From Rhizophlyctis rosea (taxonomy: Eukaryota > Chytridiomycota > Chytridiomycetes > Rhizophlyctidales > Rhizophlyctidaceae): a stretch of DNA of 64,000 bases. The stretch covers positions 354-64,353 of the forward strand of contig JADGJC010000198.1 of the NCBI GenBank assembly GCA_027596075.1, in the 5' to 3' direction. The notes beneath the pieces are model-generated. The model had not been told where the DNA came from, did not search any database, and saw nothing but the letters and a program-made list of their open reading frames with translations. The position numbers and the translations under genes were made by a program. Positions 1-64,000 of this stretch are shown here, one piece after another. Numbering within the stretch: position 1 is the first letter of the stretch; each line of letters begins with the position of its first letter.

Positions 1-451
1 AGAATGTCTGTCATATGTATATTCCGCTCGAATGGGTGGTTTTCGTATTCGGTGAGGTAATTGCACGTTGCATGAATAAACTGATCAGCAATTGTAAAGC
101 TGTGTTTTGGTCTGTGAATCCGAGCAGACCTATTCAGGAGAGATGAAGCTCTATCGCTGGCCAGTTTAGTAAAGAAAAATCATAAGGACCTTCCGCTAAT
201 CTTTAAAATCCAGCAAACACTCGAATCTTCAGGTAAATCATTTATCATAACATTCGACGGAATCAAACACATTGGAGATCATCCCTCAGTGCGCTTCATA
301 CAATTTGGTAGCAAAACGGTTGCACATAGCCATTGGCACCACTCATACATCAATATTTACAATATCACCCGCTCCGCACCACCCACAATATATACATCAA
401 ACCAACTGCGCAACCACAGCCATCAGAACAAAACCTTCCTTTTCAAAAAAT
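1..451. other. Left edge, no gene seen
   Basis: No supported coding region or RNA gene was found. Bases nearest 451 would be the 3' flank of the minus-strand CorA-like gene. Short ORFs near 270-570 are antisense to its last exon. Confidence 0.5.
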
Positions 452-2817
452 TCACATCCCCCGCCTCCTACTCCCCATCCACCCCACCATCCTAAACAGT
501 GCCAACATCCCCGCCACCAGCACGCCGCAAATGAACCAGAACCAGTAAATCCCGTGGCGCCAGTGGAGTTCTAGGTGCGTTGGAGTACGGTCAGTCGGTG
601 AGGATAATGGTAGAACAAGAAGATAAGCTGCCCACCTGGGAAATCCTCGAAATTCGTTCCAAAAACACCTGCCAAGAAGCTGATAGGGAGGAAGATGATG
701 GACACCAATGCGAGGGTTTTCATTGATTCGTTGGTAGACCAGGAGATGGTGTTGAAGATCTGGTGTGGGGTTGGACGGATGTTTGAGTTGAGGGCGCTAC
801 TTTTGGAAGCGACGAAGTAAATTAGGGTTGGGTCCACTCACCAGATCAATCAAATTCCGCGCATCGTCCACATATCCTCCCAAATTCTCCAGTATCGTCG
901 TGATGTGATCCTACAATGCCAAACATGTAAGCAAACTGTTCTTCCTTGATTATACAATCCTCCATTCCCCAGCAAACTCACCGTAACATCCCTCAAATAA
1001 GTCTTCGTCAACTCGCTCACCAAATCCCCCTCCACAAACTTAATCTTCATCTCCTTCCCATTGCCCCCATCCTTCCCCTTCGAGAATTTCCCGTTCTCCC
1101 TCTGCAACGTCTGGATCAAGTACTGCGTCGGTGCCAGCATCCGTTTCAGGATGCACAGCTCCTTCGCCATGAGGTGGAGTTCCTGCGTGTATTCGGCGCG
1201 GGGTTCTGTGAAGACGCGCTCTTCGAGGACTTCGAGGACGGAACCGTAGGCGGTTACCACGGGGAAGGTGTGGTCGACGGTCTGTGTGGAGGGTTAGGAA
1301 AGGATTGATGGGAGTATTGTGGAAATGGCAGGTAGTGGCTTACGGCATCGATGAGGGTGAATAGAAGAAATGAAGCATCTTCCGACTCGCGGAGAAGGGT
1401 ACCCTCCCGGTGAAGACGCGAAATGATAGGTTCCGTCACTTTTTGTCCTTCATGTTGGAAAATGCTGAGTACCGTGCCTGGGTGTTGTGTCAAAATGCTA
1501 CATTTGCTTGCGACATTTATCGACGCATGCAGCTGACCGTCTCTTGTCAAGAAGAAATTCGCCTGCTCCACAGTGACGGCTGGCCGGTCGATGTAAACCT
1601 TCTTCAGACCTTTCATAAAGGATATTTCGGGCCGGTTTGGGAAAAGTGCTCGCGACGGTTTCCCATCTTCGAGGGAGACGAGGTGCATGGAAACGTATAG
1701 ATGGTTTTCGTACCTGCGCGCGTATTGAAATTCACATATGTTGTCTCAATCAGTCAAAGGTTTTGTACCCACCAGTCGGACTTTATACTGATTAGCAGCA
1801 GAGTCAATGGTTAGGTCGCGCGCTTCATGACAGATAGCAAGTCACAAATACCGTTGTGGGATATGGAACACATCTTCCACAGCCAATGGGTGTAGAGCTA
1901 GTTGAGGTCTTTTAGTAGGTGGCCCGATGGCTTGAATAACAGACGCCCGCTTGCTTACAGAATCTCTGTGCAACTTGTTTGATCGTTGTGTAGTTCATTC
2001 CTTGAATGTTGATCCACCTGACTGCAGCCCAAGACGGCCGCTGGCAATCATGATGAGAATATGGTCATGTTACCCCATGAGTGCGCATGGTACCTCTTTT
2101 TTCAAGTAGGCCCCAAAATCGCTCATGTTGAGATTTGAGATCTCCAGGCGGCCTACATTGGATGATGAGTTACATCTCCATATATATCATTATCATTAGG
2201 CTGATGGGACTCACTCGCGCTGAAGTCGGCTGCCGTGATTGTCACATCGGCCTGCAAGCATTCACTTCGATATATGCCCACTAATTGAGAGATTCAGGAA
2301 ACATTCTACAGACCTTGAAACTTGCTTCCAACTGCGGATGTGACACTCCGACGTCAAGTCCGGGATCTGAAGCGCGTGTGAAATTCAGTCAATCTCAATA
2401 TACGGCCTTGTCACCAAGGTTCATAACAAGGCCCGGTCTTTAGGATGCCCACTCCCATACCTGAGATACTTCCGGTGAACCGCCGTGCGTTCATTAGGGT
2501 TTGGACTGACTTCTTTAGCCTCAGCTTGGCACCTGTTTGGATATTCAATGTATGATCTACACGCATTTGGGACCCGTGATGGGTTTACCTCTATGCTTCA
2601 ACTCTCGCTCAGGATTGAACTCGTCTACGTTAACCACAACAGAACTTGGGAGGATGTTTTCTGAGGATGTTGTGCCGTATGCTGAGCGGTTGTCGTCACC
2701 TGCAAGCCAGGGAAGGAGGTGAGACTTCTCCAGCTGCCGGTCAACATAAAGTTGGGTTTTTGCAGTGTTCTGACGAACCTTCCCTGAGTAGGGACCTTGA
2801 CGAACCTTCTTCGCTCA
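452..2817 (-). CDS. CorA-like divalent cation transporter, multi-exon
   Basis: Predicted membrane transporter of the CorA/Mg2+ family. The start ATG is at 2817-2815 (MSEEGSSRSLL...) and the stop at 454-452. About ten exons can be joined. The upstream ones carry a fungal CorA-type soluble domain, with RWINIQGMNY near 2010, LALHPLAVEDVFHIPQRIK near 1880 and the ENHLYVSMHL block near 1700. The last exons carry a first membrane helix (about 655-720) ending in FGTNF, where the canonical CorA signature is GMN, and a second helix (WFWFICGVLVAGMLALF) near 480-550. The G-T-N variant is what the sequence shows; variants of GMN are known in distant family members, so the transported ion is uncertain. 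The promoter side faces the plus-strand CBS-PB1 gene starting at 3331, about 510 bases away, so the two may share a divergent regulatory region. Exon borders are by eye. Confidence 0.8.
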
Positions 2818-3330
2818 TGGTATGTTCGGATAGTCGATGCTTATGTATCCCAATCTGCAGGGGATGTTATATGCTTCGCTGTAGATGAGTCGCGTGGGAA
2901 TGGGGGAAAAGGCTACAATGGTGTGGGAATGGTGGTGAAGCCTACCTTGATGTCATCAGTGATAAGACGAAATATTGGATGGCTAAAATGAGGTATCAAT
3001 CCATATATGAAACTGCCAAATTCAATTTGTATCCCTGCCAGCTGGATGCCAGCTATCAACGCCACAAATTGGGTCGCAACGTGCTTGCACTGGCCCCTCC
3101 TGTCTCTTTCTCATTACTAACAAGTGCCTGTCCACACTCTCATCACATATCCTCCCACACCTACCATCCCTTGTCTTTGCACTATATTAGCGCTGAAAGG
3201 GTATACTGTGGTCAGTCTCACTCCAACACCGTCATCACTCGCACATCTACACCCCGGGCAAAAGTGCAGTGCAAGCCTCCTTTATTTATTTACTTCCCAG
3301 CCAAAACCCACATTTGAAACCTTTGCAAAG

Positions 3331-5692
3331 ATGATGACCTCTGCTGATGCTCACGGTCGACGAGGACCACCGGAGAGGTCGAATTCGACGGTGTCGTCGG
3401 ACTTGAGGGGTAGAAACAAACGAAGAGATGATGCTATCAGGAAGAAGGTAATGTATTGTGTTTGAATACTGTGGCGTGGGAACCCTTCCCTCGACTGAAG
3501 GAGCTTGAACGAGAGCACCCTTTTGCTGAATACATTACCGACTTTCAATCCGCTTCAGGTTGAACAAGAGCTTTCCAGAAAAACCAACCGGCGCAGCCAT
3601 ACTGGAGCTGCCCCGCGTCGGCCAAAAGCCGGCACCGTCTCCTCCCTCCGTCCTGCTCCCGCCATCATCATTCTAGAAACAGCACGTATTGTTCAAGCTG
3701 CGCAACTCATGGCCGCCAAGCGTGCAGATGCCGTCCTTTGTGTCAACGAAGAGGGTGCTCTCGTTGGTATCCTGACTGACAAGGACATCGCATACCGTGT
3801 TGTCGCAGAAGGTCTAGAAATCCGTACCACCTTGGTCTCCTCCATCATGACCCGCAACCCCATTTCCGTATACGACAAGGGCAACCGTAACGAAGCGCTG
3901 AACATTATGGTCTCAAGACGCTTCCGTCATCTTCCTGTCATTAGCGACGGAACGGAGGAGGACGATTTGGACGACGATACAACCCCATCCGACGTTGGGC
4001 CCGGAACTAGTGTAGTTGGTCTTCTCGACATCACCAAGTGTGTGTTTGAGAGGTTGGATGATCTAGAGCGCAAAGTCAATGAAGACCAAAATATCATCAC
4101 GGCCATGGAGGCTCTCGAAAGGCGTGGAACCGTGTCGGGTGAGCACGTCGGTGTGATCAGACAACAGCACGGTTGTCCGGATGTTGGGACGGTTTTGGCA
4201 CAAATGGAGTCAGAGCACCATGACGACGTCCCCGAAGTCAACATCCGGGCAACTGTCCGTGATGCTGCGCGCGTAATGCGCTCTCGTCATCAAACCGCTG
4301 TTCTTGTGACGGGCGATGCGTCGGATGACAGGATTGGTGGCATCTTCACTACCAAGGACATTGTGTTGCGAGTAATCGCTGCTCAATTGGACCCTTCCAC
4401 GACCTCCGTCGTTCGAGTCATGGTGAGTAGCTTGCTTCTTTCATTTCATCTTAAGATCCAAATCATTGACAATGTTTGTGTTAGACTCCCCACCCAGACT
4501 CTGTCAGCATTGACACATCCATTTTGGATGCGCTCAAGAAACTGCACGGTATGTGCATTTTACTGTTGTGTATGATTATGTAACACCCAACTTATCCTTT
4601 TGGCACCAGCTGGCCACTACCTTCACCTTCCGGTGCAGGAAGGCAGGAACCCGGTTGGCTTGGTCGACGTGTTGACGCTGACTGTGTCCATGCTCACGTA
4701 CTTGGTAAGCCAACAATCATAATGGCAAGGCCCTGCAACACACTGACCCACCAATTCTATTAGGCTTCCAAAGACGGAAACGTAGATCAATCCGCTGAGT
4801 CCGGTCCAATGTGGAACAAGTAAGCGGAGAACACCACAGCAATATGAAACGAACATCCACTAACCCCATCTCTTCATCACTCAGATTCTGGAACTCCACC
4901 TTCGCCCCCAACAGCGCCTCAATCCACGAAAGCGAATCCGACCGCCACTCCGCCATTTCCGACTCGCACGCTTCAGGCCTCTCGCACAACTACCACACCG
5001 CCACCATCCCCCCACCCATCTCCCCACCCCAACCCCACTTTCCCCGCGCCGAAAGCGTCCGCGACGACCTCATGTCCGCCATCGGCGGCGCCTCCGGCCC
5101 GTCCCTCTACTCCCGCATCGATGAAGGCAACTTTGCGTTCAAGCTCAAGGACACGCGGTCGAATCGGGTTTTCCGGTTCTCGTCGAGGCCGGATTCGATC
5201 CAGGGGCTTTTTGATCAGGTTGTGCAGAAGACGGGTGTGGATGTTGGGGATGAGAGTGTTAGGGTTAGTTATGTTGATGATGAGGGGGATGTGGTGCATT
5301 TGAGTTCTGATCGGGATTTGGAGGAGGCTGTGGGGATGGCGAGACGGGCGGGGTGGAATAGGTTGATGCTTTATGTTGGGGAACCGCCGGTTGGAGCCAC
5401 CAGTTTATCCGTTCTCGCAGAGGAAGGAGGGGATGGGAGTCCGGCTGTCGGGTCCCCGGCAGTGAGGCCGAGGGAATTGCCGGTGGAGGATGTGGCGATG
5501 GGGATGCAGGTTGCGACGAGGGATCCTATGGAGGTTTATAGGGCTGCCGGGGCGGAGAAGAGGGAGGAGAAGAAGGGGGCTGGACAGGAGGTTATGGAGT
5601 TTTTGAGGGATGCGCCGATGCCGGTTAATGTTGCTATTTCGGCGGGGATTGTGCTTGTTGCTGGGTTTATTTTTATGAGGTTGGCGAATTAG
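3331..5692 (+). CDS. CBS-PB1 domain protein with C-terminal membrane anchor
   Basis: Multi-exon gene with ATG at 3331. The first intron begins at 3448 and the next exon at 3559. The protein starts with a Ser/Arg-rich segment. Four CBS motifs follow: one pair around 3680-4030 (ADAVLCVNEEGALVGILTDKD), a second pair around 4230-4690 (HQTAVLVTGDAS, then AGHYLHLPV). After a Ser/Pro-rich linker comes a PB1 domain in the last exon (about 5130-5370: FAFKLKD, VRVSYVDDEGDVVHLSSD with the acidic cluster). The end is a hydrophobic helix (MPVNVAISAGIVLVAGFIFM), which suggests tail anchoring. The architecture matches fungal CBS/PB1 proteins such as S. pombe Mug70. CBS pairs usually bind adenosyl nucleotides and PB1 mediates oligomerisation; the exact role is not known from sequence. 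The last exon moves from C-rich to G-rich codons. Confidence 0.9.
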
Positions 5693-6327
5693 GGGGGTGG
5701 GAGCTTTGGGGTTCGTTGATAAGGGGTTGGATTTGAGGGGTGGGCTTGGGCTTGGGGAAGGCGGGCCGGGGAATGATATGATGCTACCGCTTACCCGCCC
5801 TTCTTTTGCTTTACGTTTCGGTTTCGTGGCTCTTTCCAAATAGAGATCTGTATATAATTTTGATGTTTTCTACTTTTTCCTTGGGTCTAATGGAGGTTGC
5901 GAGAGGGCGCTTAGCTGTTTATCATTTTCTTCGTCCCTTTTGATGGTAGATAAAATTTTCCGCGTTTTTGTTGTGCAATAACTATCATGCCTCATAGTCT
6001 TTTTCTTCCTTTTTCTCCCCGTTTTGCGGCATCGACTGTGTTTCCCTCGGTGAATTCTTATGGACATGTGCTTCCCTGGCTCATGATTTGCTCTTTGATG
6101 GCTTTGATGGATGGCTTTGATGGGTCAGGGAGCAGTAGCAACGGTTGTCAAAGTACTCTTTCATACATTAACCGGACAACCCAGCATAAAAACCCGCACA
6201 ATCAATGCTTGAAACAATATGAATGCCCGTCATCAGGAAAGTTTTCTCCTCTTCCTCCTTCCCCCTTGTCGCTTCTTCACCAAATACCACCACCTCACCA
6301 CCCATCCTCCCCTCCTCCAACACACCC
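5693..6327. other. Convergent intergenic region
   Basis: Lies between the 3' ends of the CBS-PB1 gene (+) and calaxin (-). It holds the two 3' flanks. Open frames here show no coding signature I trust. Confidence 0.5.
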
Positions 6328-7752
6328 TCACCGCCCCCCAACACCCCCCGCCGGCGCAACCACAACCCTCCTACTACCCCCCTGCTGCTTATGCGGATGC
6401 ACGTGTTTGGAAACATGGGCTTTGTGGTGGTGCGGTTCGAGTTTCGAGGGGAGGATCGGGGGAGTTGACGTTCCGGATGGTGGGGAGGAGCGGATTGTGT
6501 GGGATGAGGTTGCTGCTAGGGCTGGTAAGCGGGTTTTGCGGTTGGGTGTTGAGGATTGGGAGGTGGGTGTCGGGTTTGTTGGGGAGAGGTAGGATTCTAC
6601 TGCCTGGAGGGGTAGGGACAAGTAGTTGAGTAAGTTAGGATGTCTTGCTAGCAGGCTAGTGAAAAACGCCAAACGAAAAACAAAACATACCACCCTCCCC
6701 GGCAAACACTGCCCAAAAGCCTCAAGCAACAACCCCTCCTTCCCAATCGCACCCGTCCAATCCCCCTCACTAACCCTCCCATCACGGTCTTCATCAAGTT
6801 TCTTAAGCACCAAATCAACAAGGTCTTTCACGCCGTCTTCGTCTTCCTCCGAGCCTTTGAAGAGGCAGTTTTTGAGCATTTGGAACATTTCTTCTTTGGA
6901 GATGTAGCGGTCGCCGTTTAGGTCGTAGACGCGGAAGCAGACTGGGGAGGGGGAGATTAGAAAAGGGGTAGGGCGGGAGGGGGAGAGGGGAAACGTACAG
7001 CGAATTTGTTCTTCGATACGGCCTTTAAGAAATACGGACATTCCGCGGATGAATTCTTCGTAGGAGATGTAGTTGTCTGCGTCGAGGTCGAAGCAGCGGA
7101 ATACTATTGGTCAATATCGAGTTGAGATCATTAGTTGAATATACTTGAAAGGGATATCCATTGCACATAACTCGCACCCTCCTCGCACCCAGAAAAACAC
7201 AACAAAACCTTTACCTCTATCCATCAACAAACTATCATCAACCCCAAAACAATCCGCCAACAAATCCCTAAACCTTGCCCGATCAATCTTTCCATACCCC
7301 TCCAACCCAACACCAGGTCCAACAATAACACCCGCGCCCGTGCCTCCCAACACACCCCCGGCACCAGTCCCACCCCCACCGCCATCAACGGCTCCCCCAC
7401 CTCCAACGCCCGCACCAGATGGCACTGCTGCGGCAGCGGATTGCGAGGCAACGGATTGAGCGGATGTGGGGGACGCGCCGGTGGCAGATGCTGCGGCGAT
7501 GGTGGAGAGGGCTGAGGCTACTGTTGCGGTTGTGTGGGGGAGGATGGGGGCGATTTCGGTGAAGCGGCGGGTGAGGGTTTCGAGTTCTTGGCGTGTGACT
7601 GTGGGTGAGGGGTTGGTGTGATGAAAACGTGTGAGGTGATGGTGTTAATTTATATAGAAGTCCACCAAGAGTACGAAGAAGGCAAAAAACACCTCAAACT
7701 TACAATTCGTCCCCCGAATATTGGGATCCTCTCCAGCAGGTCGTGTCGCCAT
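6328..7752 (-). CDS. EFCAB1: Calaxin / EFCAB1-like EF-hand protein
   Basis: Calcium-binding protein of the neuronal-calcium-sensor type. In animals calaxin binds the outer dynein arm docking region of cilia and flagella. Five exons join cleanly: [16 protein letters not shown], then FTRQELETL...[41 protein letters not shown], and a tail. EF-hand loops are visible at [12 protein letters not shown] (about 7080), [12 protein letters not shown] (about 6910) and [12 protein letters not shown] (about 6790). The block [12 protein letters not shown] is almost identical to the animal C-terminal signature. Unusual features are a long Ala/Gly/Ser/Pro-rich insert between the first helices (about 7330-7560) and a Ser/Pro/His-rich tail of about 90 residues replacing the short animal C-terminus. 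Presence of the gene supports a flagellated zoospore stage. Confidence is high in family, lower in the tail. Confidence 0.92.
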
Positions 7753-8313
7753 CGCTGTTACGAATAATCTCAACCAACTGCGGGAAAGTTCCAGCTTAGG
7801 AATACAGAAACTGCTGCTGAAAAAGTGGGGCAGGGATGGATCTCTGAAACGAGTTCAAAAGGACTCCGTCTCAAAAATGACATCCGAAATCCCCCAGAAG
7901 GACCCTGGAAAATACCGATCAGACATTGACAGGAGGCCCGATGAATGAATTGTGGCACGGCTCATGTGGCTTGAGCAGCGCCACCAACCCCAAATGTCCA
8001 TCTTGCGTGGGCCACATCAAACGAAAGCATCCTTCGAACACGTCCGAGACACACTCACAAACCCTTTATCTAAGAAAGACCCCCCAACCAAAGTATGATT
8101 AATACACCTATATGTCACATGGTATATGCTATACACCCTTCGCTCCCCTCCCCACAAGTCGCTCCCCCCAGCTACGAACGGTCAAATCGTTATACATACT
8201 GACTGTCGTGTCAGAAAACAAACCCTATTCTAATCAATACCATAAATCTGCTGCTATGCTTCTAACGTGCGCCCGAATCAAGGAATACAGCATCTACACT
8301 AACCCGCATTACT
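7753..8313. other. Intergenic region
   Basis: Upstream flank of calaxin and 3' flank of the C2H2 gene. Nothing recognisable apart from short unsupported ORFs. Confidence 0.5.
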
Positions 8314-10368
8314 CTATCTCGTCACAGCCTGTTGTTGAGCCCACGAGTTTGATGATCCGGTGCAAGGGTTGGAAGGTACATACGGAGGCATTGCTGTTGT
8401 CGAGGTTGGAGCACTGAATTCCCACGGCGGCTGCGGGGTCTGTTGGGTGCGGGCGGGTGCCGGTATCTGGGGTAGTGACACAATCGGGAACGGGTAGACG
8501 AAGTGTTGTTGTTGGGCAGAGGAGGTGGTGGGGACGACGGGGTTGACGACGGAGTCGATGGTAAAGGCGCAATCGTTAGTGGTAGGGCAACCGGTATCTT
8601 CTTCAACGACGCTACCGCTGGTGAATGAACTAGCCATTAGTGCCGGTGGAGGTGACGAATTCCCCACATGATGTCCCTCGTTTTGGTCCACAACCGGCGA
8701 TGAACTAAAGAAATCACTCGATTCCGCGGCGGTTGCAGCGACACCTCCTGCCACGCTTCCTTCACCCTCACTAGACTCTCCAAGAATATCCTTCTCAACC
8801 ACCCCAAGCGCAATCGCATGGCCGAAAATAGCTCGACTTCGTTCATGTCCAGCCATATGTCGTTTATACGCATCGGAACGCCCGAACCCGGAATGGCATT
8901 GCGGACATTCGTATGGGAGGTTGATCGTGTGTAGGGACTTTATGTGGCGACGAAGGTCGTGCTTTCTTCGGAAGGCGGCTCTGTGATGGAGGAGATCCAG
9001 TGTGAGCACATACATGATGCGACGATTGATGGATCATTGACTTACCCGCAATCATGACAAGCATACGGACGATCCACTGATTGTCCGGGAAAATGTGGAG
9101 TCAGTATGAAGAAACCTCCAGATAAACCGTTAGTTGCAGAATGGATGCTCACAGCTATGGGCGACCATATGACTCTGCAGATTGTATTTTCGAGTAAAGA
9201 CCTTTAAATCCATAGAATAGTACCAAAAGGAAAAGGAGGCACAAGAAAAATGTCAAATCTTTCGATTCATAGAAAATAGAAAAATATGTCTGAAGCTCAA
9301 AAAGAAAACGCCAAACGAAAAAAAACAGAGACGACAAATCGCTCGCGAAAGACCCAGTCACGCACAATGATGAAAGCAATGAAAATACGAAAAAGAATGA
9401 TTTTCAAGCTCAAAGTTCAAAGAAAAGGACAGCATTCGGTTTACCTTTGAACAAATATCACACACAAATGTTCGTTTCGGCTTGCTCCGTGAGGGGAGAA
9501 CATCGGTTGTAGTCGGTTCCAGTGAAGACGTCATGATCATCATCGTAGGTTCTCCAAGAGGAGAAGCTGGTGGTGTGAGAACGGATGGCGGGTAGGTGGG
9601 TAGAGGTGAGTTCGGGTCGGTGGATGTTGGGGATGGCATCTTCAAGGCATCGAAACTTGCTTGACCTTCCGAGCTTGGCGTAGGGGTCAGCACATGAGCG
9701 GCCTTCGGGACGGGCGTCCTTAGCGGGGGGACGCTGATGCCCGGAGGCAGCCCGCGAGTTGTCAAATCTTGTATTTGCCTCGCCGTTCCAATGGGCAGTT
9801 GAGACGCGACGGTGTCCGATTGCGGGGATGGCAACGGTGTGAGTGGAGGTGAATTGCCTTGGAGGTGAAGTACTGTGACCGGATTCGAGGTTGCGGAAGG
9901 AAGGTAATTGATTGTATCAGGCAAGGTCAATCGGAGAGAATTTAGGAACTGATCGGGAGTTGGCGCGGACGATGAGAAAGTATTCAACATATATGCGGAA
10001 GGACCAGTCGATAACGTGTGCGAACCGAGAGGAGTATGGGATGAAGATGGCATTGTCGGCGTGGGAAGAAAAGCATAACCTGCATGTGGCAAATATTGAT
10101 TCGGGAACTGGTGAATTTGCGAAGGATGAAAATCAATGGTTGGAGTGGGAAAATGCGATGGCATCGCGAGACCGATGGGATCTCTCATATTTGAAAGGTG
10201 TGGAAGCTGCACAAGTGAGTCAGCTGATGTTCCAGGCAAACGGCCAACCTCTGTGCCTCGAAACGGAAAAGAGACGTATGGGTAGCTCGCGGCTGGCTCG
10301 TTGGGCGGCACGGCAGCAAATGGGAATTGTCCATTCATCGTGGTTGCTTCTGGATAGTACATTGACAT
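8314..10368 (-). CDS. C2H2 zinc-finger transcription factor
   Basis: Probable nuclear DNA-binding regulator. ATG at 10368-10366 (MSMYYPEATTMNG...) and stop at 8314. A long Pro/Ser/Thr-rich N-terminal region (about 300 residues) precedes three C2H2 fingers spread over four exons: FVCDICSK + VFTRKYNLQSHMVAH (about 9480 and 9200-9150), YACHDCG + AAFRRKHDLRRHIKSLH (about 9075 and 8990-8920), and YECPQCHSGFGRSDAYKRHM (about 8910-8855). Fingers one and two are each interrupted by an intron between the Cys pair and the helix. The C-terminal 180 residues are Ser/Pro/Gln-rich, typical of activation regions. The gene is divergent from CMTR1, with 630 bases between the two starts. No specific target can be inferred. 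Confidence 0.85.
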
Positions 10369-10998
10369 TTACGTGCTGAGAGTGGGCATCAGTCAAAGCG
10401 ACGAGCAAAAGACTAAACCGTCACTTTCGATGGTCGACAGTTGACAGGCCTGAGTTACCTTGGGAAAGACCTGTGAGCGTGAGCGTCGCGATGGGGAATA
10501 TCCTTCCGGCCTGTGTATCGAAGTCGCCTCCAATAGAGTGTCGTAAACCTTTGCAAATGCCACCACCACCACCAAAGAGAGATCTATATGGCTATGAATA
10601 ACCTGTCGATGGGGGGACAAAGGAAAGGGGACGGTTTTGACGGACATGAACGAGGTTGAAAGTCTGGACTCTCCATCTCCCATCTCCCAGTGCGCGGTTG
10701 AACACACAGTTCAGGCTCCGATTGATCTGGGCATTGCGTGCATTGGCCCGATAACTCAGCCTCAGTTTATCCAAATCCAGCCACACATCCCATCCGATTA
10801 TATGTGGCTTAGCCACATATGGATGTTGGTGTGGGATTTCGCGCAGCCCTTCCCCGTCCGTTTTCCCACGATTCTCTAATTTTAATTCATCGGGGGTGGG
10901 AAAGGGAACGGTCATATAAGTACCTACAAACGATCCTCAGATACGCACACGATATTGACGCCCTTGTATTCCCAAACCAAAGCGCTGCTCAATTCATC
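10369..10998. promoter_or_regulatory. Divergent promoter region between C2H2 factor and CMTR1
   Basis: 630 bases separate the two divergent ATGs. A TATA-like hexamer (CATATAAGT, about 10912-10920) lies roughly 80 bases before the CMTR1 start. The rest shows no motif I can name. Confidence 0.35.
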
Positions 10999-13385
10999 AT
11001 GACGGACCACTATAGCCGCGATCCGGAGTTCATCGCAACTCTCCTGCACTCCCCGATCCCGCCTCCACAACTGCCGCCGCCGTCTTCTCAGCGAAATAAC
11101 GAAGGCAATCGGAGAAGAGACGACTATTCAAACGGAAGACAACCCCAACCTACCCAACGCTATCCATCCCAGCCCCAGCAGCAACCTCAAGTTTGGTCAC
11201 CTTACCCGTCTGAACCACAACCCCGAGTTATCTACCGCGCGGATCGAGCTATCGACCACCACCAGCAAGTACAATACGTATCAAATGAGGCCTCACGGGA
11301 TCCAGTGGACTGGGATAAAATCATCAAAGTTGAGGTCGGAAAGGCTCAACCGGTTGATTATGATCAATGGTGTGATGACGGCATTGTCCAAATGCTTCGA
11401 GATACCAAGGTTGGCTTGAAGCGCCGCCTTGCCAAAGCACTGACTCATGCTCAGCTTTCTGATGATTGCTCGACTCGTTGTAGATGAAGATGCTCGCATT
11501 GCCCGCAGCAGTTCTTGGTCCCGCAAGAAGCAAATCCAATCCTTATGAAGGCATTGGCAAATCTGTATTTGTCAATAGATCTGCGGTCAAACTAGCCAAC
11601 CTGGACGCCCTGTTCCAATTGACGGACGCCCATGGACGGACTGGTAGCACCAAGGTGATTAGAAGGGCGCATTCATCTTTTGGGAATCCTGGAATGAGCT
11701 GCGTTCTGTACCAAAAATCAAAAATTGAATGTTAAAACTAGGGCTTCCGATTCGCCGACATTTGTGCAGGACCTGGCGGATTCACCGAGTACGTCCTCTG
11801 GCGGCAAAACGCTCGGAATATTGACACGCGTGGTTGGGGCATGACATTGAAGGGCGAGCAAGATTTTGTCCTGGATCATATCAACGCTGCGTCTCAAGGC
11901 AGAGCCAAGTTTGTGCCATGCTATGGTGCCGATGGTACAGGTAAATATTAGATGAAACGGGAAGAGTGTGCAAACAATGGGGTTGCCTTGACACATATTG
12001 GTCACATAAAGGCGACATATACAAGGAGGAGAACATCAAGCACTTTGCCGACACGATCAAGAGAGAGACGGATGAGGAAGGAGTCGATCTGGTCATGGCG
12101 GATGGTGTACGTTCTTCCCCTCACAGCAAGGACACTTGTGAATACCACAGCTGACATAGGTCAACCGTTTTGAAAGGGCTTCAGCACAGCAGGAGATGAA
12201 TGGCATCAAGAAGAGCAATCGAAGCAGATCATGCTCTGCCAAGTAATTACCATGCTACTGACCCTTCGAAGCGGTAACATTTTGTCAATGTTTGCGCGAA
12301 GTGGTAGACCCTTGCCTGCAACTGACGATTGTCATAGGAGGAGACTTCGTTCTAAAAACCTTCGACCTATTCTCCCCCTTCATGGTGGACCTAATCTACA
12401 TCCTCTTCCGATCCTTCGAAAAACTCACCATCATAAAACCTCACAGCAGCCGACCGGCAAACTCAGAACGGTAAATAAACACCCCATTCCCATCTTCGCT
12501 TGTTGAACAATCGTCCTCGCCGTATAACCTGACACCACCCCACAGCTACATAATCTGCAAAACCCTCCTCCCCCACTCCTCCACACACCTAACACCCCAC
12601 CTCTTTGAAGCCAACAAACATCTCAATGCGTTAAGACCTGGGACGAACGTAAACTCAAGTCATAGCGAGCCGCAGCCGGGGTTCCAGACGACAGAGACGA
12701 AGATCGCGCAGGGTGTGGCGGATGTGTTGAGGCTGGTGGATGAGGAGGTCGTGAAGGGGGAGAAGAAGTTTGTGGATTATGTGCAGGATGTTAATATGAA
12801 GTGAGTAAGGGGGTTTCCAAGAGGGTGGAGAGGAAAGGGGGACTTCTGTAATGGGCTTTCGGATTTTTGGGCGGAAGTCATAAGGGTTTTGTTTTTGCTC
12901 AATACTCTCTCATTTTGAACAGGATGTCGCTGAAGCAGACGGAAGCGCTTAAGGAGTTGTACAAGTATGCTGGGGATCCGAGTTTGCCTGGGTGGGATCA
13001 GAGGGAGATTAGGGGGAGGTGTTTGAGGGCTTGGGGTTTGCCGGATGCTGAGGTAAATTGGTTGCCCCAGATGCGCCATGCAATGACTGTCCTTTTCTTC
13101 GCACTGATTGTTTACTCATTTTTTGACATTTGGTGTATTCCTGCAGCCGCAGAGAACGAGACATGAGGTAAGGACTCTGTTGAGCGTTGGGGCCCCGACG
13201 AGCGATTTGATTACGCTTTCAGCATATTGATTGTTTACTAACGGGAATGATTGCAGTCGCTTTATCGAGGGGATCCAAGAGGACAGGACAGGCGACCAGC
13301 GCAACATCACTCGTCGTCACGGGGTCCTGATTCGCGGTCGTATCAGGGGCGGGATAGGGGGTCAGAGCGCTACCTGCCATATTGA
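10999..13385 (+). CDS. CMTR1: mRNA cap1 2'-O-ribose methyltransferase (CMTR1-like)
   Basis: Predicted FtsJ/RrmJ-fold enzyme that uses S-adenosylmethionine to methylate the 2'-O of the first transcribed nucleotide. ATG at 10999. The N-terminus is Pro/Gln-rich and disordered, without the G-patch of animal CMTR1. The catalytic region runs through several exons: [19 protein letters not shown] (about 11535-11590, first catalytic Lys region), [19 protein letters not shown] (SAM motif I, about 11750-11810), VDLVMADG (catalytic Asp, about 12085), [15 protein letters not shown] (catalytic Lys, about 12340-12380) and [10 protein letters not shown] (catalytic Glu, about 12450). An intron from about 11939 to 12008 restores [14 protein letters not shown]. 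Downstream exons match the CMTR1 helical C-domain ([27 protein letters not shown]). The last exon encodes an Arg/Ser/Gly-rich tail ending ERYLPY with TGA at 13383-13385. All K-D-K-E elements are present. Confidence 0.92.
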
Positions 13386-13649
13386 AAGTATGACAATAGA
13401 CCCCGCCTTTTTAAGCTGCTCGTCATGTAAACAGATACTGAACGCTGCTGGGCAGCGAGAGGGTATATTGATGTGAGATGAAATGGGTCGGCAAAGCATT
13501 TGCCCCCTGCGAAGTCCAAACGGACCAATGACTCTAAACCTACGGTGGTGCCTTGCTACCTACGGCTATCTCATGGAAGCTCACGACTGTTACACCATGT
13601 TGGAGGAAGGTAGCTGATTCTGGTCTGACTATATTGGGAAACGTTCTCC

Positions 13650-14315
13650 TCACTCTTCAGGAACGTCAGAAGCATCGACGTGAGCGTGGAGCTGCATGGG
13701 ATTTTCGGTGAGGGAAATGTCCGGCATTGAAGTGTCTCCATAAAAGGCACGAGAAAAGACTGTCATAAGTTGCAGAGGAGGTTTGGGAAACAACATACAT
13801 CATTCGCGACATCCAACCATGCCATAGCTTTCAACACCGTATCGTTAGTCCGTGTCGGGATTTCGGTGTGTTGCCATGTTGTAAAGTGTGTGAATGTCGT
13901 GTCGGGACGGAGGTGTTTGAGTGCGGCGGAGGTGGGGTGGGGTGTGGATTCTTTTAGTGTGAAGCCTGTGGTGTTTGGTGGGGAAAGGGGGTCATGTTTT
14001 TCAGTTTCATATGTCTAGATGTGAAGATCCCTCAAAACTATCTGTTCACCGGCACATACCTACATAACCCTCCGGGACTTCAACCTCAACGCCCTTCAGC
14101 CCCCTCCCGCGGAACGTGGCGTCATACGTTGATGGTGCCTGGGAATGATCTTCTGTTGTGGGTGTTGGGGTGACGAGGAAATAGGTGGGGACGTTTGCTG
14201 GGCCGGAGTAATCGATTTGACAGGGGAGGAGGTGGAGGGAGGTGGATGGTGGAGTGGGTAGGGTGTTGGTCGGGAGGTCGAGGGTTACGTGTTGATCTTG
14301 TTGGTCTTCGCTCAT
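13650..14315 (-). CDS. RNASEH2C: Ribonuclease H2 subunit C
   Basis: Small non-catalytic subunit of the RNase H2 complex, which removes ribonucleotides from DNA and R-loops in the nucleus. ATG at 14315-14313 (MSEDQQDQHVTLDL). The family pattern is clear: LHLLPCQIDYSGPA (about 14240), then FRGRGLKGVEVEVPEGYVG (about 14080), a second exon with FTHFTTWQHTEIP (about 13870), and a short last exon LHAHVDASDVPEE with stop at 13652-13650. The last exon parallels the animal C-terminus (xxIHAQVPED). Length about 170 residues after splicing fits the family. The gene is convergent with CMTR1. Confidence 0.88.
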
Positions 14316-14843
14316 TCTTTGGAAGTGGTTGGGACGGTGGGAACTGAGTGTGGACGATGGGGTGACGAGTGTGGAGCGCTTTTGAGGGCCGAGAAGCAGC
14401 TGCCAAGAAGAGAAGAGTCAAGACCCAAACTGGATTCGTTTGTCCGGTCGGCTCGGACGGACCCAGCTTTGCGCCACATTTGATAGGCTGTGCCTCAGTG
14501 CCGGTCAATGGACCCTTTTGATGCCAACAGCTGAAAAGATGACCCAACGAAACCATACCTTCGGGGGCCGCAGTGAAAGTACTATTTTACATAATTGCAT
14601 AACAACATCATCACGCAGACCGCTATGCAGTTAGACCTGCTGACAACTTGTTTGGAAGCAAGTACCTCGTCCGCTTCACAGCCGGGAACAGAAAATGGGC
14701 AGATGCGGCGACAGAAACGAAAGATAGGAGCTGAGAAAATCTTCTTAACTAAAATTACGTAAACCTAACCCACATAACACTGCAATAACAACTGCTCTCC
14801 AGTTGACAACGCTCTACCACCAACCTCTTCAGAAGTGGGAGAA
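14316..14843. other. Intergenic region
   Basis: Upstream of RNase H2C and downstream of paralogue A. No gene or strong motif seen. Confidence 0.5.
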
Positions 14844-17506
14844 TTAATCCCAGGGGGCACCTTCTGAAATTGCCGAAGCGGTATCTGCAGCCCAACTGGG
14901 AGGGCTCGTGCTTCCAAATACCTTTTGGGGAGAGACAGACATCCGGCGAGTGGATAGCCCATAGCTCGGCATCGGGCACTACAATTGGCAGGAAGATTTT
15001 TAATCAGATGAGCTGTGGAAATCGCAAAAGAACAGGTGTCTGAAACCATGACTTCGCAGGACGTACATTTAAAGCCCTATGACCTTCCTCATTGCAGTTG
15101 TAGCACTTTGGCGCCCGAAGCGGCTTGTCACATTCAGCCGCCGTATGGTCACGCACGTTACACCTCCTAATGTTTAATTATCAGGGAAGAAATGTCAGTG
15201 ATTGCGTTGCTGCTTCCTGTGGACCTTCCGGCCGACCTGCAAGGTCTCCTGTCGGGCTGGGAACATTCCGAGGCCCTGTGTCCAAACGTTTGCAACGGCG
15301 GCAGATCATGTTCGGGTCCGGTTCGCGACAGTCGCGCCTGGACGTGGCTTTCGGCGCCGCAGCGGTGGCAGGTTGTAGGTGCAGAGCAGTAGCGGAGGGT
15401 GTGGCCTGTAATGGGAACGGTAAAGACGTGGTGAATCAGTATGAATACATTGACGATAAGGATGTGGACAAAATCGCGAAAAACGAAGCGGAATGTGACC
15501 TTGTTTGCCACAGCGATGACAAGCTATGAGAGGGCACGAGCGGGTTCTGCATATGAAGGTGTTTAGACTTCACGAGGAATATCATCAAGTGGTAATCGGT
15601 AGCGTGGCAGGGGCAGTGACACTATTCATGCTATACCTGTGATCCGCCGACATGCAAAGGGTGCATTGGATTGGACAGTCGCTCGCACAGTGATCCGTAG
15701 ACTTGCATTTGTGACATGATTCGCCAGGTCGCGGCTTACGTGGAGATGGACAAGCCCAGGCAAAGTGGCCTATTTCGTTGCAGCTATAAATACAGCACTT
15801 AAGCGAAGTTCGACTTCAGGGAACCTTTAGGGAACAATACTTACTTCCGGCAAGGAGGGCCTCGCGGCTTGCGTGGATGTGGACAATCTCTCGCAAAGTG
15901 GCTTGTTTCGTTGCAGCTGTGAATATACTTGAGCGAGGTCCGAAGTTTGGAAGGCATTACCGCTTGAAACTCACTTCCGGCAAGGGTCTCGCTGCCAACG
16001 GCGGGGGCAATCTCGGCTTATGTGGTCCTGCTCGCCGCAGCTATGCGCATTGCGCAGCCCAGTCAATACCGAATTCGCATTTGATCATTCTGAGGTGAAC
16101 ATGCAAAACGTACAGGTGGCATTCATATCCACTACTCTTTGATGTATCATCCTTGAATCCTTGGTCGTTAGCAACTGCGGGCGAAGAAGGAACGATGAAG
16201 GGGTTGGGCGAAAATCCAGCGGCATCTTGAACAATGAATGAGTGTATTATGTGAGAACGAACACGAGTGAGTAAATTGAATCAATGCCATTTCCAGAGCC
16301 TCTGATGCCATCCGCCAACCATCTCTAAATAGCTCACCATCTTCCCACGGAGCGCCGAGTGTATCGGCCTCTTGCGTCGCCAAATTCTCAACATTCTTCC
16401 TCCCCTTTTTCCGCAACTGCTCCCCCGAAAACTCATACGCAGTACGATCTTTCAACTTCGCATGATGTTCACTCCGAATCGCTCACCAATAAGGTGGCTC
16501 TTCAACAATAAGACCCGCAGCATGCGAAATGTCCCAATTTGGATCCGCTCCAATCTGTTTCTTCACAGCGACCCAAGCGGGCCACTTGGCAGGGTTTCGC
16601 ATCAGCTCGTTGTAGTCCGCTAGAATCGCCTCCCAAGGAAGGCTTGTGCGGAAACTGCCTTTCCAGCGTGCGAGGTGCGGACGTTGTGTATCGTCGTCTG
16701 TGGGTTGAATGTGGGTGGGCAGCTTCGGCGCAAGGTCGGCGATTGGTATGTCGATGTGACCGGGTGGGTAGGTTGTACTGGGCATTTTTGGGTCAACTTT
16801 CGCCCAGCTTGACTGGTTTGGCTTGTTAGCCCTTGTGCCGCCGGATGACGACGATGGAATTTTACCTGACATTCATATTCTATTCCCGCAAATTTGACCT
16901 TGTATTTTCCGCTTGCGACTTGGACAATCTTATTGACGATTTCATGACTGGCGTATCGATGGTAGAAGCGTCGGATTGCACATTTGTACTGCAAGGAGTC
17001 CGATGAAGATGCGGCGCCCTCAAATACTGCACATCATCATGAAACATACCGTCTCACTTTCGACCTCAATGGCTTCGGCATCGCTTCCCCACGATTCCCG
17101 AATTTCCTGACCGAATTTGTATGGGAAAATCGCCGCTGCATCCCATCTGGTGGCGGCGATGTCCGCTCTTGTACATTCTATCGAGATTTTGTCATCCTTG
17201 AATTGCTGAAAAAACTCATTGAAGTTGTCCGGCACCAGGGTCGACACTGTCCGGACTTTGACTGTGAAAATCGTGTCAATGACCACTAACTTCAATCATG
17301 TCATTCACCGTAAAACAGGACCGTCACTTACTGCGGAGAAGCCCTTTTGCACGTAAGGTCTCGTTAATATGATACTGAGGTTGAGGTGGAACAGTCGTGT
17401 TCTCTGCATGGGTATATTGGTCATTGAGGTGTTCTTCCACAAATGGTGACGAGCTGGGTGAGGCGCTTTTCCATCCGTTACGGCATTCAGGAACTGTGAG
17501 TTTCAT
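14844..17506 (-). CDS. Paralogue A: unknown family with ten CCHC zinc knuckles, disrupted copy
   Basis: Unrecognised protein family. The model starts at ATG 17506 (MKLTVPECRNGWKS) and ends at the TAA at 14846-14844. Conserved blocks in order: HINETLRAKG; IKVRTVSTLVPDNF (about 17265); YKCAIRRFYHRYASHE (about 16985); SSWAKVDPKMPS (about 16810); LMRNPAKWPAWVAVKKQIG (about 16590) and AGLIVEEP. The C-terminal third is an array of CX2CX4HX4C zinc knuckles spread over small exons, e.g. CHLCGEQDHISRDC, CRKCNETSHFARDC, CTLCMSADHRTRSC, CHRCGKQGHTLRYC, CYNCNEEGHRALNC. Such knuckles bind single-stranded nucleic acid, so an RNA-binding role is plausible but inferred. Two lesions: TGA at 16485-16483 where the other three paralogues have TGG, and a pair of opposite one-base shifts (about 15335 and 15300) that destroys knuckles 7 and 8. 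It may be a recent pseudogene. A YTH gene lies just upstream. Confidence 0.65.
16483..16485 (-). other. In-frame TGA in paralogue A
   Basis: The coding strand reads PPY-W-TGA-A-IRSEHHAK. Paralogue B has RW-W-P-IRSEHHAK, C has SW-W-A-LRS and D has RW-W-S-IRT. The second Trp codon has become TGA, and homology resumes in the same frame after it. Confidence 0.8.
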
Positions 17507-17566
17507 GAACGGATAGTTGCGGTCAGCTTCCAAAAAGATGTGTTGACAAAGAAGGAAGATCACGAG

Positions 17567-18393
17567 TCACGGCGAATACAAACCAACCGAATCAATTCCC
17601 TCCCCGCATTCATAATATTGATCATCCCCACCCATCACACTCCTCCTAGGAGGATGCACCGCACCCTCCATACCCTCCCGAAGCCTCTTCTCCAGTTTCG
17701 CCTCCTGCGTATCAATCACTTTACACAACTGCGTCCCAGCCTTAGGATGAAGTTCCCTCCCATCCGGACTCCTGTTAATCGAGCTATGCTTATTGTACTC
17801 GTCCCGGATCATTATGGTCTGACCGTACGTCACGTTGGTCCTGTCAAGTAAACGATTGAAAATGATACATATATGTATGTTCAAAGATATAAATCATCAC
17901 AAAGAAAACAACCCTACTCGAACGAACATGAAAAGAGCGACAAAACGAATACCCACGATTTCAACCATTGAACTGTAAATGCCGTCTTCCCCCCTCCAAT
18001 CCGTTTCGTCCACTCGTCATCCGTTGCCGATCCCACGGGTGACGTCATCTTCGCATACCCTTGGAAGCGGTACTGCTCTGGAACCGAGAAAATGATGAGT
18101 ATCGTCTTGCCCTCCCTGAACGCTCTGTTGAAACGATCCTTGTGTGTGGTGGATACGGACCAAATGCCCTGAATGGGAAATGCGTCAGGTTGATTTTGCT
18201 CGTCAAAAGCTCGTGCGGCGTCAAGGCAACAAACCGTCTTCTGCGACTTATCAACGTCCGTTGAGCTCGGCGCCCTTAAAACAAAGTACCTAATGGAGGC
18301 GATATGACCTTCCTCAGACCCTGTTGAGTCGACAGCACTTTCGTTGCTTCCGCTATCGTTGCGGCCCCACCCTTCATCGCGCCAGCCCGACAT
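17567..18393 (-). CDS. YTH-domain protein (m6A reader)
   Basis: Predicted reader of N6-methyladenosine in RNA. The first genuine ATG is at 18393-18391 (MSGWRDEGWGRND). After a short Ser/Glu/Asp-rich leader the YTH fold begins: IRYFVLRAPS (about 18280), FPIQGIWSVSTTHKDRFNRA (about 18160), ILIIFSVPEQYRFQGYAKM (about 18090), DDEWTKRIGGGKTAFTVQW (about 17990). An intron then leads to NVTYGQTIMIRDEYNKHSS and SPDGRELHPKAGTQLCKVID (about 17750), the usual YTH C-terminal strand and helix. The Trp of GIWS and the Trp of DDEW are candidates for the aromatic cage that holds the methylated base. The ORF ends at a TGA/TAG near 17567, only about 60 bases before the ATG chosen for paralogue A, so the two could be one transcript or even one fused gene. 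The family call is firm; the 3' boundary is not. Confidence 0.85.
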
Positions 18394-19699
18394 CTGACCT
18401 ATGTGTATAGAACTGATCAATCGAGGTTTTCTTCTATAACCATACACAACTGTCAAACGCTGAGAGCTCTGGTATCAGACTGAGCTTTATTCGGCGCAGA
18501 TATTGGCCCTTATATCATGGTCAAGTCTAACGATGGACTCGTATCTGCTTTGAAAGCGCTGCAATGTCCATTCGTGCTCACAAACGCCTACTCTGTGTCT
18601 ACCCCTGTTTTCCCACGAGCCCAGTGGAGCTTTGCCTACCTGAATCACTCGAGTATGGCCGTCTATTCGGTTGTGGTATCCACCATATTATGTTGGGCAA
18701 AGATACTTTCAATTGAGTAGTCTACGAGGCTCCGCCTACGAAGCCTCGATATGAAGAACTTGATATGGAAAAGTTGGGAAGACAGAGGGGGAAGGTGATG
18801 GAGCTGTAAACCCACTCTAGTCAACAGGGTATGCGAGTGCCGCAGAATGTTTCAGTCGGGCCTCCCCCAGCAGGTGGCAGCGGCGCGTCACCTGCGCCAC
18901 AGGGTTCTATTCACTTTGATTCAGAAACATCCGCTATGAAGGCCCCGACACCAACTTTGAGGACCCGACACGTTGTGAGATCGACATTGGAGGGAAATCA
19001 GTGGAGATACATGTAGGTGATTTAACTCACTTGTACATCTCCACTTCGTCTAGAGTGCCAGTCGAGGATCGCGCCCGCACCATGGCTTTCCGTCATGCTG
19101 GTTGCTATGCCATGCCAGCGGCGTGGCCAAGCTACACTTAGCAGCAGGGTTTGACACAATCGAGTTGGTGGAAGGAATAGTCCCACTTTGACGTAATGTT
19201 GGATAAGTATCAGACTACCGAAGATAGATAAGCAATATGGCGGTTACGTCAACTCAAGTGAACGCTGTAGTAAAATGGCTCGATGTGATTGGGAAGTCTA
19301 CTTTCATCCATTAGTGCGCACAGCAATCCCCATTGAGATGATTGCCTTCTGTCAAAATCAATTCGCCTTAGTGCATTTGGATAGAAGCCCCTCCGCAATT
19401 GCAGCACTGTCAAGCCGAGTGGAGAGATCAAAATAAAGTCGGTAAGGTGGTTGCTGTCGAAGACTCTGATCGCGCACGTTCCAAATGCAAATTTTTCAAT
19501 TGATTGATGATGCACGGTACTTTGGCGCAAAGCTTACGCGATTGCGCAAGGCACTTTGGATTGCGCCGGCAACTGGGATTGAAAGAGTTCCTCATGCCAC
19601 TCTGACAATGCCCACCACAAAGTCTCCAATATGCAAAATTTATCCAAATGAACTGCAACAAGCAATCACGGACTTCGGGACAGATTAAGTTACAACACT
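18394..19699. other. Intergenic region
   Basis: 1.3 kb between the YTH gene and the end of paralogue B. Short ORFs on both strands have no repeats, domains or codon bias I can support. Confidence 0.45.
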
Positions 19700-21911
19700 T
19701 TAGATCAAGGTACTTGCTTCATAGTTAATGAGCCCTAACCGTCTTCCAAGTGCCATCTCACTGGGCCAACTGTGCCCGCCACCGGGCATTGGCTTCATCA
19801 CACTGGAGTACCAATTCACAGGTGCAGCATTAAATGTCGACATTGGCGGAGAAACGAATGTCGACGTCACACCCACCTCATACTCAGTGTGATCTTGCCT
19901 CCCGCATTTGCGGCATCTGCAATCAACCTCATAGCGATCAGTTTCGGGGCGGTTTCTGATGATGCAAGGACCATTATCAGCTTTCTATATTGTGCATTGA
20001 CGATTCAAATCCAGGCTATGCACACCTGTGAGTCTTGGTGACCTGCGGACACCGATCAGCCGTATGCCCCACTTTCAGGCAGCGTTGGCAGGTCGGTTGG
20101 GGGCATTCGGTGATATCATGACCTTTGGCCTTGCAGCGATCGCAGTTTCTAATAACGCAAGGACCAACATCAACGTTCTATATCAGGCCATTAACAACTT
20201 AAATGAAGGCTTAACGAACCTGTAAGTCTTGGTGACCTGCGGACACTGATCAGCCGTATGCCCCACTTTCAGACAGCGTGGGCAGGTTGGTTGGGAGCAA
20301 TCGGTGATTTCATGACCTTTGATGTTGCAGCGGCTACAAATAGGGCAAGTACACCCGTAGCCTGAGTTGGGGTCATTGGTTGGATGGTTATTTGTCCCCG
20401 TACGTAAGTGAGTTTTTTTGAGAAATATTTGACGACGCACCTAGCTTGCCATACTCAGGGCACGGCCGAAAATGGCAGGAGCTGGAACTACGTTTGATGA
20501 CGATGCGGGTGGCTTAAGTCAAATGCCGAAGAAACTGTGGTGGAAGCAACAATTGAAAAGATGCAGATCTCACCTGTGATCTGCCGACTCACACGTATCG
20601 CATTGGAGGCTTTGTCGAGTAGCGCTCCGCGGGTCGATAGCTATAGCACGATTTGCGCTCACGCCCATTTTCCCCCTTCCTACACCGCTGTACCTCCTCC
20701 CCCGAAAAGCCATCCGAAGTGCGATCACCCGATTTCGCATGATGCTCACTGCGAATCGGCCACCACCTATCGGGCTCCTCCACAACCAAGCCAGCGGCGC
20801 ACGAGACATCCAATTCCGGATCCAATCCAATCTGCTGTTTGATCGCAACCCATGCCGGCCATTTCGACGGGTTCCGCATCAACCAGTCGTAATCGTCCTC
20901 AATCTCTTCCCGACTGCGCATCCGGACACCGGAGTGACTGCCTTTCCAGCGTGCTTCGCTGGGATGGCCTTTGGGAAGCTGTGGTTTGAGAGAGGAAATT
21001 GGTATGTCGATTTGCATGGAGGGCCAGGGTGTGCTGGGCGTTGTTGGCTCAATTCTTGCCCAACTTGTCTAGGATCTGATGGTGAGTTCCAAGGTCTCAA
21101 GTACTGGACGACTGTGATGTTTTACCGTACACTCGTACTCTCTTCCGGCAAATGTGATAGTGTGACATCCCGTTGCGTCTTCCATGACCTTTTTGGCATT
21201 TTCGTGAGTAGGATAGCAATGGAAGAAATGTCCGATTTTGTGCTTGTACTGCACAAAGTGAAATGAGAATTTGATGACGAGCTGCATCCGACTCCGAATG
21301 AGTCAAGTTTGGAGGCATACCGTTGCAGACTCCAGCTTGACCTCCTCAGCAGACGGACCCCATGATTCGTGAAGTTTCAATAGAAATTTGAGGGGGAAAA
21401 TTTCCTCCGGATTCCGTTTCGCCACTTCAATCTCCGACTCGGTGCATTCTAGCGAAAACGGCTTGGCTTTGTATGCCTTGTAGTGGTTGTAGAGGTCGTC
21501 CGGAACTAAAGTGCTAAGTGTCCGGGATTTGACTGACGACACAAAGGAGTGTTACGACGTCTATCAGCGGTTAGGCAATCATTGGACCAGCCGCTGCACG
21601 TACTTCGAATCTGTTTGCTTTCGCGCAAGCTTTCGTTGATGGAATATGAAGAACGAGGTGGGGCGTTCGTGTTAGTTTTGAGCGATGTGTGGTATTGAGG
21701 ACCTGCAAGGTATATAATGCGGCTTCAGCCAGCGCAGTGATTGGGTGAAGGGACAAGGTTGTAGAGATGCCGAACAGCGAGAAGTCTGAAGGCAGTCATG
21801 AATCTGATACTGACCAACTGATTCGTACTGTTCCAACCTACTCCTGCTCGCCCTTCCATCCCTTTCGCCATTGCCCACGCTCCGCCTGTCGGACCAGTCG
21901 TTTCTAGACAT
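19700..21911 (-). CDS. Paralogue B: unknown family with CCHC zinc knuckles
   Basis: Same family and exon plan as paralogue A. ATG at 21911-21909 (MSRNDWSDRRS...); stop at 19702-19700. Block order: SYSINESLRESKQIR (about 21620); IKSRTLSTLVPDDL (about 21525); YKHKIGHFFHCYPTHE (about 21250); TSWARIEPTTPSTPW (about 21060); IDIPISSLKPQLP; LMRNPSKWPAWVAIKQQIG (about 20870); AGLVVEEPDRWWPIRSEHH (about 20770). Downstream exons give knuckles CDTCESADHSSSSC, CSRCNIKGHEITDC, CPRCLKVGHTADQC, CDRCKAKGHDITEC, CQRCLKVGHTADRC and a degenerate last CRKCGRQDHTEYE. The first part of the array is out of frame with the exon ending KPPMRYV, so one unseen intron or a frameshift lies near 20600-20700. An exon plus intron unit is duplicated (20028-20415). 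A nucleic-acid-binding role is inferred from the knuckles only. Confidence 0.65.
20028..20415 (-). repeat. Tandem duplication of a two-knuckle exon with flanking intron
   Basis: Two direct copies with a spacing of 194 bases: one begins at 20028, the other at 20222. They share the splice-donor side (GTGAGTCTTGG / GTAAGTCTTGG as read on the plus strand), about 110 bases of near-identical exon, and a diverged intron (GCAAGGACCA...). A more diverged third trace of the intron lies at about 19950-20000. Confidence 0.85.
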
Positions 21912-23799
21912 TTGATCTGCAGTCACAGAATTGGATTGATGGTTTCAAGATTAAGGATAGTTAACGAATCAAGTTCCGTTGAGTCGGTTGGCCCCAGTTC
22001 AGCAACTGTCATCACCATCCGACCATCCAACTTCACCGCCCGTTGCCTTAACTGTTCAGAACTACTGTTGTAAAGTCTCTGCCTGCTTCAGTAACCATCG
22101 GACTTCCCGCACAGTTCCCTCTCCAATCACGTCCACATTTCATATGCACGGCACCGTCAACTCCTTAAAAGGCGAGTTGGACTTACGCACTTGAATGTTC
22201 GGACTCCTGTCCCAGTCTTTTCTCTAATCTCCAATATGTTGTCTAGAAAGTGCGCTGGTGGTTAAGGACTTCAAAGTGCTCCAGCGTCTTTGGAGACTTC
22301 GCGATACGGTACAGATATATACGGAAGGGAGGAAAGATGAAGTACAGGAAATTGGTGTGGACGAAGTGGAGGAATATGTAGGGGTTTGCGCGGGGAGACA
22401 TGCGACTGGGCCTCCCCCATGCACTGAGACAGATGACGTTCATCTGTGCTCCTGTAACTGGCATAGTTAGCCGGGTGCTTCAGGTACGTGTTCATGGCTT
22501 AATGAGCTTCAGCGTCGGTGTTCAGATTTTGCTACTTGGAGTACTTTCGTTCCGATTGAAGAGGAAACTAGGCACCTTTCCTCCGTTGTGTTTTTGATGA
22601 TAGAGAGTTGTTGTTGGAGGAATGGGGTGCCATCATCAATTCGGCGCGAATGAGCACTTGGGCATGTGCCATGCTCACACCACATGACACACGCACCCAT
22701 GACAGATGCAGAAATTCACATGCCAGCGGCACAGTTTTGCGAGTCAAGCGCGTCTCCCCTTGATACAAATTTCGAGAAACTGCGGCGCCCCCTGAAATGT
22801 GCTTCTAGGGCAAGGGAGAGGATATTAATTGGATTGGTAACGCCATTCACTCCATAGCTAAGAACTGCGTTGAGCCGTCATTTGTGCAGTATAAGACGTA
22901 ATGTGATTCCAATTGCTTGATTCCATAACAGCAACATGCAAGGGTCTCCGTCCCCTGTGTTGACGTGATCGGCGCGCCGATACTAGATGAACCGCGCGCG
23001 AACTGCCGACGCCTCTTTCCCACAAGCCAACATGATACATCCACTGCGGTAGGATATATGAGGGTAGATTGAGCCGGGCAAAGATTGAGATTTCGGTCTG
23101 ATGAAGAGGGTGAAAGGTTAATCCTCCAATGGAATCTGCAAGCCTCAAGCCCGACCGAACGGCGGGAGCTATATTCGAAGGGTACCAGCACTTCTCTCAT
23201 GAATGCAGCTGTTGCGCTCATTGATTTAAAAAAGTATGAGAACGCTTGATACTTTGCCAAGGTCGTGATGGCAAAGGGGGCTAGTTCTATCTACAAAAGT
23301 ACCTTTGTGACGCATATGCATTCCGCGTACCTGATTATGCGACCTTGTCGCAGCATAGTCAGTATTTCCGAGTCAATGCTGGATTCGGTTGACTAGTAAC
23401 GGCTCGCCCACGTGATGACGGGGCTGTTCCATACAAACGCGTTGCCTGCGCCATCTCATGTGGTGGAGCGATGCTTTAGTACAAAGTTTTGGTATGAGTC
23501 ATGATAACGATGGGTTGCGCCTCCCAACTTTTACGTGGCAGTTGTCACACATATGAATGTATCATTGAGTAGGTGCTATTTAGGTGCAGACTGTGATGGT
23601 TTAGCTCACGTCCAGTATGTCAGCACACACAGTGCACACGGGTTGAGCCTTCCAACACTTTCCAACAGAGAAAGTGGACACTCGCCTTGTGACAACGCTT
23701 TTATCACTCATAACTCGCTGCTTCAAGTTGGATAGCCAGCAATTCCTGCCATTGCTGAAATTTCAGCGGCGCAGGAACCGCTTCAGGAGGTCGACGAGC
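21912..23799. other. Gene-poor intergenic region
   Basis: About 1.9 kb without a supported gene. An open minus frame near 22060-21930 (VKLDGRMVMTVAELGP) could be an upstream exon of paralogue B but no splice sites confirm it. Confidence 0.4.
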
Positions 23800-24570
23800 C
23801 GCGTTTCGTCAATCCCGTCACCTTGTGAAGTTTGTCCATAGCGTCAATCTTGTTGAGATGGTCTCAAATGTCGTCAATCCTCTGTCAATCTCGTCAATCT
23901 GGTCCATCACTACTTGTAAATGACACTCATCTCGGCATTCTTGTTTATCTCGTCAATCATGTTCTCCGTTGATCTTGTCGGCCTTGGCAATCCCATCATT
24001 CTTAGTACTTTCGTTGACCGCGTCAATCTTGTCTATCTTGATCCCGTCAATCTTGTCAATCTTGTCACTCTCATCAATCGTGACGATCCCGTTCATATTA
24101 TTACCACGGTCAATCAAATGAATCTCATGCAAACTTGGCAATCCCATGCTATGACGTCACTCTCGCCAATCCCCTGATTGTCAGTTTTGTCAATCTTGCT
24201 GACCCCTCTTGTAAATCTCATTTGATACTCTTGTCAATCTTGTCAATCTTTTGTCAGTCATGGTCATGGCCATTTTGTTACTCTTGTCAATTTCGGTTTG
24301 TAAATCTTGTCGATCAGGTAAATCTTCTGTCAGTTTTGGTAATCTCGTTATTCTTGTCAATCCCGGATCGTCAATGTCGTCATTCTTGTAAATCTCTTTG
24401 GTTCTTGTAAGTCTCGTTACGCTTGTCAATCCCGGATTGTCAAGGTCGTCATCCTTTTCAATCTCTTGTCAATCTTATCGATCTCGTCACTCTCGTCAAT
24501 TCGGATGGTCAATCTCATCTCGCCAATCCCTTGTTACTCTCAGCGCTCGTGTCAATCTTGTTGACTTTGT
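23800..24570. repeat. Degenerate 9-bp minisatellite (TCTTGTCAA-type)
   Basis: Plus strand shows dozens of imperfect copies of the nonamer TCTTGTCAA or TCTCGTCAA, with spacer variants (GATCCCGTCAAT, TTTGTCAAT). Because the unit is a multiple of three, frames through it stay open and give artefactual repeats such as VNLVNLV. No promoter or start supports translation. Confidence 0.85.
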
Positions 24571-25078
24571 TGTTCAGTAGATATCAGGACACGCTCGAGT
24601 CTGTTCTAACAAACTTAACAATACTTTCAGGAAGCTACAACAATCTGCATTCTGATCCATCCGTGAGCTCTTCCAAAAGGCCTTCGGAGGAAGAATGTAC
24701 GAAACATTTGCTGATTGATAGAATGTGGTTCCTCCTGCCCAGGTGTGACGACTTGCATGCCATAATCGCAATGGCACCACCCATTTCGACGCAAGCATAA
24801 CTCAGCTCATTTGTGGACGCGTGTTGCATCACCAGCTTCGATTTTGGTTTCATGGAGCACAATCATCCATAACCCATACAGTATATTGAGAATGGACCCA
24901 TGATCCAGCACGAATCTGCATTAAGATATTGATACAACTATCTTACAACATGATGTTCTCACACAACTGTACAAGTCTAAGTAGCCCCACCCGCCAGCGC
25001 AACGAATCTACCTACATACACACGACTAACTATGGTACTAAACACCAACACCTCAATTGAAGTCGTTTGCAAACCGCT
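24571..25078. other. Intergenic region
   Basis: Between the minisatellite and the small secreted peptide gene. Nothing supported. Confidence 0.45.
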
Positions 25079-25249
25079 TTAGCATCTGTAGTTGCAGACC
25101 CTGTTGCAGTAGGAGACGGATTGACCAGATTGACGGCAGGCGGCAAGGCATGGGGAGCAGCAGGTGGAGCAGCCGGAGGCGGGCTCGGGGGCGGCGGTAA
25201 CGGCGGTGGCAGCGACCAGGACGGCGGCGAGGATGGTGAAGAACTTCAT
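25079..25249 (-). CDS. Small cysteine-rich secreted peptide, 56 residues
   Basis: Single-exon ORF, ATG at 25249-25247 and TAA at 25081-25079. Residues 1-19 form a textbook signal peptide (MKFF, then a hydrophobic core, AVTA, then APEP). The mature part of about 37 residues holds eight cysteines in the order C-x2-C-C-x2-C-x3-C-x9-C-x3-C-x3-C. The central C-x3-C-x9-C-x3-C arrangement resembles the disulfide-linked helical hairpin of alpha-hairpinin-like peptides; this is a spacing analogy, not proven homology. Eight cysteines fit four disulfides. A TATA-like CTATAAAAG sits 118 bases upstream. The product is probably an extracellular peptide such as an effector or antimicrobial; function unknown. 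It was missed by longest-ORF methods because it is below 60 codons. Confidence 0.75.
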   Translation of the reverse strand: MKFFTILAAVLVAATAVTAAPEPASGCSTCCSPCLAACRQSGQSVSYCNRVCNYRC

Positions 25250-25366
25250 GTTTGGCGAAATTGGTGGGATTTGGATTGAGGTGGCAGGATGGGACTCCAG
25301 TGAGATTCGAGACTGGAAGTGCGATGGTGGGGATGGTGAAGGGAGATGGCAGGAAGGAACTGTCTG

Positions 25367-25375
25367 CTTTTATAG
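25367..25375 (-). promoter_or_regulatory. TATA-like box of the secreted peptide gene
   Basis: Minus-strand CTATAAAAG, 118 bases upstream of the ATG at 25249. Confidence 0.45.
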
Positions 25376-26503
25376 GAAGGCTGATGGGTCAATGTTGTAC
25401 GGCTTCCTTTGCCTCAAGCAGCCTCAGATAAGAGTGGAGTAACTCTTACAACTTTGTGTCATTCTCGGTTTTGAACACCGCCTCGTGTGCATAACGTCCG
25501 ACATTGTGAAAACTTTAAGACGGTCTGCAACCAGTGAAGGAGACATCTGTTCCTGCATCTCCCTTCCTTCCGTTTCCACGGTTGTTCGTGGTGACCCATT
25601 TTGGTGTTCCCAGTAATTTCCTTCCCCCCCCCCCCCCCCCAACAACTCCTCCCACGGCGCAGCCGGCACAATGACTTTGCAACGGTATTAGTGACTGAAA
25701 TGAGCCGCACGAGGTATTGCTGCGGAATTCGGTGCATCGCCCATCGCCACACCTAGCGGACGTTTCAACCGCTTGGCGTTTGCAGTGGCTCCCGCAATGC
25801 CAGATGGGTTGATCATGTGATGGCCTTACTGGGGCTGGACTCTTTCAGTCAAAAGCCAACCCGCTCATAGTGACTGGGAGTGCTCTGTGGATTGGAGGGG
25901 GGGACCTTTCCTTCAAAGAGACATAGATGCTAAACAGCCGCCATATTGTCAGCGCGGCTGTTGAACACAAACGGGTCCACCATAACGCGTGGTGGCACAG
26001 CGCCTCAATGCGCAGGATGCTCAACCCCTCCGACGGAGGTGTTCTCATCTTGAACAGAAGCTCCACCAGTTTCCACGGGTACTTCGCATTGCTATTGTGG
26101 GGTTAAGGTTTCTCGATAACACGCACATTTCCCAAAAGTTGCAACCACTTTCGCCAAGCATAATGCCGCCCTGGTATCGTGCGACAAGCACGTGCGCTAA
26201 CGAGCTGTGCGGGGTCGGTCGTGTTTCCACATACCTCCACTCCAAGAAACTCCCTTGCAACTCTTTCACATAGATGTTTATCCCCACGAATACTTTCAAC
26301 AAAAGTTCAGGTCTGCACAGATTGCTATTCTCGTCTATCATGACACTTCATGATATCAACAAGCAATCGCTATGGCGAAATGCAAAAACTATACAAAACT
26401 GCAAAACCTAATCACTAAACAGACCCAATGCTGATCTACATACTCCAAACCATGCACTCCCTCACGCAGCACCAACTCTCTCAACCTTCCAAAGCTTCAG
26501 CGC
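25376..26503. other. Intergenic region with poly-C tract
   Basis: No gene supported. A run of about 16 C bases at 25626-25641 is the only striking feature and is a likely site of length error. Confidence 0.45.
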
Positions 26504-27839
26504 TCACCAATGCCCTCCTTCATCCCTCCTTTGCTCCCTGGCGCTCTTAAGCACAGCTGTCTCGAACTTCTGTTCCCTCCTATCATCCTTGTCTTCATCT
26601 TGGCTGCGCAACGCCCACCAGGACGCAGGCTGCTGAACAACGAGTCCTGCAGCTTGACTGATGTCGGTCATCGGGTCAATGTCTGCTTGCTCCTTCAAAG
26701 CCATCCAGAGCGGCCAAAAGGTTGGAGGGACGTCGCCTTGGAAGCTGCGCGCCGACGTAGGCGTCGGCTCGAGGTCGTCCGGGGCTTTGAGGTCGAGTTC
26801 TGCGGGGAAATTGATTTGGGAGAAGGGGATGGAGGGGTCTATCCGGGCCCAGCTGGTCTGGAATTGGTATACGAGATGAGATGTCTGGCGGTCCTGGCGG
26901 GAAGAGCATTCTCAGGCACATCATACCCGACAACGCCAAAAGAGTCCGTCGTGAATGATCCAATGGCGCCCTTCACCGAGGTCAGTGGCCATTTTGTCCA
27001 CAACCTCTTTCGCGGCGTCATGAGACTTGAAGAGGAAGTAGAAGTTGTGGGGCGAGTATTTGTACTGTATTGGAGTCGATCATTTGCTCATTGAGACAAC
27101 AATGACGACACACATAACCCAAGCGTCATACCTTGAAGCTCAGAACATCCAAGTCCCCACTCGGGATCTGCCAGCAGTCCTGAATGGCACGCGCCATTCG
27201 TGCCGTATCCAACCTGTCCGGCTTGAACCCTCGGGTCGCCCATCCGTCCTCTTCCTTATCCCATTCACGAATAGGAAGCTTTCCATTGAAAATATCCGTC
27301 AGCCTGTCGGTGAAATCGGCGTCGACCGGTCGTACGTGACAGTTTCCGATGTAAATGTTTCCCTCGCGGTCGCCGCGGATGCCCAACCGATTGTACTTTG
27401 CGTGGTATTTGTCTTCATCCTCGTGATAGACGTACTCGAACGGGATTTTACTTTCCCTGAATCGGTGGTCCTTTCTGTCGTTGCTGAACTTTGTGTAGGC
27501 CTGCTCGATTTTTACGGCGACTGTACGGTTGAGGACTGAAAGAAGGATAATAGGCTGTGAGACAAGACCATCAACCAAGTATCTTGCAACGATCACTATG
27601 ACACCGTCTCTGAACTTACTGCGAAATTTGCTTTCCCGCTGAAGCTCAACGTCAAACGTGGGCTGTACGTAAGGCCCGGTCTGCCAGGCACGAGTCGTCG
27701 TTCCCGCTGCGGACTCTAGCCGGAAAAGGACCCTTTTGCAGTTGATGGAACGCTGGGTGGTGGTAAGAGGGCGGACAGTGGGCTTGGTGGCAGAGAAATA
27801 AGATGAGATATTCGAGGCTTCCGTGCGCTTGTCGGCCAT
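26504..27839 (-). CDS. Paralogue C: unknown family, no zinc knuckles
   Basis: Third member of the family. ATG at 27839-27837 (MADKRTEASNISSYF), stop at 26506-26504. Exon 1 ends QRESKFR and splices in phase 1 to ILNRTVAVKIEQAYTKF. Compared with A and B, this second exon carries a large acidic/aromatic insertion (about 27130-27480, with EYVYHEDEDKYHAKYN and EWDKEEDGWATRG). The next exon has YKYSPHNFYFLFKSHDAAKE (about 27060), and after an intron comes TSWARIDPSIPFSQINFP (about 26850), FWPLWMALKEQADIDP, then AGLVVQQPASWWALRSQDED (about 26620) and a short charged tail ending GGHW. It stops where A and B continue into zinc knuckles. All three intron positions match A, B and D. Function unknown. 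Confidence 0.75.
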
Positions 27840-28520
27840 GATTGTAAACTTCAGCTTTGCTTTTGGTGATTTGTTGCTGGTAATGCTATGGTCTCTGTAA
27901 TAACGCAGAGGAAGAAGCGTGGTACGAAAAGGCAGCTGAAGAAACCAACGCACGACCTTTTCAGGTGTGTTTGCATGCTATTATCATGGACTCCAGATAA
28001 GACCTATGCCCGCCATCCCACCATCGTGGCATGGCATGTGATAACGACGTTGTGCGCATGACTGAGGCACGGTGCCCACCAGTGAGCATTTGTTTCCTAT
28101 GCGAAAGGCTGCCCCTCCATTCCCGCCTCCCGCACGCGTCTTCTGCGCCACACGAAAAGTGTGACACCCTCACAAATTTCGTTGCCAGCATATTCTATGG
28201 GGGTGAAAGTTGTGAAAGTTGTCGATGGTAGTCACTGGCTTGACATGTCCACAGCTTTCAAGTCCGTACAGTTTGACACACAAGGTGGTTGCTGCGATTA
28301 GATTGGGAAGACATTGAGGCCTTCCAACCAAATCCCTCGTACTCTCATATTCCTCATATCCGTATTGACTGAGAAGTGACATGGCAATTGACTACATCGC
28401 ATAACCCCCTTTAGCGATTCAAGATCATTCATTCGGAAAGCATTCGGCTGGTACTTGTCATCCCGAGTAGTATTCGATGGGCGTAAATGCCATGAATGAA
28501 ATAAACACCTCCTGCATCAG
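27840..28520. other. Intergenic region
   Basis: Upstream flank of paralogue C and of the divergent unknown gene. No named motif. Confidence 0.4.
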
Positions 28521-29111
28521 ACACCGGTGTCATAAGCGACCATTCCTCCCGCCCCGTCATCTCCAGCTACCTCGCTCAATCATTTGCCTACCCCTTAGGC
28601 AAAGCCCAATACCCAACTGGTCTCGCCTTCGAAAACCAAACCGCAATCCTGACATTGTCCCTTGCGACTAGCACCCGACGCCTTAAGGCCGAGCTTGTCT
28701 CCATCACAAGAAGCAGCCCTTGGGGACACTTATCGCCACCGGCGGGGTTATGGTAATCCCAACCAGCAGTTAGCGTCCCAAGTGAAGGAGAACTCGAACA
28801 ATCCCGCTGTTTTCGCCGACTTGCAAAAGCAGCAACGGATTGGGAAGGATGGGTATCCTTTTGGCAACCAGTTTCCGGCATTGTCGGTGCCGTGGTCAGG
28901 GAAGATCATTAGCCCATCGCTGAGCGTGCGGGAGAGTTTGGTTGCAAATTATACGGCTTTGGTAGCTGCGAATACGGTGGTTAAGGCGTCTATGGGGAGG
29001 TATGAGGTGAGGGTGTCGGCGGTAAGGCCGTGTGGAATCGTATGGGATGAGGGGGAGTATGAAGGTTGGGAGACGGAGCAGTTCGAGATTGGAGTGAGGA
29101 CTTTTGACTAG
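28521..29111 (+). CDS. Unrecognised gene, two coding segments in different frames
   Basis: Two plus-strand stretches look coding by third-position bias. The first, about 28521-28740, reads TGVISDHSSRPVISSYLAQS and AFENQTAILTLSLATSTRRL with mostly C-ending codons. The second, about 28760-29111, reads QKQQRIGKDGYPFGNQF through GYEVRV-like strands to TEQFEIGVRTFD with G/T-ending codons and TAG at the end. They are in different frames, so an intron or frameshift lies near 28700-28770; I could not place convincing splice sites, nor the start codon. An overlapping minus-strand ORF (28881-28588) has an ATG but poorer codon bias. No domain recognised. Confidence 0.4.
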
Positions 29112-29584
29112 GAGGACGAAGACGGGATCATTTCAAACGAAACTTGTGTTCAAAACTGACATGATGTCAATTGTCCGCAAAGTGTCCCGCCGACTGTGAT
29201 ATCGTCCCACTTGTCAAAGCGGAGAGCCTTCTTGAGTTCTTCAAACCTTGTAGGGAGCGATTTGAGAAAGTTCGAGGACAATGTAGGGTGGGTATGTGAT
29301 GGTGCGAGTTGCCTAGTTTGCCGTGATGAGTGGTCGACCGTGCGGTCAGTATGCAAATGCAGCACTTGATAGCGTCTGCAAATGCGATCCCCCTGCTACA
29401 TAAGAGGGAGCTGATGCATGGGTCAGTGTTAATTGAGTTGATCGCGTTCGGGACTGGCTAAGATTGCTAAATTTTCCTGGTGTGTTGTGTAAAAGCAGCA
29501 GAAATTGCTGCTATTGTAGGGAGTTACGGGGTTTCCAGATGTGGTTTCTTCATTTCGACTCCCAATTGCATAAAGGAGGATAAC

Positions 29585-29769
29585 GCCAACGTGGGCTCAC
29601 CAGCATGTAAATAAATCGCGAAGCAGGACTGTGTATTGTAACACTTGCCAGGTTCACACGCAAACAAAACCCATTAAAGCCAACGTGGGTTCACCAGCAT
29701 GTGAATAAGCTGTCGAAGCAGGGACTGTGTATTGTAACACTTGCCGGGCACACACGCAAACAAAACCTA
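29585..29769. repeat. Tandem direct repeat, two copies of about 90 bp
   Basis: Copies at about 29585-29673 and 29679-29769. Both begin GCCAACGTGGG, contain CACCAGCATGT, then GACTGTGTATTGTAACACTT, and end CACACGCAAACAAAACC. A few substitutions and small indels separate them. They lie just beyond the 3' end of paralogue D. Confidence 0.85.
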
Positions 29770-29886
29770 TCTGACACAGCTACATGCAAAACTACCACAG
29801 ACGTGCACGCCGCGCCTGAACTCTTTCTGATTCCCGCACCATTAGATTCCCAACAGGCATCGCAATGGCCTATCCTAGAACCATCA

Positions 29887-31214
29887 TCACGCGGACGCAG
29901 CATCAGAAACTTCATGCCCCACCGAATACTCAACTTTCCCTTTCACATCATCGCTACTCATAACCTTCGCCGCCGTCTCCTCTCCGTTCTTCGCCTCATC
30001 ACTTCCCATGACGTCACTTCCCTCCGTCACCGCCTCCAGTTCATCTCCTTTCCTTGCCTCATCACTTCCCTTGACGTCACTTCCCTCCACACCCACCGCC
30101 GCCCCATCCTCCTCCTCCACCTCAACTTTCTGCTCTGCTTCAACTTCTTCAACTTCCTCCACCAACCATCCAGGAAGATCCAACTCATCACGACGATCCG
30201 GCTTATCCTCATCTTGTGTCCGGATAGACCACCAACGCGTCGGCTGCGGAAAGACCATCCCATAGAGGCGCGTGATGTCCGCATCGCACGAGAGAACGAG
30301 GATTCTCTTCAAGGGCGCATACTCCGACGGCGTCAGAAGGGAGGCAAACAAGTCGATGTGAGGCGGGTAGCTGCTTGATCGGGATTCTCCGATTGAGGGA
30401 TCAATCCTGCCGAATGCGACCTGCGAGGTAAATGGATGAGGGAAAGGAATGGGTAGCGTGAATTGAAGTTGATGTTGTTACCATGATCTTGTACTCGTGA
30501 CCATCATGGAACACCCAATCAACGACGGGACGATCCCACGTTTGGTCCTTTTTGAAGACATGGAGAGCATCGTCGTGGGAAGCGTACAGGTAGAAGAAGC
30601 GCGAGATGGCCATTTTGTACTGTCATGAATGCCAAGGTCGAGCAAAGAAAATAGTTTGGGTGAGTTGAATCAATTTTTGTGAACAATACCAACAACTGCG
30701 CTATTCTGAAGGGACACTTTTTTCGCGAACTTATGCAATCAAGAGAAATTATGTGAAACGTACGCGAACGGAAAGGAGGGCACCTTTCTTCTTGGAGGCG
30801 GCATTGAACCTCCGCTTGATGGCGCGGGACATACGCACCCCGTCCAAGTGCGCGAGATCCAAATCCTTTGCCCTTTCCCCATCTTTGGGCTCCCACGCAG
30901 GAACCTCGAGCTTCCCGGCTTTGATCCTGTCAATGCGCTCCGTATACCGACCAATGACTTTGACTGTAACTGTGCGGTTCAAGACTGGAAAGAAGATGGG
31001 AAAAATTGGTCATTACATACGATTTTGATTTGACAATGACAGGGGACGTCTCCTTGTTGTACATACTCCTGATTTTGCGCGTGCGCGTGAGATTTGCGTC
31101 GTGTGTCGGGTCATCAGTTCCCAAAGTGCTGTATTTGTTTGAGACGAGGAGGTTTGCGGCGTTGGTTGGGGGAGCGTGAGTGTGTATTGTTGTGGGTTGC
31201 TGGTCAGACATCAT
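29887..31214 (-). CDS. Paralogue D: unknown family with acidic tail
   Basis: Fourth family member. ATG at 31214-31212 (MMSDQQPTTIHTHAPP), stop at 29889-29887. Exon 1 ends NLTRTRKIR and joins in phase 1 to ILNRTVTVKVIGRYTERI (about 30965). Then YKMAISRFFYLYASHDDALH (about 30605), VAFGRIDPSIGESR (about 30420), and PQPTRWWSIRTQDEDKPDRR (about 30225), which correspond block by block to A, B and C. The C-terminus is a Glu/Asp/Val-rich low-complexity segment with internally repeated GSDVKGSDEA / GSDVMGSDEA units, again without zinc knuckles. The RRFNAASKKKG segment in exon 2 is strongly basic. Role unknown; nuclear or RNA-associated activity is only a guess from charge and from the paralogues with knuckles. 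Confidence 0.75.
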
Positions 31215-32115
31215 GGAAGAGTTGAAGTGTTCGCCTGTTGCAAGGATGGAGAAGGGTGTGATGGAATATGTTACCTTGGACGAAACTCGGTCAGGGAGAG
31301 GATCATCATTCTTATTTATGTATTGCTGGTGGTCTGGCGGCTCAGCCTGGGACAATTTACCACAGACACGTGGACTGGACGCATCTGCTGATGTAGGTTA
31401 CCAGGTGAAGTTGACCGATGGAGACATGAGTACTGCTTGAAAACCACTGCGCGTCATGTCACAAGGTCCGGCACCCTGAGGAACGCCTTTGCCTGTCAAC
31501 ATTTGCGTTGAGCAAGCGACTTGACTCACTTTGAAACATTCCGCGCCACCAAGATACCCTCAAGGTTGCGCAGGGTACAGTAAGCAATGGCATCCATTGG
31601 CACGATGGTACCTCACATTGATCCTATGGGTATGGGTTGAATTTTGAGAAGGAGCATGTAATTTTGAGCAGAAGTCTACTACTGAAGTCAGTACTTGAAA
31701 TTGACTGTTGGAGGCAGGATGATGGATAGACCCATTGGGAAGTTTTGGATTGTTGACAGTGCTTCATGCTTGCAAGTGTAAGGTTGTCATTAAAATCCGG
31801 TGCCCACTGGAAATAGACCAAATGAGATTGCCGCACAGTCTCATTGGCTGATCAGCATGGAGTTCTCGCAAATCCAATAGGAGGAGAGTGCTTAGCATTC
31901 GATGGTATGAAACCAGGGTCCATTATGGAGATCGCAGCCCAACAGCACACTGAGCACAAGGACCCTGAGGCCCGTCTGTGCCGCTCGATTTGGCGCGCCA
32001 CAAAAGCCACCTGCTGCGGATTGAAGTTGGGTTGCATCCTGGCAGCTGCTCCTTTCCCTGTCCTTTCCCACATCTTCCCACGCTGTCCACCAACCCCCAA
32101 ACCCATCCGCCAAAA
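31215..32115. other. Divergent intergenic region
   Basis: 0.9 kb between the starts of paralogue D and SSL1. Short ORFs on both strands are unsupported. Confidence 0.45.
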
Positions 32116-33845
32116 ATGTCCACAAAACGCAAACAACCCCCCGCCGAAGATGTCGAAATCAACATCATGGACGACGACGACCACAACCAACTCCGCGGCG
32201 AATCAGGCCAAGGTTACGCCTGGGAAGAAGAATACAAACGGAGTTGGGACGTCCTGCAGGAAGATGAGCAGGGCAGTTTGCAGGGTGTTGTGGCGAGTTT
32301 GCAGCAGCAGATGAAGAGGCGGAGGTATGAGGCGTCTACTTCACTCACTGTTACACTTAGAACCGGACCATTCATAGTGTTGCGAATTACCCAGACTCCA
32401 CCGCGACGCCGCAACTGTCCAGCGCGGCATCATCCGCCACGTCTACCTCGGCATTGATATGTCCACCGCAATGGTCGAGCTGGACCTCAAACCCTCGCGA
32501 CTGGAATGCTCGCTGAACCTCGCGGAGCAGTTCATCAATGAGTATTTTGATCAGAACCCATTAAGTCAGTTGGGGGTGATTTTGACGAGGAATGGGTTGG
32601 CGGAGAAGATTACGGAGTTGAGTGGTGAGTTTGTGGACTTGGGTTTGGGATGGGTAGGCATTGATTGTATAGACTTGTAGGGAATCCTTCGGAGCATATT
32701 GAGGCGATTAGGAAGAAGGAGAATCGGTTACCGCAGGGGGAGCCGTCGTTGCAGAATATGTTGGAGTTGGCGAGGACGTCGTTACAGTATGTTTTTGTTG
32801 TAATTCATTGACATGCATAACCAGCATATCTTATAAGGCAACACTCCCAGTCACGTCCCATCACACGGATCACGAGAAGTCCTTGTCCTCTACGGCGCTC
32901 TGACAACCTGCGATCCAGGCAACATCCTCGATACGATATCCCTTCTGAAACAAGATACAATCCGCGTCTCGATGATTGGCCTGTCAGCAGAGGTGCAGAT
33001 TTGTCGAACGATATGTAAAGAGACGAATGGTGTGTGGGACGACGACTACAGGATTGTTGGAACAAGTGTGGTTGTAACCCCTTGCTCTATTATTAGGAAC
33101 ATATGGTGTAGTCATCAACGAATCACACTACAAAGACCTCCTCTTCGAAAACGTGCCCCCACCTCCCTTGGCAGTAGCAAAGAACAACTCCAACCTAATC
33201 AAAATGGGTTTCCCCGTTAGCAAGATCTTTGACTCTCCGGTTTTATGTGCTTGGTAGGTCGTCACCGCCTGTAGCTTCAGAAGGGGAAACGATTGACGAA
33301 AACATTGCTTTCTGTCTGTCTAGTCACGCGAAACTAGTGAGAAGAGGCTATGTCTGCCCGCAATGCAAAGCGACGGTCTGTGACATTCCGACAGACTGTC
33401 CTGTATGTAATTTGACGATGGTGTCAAGTCCGTTGTTGGCACGGTCGTATCATCATCTGTTCCCGGTGGAGAATTTCAAGGAGGTGACTTGGTCTAGGTA
33501 CGAAATCGTTCATCGTATTTTGTATCTTGTGACGAATTTTGGATCCCCGCGCGTAATCGTCTTTGCTCCAACAACATCTTTTTCCTTTTGCACATCAGTA
33601 TAACATCCCCCGGCCACTGCTTCTCATGCCAGCAAGCCTTCCCATCGGCACCGGCCGCGCCGGGACGGAGAGTCTCATCTGCAGGGGGATCGAAAGGGAC
33701 GGGGGGTGGGGCCGGGGGAGGAGGAGGAGGGGCGACGGAGATGGGGAGTTCGCGGTATGCATGTCCGAGATGTCATCAGCAGTATTGTTTGGACTGTGAT
33801 ATTTTCATCCACGATGTGTTGCATAATTGTCCGCGGTGTGTTTGA
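32116..33845 (+). CDS. SSL1: TFIIH core subunit SSL1 / GTF2H2 (p44)
   Basis: Subunit of transcription/repair factor TFIIH that stimulates the XPD helicase. ATG at 32116 (MSTKRKQPPAEDVEIN). An acidic N-terminus with GYAWEEEYKRSWD leads into the vWA-like domain over several exons: GIIRHVYLGIDMSTAM (about 32435), FINEYFDQNPLSQLGVI, GNPSEHIEAIRKK (about 32690), SREVLVLYGALTTCDPGN (about 32870), VSMIGLSAEVQICR and GVVINESHYKDLLF (about 33120). The C-terminal part has a Cys4 motif (YVCPQCKATVCDIPTDCPVC, about 33350), then YHHLFPVENFKEV, and a RING-like C4C4 zinc domain ending YCLDCDIFIHDVLHNCPRC. A Gly/Ser-rich loop (about 33660-33740) interrupts the RING-like domain. Order and motifs match the family throughout. 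Confidence 0.93.
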
Positions 33846-34371
33846 GAACGGGTTCGCATGGTGGGGGGCCGTTGGCGAATGAAGAAAAAGAGGGTGTCTA
33901 TGTATATAATGTAAATAGGGCATTTTGACGGGTTGTACATTTCAAACTCTCACGTCGTAAGGAAAATCAAGCGACGAGTTTTATCGAAACTACTGTTTTT
34001 ATGTGCAGAAAACCTTAATTAAAACAAATGAACAAACGAATATTGCGGCCCCCTCCTCCGAAGTATAAATTTCCCTCCCATGAATATGGTACATCCTTGT
34101 TAAGCTATCGTACAAAGCATATGCAGCAATGCATATTTTCTCGCCTGGAGATTTACCGATTACCGACTGCAATTTTCGCCCCTCCCGTGATCGACTGCTG
34201 TGGATATATACCGTGCCGACTGAATTCCCTCGATTCCACTCCCTCCGTACCCCGCCCAATCCCACACTACCGCATCCCCTGCTCCCAACAACCCCACACG
34301 ACCCCACACAACCCATCCGCCATCCACGAAAACCACCACCGCAACCACCACCATCGCCGCTGTCGCCACGC
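33846..34371. other. Convergent intergenic region
   Basis: 3' flanks of SSL1 (+) and CK2 beta (-). ORFs here are C- or G-rich artefacts. Confidence 0.5.
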
Positions 34372-35040
34372 CTACTCCTCCGTCTTGACACCTTGCAACC
34401 TCCCCTGCTGCTCCTTCCTCAACTCATCCTGCTTCCTCATCTCCCTCGCCGTCTGATGAATCCTAAACCCAAAGATCTTCGGCACATACCGCGTCGCCCC
34501 CTTCTGTGGCACCAAATTCGAATAACTCTGAAAGAACAAATGCGGAAACGTCGTCCCAAAATACGCCCCATCAATCCCATTATGCCGTCTACTAGGCGGC
34601 GTGTACACGTCTTCACATCGCGGGCAGAAAAGCTTTACTGCTTTCTGTTTCGGGGTGTCGAGGAGTCCGACGGGCATGACGGGTTGGTTTTCGCATAGGA
34701 CGCGTGGGCAGCGACCGAAATCTGCATGACGGTACTTTTCCTGCATTTTTGCGAGGCCGCGAGCGGTTATGATGAATCGAGCGTGGATGAGGCCGTATAG
34801 GTGGCGAGCGGCGGATTCGACTTCTGTTCGTGTTTCGTTGTCTAGGTCGTCTTCTAGGGCGTCGGTTATTAGGTCGAATGCCAGGGAGTAGTTGGGAACT
34901 TCGGTGTTTAGGCCGGTGAGGTTGAAGCGGTCCATTATGTAGTCTTCGTCTACTTCGCAGAAAAATTCGTTGCCTTTTAAGGAGAGGAACCATTCTATCC
35001 AGTAGGCGGTTGATTCGGCGGAGTCGGATGAGGCGGACAT
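34372..35040 (-). CDS. Casein kinase 2 regulatory beta subunit
   Basis: Regulatory subunit that dimerises and recruits the catalytic alpha subunit of protein kinase CK2. It appears intronless: ATG at 35040-35038, stop at 34372, 222 residues. The N-terminus has WIEWFLSLKGNEFFCEVDED and the acidic loop. The zinc-finger dimerisation region is complete, CPRVLCENQPVMPVGL...CPRCEDVY with all four cysteines, and the family-diagnostic GIDGAYFGTTFPHLFF follows. The C-terminus is Lys/Gln/Glu-rich. Length and order are typical of fungal and animal CK2 beta. Confidence 0.97.
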   Translation of the reverse strand: MSASSDSAESTAYWIEWFLSLKGNEFFCEVDEDYIMDRFNLTGLNTEVPNYSLAFDLITDALEDDLDNETRTEVESAARHLYGLIHARFIITARGLAKMQEKYRHADFGRCPRVLCENQPVMPVGLLDTPKQKAVKLFCPRCEDVYTPPSRRHNGIDGAYFGTTFPHLFFQSYSNLVPQKGATRYVPKIFGFRIHQTAREMRKQDELRKEQQGRLQGVKTEE

Positions 35041-35123
35041 TGCGTCCTTTTGTGAGGGGGGGTTGTGGGTTAGTATGAGTTATGGGGTTTGGAGGAGTGT
35101 CGGCCCATAAGAGTCACAACGTA

Positions 35124-35252
35124 TTATTTTCCACGTACTTCTTCGTTGTACATATCCTGATTGGAGCCCGTTCCGCCGGTTGTGTGTTGGTCTGCGTCGT
35201 CGGTCGCAAGCCGCGAAAGCGCGGTTATGAGTGAGGTGAATGCGTTCAGTCT
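35124..35252 (-). CDS. Possible last exon of a small unidentified gene
   Basis: Minus-strand open stretch reads RLNAFTSLITALSRLATDD, then DQHTTGGTGSNQDMYNEEV and stops at 35126-35124. A good acceptor (TTTGACAG) precedes it, and a donor-like GTGAGT lies about 60 bases upstream after a short segment. It looks helical and coding, but I cannot place a start codon or a family. It could instead be part of the CK2 beta 5' leader. Confidence 0.3.
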   Translation of the reverse strand, partial: RLNAFTSLITALSRLATDDADQHTTGGTGSNQDMYNEEVRGK

Positions 35253-35820
35253 CTGTCAAAAGAGTTGAGTCACCGCCCTCTGTTCAGACTTTTCAGCGAT
35301 GCAGACTCACGAGAGTATGGATAGTGTTACACTAGTTGCCAAATGATGGATAGTGGCGTGCTCGGTAAGGCTGACGGGTTGTTGTGTATAGTCGTGGGAA
35401 AGTTGATGCAGGTTGATGGAAGGAAGTCACTGGATTGAGTATCATGAGTGATGGTATGATTTGAAGGCAAAAACCGACCAGCTCCGATGTCTGAGGCTTG
35501 GATGGGGCTGATAGGGGTGGCTTGCTTGTCTCTTATCCATATTGGGAAGTATGTGGACAGGTGGCTGGTTGGGTTGGATGGTTCCCAAGATTGAAGGGTC
35601 TACATTGCATCGTTCTGCTTCATTCGGGTATACACATCGCTTGCACTTCGCACTATATGCGCACCCCTATCGCATAGGAAAAGGATAGCGAGGAGAGAAG
35701 TCTCTACAGCCGTTAGTAGCATCCTTTGAGCTTGGTGGGTTTGCGGGGTGGAAACCCCGGCGACATTCGGATTGAGAGGTGCACACACAGATAGGACACG
35801 TCGAACACGTCCCCGACGTC
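35253..35820. other. Intergenic region upstream of ELMO gene
   Basis: No supported gene. Includes the ELMO upstream flank. Confidence 0.45.
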
Positions 35821-38616
35821 ATGCCTACAGATCCCCTCTATGGCCACAGCGGCCGACCGTCAAAGACTGTCCGAGTGACTGTCACGCACGGATCGCAAAA
35901 GGTTGAAATAACGCTCAACGTGTCTTTGTCTGTGGCTACTATCGTTAAAAACCTCTGCAATGTCCACTTCAACTTGGGAGGACAACCGAGCAGTTACTGC
36001 TTACGCATAGTTGAAACTGAGGAGCTTGTTACCGACGAGGTATGCTTCATATTGATGAGATCAAAGAGGAGTTTATCTGACTCGCTCAAACCAGAAACTG
36101 CGACGGAAACTCAAGGATGGCGACAACTTGAAGCTCGTGTCGTCACCAGCTATCATGGTGGAAGAGACTATGAAGAGTCTACCCTCGGAAGACGATATTG
36201 TTGTGAAGCGGACCATCTTCATGTTGCAAAAGTATCTGAAGGTCTGTTCACATGGAAATCTTAGATTGCGACGCACCTATAATGACGGACATCTGCAGGA
36301 AGAAGATTTCGCTGATGAGTTTATCGCCAAAGGAGGGCTGGGAATGCTTCAGGACATCATCATTACGGGCACGGGAAACACACTGGCATACGCTTTGACT
36401 TCACTACAAGCTCTGATGGAACATGACAATGGGTGGGACAATTTTAGGCCACCGTTCATCAGCACGGTAAATATAAACAAACTGCGCGGCACTCTGCAAT
36501 TGTCTCTTGACCCCGTTCATCTCCAGCTTGTATCAATCATCGTCAAACAAAATCTCGTCAACATCTGCCGTCCCGCCACTGCCATCATCATCAAACTAGT
36601 CGTCGCCGACAAATCCTCTTCCTCTCCCATCCAATGCTACGGCTTTGACGTCGTAAACCGCGCAATACGGAATCAAGCATCCTTTTTACCAACACTAGTC
36701 CATCGCTTAGCAGCCACCGATTATCTGTTACAACTTAATTCCATGCACCTTATCAACACACTCTTTCGACACGCGACGGAGAGCGCAAGAACAGAATTTT
36801 TCCAAATGTTAGATGCACTAGATACCCGACGGACGGTTCTGAGAGTAATGCAGAGTAGCCCGGCAGAAGAATTGTCGAATCAGTTGGTGGAGTTTCAGCG
36901 ATTGCTTATTCAGGAGGGACATCGGCGGAAGCGGATGCCGGTTGACTTGAAGAATCCGGAACATGAACGGATGCTTAATGAGTTGTATCAGCTTTCTGGG
37001 GTGGAGTCAGATGCTGGAGGGAAGTGGAAGAGGCTCGGATTTGATGTGAGTTGAGCTCGTTTGCGGTTTCTTCAACATCGAACGTTGCTCATTGCCCATC
37101 AGTCAGAGTCTCCACGGCGTGACCTTTCGCGGGTGGGACTGCTTGGGTTGCAGACGATACATGCATTTGTGACCAAAAATCCCGAATTCTTTGAACATGT
37201 ATGTGGTGGTGACGCGCGTGCGATGTCCTGAAATTGACCGATTTGATGAAACAGGAGATTGCGGAGCAACATAAGAAGCCACCAGATAGACGGTGTCCGT
37301 TTGCACGAGCCTGCGTGGAGGTGTGCGAAGTAATGGCTGACCATTGGGAAGTCAGCACTGGATGTAAGCGAATCATTTTTGCTTACCCACCCGTTTCGCT
37401 CCTGAACTCAAGGCTCTCAATAGACTCAACCTCGACAACACACCAACCCCTCCTCCTGGTCTTCGAAGACGTTTTCTCCATCACACTAAACACCTTCTTC
37501 CGATTATGGGACGAAATGGGCGCACACGCCACCAACGAGGACATCACACGCGTCGCGAATGTTTTGCAATCTCAGTTCAAACATGCGGCGGTCCGCGGGC
37601 CCCCGACAGACGTGAAGGATTTGTCGACGTTTGAGAGGGATATGATGGAGACGCCGTATTCGTTGATTAGGGAGAGGCAGTTGAAGCATTTGGAGGTTGA
37701 GGATGATTTGATGACTAGGTTGCCTATACGGTGAGTCGTGGATTGCATGTCTATCTTTCTGTCATACAACGGTGCCGCATTCCTAATCAACGACTCCGTA
37801 CATGATGTAGAGACCTCCGCGAACAAATCAACAAAGAGAGCTACGAGTTTGTCAAGAAACAACGGATCAGCTGTCTTGCTGCGGGCGGGTGGTTCCCTGT
37901 TTTTAGGGAAAAGGGACGAGTGAAAGGGTTGATGAGGTTTTATCGGTTAGGACCGAACTTGAAGTCGTTGCATTATGGAGATTTCCAGGAAGGGACGAAT
38001 CGGAAGCCGTTGTTGGAGGAACTTAATGAGAAGAGTGAGTATTTGGGAGGGGTTTTGTGTATTTTTGAGCTCCCTCTTCATGACGCTCATTCCTTCCATC
38101 TTTACCCACCACTCGCAAACCAATCCCCCAGTCGACCTAACAACAACAACCGACATCCTAACCGGCGCCTCCTCCCCCCTCTTCCTCTCCAAAAAAAATG
38201 CTTCCGAAAACCCCTCCCTAATATTCTCTCTCGTCTCCTCCTCCACCACCGACTCCTCTTCCTCCACCTCCCTAGCAGATTTCGCCTGTCCAAACGAAAC
38301 GGCATTTTCCGAATGGACAGACGGCTTCAACATGTTGCTTGGACGGGGCATAGGGAACAAAGACACGGCCGAGTTTGTGAGGGAGTTGACGGATGTGGGA
38401 GTTAAATTGAGTTTGAGTGATATTACGGGGGAGGGGGTTGATTTGTTTGTGGGGGAGGTTCCGAGGGTTGCGGGTGGGTTTTGGTTTGATGATGGGAGTG
38501 GGGCGGGGGTGGGGGTTGGTGGGGGGAGTTGGGGAGGGGAGTGGGAGGAGGGGGAGGAGGAGGGGGAGGAGGAGGTGGAGGTTTTGAGTGTTGTTGAGGG
38601 GTATGGGGGTCGGTAG
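35821..38616 (+). CDS. ELMO: ELMO/CED-12-like protein
   Basis: Adaptor of the ELMO family, which partners DOCK-type exchange factors to activate Rac and remodel actin. ATG at 35821 (MPTDPLYGHSGRPSKTVRV). About ten exons. The N-terminus has a ubiquitin-like Ras-binding region (VRVTVTHGSQKVEITL). An armadillo-like helical region follows (FADEFIAKGGLGMLQDII, about 36320; ALTSLQALMEHDNGWD). The ELMO domain spans LNELYQLSGVESDAGGKWK (about 36990), GLLGLQTIHAFVTKNPEFF (about 37150), RCPFARACVEVCEVMADHW. A helical linker then leads to a PH-like domain (GGWFPVFREKGRVKGLMRF, about 37890, and TDGFNMLLGRG near 38330). The C-terminus is Gly/Glu-rich. The final exon changes from C-rich to very G-rich codons. 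No DOCK gene is in the window. Confidence 0.9.
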
Positions 38617-39120
38617 GGTTGTGAAGCTTTTTCTTAATGTTAGTTTTCCTTTATTGTAGTATATGTATGTAGTATGCTTGTATTTAGAAGTGTTTTTGTT
38701 TTGTTGGTTAGGGTTTGTTGGAATGTGATAGATATGTAGTATGGTTTTGTTTGTAATGAATGGGGAATTGCAGGTCGATCCGAGCTGATTGGAGATGGAC
38801 AGGCTTCTGAAGAATGTATTTGGCGTGGCGAAGGAATTCGTTTGACTTCGTTTGTGGTTTTGCTATTTTTTTTTTTTTTCTGTCATTTGTGACATGGAAG
38901 GGCATGAGTCATTCTTCATGCTCTTTCTGGGCGGACTTATACACAAAAAAGCCACTTGCAAATGTTCAGCGTCAACTGTGCTGTGCTTTCTTATATTCAT
39001 TGGGCCGTGAGTTGTCTACCATAACCCCTTTTTACTGTATTCTATACGAATTTGGCCATTTTGGTGTATAACACTCTCTAGCGAGTTGGTGTTCTATACT
39101 AACTTTGATTGTTGTTATCC
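38617..39120. other. Convergent intergenic region
   Basis: 3' flanks of ELMO (+) and the AA9-like gene (-), T-rich, with a poly-T run near 38867-38880. No gene. Confidence 0.5.
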
Positions 39121-40312
39121 TTACTGCTTCTTTACTACGACGACTTTGACAATTCTAATGATTTTCACTTTTGGTTTCTTTGTTGGGGATGTCGTGGCTT
39201 TGCGGGTTGTTGTTGCGGCAGGTTTGCGGGTTGACGTGACCTTGCGGGTGGACGTAAGCTTTCGGGTGGATGTGACCTTGCGGGTGGTTGTAACCTTCCG
39301 GATGGTAGTCGCCGGGCGGACGGTGAGAACGGGTTTCTTGGTTGTTGTTACTGCTGCTTTGCGAGTGGTGGTAACGGCAGTAGCAGTGGGTTTCCATACT
39401 TTCGGACCTGGAGCATTGTAGGGCGCATCTAGAGTAGGCCAGTTGGCGTATAGGTTGTAGTGGATACCCTTATCGGTCGCCTTGTATGCTCCGGGGAATG
39501 CGACGCCGGCGGGGAGGGATGTTGCTCCGCCGTTTGTGATGGTGATTGACAGGCATGCGACTAGGAGTTTTGGTTTTTGCATGATCAGGTTGAAAAGCTG
39601 GGGAACAACGAAAAAAAAAAGCATGCAAACAAAAACAGCACAAAAACCACTCACTATAAAACTGCGCACCCCTAACCGGATTCTCCAAATAATTCGCATC
39701 ACTCTCATGATGGGCAATAATCTCCGCCCTCACATCATACTTCCCACCTTTCAACCCCTTCGGAAGCACAACATCCATCTTGCCCCGTTTCGCTTTCAAC
39801 CGATCCGTGCACCACACCGCACCCTTATTATCGGCGTCCTCCCAAATCTTGACCCAAGAGTTCTTCCCCGCGGGGGAGAGGTAGACGAGACATGGACCGT
39901 GATGCGAGACGTGGATAATTTCATCAGTAGCGTTGGCGCGGGTGCCTGCATGCCATTCGATGGTGAGCGTGCCCCCGGAGGGGATGGAGCAGGTTTTGGC
40001 CGCGACGGTGTTAGCGTTGTTTTTGCCGCAGCGGATGTCCTGACGGAGCAGATAAACGAATTTTGATTAGTACTTTTCTCAGATGTGAAACACTCGGGAT
40101 GGGCAAAGTGATGAACGACATACATTCGTTTGAACATCCTTGATGGGGAAGTTCTTCCACCAATCTTGACCCACAAAGTAGGGACGGATGCAGACGTCGT
40201 TTCCTTGGTCGACGCCGTTGATGTAGAAGTTTGTGACGTAGGTGTGGGCGTTCACTATCGAGGCTGCGAGGACGACCAGGGATGCGGTCGTGAAGGCTGT
40301 TAAGGATTTCAT
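39121..40312 (-). CDS. AA9-like lytic polysaccharide monooxygenase with basic Thr/Arg/Lys tail
   Basis: Secreted copper enzyme that oxidatively cleaves plant-type polysaccharides. ATG at 40312-40310; the signal peptide ends NA and the next residue is His (HTYVTNFYINGVDQG), which would be the N-terminal copper-binding His. The second His-brace region is WHAGTRANATDEIIHVSHHGPCLVYLSP (seen as two blocks near 39940-39880). Other family blocks: NSWVKIWEDADNKGAVWCTD, LKGGKYDVRAEIIAHHES, RGAQFY (about 39665), then ACLSITITNGG and VAFPGAYKATDKGIHYN. Introns fall near 40130-40050 and 39660-39600. No carbohydrate-binding module follows; instead there is a tail of about 75 residues made of TTTRK / TSTRK repeats ending KIIRIVKVVVVKKQ. 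The tail is highly basic and unusual. Substrate is inferred from family only. Confidence 0.88.
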
Positions 40313-42279
40313 GATTTTACAGTTTATAAATCGGGGGGATCATGTAACCGCAAGCCGTTGCGTCACAAAAGTTTTAAGGGGCTGGCTCGAGGTCCGGGAA
40401 GTTTATACTTTTTTGAAGTGACCCCATGCGATAGGGGTGAGCAAAGCGGAAGTCTGCAGGGAGCCAACATCGGAAGGGTCCGCGAACGGCGAAATGCATT
40501 CATTAGTGCAAACTATCATGATTTTTTGCCATAAAGTGTGTGGGCGTGGGTTTTGCCGAATGGGAATTGGGCAAGGCAGCATGATGTTGTGGTGGAGTAA
40601 GAAATCTGGAAAATGATGAAACAATGCAACAGTTGAGGAGACCTTGCGAGTGGCAACAACAAAGCTACATAGTACAAACTTAGTACAAAGGTCAGGGACC
40701 CAGTTTCGGTGTGACCATTGCGGCTTGCGGCTCATCGCGTGCGCATTGCGTGGTGTTACACTCATTCGAAAGTTGAGCCGTTCATTTATCGAAATGAAGT
40801 GGCTTGCGGGCACCAACAGGCACCACATTCTTTATGCCTCATGCCGCGATTGCATGGTATGAGGCTGTCGTGCTCAGGGATGGTTGTCGATTGTTGAACA
40901 AAGGTCACGAACAATCTTGTGCAAACGACTTCTCATTGTGAAGATATCAACCGCATAGCTAACAGGCGTTACCATCGCAAACGATATTGGCGGTAAGGTA
41001 ATGGCTGAATGATTATACGCCTTGACTTTTCACTCCTCTGCTTCTGTCCATCTCTAACCTTCACCGGTACCCGGTTCGGCTGGTACACTTGAAAGCGCAG
41101 CAATGACTTTTGTGGAGGCAACCTCCTGGGACGCCTTAGGAATGGCGGCCACCACAACCCCAACAACACATCTCCGGCGCCTTAATCTTCTGGACATTAA
41201 TACAGCTGCGCTTGTTGGTCGTTTGCTCTTTGGCTGGCCTGAACGTGAGGTGCTCATCGAATTGACATTGAGACATCAGGTCTCAATTTCGGATGCTCCT
41301 CGTGAACCAGGCTGAGCAATGCCTTTTGGATGTCAACATTGCCGCTGAATGTGTCCGGAGCCGGATCAACTTCGCACTCGGTCATCAGCCGGAAGTCAGG
41401 TCGAGTTTAAGGGCATCCCGCATGCTGTCTGAATCGAAGTGTGAGGTACGTCCTTCCTCATCATCTGGACCGCCGTGGGTAATCGCGTGTTCCAAGTTTG
41501 TGATGCCCAAATTCCGAAAGTGCGCGGTTACAATCCGAGGAATGCCCGGACACTCCAGAGTTCATGCTGTGCAATTTGCAGTTCCTGAGATTGCACACTA
41601 GAAGATCAATATTGGTTACGATTTACCACGTATGTGCTTCTTGTGGTTGTGTGATTCGTAGTGAACAACAAACGCAATTGTCAAAATGGGTCCACATATC
41701 AACTACATCACGTGAAATCACCTCGACCATTTATTCTGAAAGGCGTGGAATGACTCTTCCTGAAAGGTGAACTTTCCCAAGAGCCCAGATGTTGATTGCA
41801 AAATTGCGCAGATTCATATGTAGATGCAAAAATGATCCATCCCGCTTGGATTCGAGGTAACAATCAGCTCCCAATGCAAACTGCTTCCGCCCCAACACCA
41901 TCCGGTTCAGTCTCTCGCCTGTGTGTGCCCGCAATTGCACCATTTGATCGATGAAGGAAAGTTTTTGATAATGCCCATTACTGCGAGGTTTGAAGTTTTT
42001 CGAAGAATTGAATGATCTTGCTCCGATGCTGTGCTTTCGATGAGACGATTTAACAAGTTGGGTGTCTTCGAGTTACAATCGCTCAAGAAATTGTCTCCCA
42101 TGATGATGGCATATATTATTTACATTGTGAAAGAAAGAGTGCCTGAAAGTCGTGCCTGAATTTCGTTGTTAGTACCTGGGGACCATCAGTGGAAGGAATC
42201 TTCAGAAAGCCCAATTACCTAAAAGAATGAAGGTAAGCCTTCCAAAGTGCATGAAACCCCCAATTGATCAACTGCGCTC
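40313..42279. other. Long intergenic region
   Basis: Almost 2 kb without a supported gene. Minus ORFs near 41730-42100 have ATGs but no recognisable domain and no strong codon bias. Confidence 0.4.
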
Positions 42280-43029
42280 CTATAATGATGGCATGAGTAT
42301 GGAGTGACAAACCCTACTACCACTCCTGACAGTAATTACCTTGATATTTAGGTGCTGCATGATAAGTTCGATATTTCCCTCCAACTTGGCCATCCTATTG
42401 AAAATGTTGTCATGGCGGTCACCGGTGATCCTTGTCGCTTCCAGCTCGTTGGCATCATCGTAATCATAAGGGAATGCCGGGGCGTGCCGACCGGTGAGCA
42501 CTTTTTCGTAGATAGGATTCTCAACAAGCTTTCTTTGTCCAATCTCCGTCAATACAAGATGGCCGTGTGCATGACACTCCAAAGCCAGACGATCTTTGCT
42601 AATTTTCGTTTCCCACATCCCAAAGTTGAAGGCGATTTCTTCCAAGAGGTCCGAAAGGGTATCCATCCCAGCATCCTTTAGGAGGGTCTGCGTCACGGAA
42701 TGGATGAATTGCCACGTATCGGGTGACGTGACAAGCGCCTTGTTTTCGCAATGGCCGGTCCATGTCTCCTTCAGATGCCATGCAACTTCCCTCTTCTTTC
42801 CCTCCGATTGAACTATATGAATGGTAGTCGGTTTTGGAACAAATAATACGTCCCGTGACCGAATCTCATCTTGACGGCCCAACAAGACGAAGCGACGGTC
42901 AAGTCCCGCCTCCGGAACCATGACAAGCTCTTCAGCTAGCTGAAAATTGCATGGAACTAACTGGCTTTTGATCCCGCTGTGTGGGGTCCGATCTTTCGAA
43001 GGGTGACTTGACAGTGCCTTGTGTAACAT
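42280..43029 (-). CDS. Unknown protein with HIT-like His-triad motif
   Basis: Long open frame, first ATG at 43029-43027 (MLHKALSSHPSKD). Key segments: FVLLGRQDEIRSRDVLFVPK (about 42880), WTGHCENKALV, then a helical stretch DLLEEIAFNFGMWETK (about 42640), and CHAHGHLVL (about 42565). The last has the H-x-H-x-H-hydrophobic pattern of HIT-superfamily active sites. A short helix (FNRMAKLEGNIELIMQHL) closes the protein. A donor-like GTAATT after LNIK suggests one more short exon. Upstream, another frame opens MRILNFNQPQQRWVYWIHQT (about 43106-42960) and may be the true first exon, joined by a very short intron near 42960-42935. Similar HIT-like unknown proteins are, to my recollection, common in early-diverging fungi; the enzymatic role is unproven. 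Confidence 0.6.
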   Translation of the reverse strand: MLHKALSSHPSKDRTPHSGIKSQLVPCNFQLAEELVMVPEAGLDRRFVLLGRQDEIRSRDVLFVPKPTTIHIVQSEGKKREVAWHLKETWTGHCENKALVTSPDTWQFIHSVTQTLLKDAGMDTLSDLLEEIAFNFGMWETKISKDRLALECHAHGHLVLTEIGQRKLVENPIYEKVLTGRHAPAFPYDYDDANELEATRITGDRHDNIFNRMAKLEGNIELIMQHLNIKVITVRSGSRVCHSILMPSL

Positions 43030-43489
43030 ACGTATCACATAGCATGGTTTGATGGATCCAGTATACCCATCTTTGCTGTGGCTGATTGAAATTCAGGATT
43101 CTCATGGTGCCGGTAGTAGGCTTGTAATTACTGTAGTAGCTTATTGGACATGTTGCCGTACTCTTTTCGGAAAACCATCAGGGGTACCAACTCTGTGGTG
43201 CAAATGAACCTCGATGGAACCTCCCTAAGTTTTGTCCTCACTTGAATCTGTTGGCGCGGTGTTGAACACTGTTGATCTTGTGCTTAGCTAAACACGTAAT
43301 GTTGCTTACATGACGCGACACTCCCCCCCCCCCCAACCGACTTCAGACCCTTCACCAGCGTGCGTCCCCTGAGATTCCCACTTTCCCAAACGGCCGTCAA
43401 TCTTTCACCACGTTCCCACCCGCGGATAAAGCCCAACAAAACCAAACATTTGCCTGTTCAATTCAATTTCAAAAGGCAAACACTTTCTG
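43030..43489. other. Divergent intergenic region with poly-C
   Basis: Between the HIT-like gene and ARL2BP. A C-run occurs at 43323-43334. The part nearest 43030 may hold the HIT-like gene's first exon. Confidence 0.4.
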
Positions 43490-44556
43490 ATGATGTCAAT
43501 GGCTACGTCGTCCAACCTTCCTTGTGAGTAGAGATGTTCTCTATTGGCCACAAATCCACCGCACCCATCAACACATCTTCCATCGGCACTCTTCATTGAT
43601 AGGGACGAAGAAGCAACAGATTGTGGAGTTCGCGCTGGGTGGTGAAGAAGAAGAAGAGATTGTTACGTAAGTCCTTTAACGTTTCCTGCCGGGATTGGGT
43701 TGTAATGTTATTTTGCGAGTGTGGGTTGGCTTACTTTTGGTTCTGTTTGCACTTTTGCTGCTCAAAAAAAACAACAGAGAATCACAAAATCCGGAAGACG
43801 AAAAGTTTGATACCGTTGTTGGAGAGTTGGAAGATTTGATCATGGGTGGGGTAGAGCTTGATGTTAATCTTGGGTTGTGCCCAGAGCAATGTCTTCGAAA
43901 GAGATTTCTTACCAAAAGTCACGCGTCTGTTCAACCTTATAGACCCATCTTTCACAACCCTCCAAACCGACTTCTTCTCCGCCACCTACCACCACTTCAC
44001 TCCCGATGAGGAGAACAAACTCGTGTATACGGATGTATTCCATCAATATGTGGGTTCTTTCCAATGATTTGCAGAGAGTGCGTTTCATGCTGACCTTTGT
44101 GACCCAGGTTACACTCGTCGAAGCCTTCATCGAAAAGCGCCTGCGCTCGCGGTTGCCCTGGTTTGACATGCAGGAGTGGGTGGGGATGTTGAAGTATGTC
44201 TTGGCGACCAAATAACAGGAGAATCACCCTATGCCGTATGCTTGTCCAAAGCTCATCCACAATCCATCACATAGATCCCGCCCCGACACAACTGACGGCG
44301 ACGTATTCGAGATCCTCACTACTCTTGGCGACTTCAATGCTTTCAAGGAGATGATTTTGGCGTATCGGGAGGTGAGGGCCATCCAAACTTATATTCATTG
44401 TTGAGCGCATCGTTGAAAGTATGATTTTAGGAAAAGGAAGGAACCGCATTGGACTTATCCAGCCTGTTGTCCGTTACTCCTTCTCGGTCAACGGACCCTA
44501 AGAAGAATAACATGGGTGGCGGTGAGCCGGGGTTGGCTGTTGCGGCGGAGTTTTAA
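43490..44556 (+). CDS. ARL2BP: ARL2BP / BART-domain protein
   Basis: Effector of the ARL2/ARL3 small GTPases. In animals it is found at centrosomes, cilia and mitochondria. ATG at 43490 in a tiny first exon (MMSMATSSNLP). Joined exons read TKKQQIVEFALGGEEEEEIV, ESQNPEDEKFDTVVGELEDL (about 43800), FFSATYHHFTPDEENKLVYT (about 43980, matching the EENKLIYT signature), VTLVEAFIEKRLRSRLPWFD (about 44110), FEILTTLGDFNAFKEMILAY (about 44310), and EKEGTALDLSSLLSVTP (about 44435), ending GLAVAAEF with TAA at 44554-44556. Order and length follow the family. Its presence together with calaxin supports a flagellated cell. Confidence 0.92.
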
Positions 44557-45008
44557 AGTGGTGATTGGATGGGATGGTGTGAAACAGGATGTGACTGATG
44601 TATATACCAAGTGTCTTGAGGGCAAGGTCGTGTAGAATAACAATTGGAATCACGAAACCTATCAGAGTGGAAAGCTTGTGGTGTTTATTGTGCAAGTTAT
44701 GTGCCAAATTCTGGCGAACAGGTCATACAAAGGAGAAGTATGACCTCCGGTTAGTTGTTATTTTTCACGCCAATGGTGACAAGGACGGACGGAAACACGG
44801 GTGAAGGGGATCGTTCGTACGTTCCTTCAGGATGCTCTCTCCATGGTCCGGTAAGGCGGGGATCGGAAACTTCACTACCCACGTTCACTTGACACCGCCT
44901 CCAGAATGTAATGCCAAAATGGCATGATGATGCATCTATGCATTTGAATCAACAGCTAAATGCTACCAAAATGCCTGCGCTTTCAAGTGTGATGGGACTC
45001 TACATCTT
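44557..45008. other. Convergent intergenic region
   Basis: No gene supported. Confidence 0.45.
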
Positions 45009-46028
45009 TCAATTGGTACTTTTCGCTTGCAACCTGTTCAACGCTATCCATCTGCATCTCACACTATACGGACTGCGCTGAATAATCTTAGCTATATCAA
45101 CCCAGCGAGCTCCACCCTTTCGCTTATGTATTATAACTGCATCTTCACCGCAGGTATATGGCCCTGACTGTATATCACCTTTCAACTTGTGTATATAACG
45201 TGCACGACAACTTCCTCCCGAACGCCCGAGGTCATCTCCAGCCATTCTCTAGTTCATCCGCCGTCCCAAAGATGCGGCAGCCTTAGCCATCATCAGAAGC
45301 CGTGCATCCTCCTCCGTTGTCCATGTTCCCATCACAGATACAAGCACCACCGTCCGCATTCGCTGAATGACCTGCCTGGGATGACGCCGTAGTTGCAGTG
45401 CAACACTCTTCCAATCCGGGGGCACTCCTTCCACGTCCGCCTTTTGGCACGCTTCCCAAATGACCCTCTCTTCTGCAGAAGAATATCTACCCTTCTCAGT
45501 CTTCTTGAAGTCGCTTTGGAGGATGGTGTGCCAGTGCTGATGGACAACTGCCGCTGGGCGTTTTAGTTGATTTCCGATCCTTCTCCACGCAACCGCCTGC
45601 GTTTTCCCATCACCACAATGGACCTGGTCAATGATGAACTGATTTTCCAAAGGGCTGAAATGACCCCTTCTTAGTTCAGGATCGAGACATGCTGTCCATC
45701 TGTGTCGGGCACTCCACCCCTCACGTCCAAGGCGTTTTGCAATGTCGATCCACTTTGGCTTCAGGTGCCCAGCACGTGCACGATGGACAGCGGCTCTTAG
45801 GATGTCATCTTCCCACGGCTGCCATTTACGGTATTGACGCTTGGACTTCAGGCAGAGTAGTGCAGAAATGGTGTTTGAAGGTGTGGTCTCTACTGACACT
45901 GCTGTATGGATGTTATTGCGATATGGTGGCAGGTGGGGCGTGGGAATGCTACCGGTAGCTTGCCTAAATCTGACTGGTCTGGCGAAACTAATTCCACCAG
46001 TGGAATTGAGGGAAAACGCCTTGAACAT
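45009..46028 (-). pseudogene. Five-repeat Myb/SANT protein interrupted by in-frame TAG
   Basis: ATG at 46028-46026 (MFKAFSLNSTGG). The open frame runs 259 residues to a TAG at 45251-45249, and coding similarity continues in the same frame to 45009. Five Myb-like repeats are visible by their Trp spacing: WQPWEDD...WIDIAKRLGRE..ARHRW (about 45830-45700); HFSPLENQF..WRRIGNQLKRP..HQHW; RYSSAEERVIW..WKSVALQLRRH; GTWTTEEDA...MAGDDLGRSGGSCRARY, which the stop codon cuts; GPYTCGEDA..WVDIAKIIQRS..RCRW. The TAG falls one residue after the site of the expected core Trp in repeat four, which itself reads Asn. Either the gene is a pseudogene or a truncated 3.5-repeat protein is made. Myb repeats suggest DNA or telomere-type binding; the target is unknown. 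Confidence 0.7.
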
Positions 46029-46283
46029 AGCATTTTCGTTGTTGCCAGGTTGATAGGCAGCGTGTGGGCACCTGATTTAGAGAATGATGGAAGAAGTCTT
46101 GCCCCTGGCAATTCGACCGATGATATTTGGCTGCTGTTAGAACCGTGATGTCAAACTGAACTTCCTCCGACAACCGCGCCACCCGCCAAGTCAAATGCTC
46201 GTGCGCGCCAACCATCTTCCCACCACAAAACCCATCTCAACCATCTGTACATACTCTAAACGCGTAAACACACTCAATCCACC

Positions 46284-47362
46284 ATGGGCCAAACCACTTC
46301 CATCCTCAAACAGAGCTTCAACATCCCTGCCCCAACCTTCACCGAAAAGAATCTCCCTGACCAAGCTGGGAAAGTTCACATAGTAACTGGCGGATATGCC
46401 GGCTGTGGGTTTGAGCTTGCCCGCTACCTGTACCAGAAGAATGCTACTGTCTATATTGCCGGCCGTTCGGAGGAGAAGGCTGCCAAGGCCATACAGGCTT
46501 TGAAGGAGGAGTTCCCTGGTTCGGGGGGCCGGCTTGAGTTTATGAAGGTATATTGTCACGAGAAGGGGGGGGAATGCATTTCTTAGGTTGCCACTGCGCA
46601 AAACTGGCTCAATATGGCCAATGCATTCATGCTAACATCTTGACCAGGTCGATTTGCAAGACCTCAAAACCATCAAACCAGGCGTAGACTCCTTCCTTCA
46701 AAACGAAACCCGTCTCGACGTCCTCACCAACAATGCCGGCGTCATGACACCCCCAGCAGGCAGCAAAGACGCCTACGGCCACGAACTGCAAATGGGAACA
46801 AACTGTCTAGGTCCCTTCCTCCTAACCCAAACTTCTCCTCCCTATTCTCAAAAATACCGCCGCCATTGCTCCACCCAACTCAGTCCGCGTCACATTCGCA
46901 GCATCCTTGATTGTCGAAATCATGTCCCCGACCAATGGGATCGAATTTGACCCAGAAACAAACGCACCCAAAGTCTTTGGTGACCCCCGTATGGACTACG
47001 CTCACTCGAAAGCTGGCAATTTCTTCCTAGCGCATGAATTTGCCCGTCGGTATACAAACACGAACGTCCTCTCCGTTGCATGGAACCCTGGCAACCTCAA
47101 ATCCGAGCTCCAGCGTCACACTCCGCCGTATCAGGAATACCTTATGCGGGCCTTGTATTATCCTGCTAAGCTGGGAGGGTATACGGAGCTGTTTGCTGGG
47201 TGGAGTCCGGAGGTGACGAAGGAGACGAATGGGGGTTATATTATTCCGTGGGGACGGATAGATACGGAGAATTTGAGGGCGGATGTGTTGGACGGTGATA
47301 AAGAGGGTGTTGCGGCGAAGTTTTGGGAGTGGTGTGAGAAGGAGACTAGTGGGTATCGGTAA
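46284..47362 (+). CDS. Short-chain dehydrogenase/reductase with a frameshift
   Basis: NAD(P)-dependent oxidoreductase of the SDR superfamily, retinol-dehydrogenase-like. ATG at 46284 (MGQTTSILKQSFNIP). The Rossmann motif is VTGGYAGCGFELARYL (about 46385-46430, TGxxxGxG) and VYIAGRS follows. One intron lies at about 46547-46648. The next exon has LDVLTNNAGVMTPP (NNAG motif) and NCLGPFLLT. At about 46825-46831 (CCTAACCCAAAC) one extra base shifts the frame; before it the protein reads GPFLLT and after it KLLLPILKNTAAIAPPNSVR. The catalytic Y-x3-K is present downstream (MDYAHSKAGNFFL, about 46990). The C-terminus ends EWCEKETSGYR. The shift is either a sequencing error in a short C/A run or a recent inactivation. 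It is divergent from the Myb gene. Confidence 0.82.
46825..46831 (+). other. One-base frameshift in SDR gene
   Basis: The run ACCCAAAC makes GPFLLTQTSPP in the first frame; removing one base restores LLT-KLLLPILKN, the usual SDR sequence. Confidence 0.75.
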
Positions 47363-48366
47363 AAGTCATTCTAGTCCGTGTGAACTGTACGATAATTGTA
47401 TTATATGGAACTGAACATCCTTTTGTAATCGAACCACCGTCCAGGATGAGGTTATATTGATCGCGCAGCGCATCGCTTCTTTTGAATGTGTACGACAACT
47501 GAATGCGATGCGTGGACGGCGGTCACCCACATACGTCCCCATTTTCGGTGTTGAGGAACGATCAGCCGAAATGCGGTAAACATGGAGGAGAGGTGGAAAA
47601 AAAGAGAGATCAGTACTCCTTCCAAAGAAAGTGCCGCCTACAAGCTTTGTTAACCCAGGAGAAACACTCCAACGTGCGGTTCATATCTTCCACCATACGA
47701 ACGACACATCGTTTGCTCATCTTACACTTCAGACCCAAAAAGGGCTGATTCCTAACGATCGACTCAGCAGGTGGTATGTTGGAATGTTACCACTTGTGTC
47801 TTGCCAAATGTCGTCTTCACGTTGTGTACATAGCCGCAAGGATGTTGCGGGTGGCGGTTATCCAACGTATTGCGAGGATTGTGGGGATCTTGTCGTTCGG
47901 TGGAAGATAGTTGTCCCCGTTTGATGGTGGGCTGCTCATTCTGTGCCCGACACCCAATCTGGCAGAGAGGCACTGATACTTAGCTTGGAAGACGAGCGCG
48001 TCACACCGTGTTGTTCGTCGAAAATCAAGAGAGTATTGTTTGGCGGGCTACGTAAATAGAAAGAAGAGGATCCTAGAATGGGAATTGGGATGGAACAAAG
48101 AGTGGGAGTTGTGATGTGGGCCTTTTTGAACGCTGGTCTGCGACGGCACAGCCAAATGGCGCAGTGAAACCGTGCGCCACAGGCCCAGCATCCCTTCAAA
48201 TAGCATCGCGTCATTTCTACACTTTACTGCAAACTCATCTATCCTCCACATTTCATCATTCCCTTATATATAGCAGCACAACATTGCTACCTACCCTACG
48301 ACCAGTTACCGACGTCCGACGCCAAACCAATTCCACTACTCGCACACTACTCACACTTTCCGCACA
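47363..48366. other. Intergenic region upstream of LanC-like gene
   Basis: 1 kb without a supported gene. TATATATAG at about 48270 lies about 95 bases before the LanC-like ATG and could be its TATA element. Confidence 0.4.
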
Positions 48367-49939
48367 ATGAGCGACCGCTACATCCCCAACCCCTGGCTCA
48401 ACGACCCCCTCCCCACAACACCCCCAGCAGCCCTCTCAATACCCGAACGCGCCCAACTTGAAGCCGCCATAGCCCACTGCGCCTCTCAGATACTGCGAAA
48501 CAATACTGATGAGTCCGGAGACATCTACGTCGGGCTATCGGGCCTCGCATACATGTATTGGAAGCTTGCAGACGGAGGCACTGACCCACCTCTGGGCGTG
48601 GGGTCAGAGAAGACGCGTTGCGAGGATGTTGCGAAGGCTTTGGTGAGGAGAGCTTTACAGGGTGTGGGAAGGGAGAAGCATGTTGGGTTCATTTGTACTG
48701 ACGCAGGTGGGTATGTCAATGATCTGCATCTGTCCTTTCCCCTGGCATGAACATCAACAGCTCTCGGCGTATTCAGGAACTTTGGCCTTGGGAGCAGTCT
48801 TGTTGCCTGAACGGAAAGCTGAATGTCTGGCACAACTGAAATCGCTCAGTCAACGTGCCCTCTCATCTTCAGAATGGAGTGAAGTCCTATACGGTCGTGC
48901 AGGTGGGTCACTGGTCGTCTGCGCCACCACGTGCACCCCACAAATTACTCACCTTCCCACCAAGGCTTCCTCTACACAATCTCCTTCCTCACAACCCACC
49001 TCCCACCGAACGTCAACCCACTCGCCCAACAATCTCTCCCAATCGCACAATCCATTCTCCGCTCCTCCGCCTCGTCAAATCCACCCTACGTCTGGTCATG
49101 GCACGACAAACAGTACTTGGGCGCCGCACATGGCACCCTGGGTATTCTTACCATGCTCTTGCATGTCATTGATGACTTGGATGAGTCTGAGCGGGGAGGT
49201 GTGCGTGCGACGTTGGATTGGGTTGCAGATCAGGTGCTGGAGTTGGAGGGTGGGTGGCCGAGTTCGGTGGAGAGTGAGAGTGGAGGGGAGAGGTTGGTAC
49301 AATGGTAAGAACGTAGTTGAGCGGTATGGTCTTCATCGCGGTTGATTACGAGACCGGTACTTACCGTCCACAAGGTGCCATGGTCCGCCAGGAGTTGTCA
49401 TCTGTATGAGTAAGGCGTTTGAGGTTCTGGGAGACGCAAAGTACATCGAGGCGGCCAAGGCGGCGGCGGAGGTTGTGTGGAAGAAAGGTAAGGTAGTTTG
49501 TATTGAAATGCAGGGGATCGTGCACAAACTCTGTTATCCGTGGCTCTCTACATTGACCACTTTGCATTGATACAGGCCTTCTCCGGAAAGGGATTGGTCT
49601 ATGCCACGGAATCAGGTAAAGCAACGTCGTGTTCAGTTTTACTAATCGACCAAAAAGCCTTCCATCTCAATCACTCCACACCAAATCAGCGGCAACGCCT
49701 ACGCCTTCCTGCACCTCCACGCAGCCACCAACGACCCCCTCCATTGGCATCGGGCCATCCGCTTTGCTTTCTTCATGCTGGACTGGGAACAAGCAACGGA
49801 AAGGGGCGACTTGAGCATTCCCGACCGGCCGTGGTCGTTGTTTGAAGGTGCGGGTGGGGCGGTGATGTTCTGGAGGGATGTGGTGAGGGTTGCGGATGGG
49901 AAGGGGTTGGAGGGGTTTCCGTGTTTTGCGGATGTGTAG
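48367..49939 (+). CDS. LANCL: LanC-like protein (LANCL)
   Basis: Zinc protein of the lanthionine-synthetase C-like family. Eukaryotic LANCLs couple glutathione to dehydroamino acids in damaged proteins. ATG at 48367 (MSDRYIPNPWLND). The double alpha-barrel Gly motifs appear in order: DIYVGLSGLAYMYWKLA (about 48525), VLYGRAG (about 48885), YLGAAHGTLGILTMLLH (about 49115-49165). The zinc site is complete: WCHGPPGVVICM (about 49375, split by an intron) and GLCHG-ISGNAYAFL (about 49595 and 49690, also split). The C-terminus has DRPWSLFEGAGGAVMFW and ends FADV with TAG at 49937-49939. Length about 400 residues fits the family. Several introns interrupt exactly these glycine loops. Confidence 0.93.
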
Positions 49940-50265
49940 GATGGGGTTCTCTGCAGGTTGGCAGTTGTACATAGGTTTTGTATATAGGGTGGGGTATGTA
50001 TAGTAGTTTTAGTGAGGGATGAAATGCTGGTGTTGGGAATTTGACTTGCAGTCCTGTACTTTGAGAATAAAATTGCAGTTCGATATAGGGATGAATGAGA
50101 CAGTCGAGCTTTTGGCACTCGGTATCCATACGGGTCCTTTTCTGTGTACGATTGGCCGGCTTTCCATGAAACTGGACTTCCCACAAAACAAAGAGAAAAC
50201 TTCTATTTCTATATCTAAGGATCTTCTAAACAGTCTCTGCCTCCATCAAAGAACACACGGAACAC

Positions 50266-52751
50266 TCAAACCTCACCAAACTCCTCCAAAACCCTCCCCA
50301 GCGCCTCAGGATCCTCCTCAAACCTCCTCAACCCACCCCTCAAAACCTCACCCACAATCCCAAACCCAGCCATTTGCGTCGGCCACAACGCAATCGCCTC
50401 ATCCGCCCTATCCAACACAAACTCTAAACACCTCGCACGTGCAGCCGCGTGGAGGAACGTGTCGTCGTTCAAGAGCGACGCTACATCCTCCGAGTTTTGA
50501 GCTGCCATGAGGTGCGTGAGGGTTTTACGGATTGTGCGGGGGNNNNNNNNNNGGTCGCAATCCGGGTGCCGCGGGGCGGGGGGGCCGGGGGGTTGGTTGG
50601 GGGGGGGGATTTGTGGGGGGGGCTGGTCACGGGCGTTGGCGGGGGGGGGGGGGTCGGTTGGGGTATGAGGTGAGGAAGTTGGTTGCGAGGGTGGAGTGGG
50701 TGCGGGTTTTGTGGAGCGGGGTGGGGAGGTAGAGGGTTGTGATGAGGAACCAGAATGTTGGGGTTGTGGTGTAGTTTATAGGTGTGAAGAGGGTTGATGT
50801 GGGGAGGAAGAGGGTGAGGGAGGATATGAGGCGGAGGTAGAGGGCTGGGGGAGTGCGGAGGGGGGAGGTGTAAGAGTAGTTCTGTATGAGGGTTGAGAAG
50901 TTGAAGGTCATTAATGTCAATGAGAGTTGCGGGTTTCTTATCTATTGAGAAGGGAAAACAAACCTTGTAAATTTCATCCAGAACTTCCACATCCGAGTTG
51001 AGGACGTCAATGAGTTCTGCTTCGGTTAGGCCGTCCGGAGCGCAGACGGCGAGGTAGGAAAGCGCATGAGATACCAACACGCGGCCATACGATTTTTCGA
51101 GCTTCAAAAGTTGCTGTTGCAGGAGATCCTCCACAGTGGGAGGCAAAACGGTTTGGTTCGGTGGTGTGTACTACCGTCATTCGATAGAAGTCAGGATCTC
51201 ATGTGATCAGGAAGCTTCCAGTATGGACACATCAAACTTACCGCATTCCACAACCTCGCAACGCCCCACGCAACTTTTGCATAATACGCCGTCCCATTCT
51301 GCTTACAAGCTTCCACCAACACCTTCTCCTGATGTTGAGTCAAATTCCTCATATCCCCACCCCTCAACCTCTCCAAAACCTCCTCAACACCACCCTCCCT
51401 CTCCAATTCCACCTCACTCTCCCCCTCACCCTCCTCATCACCACCCAACTGCCCACTCTCATACCTCTTCAAAAGCCCCTCCGCAACAACCCGACAAACC
51501 CCATCACAAAATTCTCGAATGTAGTCCGCTTGAACGGGTTGTTCGAGCGGGTTGAACCCCACGCCTCGAATCCAGGGGACTTGGAGCGTGGATGTGGGCG
51601 TGAGCCGGTGACGGAGCGATTTGTATCGTTCTACGGCGTCGACGTCAAGTCGGGCGCCAACCATGTCACAATACTCGCGCGCTAAATCCGGGTGTTGGTC
51701 AACGTCCACTTCGATTTTGTTGGTGAAGTCGCGACTGGGAATGAAGGAGGGAGTGAGATGTTAAGCTTATGGTGAAACCTCAGACAATCCATCATTGCAA
51801 AACTTACACAAACACCATCCCCTTCTTCTCCGCACCACTCACAACATCAACAACATCCTCAACCCCCGCCCTCAAATACTTCTCCCTCCCCTCCTCGCCC
51901 AACACCACTGACCCCTCAACCAAAAGCCTCCGCAACCTCCCCTCAACACTCCCCCACTCCTCCCTCGCCATCCGCGCCTCCTTCCCCTCTCCACTCCGGT
52001 AATCAGGTAACACCACATCAACACCCTGCAAAGCATAGGACGCCGGTCTCATGTTCATATCAAGCCTATACCACTCTTGCAAAAGCTGTAGATCCCCCGC
52101 GCGTTCAGCGTTGTTGCTTGTACCGAGGCGTTGGAAGATTCTGTTAAACTCGGATTTCTCGATAATGGTGGGGAGGGGCCGGTGGGAGAGTTTGTTGCCC
52201 ATAATGACGATGGAAGTTGTGGTCGTCGAGGTAGATTTTAGGGTGGAGAGAATAAGAGGATGTAAGGTGTGGTCTTCATTTGCGGATGTGGAGTCGCGGA
52301 GACCTGAGGAGAGGTCTAGTGGGAGGAAGTCGTATCCTAGTGTACGGCAGAATTGTTTGAGGTAGGGGTATACGTCAACAGCGAGGGCGTTGCGTTCCCA
52401 TTCTGTGTCTGGGCCGGTGGAGGTTATGAGAAGTTTTATAGTTTTGTTGATGGTGGTGGTGGTGGGTGGGTGGGTGACAGCTGCAGTACTGGCACGTGCG
52501 AGGAGTTGAGCGAATTCCGGGCGTTCTGCGCGGGGGTGGGGGCCAAAGTCCGTGAAGAGTTTTGGACCGGTGTATGGTTGGACGGCGGTATCAGTTTCTT
52601 CAGACAGAGGGGTGAAGACAGGTGTGAGTGTTGGAGGTCCTGGACGGTGGGGTTTTCCAGCCAGAAAGGTGGTGTTGATCTTGAGAGGTTGGCCTACTGG
52701 AGGGGAGCATGTGGAGAAAGGCCTGTCAATACACGTTGCGATGCATCGCAA
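50266..52751 (-). CDS. NWD1-like protein without visible NACHT P-loop
   Basis: Resembles the N-terminal and winged-helix parts of NWD1/TEP1-type STAND proteins. The first usable codon at 52751 is not ATG, so the start is unresolved. Segments: WERNALAVDVYPYLKQFCRT (about 52400) and VIMGNKLSHRPLPTIIEKSE (about 52200), the DUF4062-like pattern; then VFVRDFTNKIEVDV after an intron, VPWIRGVGFNPLEQPV, LTQHQEKVLVEACKQNG (about 51330). The next exon has LPPTVEDLLQQQLLKLEKS and HALSYLAVCAPDGLTEAEL (about 51140-51010), the post-NACHT winged-helix signature. No G-x4-GK[ST] is seen between these parts. The 3' part crosses a 10-N gap (50543-50552) in G-rich DNA and ends MAAQNSEDVASL...EEFGEV at 50266, with no WD repeats. 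Function unknown. Confidence 0.65.
50543..50552. other. Assembly gap (10 N)
   Basis: Ten N bases flanked by long G runs on the plus strand (50541-50660). The gap lies inside the NWD1-like gene. Confidence 0.99.
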
Positions 52752-52956
52752 CCAACCAATATCTCACGTTCCCCAGCCAGTGATGCAACAGTTCAACAAT
52801 CAACAAGACACCTCCACACAACTCCACGCAAATCAGATATAAAGAAAATGGAAATAAACAAAAACAAATATATTTTGATCTAACGCCTAATTTTCATCAC
52901 ATCGTAACTTGTTCCCACACTCATCATGAAAAAAAACCCCTTCCCCCCACAACTGC

Positions 52957-55900
52957 TCACAACCCCTCCGGCGCCACGGGATATGCATTAACCTGCTCAT
53001 ACCAACCTTCACGGAACGTCACTCCCTTCTTCCCCTCAACCTTCCTCAAACTGCTCTTACTCCCCTTCTCCTGCTTGTTCTCCCCACCCAAACTCTGCAC
53101 CAAATGGAAATCCGCAACAGTCTGATTCAACTGTCTCTCCCTCAACTCCAAAAGCTCCACCAGCTCCCCGTAAGTGTATAACCCCTTAGTGGTGATCTGG
53201 TTGGAAGCCATGAGGTGGAAGTCTGCGATGGTTTGGTTTAGTTGTTGTTCCCTTAATGAGAGGAGGGAGAGGAGTTCGGTGTAGGTGTAAGGGCCGACGC
53301 GTTCAGTGGAGTGGTCGAGAGTGGCCTGAGTTGGGAGATGGAGAGACGGAGGTCGTTAGCAACGGATTGGGCTTCGGATTGGAGGAGGGAGAGGAGAGCG
53401 GTGGTTTCATGGGAGGCTCCACCCAGGTGGAGATCCTTCAATGTGGAGAGAATTGAACGGAATTCATGGGCACACACCTGAGCCTCATTGCGGAAATGTT
53501 CGGCGAGGGCCTTGAATTGGTCGCGTTCGCGTTCAACGGTGGTAGCATCGGTAGATGTGATGTCCCGGATGGTGGAGCTTCCGTTTGCAATCTATAGGGG
53601 CGCCACTGTATAAGCGAAGAGCCTTTGGACGGCGTAATAATGTAACAACACGCACCTGCTGCAAAGCCTTCGTCTCATACCCAAAGTTCTCCGCAAGATC
53701 CTTATAAGACTGCAAAGCCCTAACCTCATAACCCAAATTCTCCGCAAGCGCCCTGTACGACTTCAACGCACGCGCCTCAGCCGCAAAGTGCTCCGCCAAA
53801 GCCTTGTGCTGCTCCAAAGCATGCACCTCCTTGCCAAAGTGTTCCGCAAGAGTCTTGTATTGATCACGTTCCCGCGTGATAGACTTCAAGTCAACAGATT
53901 CTTGAAGTGCGGCGGCCTCGTGACGGAAGTGTTCGGCAAGAGCTTGGTATTGGTGGTATTCTCGTTGAATTCCGGAGAGGTCGTCGGTGGAGATGGTGCG
54001 TTCGATGGGGGCGATGGAACGGTCGGTGGAGGTGCCAGATTCGTATTTGTGGATCAGGGTGCGGAAGTACTCCCGGTGTTGGCTGATACGTTGAATGGTC
54101 TCGGCGTCCAGGGATTTTTCGTCCTCGAGCTTGGCAATGACGCGGCGGAAGTATTCGCGGTGTTGAGAAATCCTGGTGATGGTGTCGGCTTGGCTGACCA
54201 ATTGAGCCTCAAGCTGCAGACGGAAATCATAAGTATCCATCCCCCAACGTTGCTCCAATAAAAACTCAACCAACCTTCTCATTATCACGACGGAGGTAAT
54301 CACGGTGTTGCTCGACCATCTCCAAGGTCTGCTTGTAGCTCGGGAGCGCAACATCGACAAATTGCGAAGCCTCAAGCTTCTCTAGGGTACGGCGCAAGTA
54401 GCCGATGTGCTGGGAAACACGTTGGTTGGTGGCCGCATTATTGACGTTCTCAAGTTCCGCCTAAATGGAAATCGTAAGTATAAGGTATCAAAACTTTGGA
54501 TGAGCACCAGATTGCAACTCCTACCTTCTCGACAGCCTTACGAAGGTACGCATTATGGTGACTCAACCTATCAATGGTCTCTGCCTGACTGTTGATGACA
54601 TCCTCAAGCTATATCACAGAGTCCAAAATCAATAAAACATTCACCGCCAACACGCTACGCCAAGAACAAACACACCTTGCCATTGTCAGCCCTAAGGTAA
54701 TCCCTGTGCTGTCCAACCATTTCCAAAGTCTTGACATGGCTAGAAAGACCCGCAAGTTCCGGCGACGCGTCCACCTTATGCAGGGTGTTACGGAGATAAG
54801 CAATGTGCTGAGTGATACGCTTGTTCGTCTCGGCGTTGTTGATGTTCTCGACTTCGGCACGTTCGCAGGCCTTGCGGAGGTAGGCGTTGTGGCTGGAGAG
54901 ACGGTCGATGGTGGCGGAGAGGTTCTTGATCGTGTCCTCGAGCTGAGGAAAAGTTGTTAGCCTCATGGTGCACCGATCACGACAGCAAACAAGACGGCAC
55001 CGACATACCCTCTCATTGTCCCTCCTCAAGTAGTCCTTGTGCTGTTCAACCATCTCAACCGTCCTCACATGAGTCGAAAGTCCGTCAACCTTGGCATTCT
55101 CGCGGCGGAGATAAGCAATGTGCTGAGAGACACGCTTGTTCGTCTCGGCGTTGTTGATGTTCTCGACTTCGGCACGTTCGCAGGCTTTGCGGAGGTAGTC
55201 ACGGTGGCGACTGACACGGTCGAGTTGTTCGGAAAGGTCCTTGATTTTGTCCTCAAGCTGTGGACAGAAAGACCGGGTTTCTTGAATAAGAAGCGCGCGC
55301 TGCAAAGTTGAAAGTCGACAAAACTTCTTACCCTAGCGTTATCAGCACGCAAGTAATCCCTGTGCTCGCCAACCATCTCAAGGCTCCGGACATGAGTATG
55401 CAACCCATCAACCTTCTCCCCTTGTTGACGCAAGTACGCAATGTGCTGCGAAATCCTCATATTCGTCTCCGCCAAGTTGATGTTCTCAACCTCAGCCTTC
55501 TCACACGATTTGCGAAGATAATCCCGGTGGCGCGTAACACGTTCCAATTCACCCGACAAAGTCTTGATAGTCTCCTCAAGCCTTTCATTATCAGCACGGA
55601 GGTAATCCTTGTGCTGTTCGACCATCTCCACGGTGCGGACGTTGGTGGAGCGACCGTTGGCGTTCTCGGCTTGACGACGGAGGTAGCTGATGTGCTGGCT
55701 AACACGCTTGTTGGTTTCCGCAAGGTTTATGTTGTCGACTTCGGCCTTTTCGACGGCTTTACGGAGGTAGGAGTTGTGGTGACTTAAACGGTCAATGACT
55801 TCCGCTTGGCCCTTGATGACATCTTCGAGCTTTTGGTTGTCATTGCGGAGGTAGTCCTTGTGCTGCTCAACCATTTCCACGGTGCGGGTGTGAGAGGAAA

Positions 55901-58900
55901 GACCCACGTTGGGGGTGGATTCCACTTGTTGCAAGGTACGGCGGAGGTAGTTGATGTGTTGGTTGATACGCTTGTTGGTTTCGGCAAGGTTGATGTTTTC
56001 GACCTCGGCTTTCTCGACGGCCTTGCGGAGGTAGGAGTTGTGGTGCGTCAAACGGTCAACCACTTCGGATTGGTATTTAAGGGCATCCTCGAGCTGGTGA
56101 AGGGACATCGTTAAGAATGATGAAAACTGCGATGTGAACAGCATTTTTACACGTACCCTGCCGTTATCAGCCCTCAAATAGTCCCGGTGGTCGCCGACCA
56201 TCTCCAAGGTCTTGACGTGGCTCGAAAGGCTGACACCAACGAATTGGGTAGCCTCGAGCTTCTCGTTGGCACGGCGAAGGTACGAACGGTGTTGTTCAAT
56301 GCGCTTGTTCTCCTCGGCATTGTAGACGTTTTGCAATTCGGCCTACAATTATTTGACATGTTAAGACGCTTACAAAGAGAATGCTAACGAAAGAACGTCA
56401 CAAATTTCTTACCTTCTCAACAGCCTTCCTCAAATAATCGCGGTGGCGAGAAACACGGTCAATGATTTCCGCCTGGCTTTTGACAAAATCTTCAAGCTAA
56501 AAACCACACCACGCTCAGTCAGTACACAATCACTCCTCACATCCTCACATCACCAAAAACTCACCTTCTCATTGTTCCTCCTCAAGTAATCACGGTGCTG
56601 TTCAACCATCTCCAACGTCTGCTTGTAGCTAGACAGCCCCACTTGCGAGTCAGCTTCCACCTTCGCCAAGGTGCGACGGAGGTAGCTGATATGTTGCGTA
56701 ACACGCTTGTTGGTCTCGGCATTGTTCACATTGTCCAACTCAGCCTTCTCGACTGCGCGGCGGAGGTAGGAGTTGTGGGCGGAGAGACGGTCGATGGTGA
56801 AGGCTTGGGATTTGAGGGTTTCTTCGAGCTGATGTGAGAAGCAACAGCAGATGTCAGTAAAAGTGAGACTCTGAAGCCAGCTCAATTGATTACTCACCCT
56901 CTGGATTTCAGCCCTCAAATAATCGCGATGTTGTCCAACCATCTCCAAACTTTTTACGTGACTAGACAAGTTCCCATGCACATACTGCGTAGCCTCATAC
57001 CCCTCAACAGTCCTCCTCAAATACTCACGATGCTCCTCAACCCTCTTCGCAACCGCAGCCCGCTCAACAATCTCCCACTCAGTCTTATCATGCGCCTTCC
57101 GAAGGTACGCATTATGCTGCCCAAGACGTGTAACCTCTCCCTTCAATTCAGCGTTCTCGTACTCCAACTTGCCAATAGCACGACGGAAGTACTCGCGGTG
57201 CTGGGAGACGCGCTTGAAGTCTTCGGCCTTGACGAGGTCGGCGGCGTCACGGATGTCGTGTTGCTTGGCGAGGTAGTCGCGGTGGTGGGTGATGCGTTCG
57301 AGTTGGTGGTAGACGTCTGATTCGGGGAGGGTGGCGATGGCGCGGGTGGTGGCAATGTAGACGGGGAGGACGGCCAGGACGGCCGGGACGGCAGGAGCGG
57401 CGTAGACGGGCAGGGACCTCTCCTTGTCAGCAGCAGGAGCCGGGGCTTGAGCAGCACCCAATCCCGCAACGATCTTCGCCTCCAAGTCGTTGTTGACACG
57501 GCGGAGGTATTCACGGTGTTGGCTGATACGGTGCTTGTCAGCAGCGAGACCGACTTCGCGCCACTCGGCCTTGTCCAGAGCTTTGCGGAGGTAGTCACGG
57601 TGGTCAGTGACACGGTTGCATTCAGTGATCTTGTCCAACAACTGGTTCTCGAGCCTCTCAATGCATCCACGGAGGTAGTCACGGTGCTGTTCAACACATT
57701 CAATGGGAAGCGGGTGGGACCGGACGTAGGCGATTTGGATACCGTCCAAAGAGTTGTACCGACGGAGGTAAGCGTTGTGCTGGTTCAAACGAAGAATCGT
57801 CTCGGCATCCACTTCCTTCTCATGTTCAAGCTTGTGGATCAACCGACGGAAGTATTCACGGTGTTGAGAAATACGTTGGATAGTCTCGGCTTGCTGGACT
57901 TGTTCGAACTCCATCTTATGGATCAAACGACGGAAGTATTCGCGGTGCTGGCTGACACGGGTGAGAGTTTCGGCGTGTTGAACATGGTCATGTTCCAACT
58001 TGTGGACCAAGCGGCGGAAGTATTCGCGGTGTTGGGAGATACGTTGGATGGTTTCCTTGTCTTGGAGTTTCTCGTGCTCGAGTTGGGCGATGCAGCGGCG
58101 GAAATATTCGCGGTGTTGGCTGATACGGTTGATGGTCTCGGCGTCGGCACTCTTCTCCGCTTCGAGCTTTTCGATGTACTTCTTCAAGTAGTCGCGGTGG
58201 AAGGTCACACGTTCCAAATCAGCCTCAACGTCGGATGAGGTGGAAACGCTGGATTCGCGGCGCGGGAGTGGGGTGGACGGAGGAGACGGGAAGAAGTCAC
58301 GAGTGGCAGATGCGGGAGTGATTGGCGGGGTTGCAAGGCTGGATGCAGCGGCAGCGGAAGCGGCGGCGATGGCGAATTGCGCGGCGGTGGGCTTGCCTTC
58401 AAAGACGGGCCGAGCTTCGTAGATAGAAGAAGCATCGCTGATGGCACGGCTACGTTCGACGACCTTGGGGGTAGCAACTTCAACGCGGAGAGCAGTGATG
58501 CGTTCTTGCTCAGAGCGGTTGATGTGCTCGCGCAAGTAGTTCCTGTGGTCCTCGAGGCGCACAACGTGGTGGTGAAGAGAGAAGTTCTCCCATTCGGCCT
58601 TCTCGTTGTGCTTGCGAAGGTAGTCACGGTGGTCGCTAAGACGTTGCACAGTTTGGTAAAGGTCGGTGTTGATGTACTCTTGCTTGTCAGCATACTTCCG
58701 GAGGTAGTTGTTGTGGGCGGTAAGACGGACGATTTCAGCGCAGAGTTGAGGAACGTAAGAAAGTTCCAACTGTTGGCTGTTCTTCAAGAGGTAATCGCGG
58801 TGGGTGGCAATTCGGTTCAATGAGGCATAGATGGATGGAATGGTAGTGAATTCGAGCTTGTGGCTGTAGTCGGCAAGGTAGTCGCGGTGCTTGGTCACAC

Positions 58901-59954
58901 GGTTGAATTCGGCATAGATGGCGGGGATGGTCTCGTTTTCCAGTTTGTGGCATTCCTTGTGGAGGTAGTCTCGGTGGGCGGTGATACGGTTCAACTTGGC
59001 GCAAAGTTCGGGGATGGTTTTGTTTTCAACCTGGTTCCAAGATGATTAGTCAGCTACATACAACGTAGGGAAATACCAAAGGACAACGTACCTTATCAAG
59101 GGTGTTGCGGAGATAGTCACGGTGGACTGTCACGCGCTCCAACTCTTCAGAAAGGTCAGCATTGCCAACTGGCGCAGCAACGACGTGGGGGCCAGCAGTT
59201 TGAGTCCTCTTCAAAGCCTGAGATATAGAAGGATGTTGAAGTTAGCATGAGGCAGAAATAAATATTCTCTGACTCCTGAGAATGCAATTTTCAGACAACT
59301 TACATTCAATTCATCGGTGACGGCACGGAGCTTGAACTCAGCCTCCTTCCTAGCAGTCAACTGAATGTCCCGATCGCGCTGACTTTGGTAAAGCAACTCC
59401 CTCAAATCAGCGATCTGCCTGGCCTTCTCGACGGCATCCACATCAGCGTTGTTGCTCTCTGCATTCTCCTTGTATATAGCCCTCTCATTGACCAAAACAG
59501 CAACGGTCTTGGCCAGCTCAGCCTCAACACGCTCCAAGTTGTCCTGCAACTCAGACTCGCCGGCCTTCAAACGGGTAATTTCGGCAAGTTGGGCCTTCCT
59601 TTCTTGCTCATGTTCGGTCTGGGTCTTCTCCAACTTCTCTTGCAGAGAGGTGATTTGGTTGATGAGCTGGTCGTGGGTCTTTTGCGCAAGGGGGATCTCT
59701 TCAACAGAGGGGATATCGGTGGCGGGGGAAACGGAACGGGTGCTGCTGCTGCTTCCAGCCTGTTCTTGCACTGGACTGTCCACCTGGGGGATGAGGTCGT
59801 CGTTCGAAATGACATTGTGGAGGGGGGTAGGTGTTTTGGGGGAGCTCAGCGAGGCAGCTGAGCGGTTATCGTGGTGTGTGGAGATAGTGGTCCGGCTCTC
59901 TTTGGCATGCTTGTTGCTGCCAAAGGATGGCCGACGTGGAAACCACTTGAACAT
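52957..59954 (-). CDS. Giant coiled-coil protein of about 47 H-x-x-Y-[LF] modules
   Basis: Unrecognised multi-exon gene. ATG at 59954-59952 (MFKWFPRRPSFGSNKH), stop at 52957. The N-terminus is basic, then Ser/Pro-rich, then a plain heptad coiled coil (LINQITSLQEKLEKTQ, about 59680). From about 59130 a module recurs: hydrophobic-R-[IV]-[ST]-x-H-[RN]-[DES]-Y-[LF]-[RK]-[RK], once per 28 or 29 residues (four heptads, with or without one skip residue). About 21 such modules lie between 59130 and 56890, including a run of HREYFRR copies, interrupted by an Ala/Ser/Pro spacer (58450-58230). From 56830 to 54290 eight three-module super-repeats follow (HNxYLRKA, HIxYLRRT, H[RK]DYLRAD), each 83-88 residues. 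Two more HREYFR modules, four to six 17-residue LAEHF repeats (53950-53660) and a duplicated tail motif (YTYxELxxLL, QLNQTxADFHL) close it. Probably a long structural filament or scaffold; purely inferred. Confidence 0.82.
54290..56830 (-). repeat. Eight tandem 83-88 residue super-repeats
   Basis: Each unit is about 250-265 coding bases: HNxYLRKAxEKAExEN, then NxAETNKRxxQHIxYLRR, then a variable linker with SSHVxTxEMV, then QHxDYLRxDNxKLED. Several units are split by short introns before QLED or after VEK, at equivalent places. Confidence 0.85.
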
Positions 59955-60687
59955 GGTGTTTTTCTTGGACGAATCCAATGTTGCGGTTTGTTTACACTGA
60001 TGGCACCAGTCCAATCAGTGTTGTAATGTCGTTTACACCAGTCTAATGTCGGAATGAAGCACCCTAAAAGGGCTACTAGGGGACATGAAAGGGAGGGGGC
60101 TGCTTTCTGAAGTCTTATTGAACTTGCTTGATCAAGTTTGCCAACCGCAAAGTCAAATGTCGTGTAATTTCCCCTTTCGTTGCCAACCGCTCGTGTGACC
60201 TAGTTGTCCCTTTCCCTCCCCGTCCAACTTTTGCTGCGAACCCTAGCGTTACACAGGGCCAACTTCATCCCACCACCGAAGACCGGCTTGCCCCGGTCCC
60301 CCGAAGTCGGACCTTCCTGTTTGTTGCAAAAGCCACAATGAACGGTTACACAGGTAGGGAATGGTGGGTGCAAATATAACCGTCATTGGAAAGTGGGTAG
60401 CATGACCGTCCATTTCAGGTTCGCATTGTGACTGGCCCAGAGAAAAGCGAGAAAAACAGACACTTTTGCGAAAAACTTTGTTCCTTCCCATGATTCAAGA
60501 GCCTGGTGCTTGTTTGTCATCTCGCTTTGCTTCTCTCTCCGAGTTCTCCACTAGACTCTCCCTTTCATACCGCCGTCCCACCAAACTCAATGCACAGCAG
60601 TGACTAGCGACGAATCAAACGACCACGTCTTGCAGGCGGAAGGCATCGAAGTCAACACTAGAAGGAAAGTCTCGACGACCTTCCGCC
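59955..60687. other. Upstream flank of the coiled-coil gene
   Basis: No gene supported; an open frame extends the coiled-coil gene upstream to 60014 but lacks an ATG. Confidence 0.45.
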
Positions 60688-61687
60688 ATGCCTCATACGC
60701 ACCGACTTTTCAGGCGAGAATTTTCCTCACAGGTAAACAAATGCGTGTGGCTTGGCCTCGACGCGTTCAAGGGTCCAACGAACACGTCTGCGACCAATTT
60801 GAATGTTAAAGCCAATATCATCTGTCAGTTCCTCAAAAATATGTATGCACAACGTCTAGCAATACATCTATTACTGAGCGTAGGCAAATGTGTTTCAGAC
60901 ACTGTCGGGTCATTTTGTATGGCTTCGCCGGCCAGGCGTGACCGCAAACATGAGACAGACATCCGTGCTTTGAGGCGGTTCCAACACGTTCATGCTGCTG
61001 CCTCGACTTTTATACTGTTGATGTTACTAGTTCACCATAGCCTTGCTCCTATTCAGTCAAGATTCCACAATCAAACTTGTCTCTCAGAGCAATCGTTCCT
61101 CCTTCTGGATACGAAATTTCGCAGCTCGTTCCTTCTGTAGTTTTCAGATCTGGAGGCATCCTTCACAAGCGTCATACATGAAGGCGACTTAAGCATGCCC
61201 ACGACACCGGTAATGAGTGAATACTTGAATGACTTCGCATACATTAGAGCTAAACACGATCAGCAGGCGACCCGTATAGTCAAACAAGGTCACCTCGAAT
61301 GCACCTGCTTCCATTACAGTGAGATCAATAGTCTTCTCCACTTAGCAAACTACTCCGAGGAGGGAGGAAACAAACTTCTGGCTCATGGGCTCGAAGTTCT
61401 ACTACGTTCTACATCCGCCGGAACCTTCAAACGTTGGTATCTCAAAGGATATTTACCGGCATGAGAAGTACGCTTTGCTGCCCGACATAAAACTGGTTGC
61501 GGAAGTAGTGTTGGGTTTGGATGTACATTTGTACACTCTCCGTGATAACTTCGTGAACAACCATCACTTTGGGCTTTGGTTGAACAGTACTTTTGAGGCA
61601 TTCCCTGCAAACACACTAGCTGCGCTGCTGACTATTTATGAAGACGGAGGCGGACATGCGATTTGCTGCGCGGGGATTCGCAAATAA
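60688..61687 (+). CDS. Unrecognised ORFs, possibly one broken gene
   Basis: Three plus-strand open segments lie in a row. 60688-61140 has an ATG (MPHTHRLFRREFSSQ) and 150 residues with a hydrophobic stretch (FILLMLLVHHSLAP). 61195-61464 reads SEYLNDFAYIRAKHDQQ. 61385-61687, in another frame, reads KFYYVLHPPEPSNVGISK, VVLGLDVHLYTLRDNF and AALLTIYEDGGGHAICC. The last looks most protein-like. Without clear splice sites I cannot join them, and no family is recognised. It may be a degenerate gene. Confidence 0.3.
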
Positions 61688-63735
61688 CGCAATCGAAAGA
61701 TGGCCTGGCTGAAGATTTTAGATGGCGTTTTGAAGGATCTGAATTTGAGCAGTTATTCGGTTGTAGGGAAGTTGGCACGGGGAATGGGATCGGCACTTCA
61801 TCAAATCAATTCCCATATCATATTCATTTGGCGGCAGGGTGACATCTCGTTCGATGGGTTGAACAAGATCATTGAGATATATCAGGTTGGTTCAGGGAAG
61901 TCGCTCGTCCATGAATGGAAATAACCCGACATTCTCATGTAGGACACGAACAGTGAATACATTACGTTGTAGCCACAGGCTCTCACCAACGGATCCATAT
62001 GTTGGAACAAATGTGCTTCCGCTGTTCAGCACTTTCCGCTGCACACCCTCCTGTATTCAGCCACGCAATTCATGGAGAATAGCATGCCCCAAACCAATTG
62101 CAAAGCCCGTAGAGCTTAACATGATTGTTGTGGAATGGGGAAAGCTTTGCTTTCATCTATAAGGAATCGTGGCCTTGGTTTGAACCTTGTTTGTAAACAA
62201 CCCCAAACTATGTGCCTCCCTCGTCGTTTATAATCCTGATGCAGCTGGATATGCCTGATATCGTCCAGCCATGACACAACTGGTCGACAATTCTTAGACA
62301 ACATAGATAGAATCAAAAAAGACACTTTGGTAGACGTTAGCGTGAATGTAAGGACTTGAACAAACTTGAGATGCCTGCAAAACTTTCGATGGGTTTGCAC
62401 TTCGGCTATTATTTTGGCTTATTTTTGTCACAGCGTCATGTTTTGCAGCAGGAAGATGCAGCATTCAGTTTTGGGTAAGTGCTGATATGGAATGGGGGAG
62501 CCATGGTATATTTATCACAGTGAAAAATAGAAAAAGACAAATTTGGCATACGAAGTCGTGTTTCCACTCGCAGGGACGTCCAGCAGACTAGCGCCTTGCG
62601 AAGACATGATCCGTTCTAAGTTGCTGTGGTTGGAAGGCAAACAGTCTAGTACATGGCTCCGTTTTTACCTCAAACTATGTCGGAATGACAGAGCCATTCA
62701 AGGAAGGTTCTTCTGATTTTGATATCAATGATGTCGATCTGAAAGTGTAAGGAAACGACCTGACCCAACTCGTTTCAATTCCCCACCTTCCTTGATACCT
62801 CTTTTTCCTTTTGGCATGCCGCATGACAAAGGCTGTTTTGACCTGTTCACGTTTCGACCATACCACGAGTGTGGCTTTTGTTTACATTCGACGTGTAAAC
62901 CCACATCAATAGTTAGTTGCGCATAAACCAGTGTTGTATAATGCACCAAACTGCACGTAAGTAAGTGCTCGATGTGCTCGCAGAGACGATTCGTGCTGCT
63001 TTTTTGCATTTCGGACTGAAACCGTCTCCATTCACTTCATGGATATCGGTCTGGATGCAAATATATGGGAAGCTGGATGCACTGTGTGTGGACGGTGACA
63101 AAAAACATTTGCGGAGAATGATTTCGATTGTGGCCCGGACTGTAACAGCAGGACCAAACGTTCACAGAGTCATTTCAGATGTCGGTACAACGAAACCTCA
63201 CAAACATCGACCACCTGATTTTAGAGTCCCTATAATTCGGCGAAACGACAAAAGAGCGAAATAATGTAGTTGGAAGGAAGCAACTCATTCGTTCAATCAG
63301 CCTGCAAGAGTTTGCGAAACGACGTACTGAATTTACTGGGAGTGGACTTAGAAGATGAAATCAATACCCCGCCAAATGCCGATCCCTCCTCTCACCTGCC
63401 AAGGAGAAAATTGACGATAACAGCAGGAACAAAAAAAGACGAATCTTCACTGCTCCAAATCATTGTGACGAACACAAGAATTTACTGACATTAAATGTTT
63501 CGATACCACATTTTCTTTGGACGGAGCCTATGTACGGACTCGGTATTCCCCTCATAATCAAGAACAACAGGAGCTTAGGGTAGATACTGGCAATAGTGAT
63601 CTATTCCATCACAGACGAAAGAGTTCTAAAACTTTATGCAAACAACAAATTCTAATATACAAAAGGTACACCGAACTGCCTATCAAAAAATGCTACATAC
63701 AACCCTAATCCGGCACTACATCTTGCTAACGCTAC
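61688..63735. other. Intergenic region with weak ORFs
   Basis: Plus-strand open stretches at 62965-63264 (ETIRAAFLHFGLKPSPF) and 63285-63488 (ACKSLRNDVLNLLGVDLEDE) lack clear starts and family resemblance. Otherwise nothing. Confidence 0.35.
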
Positions 63736-63999
63736 CTACAACCTCCTCCTAACAACCCCCCACTTGCCCGGCAGCACACTCCTCCTCCTCCGCCTCTCAT
63801 TCGAGGTCTTCTCGTAGTCACCGGTAGAGTCAGAAGACCCGTCAACAGAGGAGGGAGGGACATCCGTGTTGTCGGTGTTGTCCGCGCTGGAGGGACCGTC
63901 GTAGGGCGAGTCGGAAGAGGAGTCGGTGTTTTCAGAAGAAGAGTCGGTGGAGTCGGAACCACTTTCGGTGTCGGTGTTGTCATTCTTGGTGTAATCGTT
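63736..63999 (-). CDS. Ser/Asp-rich protein, C-terminal part, runs off the window
   Basis: Minus-strand frame entering from the right edge: Ser/Asp/Thr/Asn-rich low complexity (STDSSSENTDSSSDS, SADNTDNTDVPPSS) followed by a basic cluster NERRRRRSVLPGKWGVVRRR and TAG at 63738-63736. Codons are C-ending at first and G-ending at the end, like real exons here. The rest of the protein is outside the window, so no function is proposed. Confidence 0.6.
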   Translation of the reverse strand, partial: NDYTKNDNTDTESGSDSTDSSSENTDSSSDSPYDGPSSADNTDNTDVPPSSVDGSSDSTGDYEKTSNERRRRRSVLPGKWGVVRRRL

Positions 64000-64000
64000 A

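What the first reader, a model, noticed from the sequence alone, without database searches (positions are those of the whole stretch)
52957..59954. Giant protein built from about 47 four-heptad H-x-x-Y modules
An H-[RN]-[DE]-Y-[LF]-[RK] signature recurs every 28 or 29 residues over about 6 kb. The mixture of 28 (exact four heptads) and 29 (plus a skip residue) recalls the segmented rod of SF-assemblin, the striated flagellar root protein, though no sequence homology is claimed. The window also carries two flagellar genes, so a cytoskeletal filament or kinetosome-associated scaffold is a testable idea. I know of no named family with this module.
Basis: partly seen in the sequence, partly recalled or inferred. 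Interest (0 to 1): 0.9.

Follow-up and report, generated by a model that had tools for sequence, protein, structure and literature searches.

The report
Chytrid giant repeat coiled-coil rod protein
This is a fungal gene for a very long, probably rod-shaped structural protein built from dozens of copies of one 28-residue unit; our searches found a relative in only one other fungus, and what it does in the cell is unknown.

Summary
On the minus strand, window 59954 to 52957 fits one spliced gene of 14 exons and about 2,010 residues, with exactly 47 H-x-x-Y-[LF] modules. Of 46 spacings, 30 are 28 residues, 4 are 29 and 12 differ. All 12 module matches found in its 44 Mb genome lie in this gene.

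One relative was found, inside a 2,893-residue Rhizophlyctis rosea record annotated as Ku80. It has a similar start, the same order of parts, and two further repeat types near the C-terminus (17-mer, 35-mer). Apolar residues peak at 3.48-3.52 residues in the 28-mer stretches of both species. AlphaFold gives long helices at low to moderate confidence, broken by disordered linkers. Module copies show purifying selection (pooled pN 0.28, pS 0.71), and all ten introns cutting the module region sit at one module position, phase 0.

Best reading: a lineage-restricted, segmented coiled-coil scaffold that grew by phase-0 exon duplication. No Pfam family reaches its cut-off, and SF-assemblin, myosin tail and rootletin are not listed. 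The SF-assemblin likeness is periodicity only; a kinetosome role has no support here.

The parts
52957..59954 (-). whole gene, 14 exons in a hand-built model; ATG at 59954, TGA ending at 52957; about 2,010 aa, 233.5 kDa, pI 7.0
   Evidence: start agrees with R. rosea M[FL]KW..R..SFGSNKHA
59304..59954 (-). exon 1: head (basic, Trp-containing N-terminus, Ser/Pro-rich stretch, then a stretch without H-x-x-Y)
59092..59217 (-). exon 2: linker and module 1 as far as H+10
56898..59030 (-). exon 3 (711 aa): rest of module 1 to H+10 of module 21, with the 29-residue modules (Pro at H+17), a disordered linker with S/TP and RRxS motifs, 28-residue modules and further linkers
56565..56828 (-). exon 4, modules
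56413..56496 (-). exon 5: 84 nt, exactly one 28-codon module length
56157..56342 (-). exon 6, modules
55332..56093 (-). exon 7, modules in three-module units
55009..55257 (-). exon 8, modules
54676..54942 (-). exon 9, modules
54525..54608 (-). exon 10: 84 nt, exactly one 28-codon module length
54275..54460 (-). exon 11, modules
53656..54213 (-). exon 12: last two H-x-x-Y modules, then five 17-mer-type elements (LAexFgxExxAL)
53478..53591 (-). exon 13: one further partial LAEHF element
53326..53477 (-). 152-nt stretch: intron in the model, but its frame is open and resembles a coding stretch of R. rosea; boundary unresolved
52957..53325 (-). exon 14: two copies of the C-terminal repeat YTYxELxxLLxLREqQLNQTxADFH and the C-terminus

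Best explanation
Each 28-residue module is four heptads. With L/I/V at H-6, R/N/I at H+1 and N/I/V at H+8 as 'a', and V/I/L at H-3, L/F at H+4 and L/A at H+11 as 'd', the constant His is at 'g' and the constant Tyr at 'c', on the outside of the coil; the fourth heptad is irregular (register inferred). Polar a-site residues suggest a parallel in-register dimer (inferred). Runs of modules make long helices (75 to 184 residues in the exon 3 model); Gly/Pro/Ser-containing breaks and disordered linkers act as hinges (inferred). The repeated outside stripe of His, Tyr and Arg, once per about 4.2 nm (28 residues at the recalled rise of 0.15 nm), would be the lateral or partner-binding face, so the protein would serve as a long spacer or filament-forming scaffold, held by the conserved head and by the C-terminal 17-mer and 35-mer repeats. 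The rod lengthened in this lineage, most simply by duplication of phase-0 module exons. Shown: gene structure, repeats, apolar period, conservation in one relative, constraint. Inferred: dimer, hinges, binding face, cellular role.
For: Gene model with 13 phase-0 introns and 47 modules. Collinear protein in R. rosea. Apolar peak at 3.48-3.52 in all seven 28-mer stretches examined, three of the window and four of R. rosea. Long predicted helices with disordered linkers (mean pLDDT 57 and 73). pN 0.28 against pS 0.71 pooled over 36 pairs of nine units; 24 of 36 pairs give dN/dS 0.09-0.65 and 12 are saturated. All 10 introns that cut the module region lie at the same module position, after H+10. 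32 of 47 window modules are closer to another window module than to any R. rosea module, 13 are closer to an R. rosea module, 2 tie.
Against: AlphaFold confidence is low in exon 3 (no residue at pLDDT 90 or more) and only monomers with two-sequence alignments were modelled, so dimerisation is untested. With all modules pooled into one column profile the heptad harmonic is modest (P 0.02 window, 0.08 R. rosea by column permutation); the stretch-wise peaks had no shuffle control and one is weak (power 4.0). A charge-coded half-module stagger that would favour myosin-like filament assembly is no better than chance. Intron insertion at one preferred site is not excluded. No expression or localisation data.
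Confidence: 0.65

Rival explanations
1. A striated-root or kinetosome-associated filament of the zoospore that works like SF-assemblin.
For: 29-residue modules near the N-terminus with apolar period 3.59-3.61; SF-assemblin rods have consecutive 29-residue motifs of four heptads plus a skip residue (PMC8435291, passages seen). R. rosea has flagellated zoospores (recalled).
Against: Only 4 of 46 spacings are 29; those modules carry Pro; no Pfam SF-assemblin match; at 233.5 kDa it is far larger than SF-assemblin, called a 34-kD protein in a reference title shown. No flagellar neighbour among 30 scanned ORFs. The genome holds a weak rootletin-like stretch elsewhere (31.1 bits, below cut-off 36), so another root candidate may exist.
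Confidence: 0.12
2. A long helical tether (golgin-like, septal or other membrane tether) whose basic, aromatic N-terminus binds membrane and whose C-terminal repeats bind a partner.
For: Conserved N-terminus M[FL]KW..R..SFGSNKHA and conserved linker with S/TP and RRxS motifs; breaks at every third module could let rods fold back.
Against: No membrane or golgin domain in Pfam; the membrane-binding reading of the N-terminus is a guess from composition.
Confidence: 0.18
3. A microtubule-lattice-following protein: 28 residues of helix span about 4.2 nm, near the tubulin monomer spacing (recalled, about 4 nm), so each H-x-x-Y module could meet one tubulin monomer.
For: Frequent 28-residue pitch with an outside stripe of His, Tyr and Arg; pitch arithmetic only.
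Against: 28 residues is simply four heptads; other spacings at every third module spoil a strict lattice match; the protein is near neutral (pI 7.0). No direct test.
Confidence: 0.05

Closest known systems
Residues 874-2893 of the Rhizophlyctis rosea record P0001 (annotated 'X-ray repair cross-complementing protein 5')
   Same: Similar head and the same order of 29-mers, linker, 28-mers, 17-mers and 35-mers; 834 of 1,453 aligned residues identical.
   Different: 36 H-x-x-[YC] modules against 47; eight 17-mer elements against five; seven 35-mer elements against two. Its record is joined to a Ku80-type part; in the window's genome the two Ku matches lie on other contigs, so the join looks like a fused gene model.
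SF-assemblin (PF06705)
   Same: Rod with four-heptad motifs; 29-residue motifs with a skip residue (PMC8435291 passages).
   Different: No sequence match; most spacings here are 28; much longer; H-x-x-Y signature; extra repeat types.
Myosin II rod / paramyosin (recalled)
   Same: 28-residue repeat of four heptads with occasional extra residues.
   Different: No Pfam myosin tail match; no charge-coded stagger beyond chance.
Rootletin (PF15035)
   Same: Long coiled coil (recalled).
   Different: Not among the Pfam families of this protein; a separate weak rootletin-like stretch exists elsewhere in the genome.

Membership tests
Family of the R. rosea protein | Collinear head, H-x-x-Y modules, 17-mers and 35-mers | tested here: met
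SF-assemblin | Match to the PF06705 profile | tested here: not met
   not among the nine families with E up to 1
SF-assemblin | Consecutive 29-residue motifs through the rod | tested here: not met
   4 of 46 spacings are 29
SF-assemblin | Assembles into 2-nm protofilaments with striation | not testable with these tools
   needs protein
SF-assemblin | A genuine PF06705 gene elsewhere in the genome (would make a second one less needed) | tested here: inconclusive
   none found, but no control genome rang
Myosin rod | Match to a myosin tail profile | tested here: not met
   none listed
Myosin rod | Charge zones favouring a half-module stagger beyond chance | tested here: not met
   window best stagger 13, P 0.26 for position and 0.44 for score; R. 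rosea best stagger 12, P 0.51 for score
Rootletin | Match to PF15035 | tested here: not met
   not listed
Segmented coiled coil (general kind) | Apolar period near 3.5 and long helices with breaks | tested here: met
   pooled heptad harmonic P 0.02 window, 0.08 R. rosea; oligomer state not tested

The most novel reading that the evidence does not exclude
The founding pair of a chytrid-only family of cytoskeletal filament or ruler proteins, in which an outside His-Tyr-Arg stripe repeated every four heptads makes a periodic binding lattice, and whose rod length is tuned between species by duplication of phase-0 module exons.
Probability: 0.3. Interest if true: 0.65.

Novelty: new variant of a known kind. 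Interest (0 to 1): 0.42.

Why it matters
Large structural proteins restricted to a few chytrids could underlie zoospore or thallus architecture that differs between chytrid orders, which is known mainly from electron microscopy (recalled). This gene gives a candidate that can be tagged and localised, and a clear case of a rod that appears to have lengthened by exon duplication. The public record of the relative also carries a misleading DNA-repair name.

Tried and rejected
Charge-coded filament stagger: in the 28-mer stretch 528-688 and in R. rosea 623-820 the raw scan put most of the best staggers near 14 + 28n residues, though not in the three-module region; column permutation showed that random module charge layouts do as well (window P 0.26 for position, 0.44 for score; R. 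rosea best stagger 12, P 0.51 for score), so it was dropped. Viral or prokaryotic origin: no confirmed relative in IMG/VR (158 pattern matches, none confirmed) or in GTDB contigs (86, none confirmed); each scan used only two peptide patterns from exon 3. Solved structures: one match at E 0.99, taken as chance. Search with exon 3 alone for medium-length relatives: none (candidates capped at 8,000). Another member in the same genome: 12 of 12 module matches (query of 158 residues) and 2 of 2 matches of the C-terminal repeats fall in this gene; that tool gives lower bounds. Fold search was not run: both models are long single helices, for which matches would mean little. The nine Pfam lines (best Trans_reg_C E 0.00022 and Csd6 E 0.00035; also a Sas-6 coiled coil at E 0.055) are all below their curated cut-offs and were taken as chance coiled-coil matches.

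The C-terminal splice is unresolved: the best donor-acceptor pair removes 152 nt, yet that stretch reads VCAHEFRSILSTLKDLHLGGA... against VCAKEVRSVLTVLKDLHLGGA... in R. rosea, so it is probably coding in some form.

Full report
What is there. The window lies in an unnamed 44.1 Mb, 634-contig eukaryotic genome (89 kinesin-domain matches). I joined 14 exons by hand at GT-AG sites; all 13 introns are phase 0, twelve are 61-86 nt and the last is 152 nt. The protein has 2,010 residues, 233.5 kDa, pI 7.0. It holds 47 H..Y[LF] sites; 1,000 shuffles of the same residues give a mean of 0.7 and at most 5. Of 46 spacings, 30 are 28 residues, 4 are 29, and 12 differ.

Anatomy. Head (about 240 residues: basic Trp-containing N-terminus, Ser/Pro-rich stretch, then a stretch without the motif); seven modules, the first four followed by a spacing of 29 and with Pro at H+17; a linker with S/TP and RRxS motifs conserved with R. 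rosea; modules 8-13 spaced by 28; further modules and linkers; then, from residue 960, nine units that start with an EMV-type module (eight unit spacings of 83-90 residues), each preceded by a break holding Gly, Pro or Ser. After the last module come five LAexFgxExxAL elements, the last four 17 residues apart, and two elements of the type YTYxELxxLLxLREqQLNQTxADFH.

Relatives. A search of about 5.8 billion proteins gave one hit, a 2,893-residue Rhizophlyctis rosea record named as XRCC5/Ku80; a search with a two-sequence profile gave the same single hit, and exon 3 alone gave none. In all three searches only about 8,000 candidates were scored, the cap, so weak relatives can be missed, and no positive control for other chytrids was run. 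From residue 874 that record is collinear with the window protein; 834 of 1,453 aligned residues are identical in a MAFFT alignment, which is partly arbitrary in the repeats. It has 36 H-x-x-[YC] modules (35 spacings: 22 of 28, 7 of 29, 6 other), eight 17-mer elements and seven 35-mer elements. The Ku part does not seem to belong: the two Ku matches in the window's genome are on other contigs. All 12 module matches and both C-terminal-repeat matches in the own genome fall in this one gene (lower bounds). No confirmed relatives in viral or prokaryotic contigs, each scanned with two peptide patterns; one PDB match at E 0.99; no Pfam family over its cut-off, nine below it.

Evidence that it is a translated, constrained protein. 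Pooled over 36 pairs of the nine units (79 codons each), pN is 0.28 and pS 0.71; 24 of 36 pairs give dN/dS of 0.09-0.65 and 12 are saturated at synonymous sites. Over all 47 modules pN is 0.48 and pS 0.69. There is no transcript evidence.

How it grew. The ten introns that cut the module region are all phase 0 and all fall after H+10. Two exons are 84 nt, one module length. By ungapped module scores, 13 of 47 window modules are closest to an R. rosea module (the first eight among them), 2 tie, and 32 are closest to another window module. So the N-terminal part is old and largely one-to-one, and the three-module region expanded in this lineage: nine EMV-type unit starts in the window, two of the LEMV/LDMV type in R. 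rosea by reading. Exon duplication is the simplest mechanism; insertion of introns at one preferred site is not excluded, and R. rosea exon borders were not available.

Structure. Apolar residues peak at 3.50 residues in the stretch 528-688 of the window, 3.48 and 3.49 in its two other 28-mer stretches, 3.50 in three and 3.52 in the fourth R. rosea 28-mer stretch, and 3.59 to 3.61 in the 29-mer stretches (scanned from 3.2 to 4.2, no shuffle control). Pooled over all modules the heptad harmonic is P 0.02 (window) and 0.08 (R. rosea) against column permutation, a modest result; the fourth heptad is irregular. AlphaFold on exon 3 (711 aa, 2 sequences) gave helices 2-185, 267-348, 356-430, 444-525 and 570-682 and three shorter ones, with disordered linkers, mean pLDDT 57, pTM 0.20; on exon 12 (186 aa), helices 2-59, 76-106 and 109-185, mean pLDDT 73, pTM 0.28. 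In the inferred register the His and Tyr are at g and c, outside the core; position a of the second heptad is Arg, Asn, Ile or Lys. Dimer state is inferred, not shown.

What did not hold. The charge pattern first looked myosin-like in two 28-mer stretches, with most of the best staggers near odd multiples of 14 residues, though not in the three-module region; random column orders do as well (window P 0.26 for position and 0.44 for score; R. rosea's best stagger is 12, score P 0.51). The SF-assemblin parallel rests on periodicity alone: its 29-residue motif with a skip residue is as described in a review (PMC8435291, passages), but here 29 is the minority and those modules have Pro. PF06705 was not found elsewhere in the genome, but the control did not ring, so this says nothing. 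A weak rootletin-like stretch lies on another contig. In 30 other ORFs scanned, a part of the window's ORFs, I saw casein kinase II beta, ELMO, PB1, CBS, EF-hand, Myb, LanC-like, PH and an NWD1-like domain over their cut-offs and CorA below it, and nothing specifically flagellar.

Literature. The strings HRDYLR, QHRDYL and SQHREYF occur in no paper of the held library. Five further searches were judged from listed titles and abstract starts only, and none named this protein: Rhizophlyctis rosea with genome and zoospore (11 of 11 papers listed); at least two of SF-assemblin, chytrid, coiled-coil (20 of 78); at least two of Rhizophlyctis, kinetosome, zoospore ultrastructure (14 of 14); at least three of 28-residue repeat, coiled-coil, charge, stagger (10 of 240); Chytridiomycota, coiled-coil, repeat protein, novel (2 of 2). 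A term count in a 2026 survey of fungal flagellar proteins found no Rhizophlyctis, rootlet or assemblin in its main text (PMC13358043), and in a chytrid development atlas no kinetosome or rootlet (PMC8887899). Most subscription journals are not held.

Verdict. A conserved, constrained and, as far as searched, lineage-restricted segmented coiled-coil protein with an unusual module. The kind (coiled-coil rod) is known; the family and module appear undescribed in what I could search. Function at the cell level is open; a structural scaffold is most likely.

Noticed in passing
R. rosea protein P0001, residues 1-873 against 874-2893: The public record joins a Ku80-type part to the giant rod protein and names the whole after Ku80, probably a fused gene model; in the window's genome the Ku matches lie on other contigs.
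   Followed up: partly
53326-53477 (minus strand): Stretch that looks like an intron by its splice sites but reads as protein conserved with R. rosea; possibly alternative splicing, an unseen short intron or a one-base assembly discrepancy.
   Followed up: partly
G000 contig C6:54246-54581 (+), locus L025: Weak rootletin-like (PF15035) stretch, 31.1 bits, below the family cut-off of 36, in a 413-residue open frame.
   Followed up: no
50481-51170 (minus strand): Frame downstream on the same strand with an NWD1-like winged-helix domain (PF25469), which hints at a NACHT-type protein; a short run of N lies inside it.
   Followed up: no
48883-49305 (plus strand): LanC-like domain stretch (PF05147).
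   Followed up: no
36059-38402 (plus strand): ELMO protein in pieces: ELMO_ARM, ELMO_CED12 and PH_12 domains in successive frames.
   Followed up: no
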